Assembly: GCA_903916195.1 (NCBI GenBank)
Contig: CAIWVP010000058.1
Coordinates: forward strand, 1-56,792
From: an uncultured Verrucomicrobiota bacterium
Lineage (GTDB): Bacteria; Verrucomicrobiota; Verrucomicrobiia; Limisphaerales; UBA9464
Length of the DNA: 56,792 nt
Direction: 5' to 3'
Shown here: piece after piece, positions 1 through 56,792 of the stretch
Numbering within the stretch: the stretch's first letter is position 1
Layout of the letters: the number at the start of each line of letters is the position of its first letter
Translations under genes and position numbers: made by a program
The notes under the pieces: model-generated
Seen by the model: the letters and a program-made list of their open reading frames with translations, nothing else
Database searches by the model: none
Told to the model about the DNA's origin: nothing

Positions 1-1
1 C

Positions 2-124
2 GGCAGGCCTGCCGCAAAGTCCCAGCAGGCGGCGCCGGATTGGGACGAACACTTCCGCTGGGTCCACAGCCAGGCGCCGGTGGACGAGAGACTCCTCGCC
101 GGACTTCTCCTCCGGGACCGCTGA
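2..124 (+). CDS. C-terminal end of an antitoxin-like protein (left-truncated)
   Basis: An open frame enters from the left edge and ends at TGA 122-124; only about 40 residues are visible. The tail has the pattern DWDEHFRWV...LLAGLLLRDR. In my experience such acidic/aromatic tails ending in R-rich residues are common in small DNA-binding antitoxins of PVC bacteria. The stop overlaps the ATG of the PIN-domain gene (TGATG), the usual arrangement for a type II antitoxin-toxin pair. The assignment rests mostly on this coupling; the DNA-binding part lies outside the window. Confidence 0.55.
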   Translation, partial: GRPAAKSQQAAPDWDEHFRWVHSQAPVDERLLAGLLLRDR

Positions 125-579
125 TGGACTACGCCGACACGAACTTCGTCGTGGGCCTGCATTTCCGCTCCGCCAACAGCGGGCTCGCGGAGAAATTCAT
201 GCGCCGTCATGCGGTTCCGGTCGTCGTCGGCGAGCTCACCGAGCTGGAATGCCGGGGCGTGTTCGCCCGGCTCACCGGGAAGAGCGACAGCGAGGCGTGG
301 GAACGGCTCCAGGCCCGCTTCGACGATGAGATGTGGTTGCGCCAGCCGGTGGTCTGGGACCGGGTGGCGGCGAAGGCTCGGGCGCTTTTGGACCGGTTTG
401 CCCCGCGTCTGACCGTCGGGAGCATGGACACGATGCACGTCGCCGCGGCATTGGTGGGCGATTGTCCGCGATTCCTGTCCTTCGACGCCGCCTCCAACGC
501 CCGGGTGCTCGCCGCCTCGGCCCGCCTCGCCGTCTGGCCCGAACTCTCGCCCGAGGAGAAATCCCGCGTCGTCCGATGA
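124..579 (+). CDS. PIN-domain protein, VapC-like toxin candidate
   Basis: 151 residues from ATG 124, chosen because it overlaps the preceding stop and places the first conserved acidic residue at the very N-terminus (MDYADTNF). A second acidic patch is GSMDTMHVAAAL near residue 105, followed by FLSFDAAS, matching the spacing of catalytic acidic residues in PIN-fold, Mg-dependent ribonucleases. The E of ELTELE (about residue 40) is the likely second catalytic acid. By family it would cleave RNA and be held inactive by the upstream partner. The TGA (577-579) overlaps the ATG (576) of the DUF58 gene, so the toxin is translationally coupled into the Bat-type operon, which is unusual. Confidence 0.8.
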   Translation: MDYADTNFVVGLHFRSANSGLAEKFMRRHAVPVVVGELTELECRGVFARLTGKSDSEAWERLQARFDDEMWLRQPVVWDRVAAKARALLDRFAPRLTVGSMDTMHVAAALVGDCPRFLSFDAASNARVLAASARLAVWPELSPEEKSRVVR

Positions 580-1532
580 TCCCCAAAGAGCTCCTCAAGA
601 AGATCCGCCAGATCGAGATCCGCACCAAGCGGCTCGTGAGCGAATCCCTCGCGGGCCAGTACCACTCGGCCTTCAAGGGCCAGGGGATGGACTTCGACGA
701 GGTCCGCGAGTACCAGCCGGGCGACGAGGTCCGCGCCATCGATTGGAACGTCACCGCGCGGATGAACCATCCGTTCGTGAAGAAGTTCCGCGAGGAGCGC
801 GAGCTGACGGTGATGCTGGTGGTCGACCTCAGCGGGTCCGGGATGTTCGGATCCGGCGACCAATCGAAGCGCGAGCTCGCCGCGGAGTTGGCCTCGGTGC
901 TCGCCTTCTCCGCCATCCGCAACCAGGACAAGGTCGGGCTCGTGCTCTTCACCGAGACGGTCGAGAAGTACATCCCGCCTCGGAAGGGCCGCCGGCACGT
1001 GCTCCGAGTGATCCGCGACATCCTCTACCACCAGCCGAAGTTCCGCGGCACCTCGCTGAACGGCGCGCTGGAGTTCGTGAACCGCATACTGCCGCACCGT
1101 TCGGTCGTGGTCGTCGTGTCCGATTTCCTCGGCGAGACGAACCCCAGCCGCGCCGAGGTCATGGCGCACCTCAAACGCCGCGCCGTCCATAGCGAGACGC
1201 TCGGCCGCACCTCGTCGACCGTGCTCCGTCAATCGAGCCGCAAGCACGACGTCGTCGCGGTCCAGGTGATCGACCCCTTCGAGCTCGTGCTGCCGGACAT
1301 CGGTCGGCTGGTGCTCCAGGACGCCGAGACCGGCGAGCTCGTGGAGATCAACACATCGGACGGACGCCGGAGGACGGCGTTCGCGAACCGCCAGGAGAAG
1401 ACCCAGCGCGAGCTGGACCGCCTGTTCCGCGGCGCGAAGGTGGACGCCATCCGCGTCCGCACCGACCAGCCGTACGACCGGGCCCTGGCCCGGTTCTTCG
1501 ACACCCGCGAGAAACGGAGGAGACGCGGATGA
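576..1532 (+). CDS. DUF58 domain-containing protein (Bat operon)
   Basis: 318 residues. Residues about 36-62 carry the DUF58 signature (GMDFDEVREYQPGDEVRAID), followed by a VWA-like strand with DLSGSG near residue 84, then LVLFTE and VVVVSDF. DUF58 proteins accompany MoxR ATPases and VWA proteins in Bat/MoxR operons of poorly defined chaperone or stress function. ATG 576 overlaps the PIN stop; a longer upstream frame exists but would cover the whole PIN gene. A basic insertion (RRAVHSETLGRTSSTVLRQS) sits before the conserved KHDVVAVQVIDPFE segment, which I do not expect in typical members. The MoxR partner, if present, would be upstream of the window. Confidence 0.9.
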   Translation: MIPKELLKKIRQIEIRTKRLVSESLAGQYHSAFKGQGMDFDEVREYQPGDEVRAIDWNVTARMNHPFVKKFREERELTVMLVVDLSGSGMFGSGDQSKRELAAELASVLAFSAIRNQDKVGLVLFTETVEKYIPPRKGRRHVLRVIRDILYHQPKFRGTSLNGALEFVNRILPHRSVVVVVSDFLGETNPSRAEVMAHLKRRAVHSETLGRTSSTVLRQSSRKHDVVAVQVIDPFELVLPDIGRLVLQDAETGELVEINTSDGRRRTAFANRQEKTQRELDRLFRGAKVDAIRVRTDQPYDRALARFFDTREKRRRRG

Positions 1533-2233
1533 GAGCTGTAGAAAAAAGGAGAAAGGAAAAAGGGAAAAGGCACGGACCCCGCTGCCGCACGTCTCTCTTT
1601 TGCCTTTTGCCTTTTGCCTTTTGCCTTGTCGCAGCTGCCGCGACGAACGCCGCGACCAGGGCCGTGAACAGCGCCGCGTCCTCCCCGCAGTTCCACGATA
1701 TCAAGCCGCCGCTGGAGATCGTGACCATCGGGACCTGGCTCGGCCGCATCGCCGCCGCGGCCCTGCTCGGGGCGCTGCTGTGGCTCGGTTGGTGGCTCTG
1801 GCGCCGACGCAAGCCGAGAACGGCCCGCGCGCACAGGATCCCGCCGGACGAACGGGCCCGTACCCGACTCGATGCCGCGCTCGCCCTGCTCGACCATCCG
1901 GAGCGCTTCTGCACCGCCGTGTCCGAGATCACCCGCGCCTACCTGGAGGAACGCTTCGGGCTGAAGGCGCCGGACCAGACGACGGAGGAGTTCCTCGTCG
2001 ACCTTTCCAAGAACGCCGAGCTGGACGAACGCCACAAGGAGTCCTTGGCCGGCTTCCTCACCGGATGCGACCTGGTGAAGTTCGCCAAGTTCGAGCCGGC
2101 TCGTACCGACCTCGAGGCCCTGCACGCCGCCGCGCTCGACCTCGTGATGCAGACCGCGACGGTCTCCGCTCCTGCCGCAGCGGCACCGCCGATCTTGCCA
2201 CCCTCGCTGCCTCCCGTGGGCAAAGCACCATGA
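1529..2233 (+). CDS. DUF4381-like membrane protein with repeat-derived signal peptide
   Basis: 234 residues, ATG overlapping the DUF58 stop (ATGA). After an N-terminal signal-like segment there is a transmembrane helix near residues 70-90 (IAAAALLGALLWLGWWLW) followed by RRRK, then a cytoplasmic domain with EITRAYLEERFGLKAPDQTTEEFL, the typical DUF4381 pattern. Position between DUF58 and the BatA-like gene fits such proteins in Bat operons. The first 41 residues are odd: a strongly basic stretch (residues 6-20) and then SLFCLLPFAFCLVAAAA, both encoded by a heptanucleotide inverted repeat. The true start could be later if the repeat lies in untranslated sequence, but no good alternative ATG is near. 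Confidence 0.8.
   Translation: MRAVEKRRKEKGKRHGPRCRTSLFCLLPFAFCLVAAAATNAATRAVNSAASSPQFHDIKPPLEIVTIGTWLGRIAAAALLGALLWLGWWLWRRRKPRTARAHRIPPDERARTRLDAALALLDHPERFCTAVSEITRAYLEERFGLKAPDQTTEEFLVDLSKNAELDERHKESLAGFLTGCDLVKFAKFEPARTDLEALHAAALDLVMQTATVSAPAAAAPPILPPSLPPVGKAP
1540..1628 (+). repeat. TTTTGCC heptamer array forming an imperfect inverted repeat
   Basis: Right arm (about 1598-1625) is four tandem copies of TTTTGCC. Left arm (about 1540-1571) is purine-rich and degenerate, roughly the complement of the same array (blocks such as GGGAAAAGGC pair with GCCTTTTGCC with one mismatch). About 20 bases separate the arms. The repeat is inside the 5' end of the DUF4381-like gene. Because 7 is not a multiple of 3, the array reads as the same cyclic heptapeptide in every frame: hydrophobic FCLLPFA on this strand, cationic GKRQKAK on the other. 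Confidence 0.85.
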
Positions 2234-2328
2234 ACCCGCCGCCCGCCGCCCCGGAGAAGATCCGGAAAAGAGCGCCCCTCGCCATGCGACATCCCGCGAT
2301 CCACATCCGGCGTTCCTCATCCCGATGA
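2230..2328 (+). CDS. possible 32-residue linker ORF between DUF4381-like and BatA-like genes
   Basis: ATG 2230 overlaps the TGA of the DUF4381-like gene (ATGA) and its own TGA (2326-2328) overlaps the ATG of the next gene (2325). It thus fills the only gap of this part of the operon exactly. The peptide is basic and proline-rich (MNPPPAAPEKIRKRAP...RRSSSR) with no recognisable domain. It may act only to carry terminating ribosomes to the next start, or may be chance in high-GC DNA. Confidence 0.3.
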   Translation: MNPPPAAPEKIRKRAPLAMRHPAIHIRRSSSR

Positions 2329-3323
2329 CGTTCGCATCGCCTTGGTGGCTTCTCGGCCTCCTCACCATCCCTCTGCTCGCTTGGCTCCGCGGCAAGACCG
2401 GCCGTGAGAGCGCGTTCATCTACTCCAGTCTGACGTTGGTCAAAGGCATCACCGAGCTGAGCCGCAGCCGGGCGGGCGCGTTCCTCGTCAATCTCCGTTG
2501 GTTCGCGCTGGCGCTGCTGTTCGTCGGCTTGGCACGGCCGCAGGTCGGCGGCGGACAGGCCCCGCTCCGCGCGAGCGGCATCGACATCGCCGTCGCGGTG
2601 GATCTTTCAGGCAGCATGGCGGCGGAGGACTTCGAACTGGGCGGGGAGCGGGTGAACCGCCTGACCATGCTCAAGGACGTGCTCGCCACTTTCATCGAGA
2701 ACCGTCCAGCGGACCGCATCGGCCTGGTCGCCTTCGGGACCGAAGCGTTCATCGCCGCGCCGCCGACGCTCGACCATGATTTCCTCGGACGGGTGCTCAA
2801 ACGCCTCGAGCTCGGTGCGATCGACGGCAACCAGACCGCCATCGGTTCTGCGCTCAGCGCCGCGGTGAACCGGCTCCGCGACCTGAGATCGAAGTCCCGC
2901 ATCGTCATCCTGATGACCGACGGGCAGAACAACGCCGGCAAGGTCCCGCCCCTGACCGCCGCCGAAGCCGCGCAGGCGCTGGGCGTGAAGGTCTACACCA
3001 TCGGGGTCGGCACCCGCGGCTTCGCGCCGATGCCGGCCCGCGATGCCTTCGGCCGCAAGGTGTACGTGCGCCAGGCGGTGGACATCGACGAGGATACCCT
3101 AAAGAAGATCGCCGAGAAGACCGGCGGCAAATACTACCGCGCCGACAGCACGGAGACCCTCCGGCGCGTCTACGCCGAGATCGACAAGCTGGAGAAGTCC
3201 GAACAGGAGCAGAAACGGCACGCCTACTACGAAGAGCTGATGAGCTGGTTCGTCGTGCCCGCCTTGGCGTTGCTGGCGCTGGAGCTCCTCTTGGGACAGA
3301 CCGTGTGGAGGAAACTTCCGTGA
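2325..3323 (+). CDS. VWA-domain membrane protein, BatA-like
   Basis: 332 residues. N-terminal helix (WWLLGLLTIPLLAWL), second helix about 55-70, then a VWA domain with the MIDAS motif DLSGSM at 93-98, the second motif in GNQTAIGSAL and the third in LMTDGQNNAG. The C-terminal helix (about 309-325) anchors it again. This is the BatA layout: a periplasm-facing metal-dependent VWA domain held by helices at both ends. It follows the DUF4381-like gene and precedes a paralogue. Bat proteins are linked to aerotolerance or stress in a few bacteria; the molecular role is not settled. Confidence 0.9.
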   Translation: MTFASPWWLLGLLTIPLLAWLRGKTGRESAFIYSSLTLVKGITELSRSRAGAFLVNLRWFALALLFVGLARPQVGGGQAPLRASGIDIAVAVDLSGSMAAEDFELGGERVNRLTMLKDVLATFIENRPADRIGLVAFGTEAFIAAPPTLDHDFLGRVLKRLELGAIDGNQTAIGSALSAAVNRLRDLRSKSRIVILMTDGQNNAGKVPPLTAAEAAQALGVKVYTIGVGTRGFAPMPARDAFGRKVYVRQAVDIDEDTLKKIAEKTGGKYYRADSTETLRRVYAEIDKLEKSEQEQKRHAYYEELMSWFVVPALALLALELLLGQTVWRKLP

Positions 3324-3429
3324 ACGCGGAGCCCGGAACGAGGGTCATCAAGGTCGTCCAGCCATGCCCCCCCCCTACCCCGCCCCCGGCCCCCGGCGCT
3401 GCGACCCGGCGTCCCGCATCTGATCCGTG
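3324..3429. other. short gap in the Bat operon with a C9 tract
   Basis: The only non-overlapping junction among the Bat genes. It holds an uninterrupted run of nine C at 3367-3375 followed by further C-rich sequence. No terminator or promoter is evident. A 19-codon frame (3364-3423) crosses the run but looks like chance. Confidence 0.5.
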
Positions 3430-4482
3430 ATGAACTTCGCCTCCCCCCATTTTCTCTGGCTCGCGGCCCTGCTCGGTCCGCTGACCGCCGCGTTCCTGTG
3501 GTGGACGTGGCAGAAGAAGCAGCGCGCCGTCGCGTTGTTCGTCCGCGCGCGGTTGCTCGCGCAGCTGACCGTCGGCGTCTCGCCATGGCGCCAGGTCGTG
3601 AAGCGCGTCCTGCTGGCGGCCGGGGTGGTCGCCATCCTCATCAGCCTGGCACGACCGCGCTGGGGGTACACCGACGAGGAGACCATGGCCTCGGGATTGG
3701 ACATCGTCGTGTGCTTCGATGTCTCGCGCTCGATGCTGGCGGACGATGTCGCGCCCGACCGCCTCGCCAAGGCCAAGCTCGCCGCGTTCGACCTGCTCGC
3801 CTTCAGCAAGACGGACCGCCTCGGCCTCGTCGCCTTCGCCGGCAGCGCCTTCCTCCAGGTCCCGCTCGCTCTCGACGACGAGGCCTTCCGCCAGAGCGTC
3901 CGAGCGCTCGACACCGAGGCCATCCCGGTCCAAGGGACCGCGCTGGGCGACGCCATCCGCGAGGCCGCGGCGGCGTTCACCAAGGACAGCGCCGGGGCCA
4001 AGGCCATCGTCATCATAACCGACGGCGAGGACCAAGAAGACGGTGCGATCGAGGCCGCGCGCCAAGCGGCCAAGGACGGCGCGCGCATCTTCACCCTCGG
4101 CGTCGGGACCGCGAACGGTGCCGTGCTCAAGACCCGGGACCCGTACGGCAACCCGGTCTTCATCAAGGACGAGGGCGGCAACGCGGTGAAATCGCGCCTC
4201 AACGAGGAGATGCTGCGGCAGATCGCCGAAGCGGGCGGCGGGTTCCATCTCCCGCTGCAGAACCGCAAGACGATCGAGACCCTCTACCAGCGGGGGCTGG
4301 CACCGATGCCGAAGACCGACCTCAAGTCCGGCAAGATCCGCCAGTGGACCGAGCGCTTCCAGTGGCCGCTCGGCATCGCGGTCCTGCTGCTCATCGCCGA
4401 GGTCTTGATGCCCGAGCAATCACCCCGCCCTCGCGAACCGCGGAGAACGTTCGCCCCGACGGGAAGGACGGTGGAAGCCTGA
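3430..4482 (+). CDS. VWA-domain membrane protein, BatB-like
   Basis: 350 residues from ATG 3430 (a GTG lies one codon upstream). Two N-terminal helices (about 8-26 and 58-73), then VWA with DVSRSM at 97-102, GTALGDAI and IITDGEDQEDG. The MIDAS motif keeps D-x-S-x-S. A C-terminal helix (WPLGIAVLLLIAEVL, about 310-325) is followed by a proline/arginine-rich tail. Paralogue of the preceding BatA-like protein. Its stop overlaps the start of the TPR gene (ATGA), so BatB and BatC products are probably made in a fixed ratio. Confidence 0.9.
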   Translation: MNFASPHFLWLAALLGPLTAAFLWWTWQKKQRAVALFVRARLLAQLTVGVSPWRQVVKRVLLAAGVVAILISLARPRWGYTDEETMASGLDIVVCFDVSRSMLADDVAPDRLAKAKLAAFDLLAFSKTDRLGLVAFAGSAFLQVPLALDDEAFRQSVRALDTEAIPVQGTALGDAIREAAAAFTKDSAGAKAIVIITDGEDQEDGAIEAARQAAKDGARIFTLGVGTANGAVLKTRDPYGNPVFIKDEGGNAVKSRLNEEMLRQIAEAGGGFHLPLQNRKTIETLYQRGLAPMPKTDLKSGKIRQWTERFQWPLGIAVLLLIAEVLMPEQSPRPREPRRTFAPTGRTVEA

Positions 4483-5510
4483 TGAAAATGACGCCCCCCA
4501 GCAACCGGCGGATGGACGGCATCGCGACACCCGGCAGCCACCGGATCCGCTCCTTTCGCCGCGCGCTCGCCATCGCCGCCCTGACGACCGTGCTCTGCGC
4601 ATCCACCGCCGGCGCGCGCGCGGCCTCGGCGGATTCGGCGTTGGACGCCTATGAGAAGCGGGATTTCGCCCGCGCCCGCGCCGAGTTCGAGAAACTCGCG
4701 AAGGAACGGCCGGACGACCCGCGCTACCGTTTCAACGCCGGCGATGCCGCTTACCGGATGCGCGACTTCACCAACGCCGCGGCCCACTTCGAGTCCGCGC
4801 TCACGTCGCCCGACCTCAAGCTCCAGCAGGGCGCGTACTACAACCTCGGCAACTCGCGCTACCTGATCGGCGAACAGGCCAAGGAGCCGCAGGCGAAATT
4901 GCAGGCCTGGCAGCAATCGCTCACGAATTTCAGCTCCGCCCTCGGCCTCGATCCGAAGGACACCAACGCCGCGTCGAACCTTGCCTACATGCGCCAACGG
5001 GTGGAGGAGCTGATGAAGCAGATGCCGCCGCCCCAGAAGCAGCAACCGAAAGGCGACAAGGATAAGGACAAGAAGGACAAGAAGGACGACCCGGGCAAGG
5101 ATCAGCAGCCCCCGCAACAGCAGTCCGGCGACAAACCACAAGACCCGCAGGACCAACAGAAGGACGACCCGGGCAAGGACCAGGACAAAGACCAGGCCGG
5201 AAAGAAGGGCGAGCAGGAGGACAAGAAGTCCGGACAGGCCAAGTCGGATCCCAAGAAGGACGGCAAACCGGAGCAAGGCCAGAAGGAGAAGCAACAGGCG
5301 CAGAAGCAGGACGGCAAGGAAACCGGAAAAGTAGGCGAAGACGGCGAGGCCCAGGAAGCCTCCGAAGAGACCGCCAAACCCGGTGAGATGAGCCCGGCCC
5401 AGGCCGCGCGGTTGCTCGACAACCAGAAGGCCGAAGAGAAAGCGCTCGTGTTCCAGTCGGGCAACGGCAAGGAATCCCCCGAGCAAAAACGCAGACGCAA
5501 GACATGGTGA
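4482..5510 (+). CDS. secreted TPR protein with charged low-complexity tail, BatC-like
   Basis: 342 residues. N-terminal signal peptide (RRALAIAALTTVLCASTAGARAA), then TPR-like helices (about residues 48-165, with ALDAYEKRDFARARAEFEKLA and YNLGNSRYLIGE). Residues about 180-290 are almost entirely K, D, Q, P, E and G, a disordered polyampholyte. The C-terminus ends MSPAQAARLLDNQKAEEKAL...RRKTW, resembling the conserved tail of BatC-type proteins. It starts on the BatB stop and overlaps the BatD-like start. The low-complexity block is prone to length change. Confidence 0.85.
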   Translation: MKMTPPSNRRMDGIATPGSHRIRSFRRALAIAALTTVLCASTAGARAASADSALDAYEKRDFARARAEFEKLAKERPDDPRYRFNAGDAAYRMRDFTNAAAHFESALTSPDLKLQQGAYYNLGNSRYLIGEQAKEPQAKLQAWQQSLTNFSSALGLDPKDTNAASNLAYMRQRVEELMKQMPPPQKQQPKGDKDKDKKDKKDDPGKDQQPPQQQSGDKPQDPQDQQKDDPGKDQDKDQAGKKGEQEDKKSGQAKSDPKKDGKPEQGQKEKQQAQKQDGKETGKVGEDGEAQEASEETAKPGEMSPAQAARLLDNQKAEEKALVFQSGNGKESPEQKRRRKTW

Positions 5511-7348
5511 TCCCCGCACGACAGCCGATGACGGAAGAACCCCGAGGTCCGCGACGGACTTGGCGCTCCACCTCCTGCGCCAGCGGCCTCGGCGGTGCCC
5601 TGCACCTTGCCGCGATGCTGGTGCTGGTCCTCGTCTCCTGCGGCCTCCGGCTCGTCGCGGCACCTTCGTTCACGGCGCGCATCGAGCCCGATAACGTCGC
5701 GGCCGGTGAAAGCGCCACGCTCCAGCTGGTCTTCACCGACTGCGGCCGCATCGGCGCCCCGCAGCTGCCGCCGATCGCCAACGCCACGATCCAGTTCAGC
5801 GGCAGCAGCCAGCAGTACAGCATCGCCAACGGCACCAGTTCGTCGTCGGTCGTCCACCAGTACACGGTGCAGCCCAACGCCGCCGGCACCGTCGAGATCC
5901 CGGGGCTCGCGGTCGAGGTGGACGGCAAGAGGCTCGTCAGCAACCCGGTCACCTTGCGGGTCGGCAAAGGGCTGGAGCTCTCGGAGATCGGCTTCGTCAA
6001 GGTCGTGACGCCGAAGCCCGATTGCTATCTGGGAGAGACGTTCCCGGTGGACGTGAAGTTCTATTTCCGCCAGTCGCCGCAGGATGTCGCGGCCAACCCG
6101 GTGCTGAGGATGGACGGCTTCACCATCGACCAGCAGGGCAAGCGGCAGTCCGGCCAGGAGCGCATCGGCGCCGATATCTACGGGGTCGTCACCTGGAAGC
6201 TCTCGCTCACGCCGGTGAAGACCGGCGAGCTCCCGCTCGGGCCGGCCGAGGTCGAGACGATCTTCGTGCTCCAGTCGCGCAACCGGAACCGCGACCCGTT
6301 CGCGCGCTTCTTCGGCAACGGCGGCGAGCAGCGCCGGCTGACCTTCGCCAGCGAGACCAATACCCTCCGCGTCATGGCTCCGCCCGCCGCGGGTCGTCCT
6401 GCCGGCTTCAACGGCGCCGTGGGACGCTTCACGCTCGACCTGACCGCCTCGCCCACCAACGTCTCCGTCGGCGATCCGGTCACCGTCCGGCTGAAGGTCC
6501 GCGGGCGCGGCAATTTCCGCGCGCTGCGGTTGCCGGATTTCCCTCCGGGCAAAGGGTTCCAATCCTACGCCGGAACGAACTCCTTCGAGCCGACCGACGA
6601 GCTCGGACTGGAAGGCGTGAAGACGTTCGAGCAGGTGCTGGTGCCGGAGCACGGCGACATCACGGAGGTGGCTTGGCCGCCCTTCTCGTTCTGGAATCCC
6701 GACGCGAAGCGCTACGAGACGCTCGACGAACGCCCGGTGCCGCTGAAGGTGCGCGGCTCGCTGGCGGCCCAGGTCCAGCCGGTGGGCAACATCCCGAGCG
6801 CGTCGTCCTCCCCTGCCCCTCGGCCCATGGCCAACGAGTTCCGGCCGCTCGCGACGCGGATCGGGGCGTGGTCGGAAACCGGCGCGCCGGTCGTCCACCA
6901 ACCGTGGTTCATCGGGCTGCTCGCCTTGCCGCCGACCGCTTATCTCGCGCTGGTCGTGGTCCTGCGCATCCGGTCCCGTCCGCGCGACACGTCCCGGACG
7001 GTCCGCCAACGGCAGGAGCAGAGCGCCGTCGAAGCCTTGCGGACGCTGTCGACGCTGGCACGGACCGGCGACGCGGAAGCCTTCTCTGCGGCGCTGAACC
7101 GGGCGGTCCAAGAACGGCTCGCGCTCACGCTCGGCGGACCGGCCGGCGCCTTCACCGCGGACGTGGTCGAGACGCGCCTTGTCCGGGATGGTTTCCCCGA
7201 CGAGGACGCCGAGTGCCTGCGACGGATCTTCGCGGCGCTCGACCTCGCGCGCTATTCGCGGAACGCCACCGGCTCCGAGCTGGAATCGCTCCGGACCGAT
7301 GCCGAAGCCGTCGATACCGCGCTCCGGAGATGGGAGGGAAAACGATGA
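5504..7348 (+). CDS. BatD-like protein (oxygen-tolerance family)
   Basis: 614 residues; ATG 5504 overlaps the end of the TPR gene, with ATG 5528 as an alternative. A signal helix (AAMLVLVLVSCGLRLVAAP) leads to immunoglobulin-like beta domains beginning FTARIEPDNVAAGESATLQL and repeated around residue 310 (FTLDLTASPTNVSVGDPVTV). A C-terminal helix (about 465-485, FIGLLALPPTAYLALVVVL) anchors it, followed by a cytoplasmic helical tail. This is the BatD architecture. It overlaps the following gene by ATGA. Confidence 0.85.
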   Translation: MVIPARQPMTEEPRGPRRTWRSTSCASGLGGALHLAAMLVLVLVSCGLRLVAAPSFTARIEPDNVAAGESATLQLVFTDCGRIGAPQLPPIANATIQFSGSSQQYSIANGTSSSSVVHQYTVQPNAAGTVEIPGLAVEVDGKRLVSNPVTLRVGKGLELSEIGFVKVVTPKPDCYLGETFPVDVKFYFRQSPQDVAANPVLRMDGFTIDQQGKRQSGQERIGADIYGVVTWKLSLTPVKTGELPLGPAEVETIFVLQSRNRNRDPFARFFGNGGEQRRLTFASETNTLRVMAPPAAGRPAGFNGAVGRFTLDLTASPTNVSVGDPVTVRLKVRGRGNFRALRLPDFPPGKGFQSYAGTNSFEPTDELGLEGVKTFEQVLVPEHGDITEVAWPPFSFWNPDAKRYETLDERPVPLKVRGSLAAQVQPVGNIPSASSSPAPRPMANEFRPLATRIGAWSETGAPVVHQPWFIGLLALPPTAYLALVVVLRIRSRPRDTSRTVRQRQEQSAVEALRTLSTLARTGDAEAFSAALNRAVQERLALTLGGPAGAFTADVVETRLVRDGFPDEDAECLRRIFAALDLARYSRNATGSELESLRTDAEAVDTALRRWEGKR

Positions 7349-8130
7349 ACGACCGGAAAACCGATCCGCGCGACCGCTTTGCCTCGCTCCTCGGGGCGCT
7401 GCTCTCCGCTTGGCTCTTCCTCGGCATGGCGCCGACGGCCCGCGCAGCGGAGGCCGACGCGGCCTTCGAGTCCGCCAACCGCTTGCTCGCGCTCGGCAAG
7501 GCCGTCGAGGCGTCCAAGGCCTACGAACAGATCGGCGCCGCCGGACGCACCTCGCCCGCCCTCGAACGGAACTGGGCGCAGGCCTGCTACCAGAGCGGAC
7601 GCCCCGGTCCGGCCCTCGCGCACCTGCGCCGCGCCACCCTTCTTGATCCTCGCGATGCCGACGTCCGCGCCGACCTTGCCGTCCTGCGCACCAAGATCGG
7701 CAACAGCTTGGGATCCTCGGACGATGCCGATGCCGCGTTCCGCGTGCTGAAGCTCGACGAATGGGCCTGGCTCGCGCTTGGCGCCGTCTGGATCTGGTTC
7801 GCCATGCTCGCCGCCGGCCGCGTGAGTCCGGTCGCCCACGCGGCGTTGCGCGGGTTCACGAGCGGTTCCGGAGCGGTCGCCATCGTGTTGTCCGCGCTCC
7901 TTTTCGCCGCCGTGAAGCAACGGGCGGGCGAACCGGACGCCGTCGTGCTCGCCCCGGACACGCCGGTCCGCCAGAGCCCGCTCGACGAGGCAAGAGCGAC
8001 CTTCGCCGTGCCCGCCGCCGCCGAGTTGCGCGTCCGCGACACGAAGGGCGGATGGCTGATGGTCGAGGAGACCGCCACCCAACGTTTCGGTTGGTTGAAG
8101 CAATCCGAGGTCCTGCGGATCGGCTTCTGA
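7345..8130 (+). CDS. TPR and SH3-like membrane protein, BatE-like
   Basis: 261 residues. Signal peptide ending PTARAAEA, TPR-like repeats over about residues 35-110 (LERNWAQACYQSGRPGPALAHLRRA), two hydrophobic helices (about 135-155 and 170-190), and a C-terminal SH3-like region (DTPVRQSPLDEARATFAVPAA, ...GGWLMVEE...FGWLKQSEV). TPR plus bacterial SH3 is the layout of BatE proteins. Last gene of the operon; the next gene starts 82 bases on. Confidence 0.8.
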   Translation: MNDRKTDPRDRFASLLGALLSAWLFLGMAPTARAAEADAAFESANRLLALGKAVEASKAYEQIGAAGRTSPALERNWAQACYQSGRPGPALAHLRRATLLDPRDADVRADLAVLRTKIGNSLGSSDDADAAFRVLKLDEWAWLALGAVWIWFAMLAAGRVSPVAHAALRGFTSGSGAVAIVLSALLFAAVKQRAGEPDAVVLAPDTPVRQSPLDEARATFAVPAAAELRVRDTKGGWLMVEETATQRFGWLKQSEVLRIGF

Positions 8131-8212
8131 CCGCGGCCTTCGCCGAGCAGGCCACGCCTAGGAGCATTTCCCGAAAAAACCGTTGCCGCGCCGCGGGGAC
8201 GGAGGCTTGCTC

Positions 8213-9214
8213 ATGGCCACCATGCGTCCCCCCGTCCTCCGGCTCTCCTTGCTCTGCGGGCTCGTCGCATCGGCTTGGATCGCGGCCGGTTGCCGGACCC
8301 CGGCCGCGGGCGCCGGGACCCGGGGCGTCACCCTCACCGAGACCAACGACGTCGTGCGGGTCGAGCTCGACGGGAAGCTGTTCACCGAATACCGGTTCCG
8401 CGACGTCTCGCGTCCGTTCCTCTACCCGATCCTGGGGCCGAACGGCGAGCACATGACCCGCCGCTGGCCGCAGGAGAACGTTCCCGGCGAGGAGCAGGAC
8501 CATCCGCACCATCACGCGCTCTGGTGGGCCCATGGCGATGTGAACGGCGTGGATTTCTGGAGCGAGCAGAAGGATGCCGGCCGCACCGTCCACCAGTCCT
8601 TTGCCAAGATCGCTTCCGGCAAGGACTCCGGCGTGCTCACAAGCCGCAACCGCTGGGTCGCCAAGGACGGCAAGACCATCGCGTCGGATGAGCGCACGAT
8701 GACCTTCCACCGTCCGCGCGGCGGCGAACGCATCATGGATTTCTCGGTCACCGTCTTCGCCACCGACGGTGAACTGACGTTCGGCGACACCAAGGAAGGC
8801 ACCATGGCCATCCGCCTCGCCGAAACGATGCGCCTCGCCCAACCCGCCAAGAAGGCCGGCGAAGGCCGCATCCTCAACTCGGAAGGCATCCGCGACGGCG
8901 AGACCTGGGGCAAGCACGCAGCATGGTGCGACTACTCCGGTCCGGTCGGCGGACGGACCGTCGGTGTCGCCCTTTTCGACCATCCGTCGAACCCGCGATA
9001 TCCGACCACGTGGCACGTCCGCGATTACGGCTTGTTCGCCGCGAACCCTTTCGGGTTGCACGATTTCGAAAAGAAACCGAAAGGCGCCGGCGACCTCAAG
9101 GTCCCGGCGGGCGGACGAGTCACGTTCCGCTACCGGTTTGTTTTCCATGACGGAGACGCCGCCGCGGCCGATGTGGCCGGACGCCACGCCGAGTATCTGA
9201 AGACCGTGAGATGA
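8213..9214 (+). CDS. DUF6807 (PmoA-like) lipoprotein
   Basis: 333 residues from ATG 8213 (ATG 8222 also possible). A lipoprotein signal ends in IAAGC, so it is probably anchored outside the inner membrane. The body has the DUF6807 pattern: FLYPILGPNGEHMTR, then HPHHHALWWAHGDVNGVDFW, a His-rich motif typical of this family, and SNPRYPTTWHVRDYGLFAANPFG near the end. Despite the database label PmoA, the family is not methane monooxygenase; it is usually found beside Gfo/Idh/MocA oxidoreductases in sugar-catabolic loci, as here. Substrate unknown. Confidence 0.8.
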   Translation: MATMRPPVLRLSLLCGLVASAWIAAGCRTPAAGAGTRGVTLTETNDVVRVELDGKLFTEYRFRDVSRPFLYPILGPNGEHMTRRWPQENVPGEEQDHPHHHALWWAHGDVNGVDFWSEQKDAGRTVHQSFAKIASGKDSGVLTSRNRWVAKDGKTIASDERTMTFHRPRGGERIMDFSVTVFATDGELTFGDTKEGTMAIRLAETMRLAQPAKKAGEGRILNSEGIRDGETWGKHAAWCDYSGPVGGRTVGVALFDHPSNPRYPTTWHVRDYGLFAANPFGLHDFEKKPKGAGDLKVPAGGRVTFRYRFVFHDGDAAAADVAGRHAEYLKTVR

Positions 9215-9260
9215 CCGAGCGACCGGCACCGACCGGTCCGAGCCACACCACCTGAATCGT

Positions 9261-10721
9261 ATGAAGACCAACCGCCGATCGTTCCTCAAGTCGTCCGCGC
9301 TCGCCGCGACCGCCATCGCCCTGCCCGCCGCATCGTGGGCACGGGCCGCCGGCGCCAACGGCGACATCCGCGTCGCTGTCATCGGTTTCAACGGCCGCGG
9401 CAAAGACCACATCGAGGGCTTCCGCAAGCTCAAGGGCGTCCGTCTCGTCGCCCTGTGCGATGTCGACAAGAAGGTGCTCGCCGCGCAGGCGCAGAAGCTG
9501 AAGGACGAGGGCAACGAGGTGCAGACCTTCACCGACGTCCGCAAGCTGCTCGAGAGCGGCGAGATCGACGCGGTCTCCATCGCCACGCCGAACCATTGGC
9601 ACGCGCTCATGGCCATCTGGGCCTGCCAGCACGGCAAGGACGTCTACGTCGAGAAGCCCGTCTCGCACAACGTGTGGGAAGGCCGCCAGATCGTCCGCGC
9701 CGCGCGGCGCCACAACCGGATCGTGCAGACCGGCACCCAGAGCCGTTCGAACCCCGGGCTCCAGGAGGCAATCGCTTGGCTGCACAGCGGCGGCCTCGGC
9801 GAGGTGAAGCTCGCCCGAGGGTTGTGTTACAAGCCGCGCCAGAGCATCGGCAGGGCCGCCGGCCCGCAGCCCCTCCCTGATTCGGTCGACTACGACCTCT
9901 GGTGCGGTCCGTCGGCGAAGACCGAGCTGCTCCGCAAGAACCTCCACTACGATTGGCACTGGGTGTTCGAGACCGGCAACGGCGACGTCGGCAACCAGGG
10001 CATCCACCAGATGGACATCGCCCGCTGGGCGCTCCGGCAGAACGCGCTCAGCCCGCGGATCATCAGCGTCGGTGGCCGGCTCGGCTACCGCGACGACGGC
10101 AACACACCGAACACCCAGTTCGTGCTCCACGATTATCCGGATGCGCCGATGATCTTCGAGGTGCGCGGCCTGCCCCGCGGCAAAGAGTTCCAATCCGCGG
10201 CGCTCTGGTCGAAGAACATGCCCGACTACAAAGGTGCCAGCATCGGAGTGGTCGTCGATTGCGCCGGCGGCTCGATGGTCATCCCCAGCTACGACAGCGC
10301 GACCGCCTACGATGAGAAGGGCAACCTGATGCGCCAGTTCAAGGGCGGCGGCGACCACTACGCCAACTTCATCAAGGCCGTCCGCAGCCGGAACCGCGGC
10401 GAGCTCAACGCCGACATCGAGCAAGGCCACCTCAGCAGCGCTCTCTGCCATACCGGCAACATCAGCCACCGCCTCGGCCGGACCGACGACGTCGACGGCA
10501 TCCGCGACCACCTCGCCTTCAGCCCCGCCGCCAAAGAGACCTTCGACCGCATGGTCGGGCATCTTGCCGCGAACGGCGTCGACCTCGACCGCTCGCCGCT
10601 CACCCTCGGTGCCATGCTCGACATGGATCCGACGACCGAGCGTTTCATCGGGAACGACCGTGCGGACGCTCTCCTCCGCCGCGGATACCGTTACCCGTTC
10701 GTCGTGCCCGAGAAGGTGTGA
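9261..10721 (+). CDS. Tat-exported Gfo/Idh/MocA family oxidoreductase
   Basis: 486 residues. Twin-arginine signal (NRRSFLKSSALAATAIALPAASWARA), then an NAD(P)-binding Rossmann fold (IRVAVIGFNGRGKDHIEGF), the family motif EKPVSHNVWEGR near residue 130, and a C-terminal oxidoreductase domain with GNQGIHQMDIARWAL. Members oxidise or reduce sugars or related polyols; export through Tat with bound cofactor is typical of PVC members. The gene follows the DUF6807 gene by 46 bases, and its stop overlaps a possible GTG start of the next gene. Confidence 0.9.
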   Translation: MKTNRRSFLKSSALAATAIALPAASWARAAGANGDIRVAVIGFNGRGKDHIEGFRKLKGVRLVALCDVDKKVLAAQAQKLKDEGNEVQTFTDVRKLLESGEIDAVSIATPNHWHALMAIWACQHGKDVYVEKPVSHNVWEGRQIVRAARRHNRIVQTGTQSRSNPGLQEAIAWLHSGGLGEVKLARGLCYKPRQSIGRAAGPQPLPDSVDYDLWCGPSAKTELLRKNLHYDWHWVFETGNGDVGNQGIHQMDIARWALRQNALSPRIISVGGRLGYRDDGNTPNTQFVLHDYPDAPMIFEVRGLPRGKEFQSAALWSKNMPDYKGASIGVVVDCAGGSMVIPSYDSATAYDEKGNLMRQFKGGGDHYANFIKAVRSRNRGELNADIEQGHLSSALCHTGNISHRLGRTDDVDGIRDHLAFSPAAKETFDRMVGHLAANGVDLDRSPLTLGAMLDMDPTTERFIGNDRADALLRRGYRYPFVVPEKV

Positions 10722-10723
10722 GC

Positions 10724-12076
10724 ATGCGCCGGTCGACACCGCACGGCATCGGAGGGCAGGCCTTGCGCCTGCCCTTTTTCTCGCCCTCGGCGAAGGTCGT
10801 CCCATGGGTCGTGGCTCTCCTGCTCTGGCTCCTGGCCGATGTCGCGCAGGCCCACCCGTTCTTGCAGGACTCGTGGTGGGTCGTCGTCGAGACCAACCGC
10901 CTCGTGATGCGCGTGAGCGCCACGCTCCGCGAGATCGCCGTGGTCCAGAAGGTCCCGGTCCCCACGAACGGTCTCACCGATCTGGCCGCGATCCAGACGG
11001 CGCTGACCCACCACGGCGGCTACCTGCTCAAGTCGCTGAAACTAGAAGCCGACGGCGTGCCCCTTTCCGGCGAGGTCCTCGATTGGCAGCTCGTCGGCGA
11101 TGCCGGCGCGACGGAGCCCGCGGATTCGCCGCTCTACCTGGAGCGGACCCACGCCGCATTTGACCTCGAGTTCCGTTTCGGCGCCGCCGGACCTCCGCGT
11201 GAGATCACCTTCGGGCACGCCACGCTCAAGGAGCATCGCTACGCGCCGGGCGTGCCGTGGGACGTCACCTACGCGCTCACCGTGAAGGACGCCGGCCTCA
11301 AGGACATCGCGGCCGGGATCGTCCGGGTCGACCTTCCCTTCACGCTCGCGCTGAAGATGCCGACGAACGCGCCCTCGGCATCGGCGCCGACGCCGGCCTC
11401 GTCCGCGATGGCATCGACAACCGGACCGCCCGGCCTGCCGGTCCCGGCGATGAAACCCACCCGATCCGACGTGATGGCCGGATTCAAGGCCTCGGATCCA
11501 TCGGCCTCCTTCACCAGCTACCTGCGCCTCGGCATCCACCATATCCTCACCGGATACGACCACCTGCTGTTCCTCGCGGCGCTCGCGTTGGCAGCGGTGC
11601 GTCTGGCGGATTTCTTCAGGCTCATCGCGACGTTCACCCTGGCGCATTCGCTGACGGTGACGCTGTCCGCCTTGGGCTACGTCCGTCTGCCGCCTTGGTT
11701 CGTGGAGCCGTTCATCGCGGCGAGCATCGTGTTCGTCGCGGTGGAGAACCTGGTGTCGCCCCGACGTGCCGGAGCGCGATCGCGGTTGGCGCTGGCGTTC
11801 GGTTTCGGGCTGGTGCACGGGCTCGGGTTCGCCGGCGGCCTGGTGGATGCCATCGGCGGCACCGGCGGCGCGTCCCTCGCGATGGCCATCCTCGCCTTCT
11901 GCCTCGGCGTGGAGCTGGGCCACCTGATGGTCGGCCTGCCCTTTTGGTGCGCCGTCCGGGCGAACCGCGCCGAGTTCGGCGAACGATCGGCCGCCCGCGT
12001 CCACCGCGCCGGATCGGTCGCGATCGCCGCGGGCGGGATCTACTTCCTCGTGGCCGCGCTCCGGCAGTACCTCTGA
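10724..12076 (+). CDS. HupE/UreJ-like membrane protein
   Basis: About 450 residues; start ATG 10724 (GTG 10718 overlaps the previous stop). Signal peptide ending QAHPF, an extracytoplasmic domain to about residue 235, a low-complexity Ala/Pro/Ser linker, then a six-to-seven helix C-terminal domain starting GIHHILTGYDHLLFLAAL. The IxTGxDHLLFL motif and later FGFGLVHGLGFAGGL are hallmarks of the HupE/UreJ_2 family, proposed metal (Ni/Co/Cu) transporters. No hydrogenase or urease genes are nearby. The long N-terminal domain is common in the UreJ_2 subgroup. Confidence 0.85.
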   Translation: MRRSTPHGIGGQALRLPFFSPSAKVVPWVVALLLWLLADVAQAHPFLQDSWWVVVETNRLVMRVSATLREIAVVQKVPVPTNGLTDLAAIQTALTHHGGYLLKSLKLEADGVPLSGEVLDWQLVGDAGATEPADSPLYLERTHAAFDLEFRFGAAGPPREITFGHATLKEHRYAPGVPWDVTYALTVKDAGLKDIAAGIVRVDLPFTLALKMPTNAPSASAPTPASSAMASTTGPPGLPVPAMKPTRSDVMAGFKASDPSASFTSYLRLGIHHILTGYDHLLFLAALALAAVRLADFFRLIATFTLAHSLTVTLSALGYVRLPPWFVEPFIAASIVFVAVENLVSPRRAGARSRLALAFGFGLVHGLGFAGGLVDAIGGTGGASLAMAILAFCLGVELGHLMVGLPFWCAVRANRAEFGERSAARVHRAGSVAIAAGGIYFLVAALRQYL

Positions 12077-12106
12077 TCCAGCGCGCTCGAAGCGCCGTCC
12101 CACGGC

Positions 12107-13156
12107 TCAGGCCGGCTCCTGCTGCGAGATGCAGTGGAAGGATCCGAGACCCCAGATCAGTTCGGTCGAATCGACCCCGACGACGCGTCGGTCCGGGAAC
12201 TCGCGCTGCAGGATCTCCAGCGCCGCCGCGTCCCTCGGATCGCGGTACGTCGGCACCAGCACGATGCCGTTCGCGATGTAGAAGTTGGCGTAGCTCGCCG
12301 GCAGACGCTGGCCGTCGTGCTCCATGCGGCCCGGCATCGGCAAGGTCACCACCCGCAACAGTTGCCCGTCCTGGTCCCGCATCGTCCGCAGCCGCTCGAG
12401 GTTCTCCTTCAACGGCGCGTGGTTCTCGTCCTGCGGATCCTCCTCGACCACCGTGACCACCGTCGTCGGGTCCACGAAACGCGTGAGGTCGTCGACATGG
12501 CCATCCGTGTCGTCGCCGACGATGCCGTCGCCGAGCCAGAGGATGTTCGTCACTCCGAGGTGGTCCCGAAGAGATTGCTCGATCTGGGCCTTGGTCAGAT
12601 GCGGGTTCCGGTTCGGGTTGAGCAAGCAGGCTTCGGTCGTCAGCAACGTGCCGCGGCCGTTCACTTCCAGCGATCCGCCTTCCATCACGATGCCCGGAGA
12701 GAACAGCGGCAGCCCGCGCAGCTTCGCCACGTGCTGCGGCACCGCGTCGTCGAGGTCGAACGGCGGATATTTCCCGCCCCAAGCGTTGTAGCCCCAGTCG
12801 ACGACCGCCCGTTCCCGCCGTCCGTCCTGCTCCCGCACCACGAAGATCGGACCATGGTCGCGGCACCACGGCTCGTAGCTCGGGAAGTGGTGGAAGCGGA
12901 CGCGCGCCAGCGGCACGCCCAGTCCGGTCAACAGCCCGCGCACCCAGGCCTCCATCTCGGCGTGCCAGACGTTGATATGGACGTCCTCGACGGTGACGAG
13001 GTGCTTGATCAGCTCGGCGTAGACCGGCGGGACCGTGTCGTACTTGCCTGGGAAGCTGATGCCTTCCGGGCGGGGCCAGCTGAACCAGGTGCCGGCGTGC
13101 GGCTCCCATTCGGCGGGCATGCGATAACCGAGCGAGGCGGGGGTGGCGTTGTTCAT
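12107..13156 (-). CDS. agmatine deiminase / peptidyl-arginine deiminase family
   Basis: 349 residues from ATG at 13156. N-terminal MPAEWEPHAGTWFSWP, YEPWCRDHGPIFV, GGSLEVNGRGTLL, LGDGIVGDDTDGHVDDLTRF and the C-terminal catalytic cysteine in GSFHCISQQEPA match the guanidino-group modifying amidinotransferase fold, with the GxDTDGHxDD substrate loop. Likely reaction: agmatine to N-carbamoylputrescine plus ammonia, a step of putrescine synthesis. The gene is convergent with the HupE-like gene (30 bases apart, no clear terminator) and divergent from the HAD gene. Confidence 0.9.
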   Translation of the reverse strand: MNNATPASLGYRMPAEWEPHAGTWFSWPRPEGISFPGKYDTVPPVYAELIKHLVTVEDVHINVWHAEMEAWVRGLLTGLGVPLARVRFHHFPSYEPWCRDHGPIFVVREQDGRRERAVVDWGYNAWGGKYPPFDLDDAVPQHVAKLRGLPLFSPGIVMEGGSLEVNGRGTLLTTEACLLNPNRNPHLTKAQIEQSLRDHLGVTNILWLGDGIVGDDTDGHVDDLTRFVDPTTVVTVVEEDPQDENHAPLKENLERLRTMRDQDGQLLRVVTLPMPGRMEHDGQRLPASYANFYIANGIVLVPTYRDPRDAAALEILQREFPDRRVVGVDSTELIWGLGSFHCISQQEPA

Positions 13157-13267
13157 GCGACTGGTCGCGGAGTGAAGCGGAACCCAAGCGGGAATCAACG
13201 GGCGAGTGCGATCACGGGATCGTTGCTTGCCTCCGGCCCCCGGATCGCCGCCAATCGGTGGCTTCCG

Positions 13268-13909
13268 ATGCGACCTTATTCGGCAGTCATCTTCGACATG
13301 GACGGCGTCATCGTGGACAGCGAGCCGCGCCACGAGCAGGCGTTCCTCGACGTCTTCCGCGATCTCGGCCGCGGCGACACCCACGGGATCCACTTCCCCG
13401 ACTACTACGGCCGGTCGGACCAGGCGGTGTGGATCGATTTCGTGGCGCGCCACCAGCCGGAACAAACCCTCGAAGAACTGACCCTCCGGAAGAAGGATCG
13501 CTTCCTTCAGTTGATCCGCGAGGCCCGACCGATCTTCCCGGGGATCCCCGAACTGGTGGCGAAGCTCGCGGCTTCGACCCGCCTCGCCGTCGCCTCGGGA
13601 TCGTCCCATGAGGTCATCGAGGTGGTGCTCGGGATGCGCGGCCTGAAGGCCCATTTCCCGGTGGTGGTGAGCTCGCAGGACGTTCTGCGCGGCAAGCCGG
13701 CGCCGGATGTCTTTCTCCGCGCCGCGGAACGGCTCGGGGTCGCGCCGGAAGGATGCGTGGTGATCGAGGATGCCGCCGCCGGCGTCGCCGCGGCCCGGGC
13801 GGCCGGGATGCGCGTCATCGGCATCACCAACTCGCTCCCGGCCGAGAAGCTGGCCGACGCCCACGCGGTGGTCTCCGGCTACGCCGAGATCGAGCGCCTG
13901 CTGCTCTAG
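13268..13909 (+). CDS. HAD-superfamily phosphatase (beta-phosphoglucomutase/phosphoglycolate phosphatase-like)
   Basis: 213 residues. All HAD motifs are visible: IFDMDGVIVDSEP (nucleophile and acid/base Asp), VASGSS (motif II), GKPAPDVFL (motif III Lys), VIEDAAAGVAAARAAGM (motif IV). The helical cap lies between residues about 18 and 85. Such proteins dephosphorylate small sugar phosphates or isomerise them; substrate cannot be told from sequence. Start ATG 13268 gives the normal HAD N-terminus directly before motif I. Confidence 0.9.
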   Translation: MRPYSAVIFDMDGVIVDSEPRHEQAFLDVFRDLGRGDTHGIHFPDYYGRSDQAVWIDFVARHQPEQTLEELTLRKKDRFLQLIREARPIFPGIPELVAKLAASTRLAVASGSSHEVIEVVLGMRGLKAHFPVVVSSQDVLRGKPAPDVFLRAAERLGVAPEGCVVIEDAAAGVAAARAAGMRVIGITNSLPAEKLADAHAVVSGYAEIERLLL

Positions 13910-13984
13910 CCCCCAAGGATCGTCCGGGCACAATTCCGTTTCTTGCCGGGAGGTGGCGTCGACTTTGCAAGCCGGAGGCTTGGC

Positions 13985-14167
13985 AGCCATTAGCCGGGGG
14001 GTGAGCGACAGCGACACCCCCGGTGACAAGCGAGGGGACAAGCATCCTACAAGGGGTGCCAGACCACGACCCGGTTGACGGATCTGCGACCCCTGCCGGG
14101 GGCGAGCCGCTGGCCCACAGTATCCGGGGGTGTCGTCGCTGCGCTCCTCACCCCCCGGCTAATGGCT
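13985..14167. repeat. 183-bp inverted-repeat element, MITE-like
   Basis: Left arm 13985-14023 begins AGCCATTAGCCGGGGGGTGA and ends GACACCCCCGG. The right arm, 14124-14167, is its reverse complement apart from small indels in the middle (GCGACAGCGA versus GGAGCGCAGCGACGA). The roughly 100-base centre contains no gene. It occupies the 417-base gap between the HAD and DsbA-like genes; the remaining flanks show nothing recognisable. The structure suggests a non-autonomous mobile element or REP-like unit; no transposase is present in the window. Confidence 0.85.
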
Positions 14168-14326
14168 GACATCGCTCCGTGATGTTCTTGGCGGATCGAT
14201 AGGCTGCAGGAAACTGAGCCGCGCCAGGACCGCCCCCCGGACCCGATTGTCCCCGGCCTATCCAAGTCCGATGCCGATGTGCATCGTCGGGACGCCGCCG
14301 GCGCACCTCTTGAAGATCACCGCGAT

Positions 14327-14977
14327 ATGAAGATCACCTACTACCTCGAAGTCGTCTCGTCCTGGTGCCACTGGGCCGATCCGATGTGGGCCGGACTCCG
14401 CGAACGCTACGCCGACCGGGTCGAGTTCCGTTGGAAGCTCGCGCTCATGGATGCCTCCGGGCTGCCGACCTCCGTGGAGCAGATCGAATGGTTCTACCGC
14501 CGCAGCGGGCTGATGGTGCGGTCGCCGTACATGCTGAGCCCGGGATGGTTCGAGCCGGGGCTCGCGGAATATCTCGCCCCGAATCTCGTCGCCGAGGCCG
14601 CCAAGGACTTCGGCGTGGAGGACGACCGGGCGCGCCTCGCCATCACCCACGCTGCGCTGCGCGAAGGTCGCAAGGTCGGCCGCTGGGAGGTCTCTGCCGA
14701 GGTCGCGGCGCTCGCCACCGGCCTCGACGCCGCCGCGCTGCTCGCCCGGGCCCGGTCCCCGGAGGTCGAGGCGCGGGCGCGGGCGGCGACGGCGGAGTTC
14801 CATGCGCTCCAGGTCTCGCAGCGGCCGACGTTCGTCATCGAGAGCGCCATCGGCGACAAAGCCGTGTTCTCCGGGCTCGCCGCGGCCGAGCCGCTGATCG
14901 CGACCATCGAGGCGATGTCCCGCGATGAAGCCGGCTACGCCGCGCACAAGGCGCATTTCGGCGGACCGCCCGCCTGA
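14327..14977 (+). CDS. DsbA-family thioredoxin-fold protein
   Basis: 216 residues. N-terminus KITYYLEVVSSWCHWADPMW is the first beta strand and active-site loop of DsbA-like/HCCA-isomerase-like proteins, but only one Cys is present (WCHW in place of CxxC), so it is unlikely to be a dithiol oxidase. A helical insertion follows, then QRPTFVIES, the cis-Pro region, and AAEPLIATIE. Members include 2-hydroxychromene-2-carboxylate isomerases and FrnE-like proteins. No signal peptide; cytoplasmic. Start ATG 14327; a longer frame begins upstream but lacks similarity. Confidence 0.8.
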   Translation: MKITYYLEVVSSWCHWADPMWAGLRERYADRVEFRWKLALMDASGLPTSVEQIEWFYRRSGLMVRSPYMLSPGWFEPGLAEYLAPNLVAEAAKDFGVEDDRARLAITHAALREGRKVGRWEVSAEVAALATGLDAAALLARARSPEVEARARAATAEFHALQVSQRPTFVIESAIGDKAVFSGLAAAEPLIATIEAMSRDEAGYAAHKAHFGGPPA

Positions 14978-15281
14978 TCCACGGCAGCAACGCCCCGGGC
15001 GGCGACGGATGCGGACGCAGCGGAGCCGTTCGCCGGGCTCTGCCAGCGGCGGAGGTTGCGGCTGCAGTGAGGATGGGATGAGGGGTTGAGTTCATGTCCA
15101 TCCATCAGCACGGGTGCTTGTACGCACCGCGCCGCACCACGCGACACTTCACGGCCTCCGACTGGCGTAGCGACGCGGTGGGCAAACATCGCGTCCCGCG
15201 CGCCGTGTCCCAGAGCTTGCGCCATCCGAAAAAATGACCGGGACGTGTCCTCGTCATGGGAGTAAGATGCAGGGCACAGCC
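14978..15281. other. 304-base gap without a recognisable gene
   Basis: No gene, tRNA or convincing promoter was seen. The sequence becomes less GC-rich towards the esterase gene. Confidence 0.4.
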
Positions 15282-16199
15282 ATGAGTGTGAAAAAACAAT
15301 TCGTTGCCATCCTATCACTGTTGGCCGGCGTCGGCACGATGCTCGCCGTCGATGTGTCACAACAACGGGAACGAACGTATCCGGATGTCTCCTATGGACC
15401 GAACCTGCGCAACGTCCTCGACTTCTGGAAGGCCGATGGCGTTGGACCGCGCCCCCTGCTGGTCTATATCCATGGAGGCGGCTGGATCACAGGGGACAAG
15501 GGGCAGAAGATGCCCTCATTCCAGTCGTTTCTTGACCAGGGAATCTCCTGTGCGGCCATCAACTACCGACTGGCTCCGGAGCATCCGCTGCCCGCCCCGG
15601 TCCACGATGCGGCACGGGCGATCCAGTTCCTTCGTACCAAAGCCGCCGATTGGAACATCGATGCAAAGCACATCGCGTTGACGGGGCCCAGCGCGGGGGC
15701 TTGCACATCGATGTGGCTCTTGCTGCATGACGACCTCGCCGACCCCAAGGCGGCGGACCCCGTGCTGCGTCGATCGTCCCGCGTCTGCGCAGCCGCGGTG
15801 ATGGTGGGACAGACATCGATCGACCCCAAGGTCATCGAGGGCTGGCTCGGCCCGAACGTCCTCAAGCATCCGATGATCTGCATGGCGGTCGGCGAATCCA
15901 CCTTCGAAGGCGTCCTCACGAATCACGACAAGCACCGGGACCTCTACGTGGAATTCTCACCGATCAATCATCTCGATTCCTTCGACCCCCCCTTGTTCAT
16001 GACCTGTAGCGCCGAGATGGATCTCCCCTCAAGGGACGCCGGCCACGGAATCCATCACCCGATCTTCGGTGTGAAACTCAAGGAGCGATCGGATAGGGTC
16101 GGACACGAGTGCCATCTGCTGGTTCCAGGATTTTCCAAGTCAGAGCGCTACTCCGACGCGGACGCCTTTCTGGTGGCCAAGTTGCTGTCCAAGCAATGA
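15282..16199 (+). CDS. secreted alpha/beta-hydrolase, esterase/lipase family
   Basis: 305 residues from ATG 15282 (MSVKKQFVAILSLLAGVGTMLAVDV, a plausible signal peptide). The oxyanion motif HGGGW is near residue 67, and the nucleophile elbow is GPSAGAC (Ser) near residue 135. RLAPEHPLPAPVHDAARAIQFL is typical of the hormone-sensitive lipase/BD-FAE group. The acid and His are probably in the last 80 residues (SAEMDLPS, GHECH). It probably cleaves acyl or acetyl esters outside the cytoplasm. Third codon positions look less GC-saturated than in neighbours, and the gene stands alone, so horizontal origin is possible. Confidence 0.85.
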   Translation: MSVKKQFVAILSLLAGVGTMLAVDVSQQRERTYPDVSYGPNLRNVLDFWKADGVGPRPLLVYIHGGGWITGDKGQKMPSFQSFLDQGISCAAINYRLAPEHPLPAPVHDAARAIQFLRTKAADWNIDAKHIALTGPSAGACTSMWLLLHDDLADPKAADPVLRRSSRVCAAAVMVGQTSIDPKVIEGWLGPNVLKHPMICMAVGESTFEGVLTNHDKHRDLYVEFSPINHLDSFDPPLFMTCSAEMDLPSRDAGHGIHHPIFGVKLKERSDRVGHECHLLVPGFSKSERYSDADAFLVAKLLSKQ

Positions 16200-16287
16200 T
16201 GAGACGGTCACGTCCAAGTCACCCTCCGGCAGAACTCCGATGGGCGAACAGGTTGGCTTCGCCGCGACGTTCGCCTACTCATCGCGC

Positions 16288-17145
16288 ATGACCATCATCA
16301 CCGATCCGCGCTGCACCGGTTATCGCGGCGTGGGCCATCCAGAGAAGCCGGCGCGCGTCAGCCGCACCGCGGAGCTGCTCCGCTCGCAGAAGAGCCTCGC
16401 GCTCCGATGGGCCGAGCCGGCGCCGGTCACGGATGCGCAGCTGTTGCGCGCCCATTCCCGGTCGCATCTCGACCGCCTCGCGACGCCGCAGGATTTCGAC
16501 GGGGACACCCTGTATTTCCCCGACATCGGCGACCACGCGCGGCGCGGCGTCGGCGGCGCTTTGAAGGCGTTGGAGCTCGCCCGCGCCGGCGAACCGTCGT
16601 TCAGCCTGCTGCGCCCGCCGGGCCACCACGCGACGCGCGAACACCCGATGGGCTTCTGCTATCTCGGCTCGATGGCGGTCGCGGCGCTGGAGGCGAAGGC
16701 GCAGGGCCTGCGCGTCGCCGTGTTCGATTTCGACGTCCACCACGGCAACGGCACCGAGGACATCCTCCGGGGCGCGGACGGCGTGGCCTTCGCTTCTGTG
16801 CACCAATCGCCCTGCTATCCAGGCACGGGCACGGTCGATGTCGAGCCGAACTGCTTCAACTTCCCCGTGCCGCCCGGGACCTCGCGCGAAGCGTGGCGCG
16901 AGATCTTCAGCCGCGCGTTGGCACGCTTGGCGGCCACGGGACCGCAGGTGCTCGGCGTCTCGGCCGGCTTCGATGCCTATGTGAAGGACCCGCTGGCGAA
17001 CGGCACGCTGGAGCGCGAGGATTTCTTCTGGCTCGGTCAACAGATACAGGCGCTCGGGGTGCCGACTTTCAGCATCCTGGAGGGCGGTTACTCGCTCGAC
17101 CTGCCCGACCTGGTGCTGAACTACCTGCTCGGGCTCGTCGGATGA
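16288..17145 (+). CDS. histone deacetylase-like amidohydrolase
   Basis: 285 residues. HPEKPARV near the start, RPPGHHAT (catalytic His pair), VFDFDVHHGNGTEDIL (zinc-binding Asp/His), SAGFDAYVKDPL and LEGGYSLDLP (catalytic Tyr) together give the arginase/deacetylase fold with every active-site residue of zinc-dependent deacetylases. In bacteria such proteins act on acetylated polyamines, acetoin-related or protein substrates. Start ATG 16288 places the first motif properly. Possible relation to polyamines is suggested only loosely by the agmatine deiminase gene 3 kb away. Confidence 0.9.
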   Translation: MTIITDPRCTGYRGVGHPEKPARVSRTAELLRSQKSLALRWAEPAPVTDAQLLRAHSRSHLDRLATPQDFDGDTLYFPDIGDHARRGVGGALKALELARAGEPSFSLLRPPGHHATREHPMGFCYLGSMAVAALEAKAQGLRVAVFDFDVHHGNGTEDILRGADGVAFASVHQSPCYPGTGTVDVEPNCFNFPVPPGTSREAWREIFSRALARLAATGPQVLGVSAGFDAYVKDPLANGTLEREDFFWLGQQIQALGVPTFSILEGGYSLDLPDLVLNYLLGLVG

Positions 17146-17412
17146 AGTGTCGGCAAGAGTTTGTGGGCAACACGGCGGAACCGGTCGAGCCGTAGGCCGG
17201 ACGAGCCGGACGAGCCAGGACCCGACATCATGCCCGCCGCGGACGGGGCTCCCCTGCCCTTCGGACCCATGCGATCCGACCGGCCCGATGGGGGCCGCGA
17301 ACGACATTCCGCCGCGCCGGTCCAGCCCTGCTCGTTCCCACGATCCGCGGTCCGCCCAACGGACGACCGGAGGGGCTGGACCCCGCGGAGAGCATCGGTC
17401 GGATCATGACGC
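17146..17412. other. non-coding gap upstream of metF
   Basis: No gene seen. It contains short direct CCGGACGAG copies (17205-17215 area) and is otherwise unremarkable. No SAM, SAH or cobalamin riboswitch consensus could be recognised by eye. Confidence 0.4.
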
Positions 17413-17436
17413 ATCAACGGATTCGGATTCGTTGAT
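17413..17436 (+). promoter_or_regulatory. perfect 7-bp inverted repeat before metF
   Basis: ATCAACG, ten bases, then CGTTGAT. It lies 42 bases upstream of the preferred metF start. It could be a dimeric regulator site or an RNA hairpin; ATCAA/TTGAT half-sites recall ArsR-type SAH-responsive operators of methionine genes, but the spacing here is longer than I would expect. Confidence 0.4.
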
Positions 17437-17478
17437 TTGTATCTTGTCGACACCTCGGCTGCGGCATACACCTTGGCC

Positions 17479-18372
17479 GTGATCTCGAACATCCACGACC
17501 TCCACGTGGCCGCCAAAGCTGCCGGCAAGCCCGCCGTTTCCATCGAGTTCTTTCCGCCGAAGACCGATGAGGGCGACCGGAACCTGTTCGAGAAGACCCT
17601 TCCTGCCCTGATGACGATCCGGCCGTCGTACTGCTCGGTCACGTACGGCGCCGGCGGGAGCACCCGGGACAAGACGCTCACCATCGTGGAACGGATCCAG
17701 AAGGAGTTCCACCTCACCGCGATGATGCATCTCACCTGCGTCAACGCCACCCAGGCCGAGCTCGCGTCGGTCATCGCCGACGCCCGGTCCCGCGGTGTGA
17801 AGAACATCCTCGCCCTCCGCGGTGATCCTCCCGCGGGCAGCAGCGAATGGACGGCCACCGAAGGCGGGTTCCGCTACTCGCGCGAGCTCGTCGCGTATCT
17901 CGAGCAGATCGGCGGGTTCGATATCGGGACCGCCGGTTTCCCCGAAGGCCATATCGCCCAGGCCGGGGGGCGCGAGGCCGACTGGGGATTTCTCGCCGAC
18001 AAGATCCGCGCCGGGGCTGATTTCGTGGTCACCCAGCTCTTCTTCGACAACGCTGATTTCCTCCGGATGCGCGACCATCTGGTGAAAAACCTCGGAGTGG
18101 ACGTGCCCCTGATCCCCGGGATGCTGCCGGTCGTGTCGCGCGGGCAGACGAAGAGGTTCACGGCGATGTGCGGCGCCGCGTTGCCCGCGTCGTTCGTGGC
18201 CCGCCTCGACGAGCTCGGCGACGACGATGCGGCGGTGACGCAGTTCGGCATCGACTACTGCGCGAAGCAGTGCGAGGAGCTGATCCGTGAAGGCGTGCCC
18301 GGGATCCACTTCTACACGCTGAACAAGGCCCATTCGACCGTCGAGGTGGTGAAGGCGCTCGGTCTGGCGTGA
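17479..18372 (+). CDS. metF: 5,10-methylenetetrahydrofolate reductase
   Basis: 297 residues from GTG 17479; a TTG at 17437 would add 14 residues but begins inside the regulatory repeat region. VSIEFFPPKT near the start, SVTYGAGGSTRDKTL, LHLTCVNA-type strand (MMHLTCVNAT), NILALRGDPP, TQLFFDNADFL and PGIHFYTLNKAHST are the conserved FAD/folate-binding segments. It makes 5-methyl-THF for methionine synthesis, using NAD(P)H and FAD in the cytoplasm. Stands alone; the acs gene follows after 236 bases. Confidence 0.93.
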   Translation: MISNIHDLHVAAKAAGKPAVSIEFFPPKTDEGDRNLFEKTLPALMTIRPSYCSVTYGAGGSTRDKTLTIVERIQKEFHLTAMMHLTCVNATQAELASVIADARSRGVKNILALRGDPPAGSSEWTATEGGFRYSRELVAYLEQIGGFDIGTAGFPEGHIAQAGGREADWGFLADKIRAGADFVVTQLFFDNADFLRMRDHLVKNLGVDVPLIPGMLPVVSRGQTKRFTAMCGAALPASFVARLDELGDDDAAVTQFGIDYCAKQCEELIREGVPGIHFYTLNKAHSTVEVVKALGLA

Positions 18373-18608
18373 GTGGGAGGGACGACCGCCGGGCAGACCG
18401 GCGCTCATCCGGGCCGATATCGTTCCGTCCGGAACAGGGGGCTCCAAGACCGTCCGGCGCCGGGAGGTCCTGGACCGCGACCTCTGCGCGGACCGCGGCG
18501 GCGTCCGGGCAGACGATTCTACCGAGCCAAGTTCCGGCCGCTTGAGGGCACTTTCATTGACTCGTCCCGGCTCCTTTCCCAAGCTCCGCCCGTCTCTCTC
18601 CAAGTGCC

Positions 18609-20600
<1,992 letters not shown>

Positions 20601-20643
20601 GTGGAAAGCCGGCGGGACGATGCGGGATGCTTTCCGCGATGGG

Positions 20644-20676
20644 AGGGGTGCATCCGCCATCTCGGATCGCACCCCT
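20644..20676 (+). terminator. strong hairpin after acs
   Basis: AGGGGTGC and ATCCG pair with CGGAT and GCACCCCT, giving about 13 base pairs with one bulged base and a six-base loop. There is no T-run after it, so it may be an intrinsic terminator without a U tract or an mRNA-protecting hairpin. It sits 44 bases after the acs stop and 50 before the peptidase start. Confidence 0.45.
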
Positions 20677-20725
20677 GCGTGTCCCGCCGCTTGTCCCGTC
20701 GGGCGGATCGTGCTTGAGTCGACGC

Positions 20726-21523
20726 GTGAGCCATCTCCTCGCAAACAAGATCTCTTGCTGTCTGGCACCGGTCGCAGCGCTCGTGCTGCTCGCCGGATGC
20801 ACGACCGTCAGCGAGACCGGACGCCGTCAGGTCAACATCTTTTCCCAAGGCGAGGAGATGCAGCTCGGCTTCTCCGAGTTCGACAAGATGAAGAAGGAGG
20901 TGCCGATCAGCCGCGACCCCAAGTTGAATGAGCAGGTGCAGCGCGTCGGCAAGCGCATCGCCGCCGTCGCATCGCTGCCGGGCGCCCAGTGGGAGTTCGT
21001 CGTGTTCGACAGCAAGGAGGCCAACGCCTTTTGCCTGCCCGGCGGCAAGGTCGGCATCTACACCGGGATCTTGCCGATCTGCAAGGATGACGCCGGGCTC
21101 GCCACGGTAATCGGCCATGAGGTCGCCCACGCTGTCGCCCGCCACGGCGGTGAACGCATGACCGAGGCCGCCGGCCTCCAGATGGGAGGACAGATCGCGG
21201 GCTCGATTCTCGGCAGCTCGAAGTACGCGGCATACGGACCGGCCTTCACCCAGGTCTACGGCGTCGGTTCACAGCTCGGCGTCGCCCTGCCCCACAGTCG
21301 CGGCCAAGAATCCGAGGCCGACGAGATCGGCCTGCTCTACATGGCCCGCGCCGGGTACGATCCCGCCGCATCGGTCGCGTTCTGGCAGCGTTTCGGCGAC
21401 TTCAACCGCCAGAAAAGCGGAGCAACCCCATGGTTCCTCCGCACGCATCCGACCGACGACCAGCGCGTGGCGAACCTCAAGGCGCTCCTGCCGAAAGCGC
21501 AGGCCGAATATCACCCGCGATGA
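20726..21523 (+). CDS. M48-family metallopeptidase lipoprotein
   Basis: 265 residues from GTG 20726 (TTG 20714 and ATG 20639 are possible but place extra residues ahead of a good signal peptide). Lipobox LLAGC, then CTTVSETGRRQVN, the zinc motif HEVAHAVARHG near residue 130 and the third ligand in ESEADEIGLLYMARAGYDP. C-terminal PWFLRTHPTDDQRV is typical of the Oma1/LoiP/BepA group. It probably degrades misfolded envelope proteins. Stop overlaps the start of the NlpC/P60 gene. Confidence 0.9.
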   Translation: MSHLLANKISCCLAPVAALVLLAGCTTVSETGRRQVNIFSQGEEMQLGFSEFDKMKKEVPISRDPKLNEQVQRVGKRIAAVASLPGAQWEFVVFDSKEANAFCLPGGKVGIYTGILPICKDDAGLATVIGHEVAHAVARHGGERMTEAAGLQMGGQIAGSILGSSKYAAYGPAFTQVYGVGSQLGVALPHSRGQESEADEIGLLYMARAGYDPAASVAFWQRFGDFNRQKSGATPWFLRTHPTDDQRVANLKALLPKAQAEYHPR

Positions 21524-22080
21524 CCTTCCTTTCCATTCTCCGTCCCGCCCCGTCCTCCATGAGAAACCCGCTGCTAGGTGCCGCTCTCGTCGCTTCCGTG
21601 TTGCTCGGCACCGGATGCATGATGTCCAAGGTCAAGACCCAGACCGGTCTGCCCTACTGGCCCGACGGTGGCAACACGCCGGCCGCGCGGTTGGCATCCA
21701 CCACCGTCGCCGACGCCGGACGCTGGCGGATGGCGGCGACCCGTTGGCTCGGCGTGCCTTACAAAGTGGGCGGACAGGACCGCGACGGCATCGATTGCTC
21801 CGGCTTCACCGACAAGGTCTACCAGGAGGTCACCTCCCTCGGATTGCCCCGCACCTCGCGCGGCCAATGGCTCAAAGGAGCGAAGGTCTCTCCCGATGCG
21901 ATCCAGCTGGGCGACCTCGTCTTCTTCCAGACGACGGGCAGCGGGGTCTCGCACGTCGGCGTCAGCATGGGCGGGAACGAATTCGCCCACGCCAGCACCA
22001 CGAAGGGCGTCATGTTCTCGTCGCTGACGGATCCTTATTGGAGCCAGCGCTTCAGCGGCGCCCGACGCCCTGGACGCTGA
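21520..22080 (+). CDS. NlpC/P60 cell-wall peptidase lipoprotein
   Basis: 186 residues from ATG 21520 (overlapping the peptidase stop), or 173 from ATG 21559, which begins an ideal lipoprotein signal MRNPLLGAALVASVLLGTGC. Catalytic Cys in DRDGIDCSGF, His in VSHVGVSMGGNEFAHAS; GVPYKVGG precedes the Cys as usual. Family members cut D-Glu-to-diamino-acid bonds in peptidoglycan. With the M48 peptidase it forms a two-gene envelope-maintenance operon. Confidence 0.9.
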   Translation: MTFLSILRPAPSSMRNPLLGAALVASVLLGTGCMMSKVKTQTGLPYWPDGGNTPAARLASTTVADAGRWRMAATRWLGVPYKVGGQDRDGIDCSGFTDKVYQEVTSLGLPRTSRGQWLKGAKVSPDAIQLGDLVFFQTTGSGVSHVGVSMGGNEFAHASTTKGVMFSSLTDPYWSQRFSGARRPGR

Positions 22081-22099
22081 ACCCGGCGGCCCGGACCAC

Positions 22100-22115
22100 G
22101 GCACCGTGAGGTGCC
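22100..22115 (+). terminator. weak hairpin after the NlpC/P60 gene
   Basis: GGCACC, GTGA loop, GGTGCC, 20 bases after the stop codon. Only six pairs and a TTCC tail, so a terminator role is uncertain. Confidence 0.25.
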
Positions 22116-22188
22116 TTCCGTGCCGCCGCGGCCTGAACCCGCGCTTGCGCTCATGGGGAGCTATCCATTCTGCTCCCGGTCGCCCACT

Positions 22189-23277
22189 GTGAACGTCCCC
22201 TTCCTCAATCCCGCCGCGCAGTTCGCCGCGCTCCGCACCGAGACCCTGGCCGCCGTCGAGGCCGTCCTCGCCAAAGGCCATTACATCCTCGGCCCGAACG
22301 TCGCCGCGTTCGAGCAGGAGGTCGCCGCCTTCTGCGGGGCGAAGCACGGCATCGGGGTGAATTCCGGGTCCGACGCGCTCACGCTCGCGCTCCGCGCCCT
22401 CGACATCGGTCCGGGCGACGAGGTCATCACCACGCCGTTCACCTACATCGCGCCGGCCGAGAGCATCCATCAGGTCGGCGCCCGCGTGGTCTTCGCCGAC
22501 ATCGATCCGCGCCGTTTCACGCTCGATCCGGCCGAGGTCGCCCGACGCATCACCCCGCGGACGAAGGCGATCATCCCGGTCCACCTTTTTGGCCAGGCGG
22601 CCCCCCTCCACGATCTGGCGGCGCTGGGCATCCCGTTGGTCGAAGATTGCGCGCAGGCGATCGGCGCCCGATGCGACGGCAAACCGGTCGCCAGCCACGG
22701 CGTGCTCGGATGCCTCAGCTTCTATCCGACCAAGAACCTCGGCGCGGCCGGCGACGGCGGCATGGTGGTGACCGACGACGAGGCGCTCGCCCAGAAGCTC
22801 CGGATGCTACGCGTCCACGGCATCGAGCGCCGCTACTTCCACGACATCCACGGCTACAACTCGCGGCTCGACGAACTGCAGGCGGCCATCCTGCGGGTGA
22901 AGCTGCCGCACCTCGCCGGGTGGAACGCCCGCCGCGCGGAGATCGCGGCGCGCTACGACGCCGGTCTCGCCGGATTGCCGCTCCAGCTGCCGGAGACCGC
23001 GCCCGGCAACACGCACATCTATCACGTCTACGCCCTGCTCTCCGACCGGCGTGACGAACTCCAGACGCACCTCGCCGCCAACGGCGTGCCCACGATCATC
23101 TATTATCCGCAGCCGCTCCACCTGCAGAAGTGCTACGCCGATCGCGGCTGGAAGACCGGCGACTTCCCTGTGTCCGAATCCGTCTCGCGACGGATCCTCC
23201 CGCTGCCGATGTATCCGGAACTGACCGACGCGCAGGCGGACCACGTGGTCGCGCAGGTCCGCTCGTTCTTCGGTTGA
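22189..23277 (+). CDS. DegT/DnrJ/EryC1-family sugar aminotransferase
   Basis: 362 residues from GTG 22189, which gives the standard N-terminus VPFLNPAAQFAAL; ATG 22153 would add 12 residues. GVNSGSDALTLAL (phosphate-binding), TTPFTYIAPAESI, LVEDCAQAIGA and the PLP lysine in SFYPTKNLGAAGDGG are all present, as is the HGYNSRLDELQAAIL segment. Such enzymes transaminate nucleotide-linked keto sugars for surface polysaccharide or antibiotics. No other nucleotide-sugar genes are adjacent, so the substrate is unknown. Confidence 0.9.
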   Translation: MNVPFLNPAAQFAALRTETLAAVEAVLAKGHYILGPNVAAFEQEVAAFCGAKHGIGVNSGSDALTLALRALDIGPGDEVITTPFTYIAPAESIHQVGARVVFADIDPRRFTLDPAEVARRITPRTKAIIPVHLFGQAAPLHDLAALGIPLVEDCAQAIGARCDGKPVASHGVLGCLSFYPTKNLGAAGDGGMVVTDDEALAQKLRMLRVHGIERRYFHDIHGYNSRLDELQAAILRVKLPHLAGWNARRAEIAARYDAGLAGLPLQLPETAPGNTHIYHVYALLSDRRDELQTHLAANGVPTIIYYPQPLHLQKCYADRGWKTGDFPVSESVSRRILPLPMYPELTDAQADHVVAQVRSFFG

Positions 23278-23335
23278 GCATCACCCACATCCCGTTGTCC
23301 GACCCCGCGTCCCGAAGCCCGCCCCGCTCCTCGTC

Positions 23336-24112
23336 ATGGATCCGAAAACCGTCCTACTGCCCGTCCTCGCAGCGGCTCTGGCCTTTTCATCGCCTGCCGC
23401 GGAACCCGCCGCCAAACCTGCGCCGGAGGCCAAGCCCACCGCCCCCGTCCCGACCGGCGCCGCAGCGCTCATCGCCCGCCACGTGAAGGCGCTCGGCGGA
23501 GAGGAGGCCCTGCGCGCTCAGACGGTCCGCTCGCTGAAGGGCGACCTCGAACTGGCGGTGATGCCCGGTGTCACCGTCAACTTCGTCAGCCTCGCCAAGG
23601 CGCCGGACAAGCTGCTCCAGGCGATCGACATCCCGAACGGCGGCACGATCGTGGTGGGCACCGACGGACCGGCGGCGTGGGTCAGCATGCCCGGCGGCAA
23701 CGTGCAGGACATCACCGGCGACCAGCTCAAGGACCTGGTCCGGCAGGCCGATTTTTGGCGCCCGATCGAGCCCGGTCGCGGCCTTGGAAAGCTCGCGGTC
23801 AAGGGCACGGAGAAGGTCGGTGAGGTCCCCTGCGACGTGGTCGAAGGCATCACCGCGGACGGCAAGACCGAGAAGCTCTTCTTCGCCACCGCGACGGGCC
23901 TGCTCGCTCGCTGGGACCACGAGGCGTACACCGACGCGGGCATGCAGCCGGCCCAGGATATCTACGAGGACTACAAGGAGGTCGGCGGCATCAAGGTCGC
24001 CCACCGGCTTCTTCGGACGAAACCGGACACCGCCACTTTCACGCTCCGCGTGACCGATGTCGGCACCGGCGGCAACCCGGAGGACTCCAAGTTCAAGAAA
24101 CCGACGCAGTAA
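23336..24112 (+). CDS. secreted protein of unknown function
   Basis: 258 residues with a signal peptide (VLLPVLAAALAFSSPAAEPAAK) and a Pro/Ala linker. The body starts LIARHVKALGGEEALRAQTVRSLKGDLE and ends with a YEDYKEVGGIKVAHRLLR segment; these patterns recur in outer-membrane lipoprotein-sorting-like (LolA/LolB-fold) proteins of PVC and Acidobacteria. I infer a periplasmic beta-sheet fold binding a hydrophobic ligand, but no catalytic residues are visible. Convergent with the following DUF1501 gene. Confidence 0.7.
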   Translation: MDPKTVLLPVLAAALAFSSPAAEPAAKPAPEAKPTAPVPTGAAALIARHVKALGGEEALRAQTVRSLKGDLELAVMPGVTVNFVSLAKAPDKLLQAIDIPNGGTIVVGTDGPAAWVSMPGGNVQDITGDQLKDLVRQADFWRPIEPGRGLGKLAVKGTEKVGEVPCDVVEGITADGKTEKLFFATATGLLARWDHEAYTDAGMQPAQDIYEDYKEVGGIKVAHRLLRTKPDTATFTLRVTDVGTGGNPEDSKFKKPTQ

Positions 24113-24169
24113 CGGACGGACGGACGCGGGGCGGACCCCGGACCGTGGCCGGCCGCCGCCGCGCCGGGT

Positions 24170-25675
24170 TCAGATACCGCGCGCGAACACATCCGCGACC
24201 GGCTTCCCGAGGCCGTCACGGGTGACGTAGAACGGGCGTTTCTCGATCTCGTAGGACAGCTTGGGCGAGATGCCCAGCGCGCGGTAGATGGTCGCGTGCA
24301 GGTCCTCGATGACGACGCGGTCCTTGATGGTCTTGCACGGACGCTCATCGGCCGTGAGCCCGTGGAGGTGCCCTTTCTTCATCCCGCCGCCGAAGAGCAG
24401 CACGCAACCGGCGTCGGTGAAGTGGCGGTGCATGCCATAGTGCGTCAGCGACTCGATCTTCTGGGGCACCGGGACCTGGTCCTGGATCGGCCGGTCGGGC
24501 TTGCCCTCCTGCATCATGTCGCGGCTGAACTCGCTCGCGAGCACGATGAGCGTGCGGTCGAGCATGCCGCGCTCCTCGAGGTCGAGCACCAGCTGGGAGA
24601 TCGCGCCGTCGATGGCGACCTTCATGTTCGTCAGCTTCTCGTGGCCGTGCTCGTGGGTGTCCCAGTTGAGGAACGGGATGTACTCGGTCGTGACCTCGAT
24701 GTAGCGCGCGCCGGCCTCGGCGAGCCGCCGCGCGAGCAGGCATCCGAGACCGAAGCGCTGGATGTTCGCCTTCTCGTAGCTGCCTTCCCGGTTCTGGTCG
24801 CCGCCGAGCTTCTTGCTGAAATCCCATCCGCCCGGCACGTACTTCGCGATGGTCTCCGGCTTCTCGAGCGTGAGGTCGAAGGCCTTGGCCGCGGGCGATC
24901 CGAGCAGGCGGTGAGCGTTGTCCAGCGACCGGAGCAACGAATCCTTCTGGTATCCGCTGCCGAGCTGACCGACCGGCGAGGCCTCGACGAGACGCCGGAA
25001 GAACTTGTCGCGGTCCTCGAAACGCCCCGGGCTCATGCCGCCCGGCGGGGTCACGACGTCCTTCGCAGAATCGGGGTAGGCCACGTTGAACGGACCGAAC
25101 TCGCTCCCGAGGAAGCCCGCCGAGGTGAAGGCCTTCAGCTCCTCGCCCTCGCCGACATCGAACCGCTGGCCGATGTTGATGAAGGCCGGCACCGCGGGGT
25201 TTTTGGGCCCGAGCGTGCGCGCGATGACCGCGCCGATGTGCGGGCAGGCGACGGTCTGCGGGGGCGCATAACCGGTGTGCCAGTGGAACTGGTGCCGCGA
25301 GTGCAGGATGAACCCGAGGTCGCCCGCGGTGTAGCTGCGGATGAGCGTGCCCCGGTCCATCACTTTCGCGGTGCGCTCGAGGCCTTCGCTGAACCGGATG
25401 CCGTCCACGGCCGTGGGGATCGACGGGAAGGTCGACAGGACGGTGTTGGGGTCCATCCCCTTCTCGAAGGGCGTGTAGCGCTTCGGGTCGAAGGTCTCCG
25501 TGGCCGCCATGCCGCCGCCCATCCACAGGACGATCACGGTGTCGGCGGTCGCCGCGAGTTTCTCGATCGGCTCCTCGCCCAGCAGCTGGCGCGGATATCC
25601 GGCGCCCAAGGCGCCGAGGGTGGCGGCGCCCAGGCCCTTCACGAAATCGCGGCGGGTGAAATCAGGAGTGTTCAT
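24170..25675 (-). CDS. DUF1501 protein, divergent member, Tat-exported
   Basis: 501 residues. Twin-arginine signal TRRDFVKGLGAATLGALGAGYP. The first conserved motif is LWMGGGMAATETFDPK, where most members have G-P-S-H-x-D; the His and Asp are replaced by A-T-E. The second motif is VLASEFSRDMMQ instead of GEFGRTP. The C-terminal VVIEDLHATIYRALGI region is normal. DUF1501 belongs to the alkaline phosphatase/sulfatase-like fold and is paired with DUF1553 proteins throughout PVC bacteria with no known function. The partner gene lies upstream (75-base gap). Confidence 0.88.
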   Translation of the reverse strand: MNTPDFTRRDFVKGLGAATLGALGAGYPRQLLGEEPIEKLAATADTVIVLWMGGGMAATETFDPKRYTPFEKGMDPNTVLSTFPSIPTAVDGIRFSEGLERTAKVMDRGTLIRSYTAGDLGFILHSRHQFHWHTGYAPPQTVACPHIGAVIARTLGPKNPAVPAFINIGQRFDVGEGEELKAFTSAGFLGSEFGPFNVAYPDSAKDVVTPPGGMSPGRFEDRDKFFRRLVEASPVGQLGSGYQKDSLLRSLDNAHRLLGSPAAKAFDLTLEKPETIAKYVPGGWDFSKKLGGDQNREGSYEKANIQRFGLGCLLARRLAEAGARYIEVTTEYIPFLNWDTHEHGHEKLTNMKVAIDGAISQLVLDLEERGMLDRTLIVLASEFSRDMMQEGKPDRPIQDQVPVPQKIESLTHYGMHRHFTDAGCVLLFGGGMKKGHLHGLTADERPCKTIKDRVVIEDLHATIYRALGISPKLSYEIEKRPFYVTRDGLGKPVADVFARGI

Positions 25676-25685
25676 GCGCAGAGTG

Positions 25686-25699
25686 TCAGGTATCAGGTC
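25686..25699. repeat. two TCAGGT(A/C) heptamers
   Basis: TCAGGTA TCAGGTC in tandem, in the gap just upstream of the minus-strand DUF1501 gene. The same heptamer type recurs at 49128-49155. Confidence 0.5.
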
Positions 25700-25749
25700 G
25701 GCTGTTCCGAGACCGGCAAATTTTCAGGCGAGGCCAAGACTTCGACGGA

Positions 25750-28221
25750 TCAGTAAGTGAGCTGGAACTCGGGTAGCATGGCGACGCTCCACAGGAGATC
25801 CTCCACGCCTTCGCGACGGGGTTTCTGGCCGACGAGACCGGACGCGAGGTCGAGCTCCTTTCGCGTGGGCGGACGGCTCAGCGCCTGGCGGAAGACCCGG
25901 TCGACCAGGACGCGGCCGTCCGTGTTCGTGGCGACCAGCTGCTCCGCGCCGCGCTTGAGCAGCTTCGCCAAGGTGTCGCCGTTGGTGAGCTCCAGCGCCT
26001 GGATCGTCGTGGCGGCGGATTGCCGGACGGTGGTGACCTGCTCGCGGTTCGGACGCCCCAGGGCGAGCGCGAGCGGATCCGCATCGGACAACGATGCCCG
26101 GATGCTGCCGTACAGGGTCCGGCCCGCCACCGTGCCCGCCAAGCTCCGGCCGAGCTCCCATGGCGCCATCGATGCCGGTCCGAGGACCTGGGCCGCCGGC
26201 CAATCCGCGGCGAACGATACGTCCCGCCACTTCTCGGCATGCTGGGCCGACACCTTCCACGAACCGTCGGATGCGATGTCGAGCACGCGCTCCGAGGCGC
26301 CGACCTTCTCGCGGAGCTTCGCGTAGACCAACAGGCCGGCAGGGTTCGGACCGCCGCCGCCGCCGTTGATGACCTCGATGGCGATCAGGTTGGTGCCGGC
26401 CTTCAGGCGCGAGCGGAGGTCGTACACGCCGGGTTGGCGCCATTCCGGCGCATCGGTGCCGCGCGCGCGGTCGCCGTTCACGTGGACCTTCGCCGAGTTG
26501 TCCGCATGGACGAACAACGTCGCCTCGGTCGGCGCTCCGGTGAGCACCAACGTGCGCCGGAACCAGTTCGTAGACGCCGGCACGCCGGTCGCGCCATGGG
26601 CGTCGCCCCAGATCCAGAAGGGATCCGCCGCCAGCGCCTTGGCTTCACCCGGCTCGATCAACAGGCGGTCGAGGCCGCCCTCAGGTTTGTCGTGCCAGAC
26701 CCCGGCGAGCGAACCGAACGCGTCGCGGAACTGCTCCGCGCTCAACCGTCGCACGCCCGGGCCGCGGAACACGAGATCCGGTGCCGGTTTGTCCGGCAGG
26801 TCGACCGACGGCAACTGATAGGCCTCCGAGGTGAGGATCATCGCCAAGGTGCGCTTCAGGTCCCAGCCGTGGGCGACGAGGTCCTCGGCGAGCCAGTCGA
26901 GCATATCGGCGCTCCAGGCCTCGTTCTGCATCACGTCGAGCGGCTCCACGAGTCCGCGGCCGAGCAGCTTCGCCCAGAGACGGTTCACGATGGTGCGGGG
27001 AAGCCGGCCGTTCTCATGGCTGGTGATGATCTTCGCGAGCTGCGAGAGGCGTGCGGCCTTCGGCGCCTTCGGGTCCACCGCGCCGAGCTCCGGAAAGAGG
27101 AACTTGAGCGGCGCGACCTTCCCCGTGGGCTTGTCGCACAGGACCATCTCCATCGCGCCCTCGGCGTAGATGCCGGCCAGGCCGTAGGCATCGCTGAGCT
27201 GCCAGTCGTCGACGAACGAGTCGTGGCACGAGGCGCACTTCAGGTTCACCCCCATGAACACCTGCCCGATGTTCTGCGCGGCCTGCATCGGCGGCGTCAT
27301 CGACGCGTTCACCGTGCCGCGCCACACGATGCCCTTGGAGAAGCCCTCGCTCGCCGAGGTCGGGTCCACCAGCTCGCGCACGAACTGGTCGTACGGCTTG
27401 CCGTCGCGCAGCGCCGCGTAGAGCCACTCGCTGATCTGCTTGCGGCCGCCGTCGATGTAGCCGGTGCCCCTGTAGTCGTTCCGGAGAAGGTCGTTCCAGA
27501 ACGCGAGCCAATGCTGCGCGTAGCGTTGCTTGTCGGCCAACAACCGCGCGACCAGCACGGCCCGCTTGTCCGGCGCACGATCCTTCACGAAGGCCTCGAG
27601 CTCCTCCGGCGAAGGCAGCAACCCGACGACGTCGAGATGGACGCGCCGGGCGAACAGGCGGTCCTCCACGATGCGGGCCGGCTTCACGCCGTGGCCGGCG
27701 AAGTACACGTCGAGGAACCGGTCGAGCGGATGCGTCGCCTTCCCCTTCGGCACCTCGGGCTGGCGCGGCCGGAGGTTCTTCGCCGGCGGTTTGGCGAAGG
27801 TGACCTGCGGATCCCACTTCAGCCCTTGGTCCACCCATGCGCGGAGCAACCCGACCTGTTCCGCCGTCAGCTTCGAGCCCTTCTTGGGCATCACATCATC
27901 CGGATCGGTGCCGGCGACCAGGTGGATCAGACGGCTCTTGGCGCTGTCGCCGAGGATCGCCGCCGGTCCGGACTCCCCCGGCTGCAGGAACGTCTCGCGG
28001 GTGTCCAGTTTCCAGTCGCCGTTCGCCTTGCCGCGGCCGTGGCATTTCACGCAACTGGTCTCGAGGATCGGCCGGATGTCCCGGTTGAAGTCCACGGCGC
28101 GACCGATGGCCGGCGGCAGTTTGGCGATGGCCTCGGCGCCCGGGGACGGCGCGGCCGCCGACGTGCCGAGGACTGCGCACGCGAGGGCTGCGGACCAGAT
28201 CACCACACGATGGAGGGACAT
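25750..28221 (-). CDS. PSCyt1/DUF1549/DUF1553 cytochrome-like protein
   Basis: 823 residues from ATG 28221 (signal peptide VVIWSAALACAVLGTSAAAP). The cytochrome motif CVKCHG is near residue 57 and DPDDVMPKKGSKLTAEQ supplies the axial Met region. DUF1549 spans about 160-370 with CASCHDSFVDDW near 328; DUF1553 follows. Between them is a galactose-binding-like segment (about 560-640: FVHADNSAKVHVNGD, ...GTNLIAIEVINGGGGG). By family it is exported, heme-binding and of unknown function. It heads an operon with the DUF1501 gene and is divergent from the pseudopilin gene. Confidence 0.9.
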   Translation of the reverse strand: MSLHRVVIWSAALACAVLGTSAAAPSPGAEAIAKLPPAIGRAVDFNRDIRPILETSCVKCHGRGKANGDWKLDTRETFLQPGESGPAAILGDSAKSRLIHLVAGTDPDDVMPKKGSKLTAEQVGLLRAWVDQGLKWDPQVTFAKPPAKNLRPRQPEVPKGKATHPLDRFLDVYFAGHGVKPARIVEDRLFARRVHLDVVGLLPSPEELEAFVKDRAPDKRAVLVARLLADKQRYAQHWLAFWNDLLRNDYRGTGYIDGGRKQISEWLYAALRDGKPYDQFVRELVDPTSASEGFSKGIVWRGTVNASMTPPMQAAQNIGQVFMGVNLKCASCHDSFVDDWQLSDAYGLAGIYAEGAMEMVLCDKPTGKVAPLKFLFPELGAVDPKAPKAARLSQLAKIITSHENGRLPRTIVNRLWAKLLGRGLVEPLDVMQNEAWSADMLDWLAEDLVAHGWDLKRTLAMILTSEAYQLPSVDLPDKPAPDLVFRGPGVRRLSAEQFRDAFGSLAGVWHDKPEGGLDRLLIEPGEAKALAADPFWIWGDAHGATGVPASTNWFRRTLVLTGAPTEATLFVHADNSAKVHVNGDRARGTDAPEWRQPGVYDLRSRLKAGTNLIAIEVINGGGGGPNPAGLLVYAKLREKVGASERVLDIASDGSWKVSAQHAEKWRDVSFAADWPAAQVLGPASMAPWELGRSLAGTVAGRTLYGSIRASLSDADPLALALGRPNREQVTTVRQSAATTIQALELTNGDTLAKLLKRGAEQLVATNTDGRVLVDRVFRQALSRPPTRKELDLASGLVGQKPRREGVEDLLWSVAMLPEFQLTY

Positions 28222-28422
28222 GCGATGGAGATAACCGCCGGCCCTTTCCACCGCTAGCGAAAACCCGGTGCCACGCGAGGATCCGCGATTGCTGCCCGCG
28301 CTCGCGATGTCTGCGCCTCCATCGGGCCGATGCGCGACGGCCGGGGCGCCCCGTCCGATGCCCGCGAACCACCGATCGGCCGCTTGCAGGCGACGGGTGG
28401 CAGGTATAGGCAAGGGGGATCC

Positions 28423-29166
28423 ATGAGGACTCCATCCCGCGCCGCCTTCACGCTCATCGAGCTCCTCGTCGTCATCGCCATCATCGCGATCCTGGCCGGG
28501 ATGCTTTTGCCCGCGCTGGGCCGGTCAAAGGTCAAGGCCGCCTCGATCCGCTGCGTCAGCAACCAGCATCAGCAGCACCTCGCCTACCAGATGTACGCGG
28601 ACGACAACCGCGACTCCTTCCCGGTGCACGGCAGCTGGGCCACCCAGGGCGGACGGCCCACCAACGGCACGGTGGCGGTCCACAACTCGCCCGGCGAGAC
28701 CAACCGCCCGCTGAACGTCTATGCGGGGAACACCTTCGAGGTGTGGCGCTGTCCTTCGGACAAGGGCGACAGCTATTGGCCCGAGGCAAAATCGTGTTTC
28801 CTCGGCTGGGGCAACAGCTACCTGCCCATGTGGTCCGTCGATTGGTACCGGGTCAAGCACGTCACCGGTGACAAGGCCGCTGGCGCGAACACGCCGGAAG
28901 GCAGGCCGATGAAGACCAGCGAGGCCGCGCTCCGGCCCACGACGAAGATCATGCAAGGGGATTGGCCGTGGATGGGCTCGCGCGATGCCGGCGACGGCCG
29001 GGTCAACGCCGGCACGAAGGCGAAGAGCATCTGGCACAACAACCGGGGCAAGCGCAGCTGGAACATGATGTACGCCGATGGCCACGTCGGGAACCTCGTC
29101 TTCCCGCCCGGCTTCGAGAACTGGAACACCTCCCCGGCCCCGAATATCGACTATCTCTGGTGGTGA
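28423..29166 (+). CDS. pseudopilin-like protein (type II secretion GspG/DUF1559-like)
   Basis: 247 residues. ATG 28423 is preceded by AAGGGGG, one of the few clear ribosome-binding sites here. The N-terminus [19 protein letters not shown] carries the prepilin peptidase site (A before F, E at +5) and the hydrophobic helix. The passenger domain has [24 protein letters not shown] and the C-terminal [11 protein letters not shown] box typical of PVC pseudopilins. These solitary genes are highly expanded in Verrucomicrobia and presumably form surface or secretion structures with unknown ligands. A hairpin terminator follows. Confidence 0.9.
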
Positions 29167-29169
29167 AGC

Positions 29170-29200
29170 GCCCCGGATCGGCCGGGGCCTCAATTCTTTA
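29170..29200 (+). terminator. intrinsic terminator after the pseudopilin gene
   Basis: GCCCCGG, five-base loop, CCGGGGC (29170-29188), then CTCAATTCTTT. Seven perfect pairs and a T-containing tail just after the stop codon. Confidence 0.55.
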
Positions 29201-29289
29201 GAGACATCGCGGCAGGCCTTCCCCTACGCTGTGGCCCGACCACGGAGACATAGGGTTACCCCCCTTCCGTGGCACCCGTCCCTACACGC

Positions 29290-30342
29290 ATGAAAGCAAG
29301 CGCAGCCTCCAAACGATCCGGCATCCTCGCCGGAGGCAATTGGATCATCGACCAGGTCAAGCTCATCGACACCTATCCCGGTGCCGAGCAACTGGCGAAC
29401 ATCAAAAGCCAGCACCAAGGCACCGGCGGTTCGCCGTACAACGTGCTGCTCGACCTCTCGAAGATGGGCGTGGAGTTCCCGCTGATGGGCGCCGGCCTCG
29501 TGGGCAAGGACGCTCTCGGCGAGCAGATCCTGGCCGACGCGGTGAAGCACAAGATCGACACGAAGTACCTCAAGTCGACGGCCGACGCGACGACCAGCTA
29601 CACCGATGTCATGACCGTGCAAGGCACGGGCAAGCGCACTTTCTTCCACTCCCGCGGCGCGAACGCCCTCTGGGACGCCAAGGACATCGATTTCACCAAG
29701 TCCAAGGCCCGGATCTTCCACCTCGGCTACCTGCTCCTGCTCGACAAGCTGGACGCGGTCAACAAGGAGGGCATCACCCCTGCCGCCAAGCTGCTCGCCG
29801 CCGCCCAGGCCGCCGGGATCAAGACCAGCATCGACGTGGTCAGCGAGGCCAGCGACCGCTTCAAGACCATCGTCGTCCCCGCGCTCAAGCACTGCGACTA
29901 CGCCATCATCAACGAATACGAGGCCGGCCAGGTCACCGGCTTCCGCATCCGCAAGGAAGGCGTGCTCGACACCGTGTCCCTCCGCCATGCCGCCGGCGCG
30001 ATCCTCCAGCACGGTGTGAAGGAGCTCGTGGTGATCCACTTCCCCGAGGGCTGCTTCGCCCGGACGCGCGATGGCAAGGACCATTGGCAACCGTCGCTCA
30101 AGGTGCCGGACAAGCACATCGCCGGCACCGCCGGCGCGGGCGACGCCTTCTGCGCCGGGGTGCTGCTCGGCTTGCACGAAGGCTGGGAGCTCCAGAAGTC
30201 GCTGCTCACCGGCGTGCTCGCCGCGGCGGCGTCGCTCAGCGACCCGACCTGCACCGGCGGCATGAAACCGCTCGCCGTGCTCGAGACGCTCAAGAAGAAG
30301 TACGGCGTCCGTCCGCCGCTCGAACCCGATTCCGATTACTGA
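29290..30342 (+). CDS. PfkB-family carbohydrate kinase
   Basis: 350 residues from ATG 29290. GGSPYNVLLDLSKMG replaces the usual GGKGANVA substrate loop; the ATP/anion-hole signature GTAGAGDAFCAGVLLGLHEGW with catalytic Asp is near residue 280. NxxE-type motif is INEYEAGQ near 207. Phosphorylates a sugar, nucleoside or related alcohol; the substrate cannot be assigned. Monocistronic, ending at a strong bidirectional terminator. Confidence 0.9.
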   Translation: MKASAASKRSGILAGGNWIIDQVKLIDTYPGAEQLANIKSQHQGTGGSPYNVLLDLSKMGVEFPLMGAGLVGKDALGEQILADAVKHKIDTKYLKSTADATTSYTDVMTVQGTGKRTFFHSRGANALWDAKDIDFTKSKARIFHLGYLLLLDKLDAVNKEGITPAAKLLAAAQAAGIKTSIDVVSEASDRFKTIVVPALKHCDYAIINEYEAGQVTGFRIRKEGVLDTVSLRHAAGAILQHGVKELVVIHFPEGCFARTRDGKDHWQPSLKVPDKHIAGTAGAGDAFCAGVLLGLHEGWELQKSLLTGVLAAAASLSDPTCTGGMKPLAVLETLKKKYGVRPPLEPDSDY

Positions 30343-30376
30343 AGCGCCGGGCGTCGCCGCCCGACCGCGGGAAAAG

Positions 30377-30410
30377 AAAACGCCGCGCCCGATCCCGGGC
30401 GCGGCGTTTT
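30377..30410. terminator. strong bidirectional intrinsic terminator
   Basis: AAAACGCCGCGCCCG, four-base loop, CGGGCGCGGCGTTTT: 15 perfect pairs flanked by A and T runs on both strands. It lies between convergent genes (PfkB kinase and the PVC heme protein) and should stop transcription from both sides. Confidence 0.92.
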
Positions 30411-30426
30411 CGTGTCGCGGTCCCGC

Positions 30427-33400
30427 TCAGCGCCAACGCACGTTCTTCACGAAGACCAGCAGGTCGGCCAGCTCTTGGCGGGTCAGCTGTTCGTCGAGAC
30501 CGGCCGGCATCACGCTCAGCGTGCCCGGACGCATCTCGGCGATCTTCGCCTTCGCGATGTGGACCTCCGGGCCGGGGCCGGTGACCAGCACCAGCTCTTC
30601 GGCCGTGTCGCGTCCCACGATGCCGTTGGACACCTCACCGTCCTTCGTGACCACGGTCATCGGCTCGTAGCTGCGGACGAAGCTCTGGCTCGGATAGACG
30701 ATGCTCTCCAACAGGTCGCGCTCGCTCCGGACCTCGCCGATCTTGGTCAGCTCGGGTCCGACGTTCCCGCCGACATAGCCGATCCGGTGGCACGCGGAAC
30801 AGGCCGCTTTGGGCCCGTTGAAGACGGCCTGTCCGCGCCGGACGTCGCCCTTCGCCTGCTGGACCTCGGCCAGCAGTTTCTCCAGGTGCGACGCTTGTTT
30901 CACCGGATCGATGCCGAGCGTGGTGAGGAAGGCGTCCGCCGCTTCGCGGGTCGCGGCCGGGAACTTCGCAAGGCGCGGCTTGATCTGCGCGGCGCTGAGC
31001 GCCTTCGCGCTTTTTGCGGCGCGCAACGCGGCGACCACCTTGCCGCCGAGCGCGTCGTCGCCGCCGCCCTCGAACGCGCCGAGCAGCTTGTCGAGCTCGA
31101 GCGGGCCGGCGGACGTCAGGTCAACGGTGAGCGCGGTGAGCTGAGCGGCATCGAGCTTCGCGCGGGCGAGGACGCCGGCGGCCGTGGCCCGGACGACCGG
31201 CTCGTTCGCCGGGGCGAGGCGTCCGCGCAGGAACTCCACCTCGACCGCCCCGAGCGCGCTTCCGGACGGCACCGCTGTCAGCGCGTCCAGCCGGAGCGGA
31301 CCGGGTTGCGCGCTGTCGCGGGCCAGCGCGAGCAGGGCCTTGGAGAGGGCCGGATCTCCGCCGAAACCGCGGGCGGCGCGGACCGCCGCGGGCGCCAGGT
31401 CCTTCGACGGCGGGTCGAGCAGCCCGAGGACGGCTTTGCGCCAAGCGGCGGGCGGTTCCTTCAGGCCGGCTCCGGCGATGGCGGCGAGGGCGGCGGAGCG
31501 GGTCGGATCCCGGAAGGCAGGCTGGCTGACGGCATCGGCGAGCAACCCCTGCCCGGCCACGGCGCGGGTGAGCATGCCGAGCTGCGCTTCCAGCGGTGCG
31601 AGCTTCGCGGCGACGATCGCCGGATCCGACAGCTTCGTGCGGAACCATCCCGCCAGTTCTTCGCCCCACTCCGGATGACGACCAAGGATCCATGCCGCGG
31701 CGGTGCGCAAACGCACATCATCCTCGGCCAGATAAGGCGTGACCTCCGTCGGCTTCAGGTCGCTGCCGTCCATCTGGTCCAGCGCGATGAGCGCCGCCCG
31801 GCGTGTCACGGCGCGGTTGTGGTTCAGCCCGAGCCGGGTCGCGACCGGATCGCCGAGGTCCATGAGGGCCACGATCAACGAGTGCTCGACCGTCGGATCG
31901 AGCCCGCCGGGCCGCGCGTCCTCCCGTTGGGCCACGTTGAACAACATCATCGCCATGCCCGGGGACGCGGTGCGTCCGAAGCTCTCCACGGCGGCACGCA
32001 GCACCGGCGCGTTCGTCTCGGCGAGAAGCCCGGTGACCTTGGGCAGCACCGAGCGGTCGCGCAGGGTGGAGATCACCTTGAGCGCGGCGTGGACCACGCC
32101 GTCGTCGGGATCGTTGAGCGAGATCAGCGCCGCGCGCCGGGCCGAACGGTCGCGGATCCGGGCCAAGGCCCAGATCGCGTTGCGCCGGAGCGACGGCGAC
32201 TTGTCCTTGAGAAGCGGTGCGAGCAAGGGCACCGCGTTGGTGCCCATCGAGGCGAAGGCGGTCACGGCCTTCTCGCGCACCGCGGGCCGCGGATCGTCCA
32301 GGCGTGGGGCGGCTTCAGCCATCGCGGCCGCGTCCCAGGCGAGCTGGAGGCCCCACGGATCGGCCACCTTCGGCGCGCCCGTCTTCCGCACGCGATAGAT
32401 GCGGCCCATGACATCGGGCTTGGCCAGCTGGGAACTCGGGCAACACAGACGGTACCAGCCGCCGGTGTCCACCACGAGCAGGCTCCCGTCGGCGTCGGGC
32501 AGGACGTCGGTCGGATGGAAATCCAGGTCGTCGCAGACCAGGAAATCGCTGTCGGTGCTCGCGAACGTCGCGCCGTCCGGACGGAGCACGTGCCGGGTGA
32601 CCTTGTGCAGGTTGAAGGTCGTGGCGAAGAAATTGTCGCGGAAACCGGGGCCGAAGACATCGCTCTCGTAGCGGACCAGGCCGCATTCGGCCGCCGGGCC
32701 GGCCTGGTGGAACGGGTGCATCAGATCCGGTCCCGGGCGCTTCACTCGGCCGTCGTCGAGCACGTCGTTGACCTTGCCGAAGACGCTGCCGTGGACCGCG
32801 TGGCCGATGCCGTCGCGGAAACCCGGCTGGGAGAAGTCGATGAACGTGCTGGTGAACAGCGCTTCGCCCTCCGGCGTGAAGGCGACCTCGACCGGGTTGT
32901 CCATGCCGCCGGACATGATGACGTCGAGGTCCGATCCGTCGGGACGGGCGCGGTAGATGTGGGCGGCCTTGTCGTTGAGGGTCTTTCCGTTGCCGAGCTT
33001 GTGGGTCTGCTCGGAGAACGCGCCCTTGGTCCAGTAGATGTAGCCGTCCGGCCCGAGATACGGGCCATGGATGTCGTTCGCGCAACCGGTGAGCGTGCCG
33101 CCCTTGAACCACTCCTCGCGGCGGTCGGCCACGCCGTCGCCGTCGTCGTCGCGGAAGCGCCAGATGCTCGGCGGCGCCGCCGCGTAGACCCAGCCGTCGT
33201 GCCACAGGCAGCCCTGCGGGAACATCACCTTGTCGGCGAACACGACCGTCTTGTCGAAGACGCCGTCGCCGTCCGTGTCCTCCAACCGCAGGATCCGGGA
33301 CGCGGGATCCTTCAGTTGCTCGGACGGCGGTTCGTTGGAGCCGGACGAATCGGTGACGTAAAGGCGGCCGCGGTCGTCGAAACTACCGCTCACCGGACGC

Positions 33401-33543
33401 GGCGCGAGCTTGGAGGTCGCGGCCAGCTCGACGGTGAACCCGTCGGGGACGGTGAACTTTCGGCCGTCGACCCTCAGCTCGGCTGCTTGCGACGAGACCG
33501 CCGTGACCAGGAGTCCGAGGGCGACGGAGGATGGAATCTTCAC
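30427..33543 (-). CDS. PVC-type heme-binding protein (beta-propeller dehydrogenase, HEAT repeats, cytochrome c)
   Basis: 1038 residues from GTG 33543, giving a signal peptide (SVALGLLVTAVSSQA). Residues about 30-410 form a membrane-bound-dehydrogenase/sorbosone-dehydrogenase-like propeller (VPDGFTVELAATSKLAPRPV, FPQGCLWHDGWVYAAAPPSIWRF, CANDIHGPYLGPDGYIYW). About 440-800 are HEAT-type helices (DDPRPAVREKAV, LLKDKSPSLRRNAIWALARI). The C-terminus has one heme site ACSACHRIGYVGGNVGPELT. Such proteins are abundant in PVC bacteria, probably extracytoplasmic sugar or alcohol oxidation, with experimental data lacking. Start codon could differ; no ATG lies close. Confidence 0.9.
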   Translation of the reverse strand: MKIPSSVALGLLVTAVSSQAAELRVDGRKFTVPDGFTVELAATSKLAPRPVSGSFDDRGRLYVTDSSGSNEPPSEQLKDPASRILRLEDTDGDGVFDKTVVFADKVMFPQGCLWHDGWVYAAAPPSIWRFRDDDGDGVADRREEWFKGGTLTGCANDIHGPYLGPDGYIYWTKGAFSEQTHKLGNGKTLNDKAAHIYRARPDGSDLDVIMSGGMDNPVEVAFTPEGEALFTSTFIDFSQPGFRDGIGHAVHGSVFGKVNDVLDDGRVKRPGPDLMHPFHQAGPAAECGLVRYESDVFGPGFRDNFFATTFNLHKVTRHVLRPDGATFASTDSDFLVCDDLDFHPTDVLPDADGSLLVVDTGGWYRLCCPSSQLAKPDVMGRIYRVRKTGAPKVADPWGLQLAWDAAAMAEAAPRLDDPRPAVREKAVTAFASMGTNAVPLLAPLLKDKSPSLRRNAIWALARIRDRSARRAALISLNDPDDGVVHAALKVISTLRDRSVLPKVTGLLAETNAPVLRAAVESFGRTASPGMAMMLFNVAQREDARPGGLDPTVEHSLIVALMDLGDPVATRLGLNHNRAVTRRAALIALDQMDGSDLKPTEVTPYLAEDDVRLRTAAAWILGRHPEWGEELAGWFRTKLSDPAIVAAKLAPLEAQLGMLTRAVAGQGLLADAVSQPAFRDPTRSAALAAIAGAGLKEPPAAWRKAVLGLLDPPSKDLAPAAVRAARGFGGDPALSKALLALARDSAQPGPLRLDALTAVPSGSALGAVEVEFLRGRLAPANEPVVRATAAGVLARAKLDAAQLTALTVDLTSAGPLELDKLLGAFEGGGDDALGGKVVAALRAAKSAKALSAAQIKPRLAKFPAATREAADAFLTTLGIDPVKQASHLEKLLAEVQQAKGDVRRGQAVFNGPKAACSACHRIGYVGGNVGPELTKIGEVRSERDLLESIVYPSQSFVRSYEPMTVVTKDGEVSNGIVGRDTAEELVLVTGPGPEVHIAKAKIAEMRPGTLSVMPAGLDEQLTRQELADLLVFVKNVRWR

Positions 33544-33595
33544 GGCGCAGACCTTGGCGCGAAGTGCCCCGGAAGGTGAACCGGAAAAAGCCTCC

Positions 33596-33609
33596 GGGCC
33601 GGCCGGCCC
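33596..33609 (-). terminator. palindrome downstream of pseudopilin gene
   Basis: GGGCCGGCCGGCCC, a perfect 14-base palindrome one base after the stop codon of the minus-strand pseudopilin gene, followed on that strand by GGAGGCTTTTT. A plausible short terminator. Confidence 0.4.
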
Positions 33610-33610
33610 T

Positions 33611-34417
33611 TCACAGCGGCAGTTTCGGAACACCTTCGTGGAAGCGGGCGAGATCGGGATCTCTCGGCCGGACCGATTGGCTCTGGATGTAGGGCGGCAT
33701 CTTGCCGATGCGCTTCGAATCCGCGGACACCAGGCGCCACGCCTCCGCATGGCCGTCGGCGAAGCTCAATGCGAGCGCGCCGGCATGGCGGACCGCCGGG
33801 AAATCGACCCACAGCCATTCGCCCGGCTGCGTCACGACGAACCGGGCGTTCTCGATGCTGTTCTCGTGCTCGTCGAGGAAGACGAACGCCTTGCTCGGCG
33901 ACGGGACCCCGATCTGGCCGAGCTTGTGCCAGCAGGTCTTGTCCTTTGGGTCCGGCTCGTCGTTCATGTAGGCGCTCATCGAGACGCTCCGCGAACGTTT
34001 GATCTTCCCTTGGTCGCGCACCGTCGAGCGGTCGGCCGGACACCGGTAGATCCCGACCGACTGGTTGTACGGGAACAGCAGCCCGCGCTGGATGTGGGTG
34101 GTGTCGACGTCGGTGTAGGCGTTGCCGGTCACCCACGTCCGCGCCGTTGCGTTGGCGCCTTCGCGTCCGCCGCTCAGGACCGTCTCGTTGGGCGGCAGGC
34201 TGTCGGCGTTGTCGCCGCAATAGAGCATCCACGCCAGGCCGAGCTGCCGATAGTCGCTCAAGCACTGGGTCTGGAGCGCCTTGCCCTTGGCCTTGCCCAG
34301 CGCGGGCAGGAGCATCCCGGCCAGGATCGCGATGATGGCGATCACCACCAGGAGCTCGATGAGCGTGAATCCGGATCGGCGGGACGCTCGGCGCTGCGAC
34401 AGGGGCGGGAAGCTCAC
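33611..34417 (-). CDS. pseudopilin-like protein
   Basis: 268 residues from GTG 34417; the frame stays open upstream but with no ATG nearby. [20 protein letters not shown] gives the prepilin cleavage site (G/F) and helix, followed by [30 protein letters not shown]. The passenger contains [38 protein letters not shown] and a C-terminal [13 protein letters not shown] box. Same class as the proteins at 28423 and 35259 but with a divergent passenger. Likely exported and assembled or shed by a type II/IV-like apparatus encoded elsewhere. Confidence 0.88.
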
Positions 34418-34500
34418 GCAGGAGAAATAGCCGTGAGGAGGGCCGGTCGTCGCCAAGGAAAACAGGGCGACCGCGGCCCGCAACCACCGACCGGCACCCG

Positions 34501-34989
34501 TCAACGGACCTTGGAAAGGCTCGCCCAGACCAACGCCAGGACCCAGCCCACATACGACCAGCCCAGGAGAGCGTTGAGGATGAAGATCGCGAAGACCTCC
34601 CGATGTCCCCGGACCGCGGCGATCACGGTCGGGAAGAAATAGAACGGGACGAAAGCCAATGCGAGCATCAGTGAGCCCAGCATCCCATACAGCGGGCCCA
34701 CGGCATCGATCGAGAGGTGTCCGAGCCAGACGACCCACGGGATGCCCACGACCAGGAGAGCCGCGGCCGCCCATGCCACCCATCGCCAGTGGACCGCCAA
34801 GACCGGCCATCTTCGCCCCGGTGCGAACGCGGGCATCGCGACGGCTTGGCCCTGGGTCGCGGGGCGGCCGGCGGACCGGCTCGGGACGACCGCGTTGGGA
34901 GCGCCGCAGGCAGGACAATCGACCGGTCTCAGATCAGCGCCTGCTTCCACTCGGAAGGGGACAGCGCAGATCAAGCAGATCGAATCCAT
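34501..34989 (-). CDS. zinc-ribbon membrane protein with superinfection-immunity-like domain
   Basis: 162 residues from ATG 34989. Residues 5-30 form a CxxC...CxxC zinc ribbon ([22 protein letters not shown]). Helices follow at about 70-90, 98-125 and 135-155. The last part, [40 protein letters not shown], split here by my reading into [10 protein letters not shown] and [20 protein letters not shown], matches the pattern of phage-T4-type Imm superinfection immunity proteins (P-T-I-A-x-x-R, N-x-x-x-G-W-x-x-x-G-W). Family proteins sit in the inner membrane and can block phage DNA entry; most chromosomal members are uncharacterised. Confidence 0.75.
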
Positions 34990-35048
34990 AACTCGATGGC
35001 TATCCCGCGGCCCCGCGTCGATGTACAGCTCAAAGAAGGCCCTGGGGT

Positions 35049-35230
35049 GCGATTGGAAGCGGCGGACACTCGTAGCGCAGGTTTGCTGCCGTATCGCCGA
35101 GTTGCACCCGGCATGGCGTCGGAAAGACCCGGACGCCCACCGGCCGCAGCGCCTGCGGATCCCAGATCCGCGATACGGCAGAGTACAACTCGGCGCTGCT
35201 TTCGCCGAAGTGCCCGCCTCTTCTGACCGC
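35049..35230. repeat. structured dispersed repeat, copy 1
   Basis: About 182 bases between the Imm-like gene and a pseudopilin gene. It shares its layout and long sequence blocks with 51709-51895: GTAGCGCAG near the left, CGCCGAGTTGCAC, CCTGCGGAT, AGATCCGCGATAC and CAACTCGGCGCT near the right. The ends are inverted repeats (GGAAGCGGCGGACACTC against GAAGTGCCCGCCTCTTC). No coding potential; both copies have the same orientation. Confidence 0.85.
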
Positions 35231-35258
35231 ACCCGAAGGCCCCGGGGCCTGATTCATC

Positions 35259-36014
35259 TCACTCGCCGGTCCTCGAATCCGGCACGCACCAGAGCAGGCC
35301 GGGTTTGTTCGACTTCTGCTCGTTCTGGAAGTCCTCGAACCGGATGAAATGGACCTGCCCACTGAAGCCGGTGATCACCGCGCCCTTCTTGTGGCGGCGT
35401 CCCACGCCTTCGGACCCGGACGGATACTGGCTGGCGTCGTGCCCGACGTTCGGGCCCCAGACACCGTTGAAGTTCTTGATGTCCGGTTCCCACATCGCAT
35501 AGGCGGCCGGGTTGAAGGCGCCGAGCTTATAGGTCCGCGGTTCGAGGCGGCCGAAGCCGCCGACCGCGCCGTTCATGATATAGCTCGAGAGCCGTTGCCG
35601 CCGCTTCTGCCAGGAGATGTGATTGGTCCGGTCGAGCGGGCAGTTGTAGACCTTGCGCTCCTTGAGATACGGCCAGAAGAGACCCGCCTCGATGAACGGC
35701 GCCTCGTTCGTCTTGAGCAGGTCCGGGGCCCGGCCGGCGGTCGGCTGATAGAGCCATCCGGTGGTCGTCTGCTCCCAGTTCGGCCACGGCATATAGTCGC
35801 GGTTGTCGAGCGCGTACATCTGCATCGCGAGGGCGAGCTGCTTGTTGTTGTTCACGCACTGCGTGCGGAAGGCCTTCTCTTTCGCGTTGGCCAGCGCGGG
35901 CAGGAGCATCCCGGCCAGGATCGCGATGATGGCGATGACCACGAGGAGCTCGATGAGCGTGAAAGCCCGGAACCGGGGGCCCGGGAGGCGCGAGGCGATG
36001 TTTCCGGGATTCAT
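35259..36014 (-). CDS. pseudopilin-like protein
   Basis: 251 residues from ATG 36014. Prepilin site and helix in [20 protein letters not shown], then [42 protein letters not shown] and [11 protein letters not shown]; near the C-terminus is a [12 protein letters not shown] segment in place of the usual ADGH box. Third member of the class in this window, again transcribed alone. Its 5' region faces the RND adaptor gene, so both promoters should lie within 36015-36138. Confidence 0.88.
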
Positions 36015-36138
36015 TCTTCCGAAGGAACACCCGGCCGGCCGGCGGCCGCAAGCAACGTCCACGGGCCGTCGCGAGGGCAAAAATCGCTGGCCACGTCCGC
36101 GGGCGTCCGGGAAGCTGCCGCATCATCCGAGTTGCCCG

Positions 36139-37206
36139 ATGCGAACAAATTTTTTCCTGCCCTGCCTCCTGCTGGTCGCGCTGAGCGCGGTCGGTTGCAA
36201 GAAGAACGCCGCGCCCGCCGCCGCCGGTGGCGGAGGCTTCGCCGTGCAGGTCGTCGCCGTGCCCGCCCGCCAGCAGGCCGTGAGCGAGACCGTCTCGCTG
36301 GTGGGCTCGGTCACACCGAACGAATCGATCGAGGTCCTCGCCGAGGCGGACGGGTTGGTGAAGGAGATCGGGTTCGAGGAGGGCCAACGGGTCGAGAAGG
36401 GCTCCCTGCTCGTCGCGCTCGAGGAGACCAAGCTGGCCGCCCAGCTGGCCGAGACGGAGGCCAACCTGCTGCTCGCGAAGAACTCGTTCGACCGCGTGAA
36501 GGATCTGTTCCGGGACAAGCTCATCTCCAAGCAGGAGTACGACCAGGCCTCCGGTTCTTTCGCCGCCAACGAGGCCGGCGTGGACCTCAAGCGGCGATTG
36601 CTCAAGGACGCCCGCGTCACCGCCCCGTTCAGCGGCATCACCGGCGCGCGGCGGATCAGCCCCGGCCAGGTCATCTCCAAGGCGACGCCGCTGACCGTCC
36701 TCGTCGACCTCGACACCGTGAAGGTCGAGATGGGCGTGCCGGAGCGCTACCTCAGCCAGGTCCGCATCGGCCAGACGCTCGAGTTCCACGTCGCCGCATA
36801 TCCGGCGACGGTCTTCAAGGGCGAGGTCTACTTCATCTCGCCGCAGCTCGACACCGGCACCCGCACCGCGCTGGTCAAGGCCCGCATCGTCAACCCCGAC
36901 GGCAGGCTCAAGGGCGGCATGTTCGCCAATCTCGACCTGCGTCTCCAGCTCCGCGAGACCGCGCTGGTCATCCCCGAGCCGGCCATCGTCAACAACGGCG
37001 ACACCACCTCGGTCTTCGCCATCACCAGCACCAACACGGCCGTGATGAAGACCGTGAAGCTCGGCCTCCGGCTCGCCGGCAAGGCCGAGGTGCTCACCGG
37101 CCTGACCGCCGGCGAGATGGTCGTGGTCGAAGGCGTGCAGAAGCTCCGTCCGGGCGCGCCGGTCAAGCTCGCCGGCGCCGAGGCGACCGCGCCGTACCGC
37201 GACTAG
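36139..37206 (+). CDS. RND efflux periplasmic adaptor lipoprotein
   Basis: 355 residues. Lipobox ALSAVGC, then the biotinyl-lipoyl-like hairpin (VLAEADGLVKEIGFEEGQRVEKGSLLVAL), an alpha hairpin (LLLAKNSFDRVKDLFRDKLISKQEYDQA), the second lipoyl half (ARVTAPFSGITGARRISPGQVI) and beta-barrel domains. This is an MFP/HlyD-like adaptor joining an inner-membrane RND pump to an outer-membrane channel. The permease gene follows after 47 bases; no TolC-type gene is in the window. Confidence 0.93.
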   Translation: MRTNFFLPCLLLVALSAVGCKKNAAPAAAGGGGFAVQVVAVPARQQAVSETVSLVGSVTPNESIEVLAEADGLVKEIGFEEGQRVEKGSLLVALEETKLAAQLAETEANLLLAKNSFDRVKDLFRDKLISKQEYDQASGSFAANEAGVDLKRRLLKDARVTAPFSGITGARRISPGQVISKATPLTVLVDLDTVKVEMGVPERYLSQVRIGQTLEFHVAAYPATVFKGEVYFISPQLDTGTRTALVKARIVNPDGRLKGGMFANLDLRLQLRETALVIPEPAIVNNGDTTSVFAITSTNTAVMKTVKLGLRLAGKAEVLTGLTAGEMVVVEGVQKLRPGAPVKLAGAEATAPYRD

Positions 37207-37253
37207 CCATCTGACCCCTCCGGACGGCTTCGCGGCTTTCCGGCCCTCTTCCC

Positions 37254-40200
37254 ATGTTCCTCTCGAAGATCTCCATCCAGCGGCCGATCCTGGCCACGAT
37301 GCTGAACCTGTCGCTCGTGCTGTTCGGCCTCATCGGCCTGTCGCGCCTGCCCGTCCGTGAGCTTCCCGACATCGACCCGCCGGTCGTCAGCGTCACCACC
37401 ATCTATCCGGGCGCCAACGCACAGGTGGTCGAGACCGAGGTGACCGAACGGCTCGAGGAGGCCATCAACAACATCGAGGGCATCAAGACCCTCACCTCGC
37501 AGAGCCGCGAGGGCGTGAGCGGCATCAGCATCGAGTTCGACCTCTCCCGCGACATCGACGTCGCCGCGCAGGACGTCCGCGACCGCGTCTCTCGCGTGCG
37601 CGGCGCCCTGCCGTTCGATATCCGCGAACCGATCGTGGCCAAGGCGGATTCCGACGCGCAGCCGGTCCTGTGGATCGCCTTGAACAGCGACCGCTACTCG
37701 CCGCTGGAGCTCACGACCCTGGCCGAGCGCCAGATCAAGCCGCGTCTCCAGGGCGTCCCCGGCGTCTCGTCGATCACCATCGGAGGCGAGAAGCGCTTCG
37801 CCATGCGGCTCTGGCTCGATTCGGAGAAGATGGCCGCCCGCAAGGTCACCGTGCTCGACGTCCAGCGCGCGCTCCAGCAGCAGAACATCGAGCTGCCCAG
37901 CGGCCGGGTCGAGAACCTCGAGCGAGAGATGACCATCCTCACCCGCGGCGAGCTCAAGACCAGCGACGAGTTCAACCGCCTGGTCATCCGCGCCGATGGC
38001 ACGACGCTCGTGCGCCTGCAGGACATCGGCCGCGCCGAGGGCGGCGTCGAGGACTACCGCACCATCGCCCGTGCCCTGGGCAAGCCCTGCGTGTTCCTCG
38101 GCATCGTCAAACAGGCCAAGGCCAACACCGTCACCGTCGCCCAGTCCATCAAGGCCGAGATCGCGATGCTGCGCCCGACACTGCCGGTCGGCGCCGAGCT
38201 GAGCGTGTCCTACGACGCCAGCGTCTACGTCGAGCAGGCCATCAGCGAGGTCTGGGGGACGCTCGCCGTGGCCTTCGCGCTGGTGGTGCTGATCATCTTC
38301 GTGTTCCTCCGCAACGTGCGGTCCACGATCATCCCCACGGTCGCCATCCCGGTGTCGCTCATCGGAACCTTCGCCCTTCTCCATCTGTTCGGCTACTCGG
38401 TGAACATCCTCACCATGCTCGCGCTCGTGCTGAGCATCGGCGTGGTGGTGGACGACGCCATCGTCGTGCTCGAAGCGATCTACCGGCACATCGAGGAGGG
38501 CATGCCGCCGATGCAGGCGTCGCTGAAGGCGATGGAGGAGATCAGCTTCGCGGTCATCGCCATCACCATCTCGCTCATCGCGGTGTTCACGCCGCTGGCC
38601 TTCCTGAAGGGCACGACCGGCCGGCTCTTCGTCGAGTTCGCCGTGGCGGTCGCCGGATCGGTGGCCATCTCGGCGCTGGTCGCGCTCACGCTGTCGCCCG
38701 CCCTGGCGGCACGCATCCTGAAGCCCATCCATCACGAGAAGCCGCACGGGCTCTTCGGGTTCTTCGAGCGGTCGCTGGACCGGCTCACCTCGGGCTATCT
38801 CGGCGCGCTCCGCTGGTCGCTGGGCCACCGCGCCGCGCTGGTGCTCGTCATGGTCGCCACCTTCGCCCTCATGGTCGTGGCCTACCGCGCGCTGGAGCAG
38901 GAGTTCCTTCCGCAGGAGGACAAGGGCCGGATGTTCGCCATCGTGCTCACCCCCAACGGGTCCACCAGCGAGTTCACCGACCGCCAGCTCAAGAAGGCGG
39001 AGAAGATCATCGCCTCGACCCCCGAGGTGAAGAGCTACGGAGCCATCGTCGCGCCGGGCTTCAGCGGCCCCGGCCAATCGAGCTTCGGCATCGTGTTCGT
39101 CTCCTTCAAGGACCGCTCCGAACGCCGGCGCGGGACCGAGGAGATCGTCAACGGCCCCGGCGGCATCGCGCAGCGCTTCTTCGCCGAGGTCGAGGGCGGC
39201 ATCGCCATCGCCAACCTGCCCAAGGCGATCGAGGTCAGCTTCAACAGCTCGCCGTTCGAGCTCGTCCTCCAGAACCAGGACCTCGACGCGCTCAACACCA
39301 CGGCCATCGCCACCGCCAACCGCCTCCGCTCCCTCACCAACGCCGCGGGTCTTCCTCTGCTCACCAACGTCCGCGTCAGCTACGAGGCCAACAAGCCGGA
39401 GCTCCGCGTCGACATCGACCGCAACCGCGCCGCGGCGCTCGGCGTCAGCATCGAGGACATCGCACGCACCATGCAGATCCTCTTCGGAGGCCTCGACCTC
39501 AGCCGGATCAAGGTCGAGGGCAAGGAGCACCTGGTCGTCGCCCAGCTCGAACGCGGATCCCGCCTCACCCCGTCCGACCTGGACCGCATCTTCGTCCGCA
39601 ACCTCAAGGGCGACCTCATCCAGCTCAGCAGCCTCGTCACCCGCAGCGAGGGCGCCGCGGCCAACTCGATCAACCACTACGGCCGCATGCGCAGCGCCAG
39701 CATCACCGCGTCGCCCGGGGCCGTCCCCATCGGCACGGTCGTGAAGCAGGTCGAGCCCCTGCTCGCCCAGGAGCTGCCCACCGGGTTCCTCCACGCCTGG
39801 GAAGGCGACGCCAAGAACCTCTCCGACGCCTCGGGCGAGTTCTGGTGGGTGCTCATCCTCGCCGGTGCGATCGTCTACATGACGCTCGCCGCGCAGTTCG
39901 AGAGCCTGGTCCACCCTCTGACCGTCATGCTCGCGCTGCCGTTGGCCGGTGTCGGTGCCTTCGGCGCGCTCTGGATGCTGGACGTGGGCGGCAAATCCGG
40001 CCTCTACCCGCCGATCCCGGCGATGAACATCAACCTCTTCAGCCAGATCGGGCTCGTGCTGCTCATCGGTCTCGTCACCAAGAACTCGATCCTGCTCGTC
40101 GAGTACGCGAACCAGCAGACGGAAAAGGGCATCGATCCGCGCACCGCGATGGAGGCCGCCGGCCGCGTCCGGTTGCGGCCGATCCTCATGACGGCGTTCT

Positions 40201-40427
40201 CGACCATCGCCGGCATCCTGCCGATCGCCATCGGCTTCGGCGCCGGCGCCGAGAGCCGGCGACCGATGGGCGTGGCCGTGGTGGGCGGCATGCTCACCAG
40301 CACGTTCCTCACGCTCTTCGTCATCCCCGTGGTCTACACGCTCTTCAGCGACCTGGCGGCGAAACTCGGCGGGAAGCGCGCCTCGCATCCCCCGGCCCTA
40401 CCGGACGTCGTCGTCGCGGCGAAGTGA
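37254..40427 (+). CDS. RND efflux permease, HAE-1/AcrB-like
   Basis: 1057 residues, full length. FLSKISIQRPILATMLNLSL at the start, TM4 motif LVLSIGVVVDDAIVVLE with the proton-relay aspartate pair, duplicated porter domains and the second-half TM segment GLVTKNSILLVEYAN with the conserved Lys. Twelve transmembrane helices in two sets of six. Exports drugs or other hydrophobic compounds by proton antiport. Operon with the adaptor. Substrate unknown. Confidence 0.95.
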   Translation: MFLSKISIQRPILATMLNLSLVLFGLIGLSRLPVRELPDIDPPVVSVTTIYPGANAQVVETEVTERLEEAINNIEGIKTLTSQSREGVSGISIEFDLSRDIDVAAQDVRDRVSRVRGALPFDIREPIVAKADSDAQPVLWIALNSDRYSPLELTTLAERQIKPRLQGVPGVSSITIGGEKRFAMRLWLDSEKMAARKVTVLDVQRALQQQNIELPSGRVENLEREMTILTRGELKTSDEFNRLVIRADGTTLVRLQDIGRAEGGVEDYRTIARALGKPCVFLGIVKQAKANTVTVAQSIKAEIAMLRPTLPVGAELSVSYDASVYVEQAISEVWGTLAVAFALVVLIIFVFLRNVRSTIIPTVAIPVSLIGTFALLHLFGYSVNILTMLALVLSIGVVVDDAIVVLEAIYRHIEEGMPPMQASLKAMEEISFAVIAITISLIAVFTPLAFLKGTTGRLFVEFAVAVAGSVAISALVALTLSPALAARILKPIHHEKPHGLFGFFERSLDRLTSGYLGALRWSLGHRAALVLVMVATFALMVVAYRALEQEFLPQEDKGRMFAIVLTPNGSTSEFTDRQLKKAEKIIASTPEVKSYGAIVAPGFSGPGQSSFGIVFVSFKDRSERRRGTEEIVNGPGGIAQRFFAEVEGGIAIANLPKAIEVSFNSSPFELVLQNQDLDALNTTAIATANRLRSLTNAAGLPLLTNVRVSYEANKPELRVDIDRNRAAALGVSIEDIARTMQILFGGLDLSRIKVEGKEHLVVAQLERGSRLTPSDLDRIFVRNLKGDLIQLSSLVTRSEGAAANSINHYGRMRSASITASPGAVPIGTVVKQVEPLLAQELPTGFLHAWEGDAKNLSDASGEFWWVLILAGAIVYMTLAAQFESLVHPLTVMLALPLAGVGAFGALWMLDVGGKSGLYPPIPAMNINLFSQIGLVLLIGLVTKNSILLVEYANQQTEKGIDPRTAMEAAGRVRLRPILMTAFSTIAGILPIAIGFGAGAESRRPMGVAVVGGMLTSTFLTLFVIPVVYTLFSDLAAKLGGKRASHPPALPDVVVAAK

Positions 40428-40605
40428 ACCGTCGCCGGGCTCACGGGCTCCACGACACCGGCCATCGGCTCCTCGCGCTCCCGGCGGAGCGGGCCCGGCA
40501 CTTCCCGCACGTCCCTGCCCACCGATCCGGATCGCGACGATGATCACGTAGAAGGTTGCCGTCGCCGCCGCTGATCCAGCATCCTGCGGGCGGATTCCTT
40601 TCTGC

Positions 40606-43146
40606 ATGGCGCGACACCGTACCCGCTTGTCATCGACCGCAGCAGCCATGCTGGCCGCGGTCGCGTCCGTTTGCACGGCGCTCGCGGCGGGGACGGAGGC
40701 CGTCGACTTCTCCCGGGACATCCTGCCGTTGCTCTCGGACACCTGCTTCTCCTGCCACGGACCGGACGAAGGCGCGCGCAAGGCCAGGCTCCGTCTCGAC
40801 ACCCAGGCAGGCGCGTCGGGCCCGGGCAAGAGCGGCGAACTCGCGGTCGTGCCCGGCCAGAGCGCGAAGAGCGAGATCCTCCGCCGCCTGCTCAGCACCG
40901 ATCCGGACGAGGTGATGCCGCCGCCGAAGTCAAACCGCCGGCTCACGACGCAGCAGATCGACACCGTCCGCCGCTGGATCGATTCCGGCGCGACGTGGGG
41001 ACGCCACTGGTCGCACCAGCCTCCTCGCCGGTCCGCCGTGCCGTCGTCCGCCAGCGGCGTGGCGACGGACCCGCTCCGGCGCGAGCGGAACCCGATCGAT
41101 GCCTTCGTCTTCGCCCGGTTGGCCCGCGAAGGCCTCGCGCCATCGCCTCCCGCACCGGCCGAGACCTTGGTGCGGCGCGTCACCTTGGACCTCACGGGAC
41201 TGCCGCCGACACCGGAGGAGGTCGACGCCTTCGTGCGAGAGACCGCTCCGGACGCCTACGACCGCTTGGTGGACCGGTTGTTGGCGTCGCCGCGCTACGG
41301 CGAGCGGATGGCCTGGGATTGGCTCGAGGCGGCGCGCTACGCGGATTCCAACGGCTATCAAGGAGACAGCGAACGGACGATGTGGCCGTGGCGCGACTGG
41401 GTCGTCGATGCCCTGAACCGCAACCTGTCCTTCGACCAGTTCACCACCTGGCAGCTCGCCGGCGACCTGTTGCCCGAGGCGACGTCCGAGCAGCGGTTGG
41501 CGACCGGGTTCGTGCGCAACCACATGATCAACGGCGAAGGCGGCCGTATCGCCGAAGAGAACCGGATCGACTACCTCTTCGACCAGACCGAGACCGTGGC
41601 CACCATGTGGCTGGGGGCGACCTTCAATTGCACGCGCTGCCACGACCACAAGTTCGACCCCTACACCCAGCGCGATTATTATGGTCTGCTCGCGCTCTTC
41701 AACCGCACCGCGGTGGACGGCAGCGGCGGCGATCCGCAGGCGCGTCCGAACCTGGCGGTTCCCACCGCCGTGCAGACGCAGCGCTTGGGCGACCTGGAGG
41801 CGAAGCTGCTCGTGACCATCCGTGCCACCGAGGACGCGGAGGCGGTCCGGTTCCGGCGCGACGCGGGGCATCCGGTGGAGGAATCGGAGGCGGCGAAGAC
41901 GTTGCCGAAGGAGATCCTCGACCCACTCAAGGTCGCGCCGCGCGATCGTGACAACGGCCGCTTGGAGAAGCTCGCGGCCCACGTGAAGGCATCGGACCCC
42001 GCCTATGCGCAGGTGTTGGACGAGCAGCGCCGCACCCGCGAGGAACGCGACGCCGTTTCGCGGAGCATCCCGAAGGTGATGGTGATGGAGGACCTGCCGA
42101 AGCCGCGCGATACTTTCATCCTCGCCCGCGGCAGCTATCTGAAGCCCGGCGCTCCGGTGGCCGCAGCGGTGCCGGCCGGGTTGGCCCCCTTTCCCGCGGA
42201 CGCGCCGACGAACCGCCTCGGGCTCGCGCGGTGGTTGTCCGCGCCGGGACATCCGCTCACCGCGCGCGTCACCGTGAACCGCTCGTGGCAGATGTTCTTC
42301 GGCATCGGGCTGGTGAAGACGACCGAGGACTTCGGCGTGCAGGGAGAGAAGCCTTCGAACCCGGAGCTGCTCGACTGGCTGGCGACCGAGCTCGAATCGA
42401 GCGGCTGGGACATGAAGCACCTGCACCGGCTCATCCTCACCAGCGCGGTGTACCGGCAATCATCGAAGGTGGCTCCCGCCCTCGCGGAGCGCGATCCGGA
42501 GAACCGCCTGCTGGCGCGGGGCCCGAGGTTCCGCATGCCGTCCTGGATGATCCGCGACGCCGCTCTGGCGGCGTCGGGCCTCGCCACCGGGACGCTCGGC
42601 GGCGCGCCGGTGAAGCCCTACCAACCACCGGGGATCTGGGAGGAGGCGACCTTCGGCGCGAAGCGCTACGTGCCCGACACGGGCGAAGCGCTCTACCGTC
42701 GCAGCGTGTACGTCTTCTGGCGGCGGATCATCGGCCCGACGTTGTTCTTCGATGTCGCCAACCGCCAGACCTGCACGGTGAAGACCCCGCGGACCAACGT
42801 GCCCTTGCACGCGCTGCTGACCCTGAACGACACCACCTACGTCGAAGCCGCGCGGGCCTTGGCGGAACGGGTGCTGCGCGACGGTCCGTCCACGCCCGAG
42901 GCGCGGATCGCCCGGGCGTACCGGTGGGTGCTCGGCCGTGCACCGACCGCGAAGGAGCAGCACGTGCTGGGCGAAGGGTTGCGTCGCCATGAGCGGACTT
43001 TCGCCGCGGATCCCGCGGCCGCGGCCAAGCTGGTCGCGCTCGGCGATTCGGCGCGCGATCCGCGCATCCCGGCGACCGAGCACGCCGCATGGACGGTCCT
43101 GTGCAGCACCATCCTCAACCTCGACGAAGCGCTGACGAAGGAATGA
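40606..43146 (+). CDS. PSCyt1/DUF1549/DUF1553 cytochrome-like protein
   Basis: 846 residues. Signal peptide (STAAAMLAAVASVCTALAAG), cytochrome motif CFSCHG near residue 47 with DPDEVMPPPKSNRRLT as the axial Met region. DUF1549 begins NPIDAFVFARLAREGL (about 163) and contains [13 protein letters not shown] and [20 protein letters not shown] (about 340). DUF1553 follows, with NRLGLARWLSAPGHPLTARV...NRSWQMFFG and VYRQSSKV. Exported, heme-binding, unknown function. Overlaps the DUF1501 gene by ATGA, so the two are made together. Confidence 0.92.
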   Translation: MARHRTRLSSTAAAMLAAVASVCTALAAGTEAVDFSRDILPLLSDTCFSCHGPDEGARKARLRLDTQAGASGPGKSGELAVVPGQSAKSEILRRLLSTDPDEVMPPPKSNRRLTTQQIDTVRRWIDSGATWGRHWSHQPPRRSAVPSSASGVATDPLRRERNPIDAFVFARLAREGLAPSPPAPAETLVRRVTLDLTGLPPTPEEVDAFVRETAPDAYDRLVDRLLASPRYGERMAWDWLEAARYADSNGYQGDSERTMWPWRDWVVDALNRNLSFDQFTTWQLAGDLLPEATSEQRLATGFVRNHMINGEGGRIAEENRIDYLFDQTETVATMWLGATFNCTRCHDHKFDPYTQRDYYGLLALFNRTAVDGSGGDPQARPNLAVPTAVQTQRLGDLEAKLLVTIRATEDAEAVRFRRDAGHPVEESEAAKTLPKEILDPLKVAPRDRDNGRLEKLAAHVKASDPAYAQVLDEQRRTREERDAVSRSIPKVMVMEDLPKPRDTFILARGSYLKPGAPVAAAVPAGLAPFPADAPTNRLGLARWLSAPGHPLTARVTVNRSWQMFFGIGLVKTTEDFGVQGEKPSNPELLDWLATELESSGWDMKHLHRLILTSAVYRQSSKVAPALAERDPENRLLARGPRFRMPSWMIRDAALAASGLATGTLGGAPVKPYQPPGIWEEATFGAKRYVPDTGEALYRRSVYVFWRRIIGPTLFFDVANRQTCTVKTPRTNVPLHALLTLNDTTYVEAARALAERVLRDGPSTPEARIARAYRWVLGRAPTAKEQHVLGEGLRRHERTFAADPAAAAKLVALGDSARDPRIPATEHAAWTVLCSTILNLDEALTKE

Positions 43147-44639
43147 ACCGAACGATGGACCCTCTTCTCCAGCACCGGCTCCAGCTCACGCGCCGCGAGT
43201 TCCTCGGGCGCGGCGCCACCGGTCTCGGCACCGCGGCGTTGGCGATGCTGCTCGGCCGCTCGCCGCTCGCCGCCGCGAGCGCGCCCACGCCCGCCACCGG
43301 CCGGTCGCCGGGTCTGCCCGGCCTGCCCGGCCTGCCGCACTTCACGCCGAAAGCGAAGCGCGTGGTGTATCTCTTCCAGAACGGCGCGCCCACGCACGTC
43401 GATCTTTTCGACTACAAGCCGCGCCTGCTGAAGGAGCATGGCAAGCGCGTCCCGGACGAGTACATCGCCGGCAAGCGCTTCAGCACGATGACGGGCAAGG
43501 CCGACGGCAAGCTGCTGCTCGCCCCGGTCGAGCCCTTCCAGCAACGCGGCCAGAGCGGCGCATGGGTGAGCGACCTGCTGCCGCACACGGCGCGGATCGC
43601 CGACGACCTGTGCTTCGTGAAGAGCCTGCACACGGAGTCGGTGAACCACGCGCCGGGCATCTCGCTGGTGCTGAGCGGCGCGGAGATCCCCGGGCGCCCG
43701 ACGCTCGGTGCCTGGCTGACCTACGGGCTCGGCAGCGACACCGCGGAACTGCCCGCGTTCGTCGTGATGACCTCGGTGAGCAAGGGCACCACCTGCGGCC
43801 AGACCTTCTACGATTTCTATTGGGGCTCGGGCTTCCTGCCGTCGCGGTACCAGGGCGTGAAGTTCCGCGGCAGCGGCGAGCCCGTGCTGTACCTCGGTGA
43901 TCCGGACGGAGTCGACCGCGCGACGCGGCGGGCGATGCTCGACGACCTCGCCGAGCTCAATGACCAAAAGCTCCGCGAGCACGGCGATCCCGAGATCGCC
44001 ACGCGGATCGCGCAGTACGAGATGGCCTTCCGCATGCAGACGAGCGTGCCGGAGCTGAGCGACCTCTCGAAGGAGCCGAAGAGCGTGCTCGACCTCTACG
44101 GGCCCGGAGTGAAGGAACAGGGCACGTTCGCCTACAACTGCCTCATGACGCGGCGGCTCATCGAGCGCGGCGTCCGCTGCGTGCAGGTGATGCACGCCGG
44201 CTGGGACCAGCACAACAGCATCACCACCGAGCTCTACAACCAGTGCCGCGACACCGACCAGGCCTCGGCCGGGCTGGTCGCCGACCTGAAGCAACGCGGC
44301 CTGCTCGACGACACGTTGGTCGTCTGGGGCGGCGAGTTCGGGCGGACACCGTTCATCCAGGGCGCCCTCGACGACCGCAAGCGCTGGGGCCGCGACCATC
44401 ATCCGTACGCCTTCACGAGCTGGCTCGCCGGCGGCGGCGTGAAGGCCGGCCTGAGCTACGGCGAGACCGACGACCTCGCGATGAACGTCATCCGCGACCC
44501 GGTCCATGTGCACGACCTCCAAGCCACCCTCTTGCACCAGCTCGGCATCGACCACGAACGGTTGACCTACCGGTTCCAGGGTCGCGATTTCCGGCTCACC
44601 GATGTGCATGGCACCGTGGTGAAGGGCATCCTCGCATGA
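43143..44639 (+). CDS. DUF1501 protein, Tat-exported
   Basis: 498 residues. Twin-arginine signal LTRREFLGRGATGLGTAALAML, then a collagen-like GLPGLPGLP linker. Conserved motifs are FQNGAPTHVDLFDYKP (His and Asp retained), WGGEFGRTPF and GRDHHPYAFTSWLAGGG, consistent with a metal site of the alkaline-phosphatase-like fold. Predicted extracytoplasmic; possible hydrolase, substrate unknown. Coupled to genes on both sides by ATGA overlaps. Confidence 0.92.
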   Translation: MNRTMDPLLQHRLQLTRREFLGRGATGLGTAALAMLLGRSPLAAASAPTPATGRSPGLPGLPGLPHFTPKAKRVVYLFQNGAPTHVDLFDYKPRLLKEHGKRVPDEYIAGKRFSTMTGKADGKLLLAPVEPFQQRGQSGAWVSDLLPHTARIADDLCFVKSLHTESVNHAPGISLVLSGAEIPGRPTLGAWLTYGLGSDTAELPAFVVMTSVSKGTTCGQTFYDFYWGSGFLPSRYQGVKFRGSGEPVLYLGDPDGVDRATRRAMLDDLAELNDQKLREHGDPEIATRIAQYEMAFRMQTSVPELSDLSKEPKSVLDLYGPGVKEQGTFAYNCLMTRRLIERGVRCVQVMHAGWDQHNSITTELYNQCRDTDQASAGLVADLKQRGLLDDTLVVWGGEFGRTPFIQGALDDRKRWGRDHHPYAFTSWLAGGGVKAGLSYGETDDLAMNVIRDPVHVHDLQATLLHQLGIDHERLTYRFQGRDFRLTDVHGTVVKGILA

Positions 44640-47600
44640 ACGGCGCCGCGGCATCGCAGGGCGGGCGCCGCGCGCGGATCCGGACGCGGATCACCGGCTT
44701 CGCCGCGGTCGCGATGACCATGGCCGGGATCTTGGCGGGGCCAAGCACCGTGGAAGCCGCGCCGGCCGCGGACCGCGCGAAGGACTGGTGGTCGTTCCAG
44801 CCCATCCGCCAAGTCGTGCCGCCGGCGGCACGGTCGGCCGGCGAGATGCGCTCACCGATCGACGCCTTCATCCTCGCCAAGCTGGAGGAACAAGGGATCG
44901 CGCCCGGTCCGGCGGCCGACCGGGACACGTTGCTCCGCCGCGCGACGCTCGACCTCACCGGACTTCCGCCGACCCCGGCCGAGACCGCAGCGTTCCTCGC
45001 GGACGCCGCGCCCGACGCCTTCGCGAAGGTCGTCGAGCGCCTGCTCGCCAGCCCGCGCCACGGCGAACGCTGGGCTCAGCAGTGGCTCGACGTCGTGCGC
45101 TACGCCGACACCGACGGCTTCGAGGTCAACACCGAGCGGCCCAACGCATGGCCCTACCGCGACTACGTCGTCCGCGCCTTCAACAGCGACAAACCGTACG
45201 ACCGGTTCGTCCACGAGCAGCTCGCCGGCGATGTCTCGGGCGAAGACGCGGCGACAGGCTTCCTCGTGGCCTCGGCGGTGTTGCTGCCCGGCCAGATCGG
45301 CGCGGACGACGTCTCGAAGCGCCTCGCGCGGCAGGACGCGCTGAGCGAGATCGTCGGCTGCACCGGCCAGACTTTCCTCGCCCTGAGCGTCGGATGCGCG
45401 CGCTGCCACGACCATAAGTTCGACCCCATCCCGCAGCGCGACTACTACGCGATGCAGGCCTTCTTCGCCGGCGTGGCCTACGGCGACCGTCCGGTCCGCA
45501 CCACCGGGACCGAAGCGCGGCTGCGCGAAGCCGCGGCGCTCCGGCCGGGGCTCGCCCGCATCGACGACGCGCTGGCCCGCTTCGAGCCGGTCGCACAGGT
45601 CCTGACCGGACGCCGCGCCGCGCCGGATGCGCGCACGAACGTCGTGACGTTCCCGCCGCTCGAGGCCCGGTTCGTCCGCTTCACCATCCACGACACCGGC
45701 CTGCATCCCACGCTGGGGCTGATCGAGCCGTGCATCGATGAGCTGGAGGTCTTCACCGACGAAGCGGTCCCGCGGAACATCGCGCTGGCCGGTCTCGGCA
45801 CGAAGTGCACCGCCTCCGGCAGCCGCGCCTCGGGCAGCCACCGGCTGGAGCACCTCAACGACGGACGGTACGGCAACGCGAAGAGCTGGATGTCCGACGA
45901 GCCGGGGCGCGGCTGGGTGCTGTTCGAGCTGCCGGCGCAAACGCGCATCGGCAAGGTCGTGTGGAGCCGCGACCGCGAAGGCGCCTTCAGCGACCGCACT
46001 CCGACCGCCTACACCCTCGAAGCCGGCCCGACGTCCGGGACGATGACGCGCCTCGCCCATGTCCCGCCGCCTCGCGCCGCGGTCAACCTGGGACGGAACA
46101 CCGACCGTTTCGCTCCTGTTTCGGCGCGCCGCCTGCGCTTCACCATCGAGGAATGCACCTCGCTCGAACCCTGCCTCGACGAGCTGGAGGTCTTCACCGC
46201 CGGACCGTCTCCGCAGAACGTCGCGCTCGCTTCAGCGGGCACGACCGCCAGCGCATCGGGCACCTTGCCGGGCTCTGACCGCCACACGCTGGCGCACCTG
46301 AACGACGGCCGCTTCGGCAACGAGCACAGCTGGATCGCCGCGACCCAAGGCAAGGGCAGCGTCGAGCTGACCTTCGCGGGACCCGAGCTGATCGACCGCG
46401 TGGTCTGGGGCCGCGACCGCGAAGGAAAGTTCACCGACCGGTTGCCCACGCGATATCGCATCGAGGTCGCGGACGCCGCCGCCGGTTGGCGCAAGGTCGC
46501 GGGCGACGAGGACCGCCGGCCGTTCTCGCCGACCGCGAAGTTCCCTGCCCCGGTCTCCGTCGCCGGTCTCGCCCCGGACGAGGCGAAGATAGCGGCGGGC
46601 CTGCTCGACGAACGCAAGCGCCTCGACGCGCGCATCACCGAGCTCTCCAAGGTGCCGATGGTCTACGCCGGCGTCTTCTCCGAGCCTGAGACCACGCGCG
46701 TGCTGCACCGTGGCGATCCGGAACAACCCAAGGACCTGGTCGCGCCGACGGTGCTCTCCGCGCTCGGCACGCTCTCGATGCCGGCCGACTCGGCCGATCC
46801 GCGACGCCGGCTCGCGTTGGGCGATTGGATCACCGGCCCGGCCGCTCCGCTCACGGCCCGCGTGATGGCGAACCGCATCTGGCAAGGCCACTTCGGCGTC
46901 GGCTTGGTGGAGACGGCCAGCGACTTCGGCACGATGGGCGCGCGGCCGACGCATCCCGGACTGCTCGAATGGCTCGCCGGCGAATTCGTCCGGTCCGGTT
47001 GGTCGGTGAAGCACCTGCACCGGCTCATCCTCGGCTCGGCGACCTACGCGCGGTCCGGCCGGATCGATCGCGTCGCGCTGGCGAAGGACGCGGATTCGCG
47101 CCTGCTCTGGCGCTTCCCGTCGCGCCGGCTGGAAGCCGAGACCCTCCGCGACTCGATGCTGGCGGTGAGCGGACGGCTCGACCTCAAGGCCGGTGGACGC
47201 GGCTTCGATCTGTTCCGGTCGCGCGGCGGTTTGGACGGCTTCCCGCCGATCGAGTCGTTCGGACCCGAAGGACTCCGCCGCATGATCTACGCCCACAAGG
47301 TCCGCATGGAGCGCGAGTCGGTCTTCGGTGCCTTCGACTGTCCCGATGCGGGCCAGACCACCGCGCGCCGCCGGCAATCCACCACGCCCATCCAGGCGCT
47401 GAACCTCTTCAACAGCCGCTTCACGCTCGATGAGGCGAAGGCGTTTGCCGCGCGGATCGAGACCGAGGCCGGGCCGGGCGCGGATCCGGCCGCGAAGGCC
47501 CGCCTCGCCTACCAGCTCGCGTTCGGACGGGTCCCCGGGCCGGACGAACTGGCTTCCGCGGTCCCGCTCGTCGCCGGGCACGGTCTGGCGACGCTGTGCC

Positions 47601-47641
47601 GCGTCCTGTTCAACTCCAGCGAGTTCCTGTTCCTTCCATGA
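44636..47641 (+). CDS. DUF1549/DUF1553 protein with two discoidin-like domains and no N-terminal cytochrome
   Basis: 1001 residues. After a signal-like N-terminus it enters DUF1549 directly ([16 protein letters not shown], about residue 75; [18 protein letters not shown] about 258), so the PSCyt1 heme domain is missing. Residues about 344-480 and 495-627 are two homologous copies of a coagulation factor 5/8 C-like unit: each has RFTI...CIDELEVFT or [15 protein letters not shown](Y/F)GN, and VVW(S/G)RDREG. DUF1553 follows ([26 protein letters not shown]). Such domains normally bind glycans. Stop overlaps the next DUF1501 gene. Confidence 0.9.
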
Positions 47642-49110
47642 ATCCGCGCGCCGCCGACCTCTCCGTCACCGGACGCCATCTGCTCGACCGCCGCGGATTC
47701 CTCTCCCGCACCGCCACCGGCCTCGGCGCCATCGCGCTGGCCGACCTGCTGGGCGGTGACGGATTGCTGGCCGCTGCTCGGCCGGTCATCGATCCGGCGC
47801 GGCCGTACGCCCCGCGCCTGCCGCATCATCCGGCCAAGGCGCGCAACGTGCTGGTCATCTTCTGCGCCGGCGCGGTGAGCCAACTGGAGACGTTCGACTT
47901 CAAGCCCGAGCTGATCAAGCACGACGGCAAACCCTTGGCCGGCGGGCCGCCGGTCACGTTCCAAGGCCCCTCCGGCGAACTAGCCAAGCCGCAGTACGCG
48001 TTCCGACCGCGCGGCCGGTCCGGCAAGATGATCTCCGATCTCGTGCCGCATCTCGGCGGGCTGGTGGACGACTTCGCCTTCGTCCATTCGCTCACCAGCA
48101 AGACCAACACGCACGGGCCGGCGGAGAACTTCCTCTCGACCGGGTTCGTGCCGGACGGGTTCCCGAGCATCGGCGCGTGGGTGACCTATGCGCTGGGCAG
48201 CGAGGACCAGGACCTGCCCGCCTTCGTGGCCATCCCGGATCCTCGCGGCGTGCCGCAGGCGAGCGTCAACAACTGGGGCCCTGGCTTCCTGCCGGCGGAG
48301 TTCCAAGGAACGCCGTTCAGCACCAAGGAACCGGTCCGCAACCTCGCGCCGCCCGCGGACATCCTGCCGGCGACGGACCGCGCCGCTCGTTCGTTCCTGC
48401 AGGAGATGAACCGGCGCCATCTGGAGCAGAACCCGGCCGACGGCAACCTCGCCGCGCGCATCGCCAGCTACGAGCTGGCGGCCCGCATGCAGCTGAGCGT
48501 GCCGGCCATCAGCGACCTCTCGACCGAACCGGCGCACATCCTCAAGGCCTACGGAGCGGACGACACACGGAACCCGACGAAGGCCGCCTTCGCCCGCAAC
48601 TGCATCCTCGCCCGCCGCCTCGTCGAGCGAGGGGTGCGCTTCGTGCAGCTCTTCAACGGCGCCTACGCCAGCGGCGGAGAGTTGAACTGGGACGGCCATA
48701 ACAAGCTCAAGGAACAGTACGACAAGCACGCCGCCATCATGGACCAGCCCGCGGCCGCGCTGATCACCGACCTGCGGCAGCGCGGGTTGCTGGAGGACAC
48801 GCTCGTGGTGTGGTGCACGGAGTTCGGCCGCATGCCGATGTTCCAGAAGGGCGCGCAAGGCCGCGACCACAACCCCGACGGTTTCACCTGCTTCCTCACC
48901 GGCGCCGGGGTCCGGCGCGGCGTGAGCCACGGCGTCACCGATGAACTCGGCCGCCGCGCGGTGCAGGACGTCCTGTCGATCCACGACCTCAACGCGACCC
49001 TCCTCCACCTGCTCGGCCTCGACCACGAGGCGCTCACCTTCCAGCACAACGGCATCGAACGCCGCCTCACCGACGTCCACGGCAAAGTGATCCGCGAGAT
49101 CCTGGTGTGA
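47638..49110 (+). CDS. DUF1501 protein, divergent first motif
   Basis: 490 residues. Twin-arginine-type signal [22 protein letters not shown]. The first motif reads [18 protein letters not shown], lacking the G-P-S-H-x-D found in the copies at 43143 and 51957. The second and third motifs are normal ([30 protein letters not shown]), as is the end [18 protein letters not shown]. Paired with the discoidin-containing DUF1553 protein. If His/Asp of motif one are metal ligands in the family, this copy must bind metal differently or not at all. Confidence 0.9.
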
Positions 49111-49127
49111 ACGGAGGCGGGGGAGTC

Positions 49128-49155
49128 TCAGGTCCAAGGTCCAAGGTATCAGGTC
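49128..49155. repeat. four tandem heptamers (TCAGGTC/CAAGGTC type)
   Basis: TCAGGTC, CAAGGTC, CAAGGTA, TCAGGTC in perfect seven-base phase, in the 94-base gap between the convergent DUF1501 gene and the 802-residue protein gene. Confidence 0.6.
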
Positions 49156-49204
49156 GCCGAGCGGAGTCAGGCGAGCGCCCCCTGATCCCCGTCCCCTGCT
49201 CCAC

Positions 49205-51613
49205 CTACTTCGTGCGCTGGACGCGGGTCGGCGCGGAGAGGGTCTTCACGGTGACGACGACCTTCGGAGGCGTCGGGCCGTTGAAGGCGCAGTCGAAGCG
49301 CACCGCGTTCTTGCCGGGCTGGACCTTCGGCAGCACGCCCGTCAGCGGCACCGACCGGATCTGGCTGCCCTTGGCGTCGTAGATGCGGGCGACGCCGTCG
49401 CCTTCGACCAAGACCGATTGCCCCGCCTGCACCTCGACTGGGATGGTCAGCGAGGCGGCCCGGCCGATCTCCAGCACCGGGTCCACGATCGAACCGCTCG
49501 TCCCGATGGCGCGCAGCTTCAACTGGAGTCCTTGCAGCCCGTCCGGATTGTCGAATTCCCACTGTGCCGCCGTCGGTTCGCCCGGCTGGAGCGTGCGCTG
49601 TTCGTGGACGAGCTCGGCGGAATCGCGCAACGGGTACAGGTCCCACTCGCCTTCGGCCACGCGCTCCAGATGGAACTCGCGCTTCGGGTCGCGCAACCGC
49701 TCCCGCTGCGCCGCGGTGAAGGCACCGCCGCGGCGGGCCGATTCCCATTCGCGGATGGCGTCGAGGATCCGCCCGGTCGCGGCGTTCTTACGCAGCGCCG
49801 TCGGGCTCGTCGCCAAGGCGAAGCCCGCGTCGAATCCGGCCGCGCGCGCCAAGGTCCACTCCATGTCCGACACGCAGGTGGTCGGCGTGAGCAGATACCA
49901 GCCGAGCATCTTGGGGATGTAGTTCCGCTCGCAGAACGCCTGGTTGTTGATCCGGTACTCCTGCATGCTGTCGCGGAATCCCCCGTACCACGGCTCGCCC
50001 CAGTTGCAGTAGCTGTTGAAGTGCCAGTAGAAGTGCGACAAGGGCGGGCTCGTCCCGTTGATGACCGTCGCATCGAGATGGTCGTGGAACTCCTTCGCGA
50101 AGACCTCGTTGCCGTACGTCCCCTGCCCCGGCGCGAGACAGCCCTCGTGGCCGTCGAAATCCATGTGGGTCAACCCCGTCTCGTTGAAGCGCCGAGCCAG
50201 GTTCCGCGCGATCTCCCGCAGCAGGTCCATGTCCGGGAAGAACACGCGGTACGAATGGTCCATCAGCTTGCCCGCCGCCTCGCCCTTGGCGTGCGCCGCA
50301 GCGACGGTGCCGAACGCGCCCCGCGTGCAATCGAGCAGCTTCCACGGCGCCTCCGCCGACACCGCCCGATAGCGCACCAGTTCTTGGCCGATCATCACCG
50401 TGTGCATCTCGTTGCGGTCCTGCTGGGCGAAGTATCGGGGCGATTCCACCCCGATCTCCGTCGCCGCGGCGTCCACCGCCTCGGTCAGCGGGCTCGACCC
50501 GGTCCGCACCAACCGCGGGTCCGGCACCGGCGTGACGTACGGGTCGGTGGGCTGGATGAAGTCCGACAACGTGTGCGCGCCGAGACGGATGCCCAGCGCC
50601 TTCGCCTTGTCGGCGCACGCCTTCAGGCCCGCGACGCCGCCGGGGAAGAACTTCGGGCTCGGCTCGAAATGGCCCCAGCTCTTGAAGGCGTTGCCATGAT
50701 AGAGGCTCATGAGGTCCGCGCGCTTCACATAGCCCAGCATCTCGTCCACATCCGCCTCCGAGAAATCCGCGATGAGATAGGACCGTCCGCGCTGCGGCGA
50801 GACCTTGGCCCAGACGCCGTCGATCAGCGGATGGGGCAGCTTCTCCGCCACCTCGATCTTGCCGATAGTAGCCAGGGCGTCCGCCTCTGCGCCGCCGAAG
50901 AGCGCGATGCGCGACCCGAGCACCGTCTCGCCCGGGATGGGCCCGACCGGCATGTCCGGCGCACGCTTGCCCCACACGGCGATCGACCGCGGCTTGGAGC
51001 GGTCCATCGAGTACGCTTGGAGCACGCTGCCCCAGGCGGTGCCGCGGGCCGCGTACGGTTGGTCCGCGCTGCCTTCGTCGTTGTCGGGGAAGCCGCCGAG
51101 CGTCTTCGTGTTCAATGATTGCAAGCCGAAGGCCGAATCCCCGTCGCGCACCACGCCGACCACTTCGCCCACCGTCTTGCCGAGCACCAGCGGATACGGT
51201 CCCCACAGCACCAGGTCCACCCGGTCGAGCGGCCGCAACTCGACAAGCTCGAACACGACGTGGCTGCCCTTGGCCTCGGCCCGGACCACCGCCGTGACGT
51301 CCGCCGCGGTGAAGCGGAGCGAGAGCTTGCCCGAATCGGCATCCCAGGACGCCAGGTCCGGCGCGTGGAGCTTCTGGGCCACGCGGACGCTCAGCAGCGG
51401 TGCCAGCTGGCCGGGCGCGAGCAGGTCCCGGCCCGTGCCCTTGCGCGCAACGGAGGCCAGCGAGCCCTTGGCGTCGATGCCGAACACGGCGCCATCGGTC
51501 GCGAACGTGGCGACCGGAGCCGCCGCTGTCGCCACCGCGCCTGCGAAGGCGACCGCCACGAGCCACACCGCAACGAAGCACCGGCATCGGAAAACGACCG
51601 AGAATGGGGACAT
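49205..51613 (-). CDS. large secreted protein of unknown family, possible TIM-barrel glycosidase
   Basis: 802 residues from ATG 51613, with signal peptide (VAVWLVAVAFAGAVATAAA). I do not recognise a named family. Residues about 35-200 look like an N-terminal beta-sandwich. The middle has barrel-like strand patterns: YLIADFSEADVDEML, LMSLYHGNAFKSWGHF, CADKAKALGIRLGAHTLSDF, GLTHMDFDGHEGC, LDATVINGTSPPLSHFYWHF. Asp/Glu in MDFDGHEG are candidate catalytic acids. The last 110 residues are again beta-rich with DGVARIYDAKGSQIRS. Transcribed against the flanking DUF1501/DUF1553 pairs; a role in polysaccharide breakdown is inference. Confidence 0.7.
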   Translation of the reverse strand: MSPFSVVFRCRCFVAVWLVAVAFAGAVATAAAPVATFATDGAVFGIDAKGSLASVARKGTGRDLLAPGQLAPLLSVRVAQKLHAPDLASWDADSGKLSLRFTAADVTAVVRAEAKGSHVVFELVELRPLDRVDLVLWGPYPLVLGKTVGEVVGVVRDGDSAFGLQSLNTKTLGGFPDNDEGSADQPYAARGTAWGSVLQAYSMDRSKPRSIAVWGKRAPDMPVGPIPGETVLGSRIALFGGAEADALATIGKIEVAEKLPHPLIDGVWAKVSPQRGRSYLIADFSEADVDEMLGYVKRADLMSLYHGNAFKSWGHFEPSPKFFPGGVAGLKACADKAKALGIRLGAHTLSDFIQPTDPYVTPVPDPRLVRTGSSPLTEAVDAAATEIGVESPRYFAQQDRNEMHTVMIGQELVRYRAVSAEAPWKLLDCTRGAFGTVAAAHAKGEAAGKLMDHSYRVFFPDMDLLREIARNLARRFNETGLTHMDFDGHEGCLAPGQGTYGNEVFAKEFHDHLDATVINGTSPPLSHFYWHFNSYCNWGEPWYGGFRDSMQEYRINNQAFCERNYIPKMLGWYLLTPTTCVSDMEWTLARAAGFDAGFALATSPTALRKNAATGRILDAIREWESARRGGAFTAAQRERLRDPKREFHLERVAEGEWDLYPLRDSAELVHEQRTLQPGEPTAAQWEFDNPDGLQGLQLKLRAIGTSGSIVDPVLEIGRAASLTIPVEVQAGQSVLVEGDGVARIYDAKGSQIRSVPLTGVLPKVQPGKNAVRFDCAFNGPTPPKVVVTVKTLSAPTRVQRTK

Positions 51614-51708
51614 GGGCCGACGATCTCAAAGCGCCCGCCCGGAACGCCAGCCTGTTCGCTCGCACTCATGGGTTTCATTGGCCAGCGGGGCATCCCGACG
51701 TCCGAGAT

Positions 51709-51895
51709 GCGACCGGAAGTGGCGCACTCTTGTAGCGCAGAGTTGTGCTCTGCTGTTTCGCCGAGTTGCACTCGGCAGGGCCGCGGCGAACCCGACCCGC
51801 TCACCTGCCGAACGGCCTGCGGATTCCAGATCCGCGATACAGCGGAGTGCAACTCGGCGCTACTTCTGCCACAGCCTCGGGCCACTTCGGGTCGC
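51709..51895. repeat. structured dispersed repeat, copy 2
   Basis: About 187 bases filling most of the 343-base gap between the 802-residue protein gene and a DUF1501 gene. Outer ends GCGACCGGAAGTGGC and GCCACTTCGGGTCGC are near-perfect inverted repeats. An inner pair (51732-51756, GTAGCGCAGAGTTG..., and 51839-51863, ...CAACTCGGCGCTAC) is also inverted. Local hairpins GCAGAG/CTCTGC and GCCGAG/CTCGGC lie inside. Same layout as 35049-35230. Confidence 0.85.
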
Positions 51896-51956
51896 GCCTT
51901 CGCGATTCTTCGGTTCCCCCGGCGCCGCGGTGCGTCCATGCTGCCGGTAGCTTCCC

Positions 51957-53432
51957 ATGGACGAATCTCTTCTCGCCGCCCTCGACACCGCGGGGATTGT
52001 CTCACGCCGGCGCTTCCTCGCGCGCAACGCCATGGGCGTCGGCAGCGTGGCGCTCGCCTGGTTGCTGCGCGAAGAGCGCCTGCTCGCGACGCCGCCCGAC
52101 ATGCCGCGCGGGCCCCGCTCCTTCGACCTGCGTCCAAAGCCCCCGGCGCTCGTGCCGCGCGCGAAGGCGATGATCTCGCTCTTCATGCACGGCGGTCCGA
52201 GCCACATGGACCTGCTCGACCCGAAGCCGGAGCTGACCAAACGCAGCGGCCAGGACTACGCGGGCGAGGTCACCTTCAGCTTCGTCGACCGCGCCAGCAA
52301 GAAGCTGTTCGGCAGCCCGTGGCAGTTCAAACGACATGGCCAGTGCGGGACGCCGGTGTCCGAGCTCTTGCCGCATTTCGCGGGGATCGTGGACGACGTC
52401 ACCGTGATCCGCTCGATGCACACGGACATCAACGGCCACGAGCCGTCGATCTGGTTCATGAACACCGGCCGCGCCCAGCCCGGCCGGCCCGCGCTGGGCT
52501 CATGGCTGACCTACGGGCTCGGTTCCGAGAGCCAGAGCCTGCCTGCCTACGTCGTGCTCACCGATCCGGGCGGCCATCCGGTGGACGGCGTGCGGAACTG
52601 GTCGAACGGCTTCATGCCCCCGCTCTTCCAGGGCACCGTGGTGCGTTCCGCCGAACCTCGCATCCTCAACCTCGATCCGCCGCCGCATCTGAAGGGCGCG
52701 TTGCAGGAGCAGAACCTCGCCTTCCTCGCCCGCTTGAACCGCGACCATCTCGCGCGGCACCCCGGCGAGGCCGACCTCGAGGCCCGCATCGCCAGCTACG
52801 AGCTCGCCGCGCGCATGCAGACCGCGGCCAAGGAGGCGCTCGACCTCGCCGGCGAGAGCGAGGCCACCAAGAAGCTCTACGGCATCGACGACCCGGTCAC
52901 CCGCGAGTACGGCACCCGCTGTCTCATCGCCCGGCGTCTGGTCGAGCGCGGCGTCCGCTTCGTGCAGCTCTTCGTCAACGGCCAGATCTGGGACAACCAC
53001 GAGAACATCAAGACCAACCTCTCGGACTGCTGCCGCAAGACCGACCGGCCGTCCGCCGCGCTCGTGAAGGACCTCAAGGCCCGCGGCCTGCTCGACACCA
53101 CCATCGTCCACTGGGGCGGTGAGATCGGGCGGCTGCCGGTCACCGAGAACCACGGCGCCGCCGAGAAGGCCGGCCGCGACCACAACGGCCAAGGCTTCTC
53201 CAGCTGGGTCGCCGGCGGCGGGTTCAAGGGCGGCATGACCTACGGCGAGACGGATGAGTTCGGCCACAAGGCGGTGATCGATCCGGTCAGCCCCAACGAT
53301 TACCATGCCACGCTCATGCATCTGTTCGGCCTCGACCACGCGGCGCTGACCTATCACCAGAACGGCCAAGGCCAACGCCTCACCGACGGCAAGCCCTGCC
53401 GCGTGGTGAAGGAGATCCTCCGCCACGCATGA
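51957..53432 (+). CDS. DUF1501 protein, Tat-exported
   Basis: 491 residues from ATG 51957. Twin-arginine signal SRRRFLARNAMGVGSVALAWLL. Motifs FMHGGPSHMDLLDPKPEL, HWGGEIGRLPV and GRDHNGQGFSSWVAGGG are complete, so this is the most canonical DUF1501 copy here; IWDNHENIKTNLSDCCRKTD and LTYGLGSESQSLPAYVVL are also family-typical. Gene order is DUF1501 then DUF1553, the reverse of the other pairs. Overlaps the following gene by ATGA. Confidence 0.92.
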   Translation: MDESLLAALDTAGIVSRRRFLARNAMGVGSVALAWLLREERLLATPPDMPRGPRSFDLRPKPPALVPRAKAMISLFMHGGPSHMDLLDPKPELTKRSGQDYAGEVTFSFVDRASKKLFGSPWQFKRHGQCGTPVSELLPHFAGIVDDVTVIRSMHTDINGHEPSIWFMNTGRAQPGRPALGSWLTYGLGSESQSLPAYVVLTDPGGHPVDGVRNWSNGFMPPLFQGTVVRSAEPRILNLDPPPHLKGALQEQNLAFLARLNRDHLARHPGEADLEARIASYELAARMQTAAKEALDLAGESEATKKLYGIDDPVTREYGTRCLIARRLVERGVRFVQLFVNGQIWDNHENIKTNLSDCCRKTDRPSAALVKDLKARGLLDTTIVHWGGEIGRLPVTENHGAAEKAGRDHNGQGFSSWVAGGGFKGGMTYGETDEFGHKAVIDPVSPNDYHATLMHLFGLDHAALTYHQNGQGQRLTDGKPCRVVKEILRHA

Positions 53433-56230
53433 AAAGATCCGCACAAGATCGAGGCGCGGAGGGGCACGTCCACGACGGCGGATGGCCGATCATCTCGGAC
53501 GGCCGAAGGGACCCCGCGTCCGCAGCCTTCAACGCTACGGCAGAAGGCCGCCGCCGGCGTGCGCTGCGAGGGTTCGCCGCGGCGGCGTCCGTGCTGGGCT
53601 TGCTGTGCTTCGCCACGGTCGCCCGCGCCGCCGACGCCCTCACCTTCGAGAAGGACATCCGCCCGATCCTCAAGGCCCATTGCTTCGAGTGCCATGGCGA
53701 AGGTGAGCAACCGAAGGGCGGCCTCGATCTGCGTCTGCGCCGGCTGATGCTGGCGGGCGGCGAGAACGGCCCCGTGGTCGTGCCCGGCAAACCCGATGCG
53801 AGTCCGCTGCTCAAGCTCGTCGGCGACGGCACGATGCCGAAGCGAGACAAGAAGCTCACCGTCGCCGAGGTGGCGCTGATCCGCCGATGGATCAGCGCCG
53901 GGGCCAAGACCGTGCGCCCCGAGCCCCTGACCCCGCCCGAAGGCGCCGGCATCACCGAAGAGGAACGGGCCTTCTGGTCGTTCCAACCGATCCGCGACCC
54001 GGCGGTGCCCAAGACCGCTGCCCGCGACCGGGCCCGCACGCCGATCGATGCCTTCCTCGTCCGGTCGCTCAAGGCGAAGAAGCTCCGTTTCTCGCCCGAC
54101 GCCGAGAAGACGACCCTGCTCCGCCGCGCGTGCTTCGACCTGACCGGTCTGCCGCCGACGCCCGAGCAGACCGAAGCCTTCCTCCGCGACACCTCGGCGG
54201 ATGCGTACGAGAAGCTGATCGACCGGCTGCTCGACTCGAAGCAGCACGGCGAGCGCTGGGGCCGCCATTGGCTCGATGTCGCCGGCTACGCGGATTCCGA
54301 CGGCTACAGCGATGCCGATCCGCCGCGCGCCCACGCGCACAAGTACCGCGATTACGTCATCCGCGCCTTCAACGAGGACAAACCGTTCGACCGCTTCCTC
54401 ACCGAGCAGCTCGCCGGTGACGAACTCGCCCGGGCCACCCAGGCGGACGCCTCGGCCGCGGCGCTCGCCGATCCCGCGGCGCACGATCTCCTCATCGCCA
54501 CCGGTTATCTCCGCATGGGCGTGGACGGCTCGGCGACCGACGCGCTGAGCGACCGGGACGCCGTCCGGAACCAGGTGGTCGCCGACACGCTCAAGATCGT
54601 GTCCACCTCGTTGCTCGGCCTCTCCGTCGGCTGCGCCCAATGCCACGACCACCGGTACGACCCGATCCCGCAGCGCGACTACTACCGGCTGCGCGCGGTG
54701 TTCGAGCCGGCCTACGACTGGACGAACTGGCGCACACCGGCCCAGCGCCTCGTGTCCCTGCAGACCGACGCCGACCGGAAGCGTTCCGCCGATATCGAGG
54801 CCGAGGCGCAGAGGCTCTCCGCGGAGAAGGACGCGAAGCAGAAGGAGCACATCGCGGCGGCCTTCGCCAAGCACCTCGAGAAATTCGACGCAGCACTCCG
54901 GGAGCCGCTCCGCTCGGCCTTCGAGACGCCCGCCGACAAGCGTACCGCCGAGCAGAAGAAGCTCCTCGCCGACAACCCCAGCGTGAACATCAACGCCGGC
55001 GTGCTCTACCAGTACGACCCCAAGGCCGCCGAAGTGCTGAAGGCGATGGACGCCAAGATCGCCGAGGTCCGCGCCGGCAAGCCGGTCGAGGATTTCATCA
55101 GCGTGCTCACCGAACCGGCCGACCGCGTCCCTGTGACGCACCGCTTCCATCGCGGCGACTATCGACAGCCGAAAGAAGCCCTGATGCCCGGCGGACTGAG
55201 CGTGCTGGGGCCGACCGGCGGACCGGTCGAGTTCCCCTCCGATGATCCAACGTTGCCGACCAGCGGCCGGCGCCTCGCGTTCGCACGATGGTTGACCAGC
55301 GGCACGAACCCGCTGGTCGCGCGGGTCTGGGTCAACCGGGTGTGGTCGCACCATTTCGGCCGCGGCCTCGTGGGCACGCCGGCGGATTTCGGCGCGATGG
55401 GCGAACGTCCGTCCGATCCGGAGCTGCTCGACTGGCTCTCCAGCGACCTCATGCGGCACGGCTGGAAGGTGAAACGTCTGCACAAGCTGATCATGACCTC
55501 GACCGCCTACCGGCAATCCTCGGCGCGCATCCCGCGAGGCGAGGACCGCGACCCGGACGACCGACTGCTCTGGCGCAAACCGGTGCAGCGTCTCGACGCC
55601 GAAGCCATCCGCGACGCGGTCCTCGCGGTGAGCGGCTCGCTCAATCCCAAGATGTCGGGTCCGCCCGTACCGGTGCGGCCCGATGTGAACGGCCAGATCG
55701 TCGTCGGCGAGGACAAGACGACCGGCGACAACAAGATGCCCGTGGAAGGCGCGCTCGGCGGCGAGGAGTTCCGCCGGTCGGTCTACATCCAGGCCCGGCG
55801 GAGCCGTCCGCTGGCGATGCTGCACGCTTTCGACGCGCCGGTGATGGAAGTGAACTGCGAGCGCCGCCAGAGCTCCACCGTCGCCACCCAATCGCTGATG
55901 TTGATGAACAGCGGGTTCCTGCTCGACCAAGCGGAACGCTTCGCCCGCCGCGTCCAGAGCGAGGCCGGCGGCGATCGCGCCGACCAGATCCGCCGCGCAT
56001 GGCAACTGGCCTTCGGCCGGCCGCCTCGCGCCGGCGAGCTCGCCGATGCCACCGCCTTCCTCGCGCAGCAGGTGTCGCAGCTCTCGGTGAAAGCCGAGTC
56101 GCCGTCGGATGCCGTCAAACCCACCGATGCCGCCAAAACATCGCCGCCCAAGCTGGAGCCGGAGCAGCAAGCCCTGAACGATCTCTGCCAGGCCCTGCTC
56201 AGCGCGAACGAGTTCCTCTACGTGGATTGA
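53429..56230 (+). CDS. PSCyt1/DUF1549/DUF1553 cytochrome-like protein
   Basis: 933 residues. A long basic leader precedes the hydrophobic segment FAAAASVLGLLCFATVARAA (about 47-66), so the start may be internal, although ATGA overlap supports ATG 53429. Cytochrome motif CFECHG near residue 85, DGTMPKRDKKLTVAE next. DUF1549 starts TPIDAFLVRSLKAKKL (about 205) and contains [18 protein letters not shown] (about 402). A charged helical insertion (about 450-530, rich in K/E/A) precedes DUF1553 (GRRLAFARWLTSGTNPLVARVWVNRVW). Exported; function unknown. Confidence 0.92.
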   Translation: MKRSAQDRGAEGHVHDGGWPIISDGRRDPASAAFNATAEGRRRRALRGFAAAASVLGLLCFATVARAADALTFEKDIRPILKAHCFECHGEGEQPKGGLDLRLRRLMLAGGENGPVVVPGKPDASPLLKLVGDGTMPKRDKKLTVAEVALIRRWISAGAKTVRPEPLTPPEGAGITEEERAFWSFQPIRDPAVPKTAARDRARTPIDAFLVRSLKAKKLRFSPDAEKTTLLRRACFDLTGLPPTPEQTEAFLRDTSADAYEKLIDRLLDSKQHGERWGRHWLDVAGYADSDGYSDADPPRAHAHKYRDYVIRAFNEDKPFDRFLTEQLAGDELARATQADASAAALADPAAHDLLIATGYLRMGVDGSATDALSDRDAVRNQVVADTLKIVSTSLLGLSVGCAQCHDHRYDPIPQRDYYRLRAVFEPAYDWTNWRTPAQRLVSLQTDADRKRSADIEAEAQRLSAEKDAKQKEHIAAAFAKHLEKFDAALREPLRSAFETPADKRTAEQKKLLADNPSVNINAGVLYQYDPKAAEVLKAMDAKIAEVRAGKPVEDFISVLTEPADRVPVTHRFHRGDYRQPKEALMPGGLSVLGPTGGPVEFPSDDPTLPTSGRRLAFARWLTSGTNPLVARVWVNRVWSHHFGRGLVGTPADFGAMGERPSDPELLDWLSSDLMRHGWKVKRLHKLIMTSTAYRQSSARIPRGEDRDPDDRLLWRKPVQRLDAEAIRDAVLAVSGSLNPKMSGPPVPVRPDVNGQIVVGEDKTTGDNKMPVEGALGGEEFRRSVYIQARRSRPLAMLHAFDAPVMEVNCERRQSSTVATQSLMLMNSGFLLDQAERFARRVQSEAGGDRADQIRRAWQLAFGRPPRAGELADATAFLAQQVSQLSVKAESPSDAVKPTDAAKTSPPKLEPEQQALNDLCQALLSANEFLYVD

Positions 56231-56250
56231 CCACGGCCGGCGGCCAGGAG

Positions 56251-56270
56251 GGCGGACTTTCGGGTCCGCC
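56251..56270. terminator. hairpin between convergent genes
   Basis: GGCGGAC, six-base loop, GTCCGCC, 20 bases after the DUF1553 stop and 40 bases before the uvrB stop on the other strand. Seven perfect pairs without a long T-run; it could serve both genes. Confidence 0.45.
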
Positions 56271-56309
56271 ATGCCGGCAGACGCACGGACCCTCGCCCCG
56301 TCCGTCCGC

Positions 56310-56792
56310 TCAATGCCGCCGTTTGCCGCCGCCTTTGCGCCGGGCCGCTTCACCGTAGTGGATCGCCCGGTCCGTCGCACCGGGCGCCTTCAGCTCGGCG
56401 CCACCGAGGCGATGTTTCAGCTCCTTGATCTGGTCGCGGAGGAGCGCGGCCTTCTCGAACTCCAGGCCGTTCGCCGCCTCGACCATCTCCGATTCCAGTT
56501 CGCGCAACGTCTCCGTCGCGTCGAACTGGTCCATGCTCTCGTGGAGCGCGTCCGCCGCGGCCTTGCGGCCGGACCCCACGCTGCTCAGGCCTTCCTCCAG
56601 CCCGCGCGTGACGCTGCGCGGGATGATCCCGTGCGCCGCGTTGTGGGCGAGCTGCTTGGTGCGGCGATAATCGCAGACCGCGAGGAATTTCTGGATGCTC
56701 TGCGTCATCACGTCGGCGTAGAGGATCACGTGGCCGTTCAGATGCCGCGCGGCGCGGCCGGCGGTCTGGATGAGGCTGGTGGCGCTGCGGAG
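56310..56792 (-). CDS. uvrB: UvrABC excinuclease subunit B, C-terminal part (cut by window edge)
   Basis: 160 residues are visible. The first ones, LRSATSLIQTAGRAARH, are helicase motif VI of UvrB, followed by VILYADVMTQSIQKFL and YRRTKQLAHNAAHGIIPRSV, the conserved lead into the UvrC-binding region. The UVR domain is EMVEAANGLEFEKAALLRDQI. The tail ends in GGGKRRH. UvrB loads onto damaged DNA with UvrA and recruits UvrC for incision. The ATPase part lies beyond the right edge. Confidence 0.95.
   Translation of the reverse strand, partial: LRSATSLIQTAGRAARHLNGHVILYADVMTQSIQKFLAVCDYRRTKQLAHNAAHGIIPRSVTRGLEEGLSSVGSGRKAAADALHESMDQFDATETLRELESEMVEAANGLEFEKAALLRDQIKELKHRLGGAELKAPGATDRAIHYGEAARRKGGGKRRH

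Follow-up and report, generated by a model that had tools for sequence, protein, structure and literature searches.

A structured, dispersed repeat directly ahead of a DUF1501 gene raises the question of whether the repeat serves that gene or belongs to something else. In the window (the whole 56,792-nucleotide stretch analysed here), the first-pass annotation had placed the repeat at 51709-51895, described it as two nested sets of terminal inverted repeats plus local hairpins, and suggested that it might lie in the gene's leader and influence expression. We consider it very probable that the repeat is a nested, two-layer, non-autonomous mobile element, in which a MITE-like carrier holds a GTAG-tagged REP doublet (REPIN).

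The borders of the repeat are better set at 51705-51899 (195 bp), with 51709-51895 as its middle. The annotated distance of 61 bases from 51895 to the DUF1501 ATG at 51957 was correct, and the corrected right border at 51899 leaves 57 bp. The intergenic gap measures 343 bp, of which the element takes up 195, and it separates two divergent frames that lie outside the element: the downstream DUF1501 gene (51957-53432, plus strand; PF07394, 463.8 bits) and an upstream reading frame of 802 aa (49205-51613, minus strand) with no Pfam or NCBIfam family. For the upstream frame, one of seven same-genus genomes has a match, 48% identical and spanning residues 10-777. In the closest genome (G003), DUF1501 reaches at most 48% identity, the 802-aa frame has no match, and the locus of this copy was not found. 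The best DUF1501 matches in G001, G006, and G007 lie downstream of a PSD1 gene, whereas here DUF1501 is upstream of PSD1. The window contains three DUF1501 genes (47596-49110, 43089-44639, and 51957-53432), two of them ordered likewise with PSCyt1/PSD1 genes, and the DUF1501 protein has 41 matches in its own genome.

The outer arms, GCGACCGGAAGTGGC (51709-51723) and GCCACTTCGGGTCGC (51881-51895), are 93% complementary over 15 nt and form the inner portion of a 21-bp terminal inverted repeat. Its left end (51705-51725, plus) and right end (51879-51899, minus) are worn, with 4 and 6 mismatches of 21, respectively, to the family consensus, and short junctions separate these ends from the tags of the inner layer. 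The left REP begins with a GTAGC tag (51732-51736, plus), in which GTAG starts at carrier position 28, as in many other carriers. The tag is followed on the plus strand by hairpin word H1 (GCAGAGTTGTGCTCTGC, 51737-51753), the linker TGTTTC (51754-51759; TGTATC in the family form), and hairpin word H2 (GCCGAGTTGCACTCGGC, 51760-51776). By alignment, a central loop region (51777-51818) separates the two REP pairs. Beyond it lie H3 (GCGGATTCCAGATCCGC, 51819-51835, plus), the linker GATACA (51836-51841, minus), which is the inverted counterpart of TGTATC, H4 (GCGGAGTGCAACTCGGC, 51842-51858, minus), and GCTAC (51859-51863, minus), which inverts GTAGC as the tag of the right REP and lies at position 37 counted from the carrier's right end (36 or 37 elsewhere). 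Each of the four hairpin words is 17 nt long, and they correspond to helices 1 to 4 of the structure that we counted. In this copy, the hairpin that follows the tag (GTAGC, then H1, 51732-51753) has a 6-bp stem and a 5-nt loop, while in many other copies the hairpin has a 7-bp stem and a 3-nt loop. As RNA, the repeat folds at -109.1 kcal/mol compared to a shuffle mean of -75.5 (sd 4.4), with none of 200 shuffles as low, in agreement with its description as structured; the minus-strand DNA fold has a z of -4.9.

The element produced 76 BLAST matches in its own genome, many of them a single place read on both strands. The own-genome stretches searched contain 53 non-overlapping core copies, the 51705-51899 copy included and some incomplete in the alignment, and the repeat is thus dispersed, as annotated. 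GTAGC and GCTAC face each other across the 53-copy alignment, consistent with two inverted REPs that behave as a unit. The four local hairpins held standard pairs in 97.7% of cells, compared to 25.8-38.2% when slid by 1-3 columns, and 40 cells were altered on both sides compared to 11.1 (sd 2.5) in shuffles, a covariation beyond that of 500 shuffles. Among mismatches in the hairpins, G-T exceeded A-C (26 vs 10 cells), with 15 of the 26 in H3, nearly all in one column, an excess too concentrated to point to a strand of action. The local hairpins were therefore borne out, while the nested inverted repeats stood only in part: the outer arms belong to the 21-bp ends, and the inner arms (51732-51745 and 51850-51863) are present within a 48-nt arm pair that is 77% complementary, but they do not form a single long pairing that covaries. 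A long-arm structure, in which H1 would pair with H4 and H2 with H3, was rejected, as it was paired in 77.0% of cells and exceeded shuffles on no measure. The appearance of an inner terminal inverted repeat is due to similar words in H1 and H4.

A half-element pattern was found without mismatch in 66 rows among the matches listed, and we gave weight solely to these, because at up to two mismatches the control yielded 45 and 42 against 92 and 88. Inner-layer matches, some of them short and weak, were present in 17 of 96 genomes, own included. The repeat also occurs in tandem, in arrays of period 238. Some of these lie at contig ends, from base 3 of C35, from base 15 of C82, and up to base 62311 of the 62318 of C81.

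For the outer layer, we took a consensus carrier end, GGGTGCGATCGGAAGTGGCGG, from the copy alignment. With up to three mismatches, it occurred at 181 sites in the own genome (91 forward and 90 reverse), compared to 0 + 0 for the reversed control. Across 48 genomes at up to two mismatches, the own genome (122) and G003 (23) alone had the end in abundance; four others had one or two sites each, about the control level. An exact 20-base carrier end was found in eight stretches of the GTDB collection, three of which belong to the Verrucomicrobiales MAG UBA12295, and in two of the eight, both UBA12295, an opposite end was paired with it within 5 mismatches. In 294,606 own-genome bases, we identified 59 facing end pairs within 1.5 kb, mostly 89-533 bp, with terminal inverted repeats and, a 1333-bp pair on C5 apart, no gene inside.

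Next, the flanks of these carriers were compared. One carrier without full flanks and nine inside arrays were left out, and outward shifts of up to 2 were permitted. Of the 49 scored from the 59, 13 matched at 8 or 9 of 9 positions compared to 0.08 expected from mismatched pairings, and 21 matched at 7 or more of 9 compared to 0.96 expected. Without shifts, 9 of 58 carriers matched at 8 or 9 of 9, against a control fraction of 0.0006. The excess of matching flanks peaked at, and was specific to, length 9. There was no duplication at 8 of 9 for 36 of the 49 scored carriers, and the 51705-51899 copy was likewise without one, with a best match of 6/9 near both ends. Duplications flanked carriers of 89, 183-195, and 281-289 bp, indicating that contents differ among carriers with duplications. 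A second carrier of the family lies in the window (35045-35234, plus), with ends at 2 and 3 mismatches and flanks AAGGCCCTG / AAGGCCCCG matching at 8/9. Flanks at 8/9 also bound the C67 array at 13611-14278, which holds three cores (CTGACCGAA / TTGACCGAA). For the C155 and C206 arrays, the outermost ends were accepted at as many as 8 mismatches; these ends are probably spurious, and their flanks did not match.

Two carriers of the own genome, C38:8491-8779 and C38:14845-15037, are both absent from G003, where the 9-bp target remains once. When the own flanks are joined, they agree with G003 at 97 and 109 of 120 positions, and the G003 pieces that match the C38 sites are mostly 91-96% identical. 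The mobility raised by the first-pass annotation thus has support from target duplications of 9 bp and from two exact empty sites, all in other members of the family. No GTAG palindrome was detected by our scan in C38:8491-8779, while C38:14845-15037 holds one and is mosaic, enclosing another, shorter piece of carrier. The carrier C38:8491-8779 (L150 2492-2780) lies at the 3' end of a reading frame, and in G003 the frame continues to its stop codon.

No carrier transposase with these ends was found among six PF01609 loci, where the nearest end had 7 or 8 of 21 mismatches. A 1333-bp end pair on C5 was considered as a parent transposon and rejected; it encloses a biotin-synthase-like frame and no transposase (L106 872-2104). 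Its flanks match at 7/9 only after the largest allowed shifts, which makes it doubtful as a single element and suggests that it probably represents two separate insertions, gene capture between the carrier ends being the less likely reading. A 2.6-kb pair in G003 (C67) was rejected by eye as two shorter carriers flanking ordinary genes.

Most of the paired carriers hold REPs. We scanned for palindromes in which a GTAG or GTGG tag precedes a stem of 6 bp or more without mismatch, and these were present inside 44 of the 59 paired carriers compared to 1 of 61 control stretches 1 kb away. The scan detected no palindrome in the other 15 carriers. Carriers hold three word families, GTAGCGCAG, GTAGGGACGGGC, and GTAGGGCAGGC. 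In the 194-bp class, the tag starts at position 28 counted from one carrier end and at 36 or 37 counted from the opposite end, and in the 51705-51899 copy it lies at 28 and 37. An 89-bp carrier with a single palindrome also has its tag at 28 and 36. Since these positions are common to the 194-bp and 89-bp carriers, contents of different size fill the same place.

We identified a gene for a REP-associated tyrosine transposase (RAYT) on contig C176 (24909-25703, minus strand). Its product matched Pfam Y1_Tnp (26.2 against a cut-off of 23) and NCBIfam REP_Tyr_transpos (NF047646, 3.9e-22; 78.7 bits, under the cut-off of 80), and TnpArep 4er8 was the only solved structure related by sequence (E 2.6e-6). 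In the alignment to 4er8, the HUH histidines correspond, as does the tyrosine that precedes the NP motif, which we take to be the catalytic residue. Inner-layer copies lie on both sides of the gene, linking the REPIN to a RAYT, and the three copies there lack carrier ends (best 6/21 mismatches, L085). The corresponding site in G003 is no clean empty site and contains other DNA. The genome has four Y1_Tnp genes, and such REPs were not seen near any of the other three. The gene that follows the RAYT gene has its start tripled along with REPIN copies (L085 1953-3427, own C176), and the first two repeats are spaced about 239 bp apart, as if a tandem duplication had copied the REPIN and the gene start. 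An IS200-like Y1 gene elsewhere in the genome (L078 1052-2412, own C1) has similar DNA on both sides, with a common conceptual translation.

The association with RAYTs extends to other genomes. The three nearest relatives of the C176 RAYT (62, 59, and 59% identical), all in other genera, have GTAGCGCAG words on both sides, and the next, in G003 (55%), has GTAGGGCAGGC words. The ten best RAYT loci contained 39 GTAG palindromes in 33.3 kb, distributed over 8 of the 10, and all 30 RAYT loci contained 58 in 96.0 kb, over 14 of the 30. By comparison, 19 DUF1501 loci contained 4 in 81.9 kb, in 4 of the 19, although this control is unmatched because its loci come from the own and same-genus genomes and the RAYT loci from the wider order. 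A RAYT match was present in 14 of the 17 genomes with the inner layer compared to 40 of the 79 others (one-sided Fisher p 0.015, kinship ignored), and was absent in G012, G057, and G066.

These results bear on three alternatives to the nested reading. A role as functional leader or cis-regulatory RNA for DUF1501 would fit an element that stands 57 bp ahead of the ATG, folds very stably, and has one terminator-like match in 51560-52000 (0.2, sd 0.5, in shuffles). We nevertheless consider it very unlikely, as at least 53 core copies lie at many other places, the gene setting is divergent, and the gene arrangement is not preserved in the compared same-genus genomes. No sigma-70-like promoter was found in 51560-52000, no Rfam family matched at gathering score anywhere in the window, and the mobile layers account for the fold. 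A plain REPIN or BIME moved by RAYT alone, with the outer inverted repeat included in the REPIN, is similarly improbable. Ends of this kind bound carriers that have other contents or no palindrome, the target duplications are located at the carrier ends, and the three copies at the RAYT gene are without such ends, despite the RAYT-bounded copies, the GTAG tags, and the GTAG palindromes in which RAYT loci elsewhere are rich.

Also very improbable is a plain MITE whose hairpins are its own evolved interior, unrelated to REPs or RAYTs. The same hairpin words occur without carrier ends at the RAYT gene, in genomes where carrier ends are not abundant, and beside the closest RAYTs from other genera, which argues against such an origin even though the duplications and empty sites do belong to the carrier ends. 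Directly observed are the anatomy, the hairpin covariation, the carrier duplications and empty sites, and the RAYT gene with its flanking copies.

According to the nested reading, the outer layer would be a carrier with two 21-bp terminal inverted repeats, moved by a target-duplicating transposase that leaves 9-bp duplications. Judging from the duplications, such an enzyme acts on the carrier in trans, and it would be of the DDE type. The inner REPIN, with its four local hairpins, would be a RAYT substrate, as suggested by the RAYT association and published work on REPs, and RAYT may act on the hairpins as single-stranded DNA. Every REP-bearing carrier would then spread RAYT substrates. The 51705-51899 copy is an old remnant, probably immobile and too worn for a visible duplication; should it influence DUF1501 at all, that would be incidental. 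More tentatively, the layers could form a two-tier partnership, which we regard as possible but rather doubtful. The carrier would offer a fixed landing site at 28/36 where single REPs, double REPINs, and arrays replace each other, the DDE-type transposase would spread RAYT substrates, and RAYT or hairpin-driven recombination would swap the hairpin words. The array-rich contig ends would then reflect activity that continues today.

REP and REPIN populations are assumed to rely on a RAYT present in single copy, and the family described here opens the question of whether another transposase can also disperse RAYT substrates. REPINs within a second, independently mobile carrier provide REP insertions dated through empty sites against a close relative. 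The clear target duplications of the carriers are useful in this respect, as REPs usually leave none. The family is also a warning that such copies should not be taken as riboswitch-like leaders of the adjoining gene.

The available text of Di Nocera et al. 2013 (PMC3733652) describes GTAG REP families in Opitutus terrae, also of the Verrucomicrobia. As far as that text describes them, those REPs share with the repeat here a GTAG or GTGG tag, stems of 6-9 bp and short loops, dimers with the tags outside, stem variants with paired changes, and tandem reiteration along with flanking DNA. The repeat here differs in having two successive hairpins per half (GTAG, then GTAT) and a dimer inside a carrier with 9-bp target duplications. 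A partial precedent in the same text is that of the GTAG-15 dimers of A. variabilis, which are inserted within long palindromes, with no REP-free palindrome found there (PMC3733652). REP dimers lie regularly within a longer inverted repeat in both cases, but the carriers here may also be REP-free or hold other REP families, and target duplications and empty sites were measured for them.

REPINs were defined by Bertels and Rainey 2011 (PMC3116915) and, in the available part of that paper, share with the repeat here an inverted REP doublet near RAYT genes; here there are four hairpins and an outer, transposon-like carrier. RAYTs are described in the accessible portion of Nunvar et al. 2010 (PMC2817692), with 4er8 as a structure, and RAYT genes bounded by REPs or other inverted repeats are mentioned in the available text of PMC3733652. 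The C176 gene agrees with RAYTs as described (PMC2817692) in its aligned HUH and tyrosine and in the inverted REPs that bound it, but it is of a Verrucomicrobia-type lineage and is bounded by double REPINs. Bacterial MITEs, as summarized in the available text of PMC3733652, have inverted ends of 15-30 bp, no coding capacity, a size of 70-300 bp, and target duplications. The carrier resembles them in its inverted ends, lack of coding capacity, size, and target duplications, but most paired carriers here hold REPs, and a parent element was not found among the six PF01609 loci. In the literature searched, which covered few subscription journals, we found no description of the carrier family or of such nesting in Verrucomicrobia. 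The repeat, as a REPIN/RAYT system joined to a MITE, is a combination of known parts with partial published precedent.
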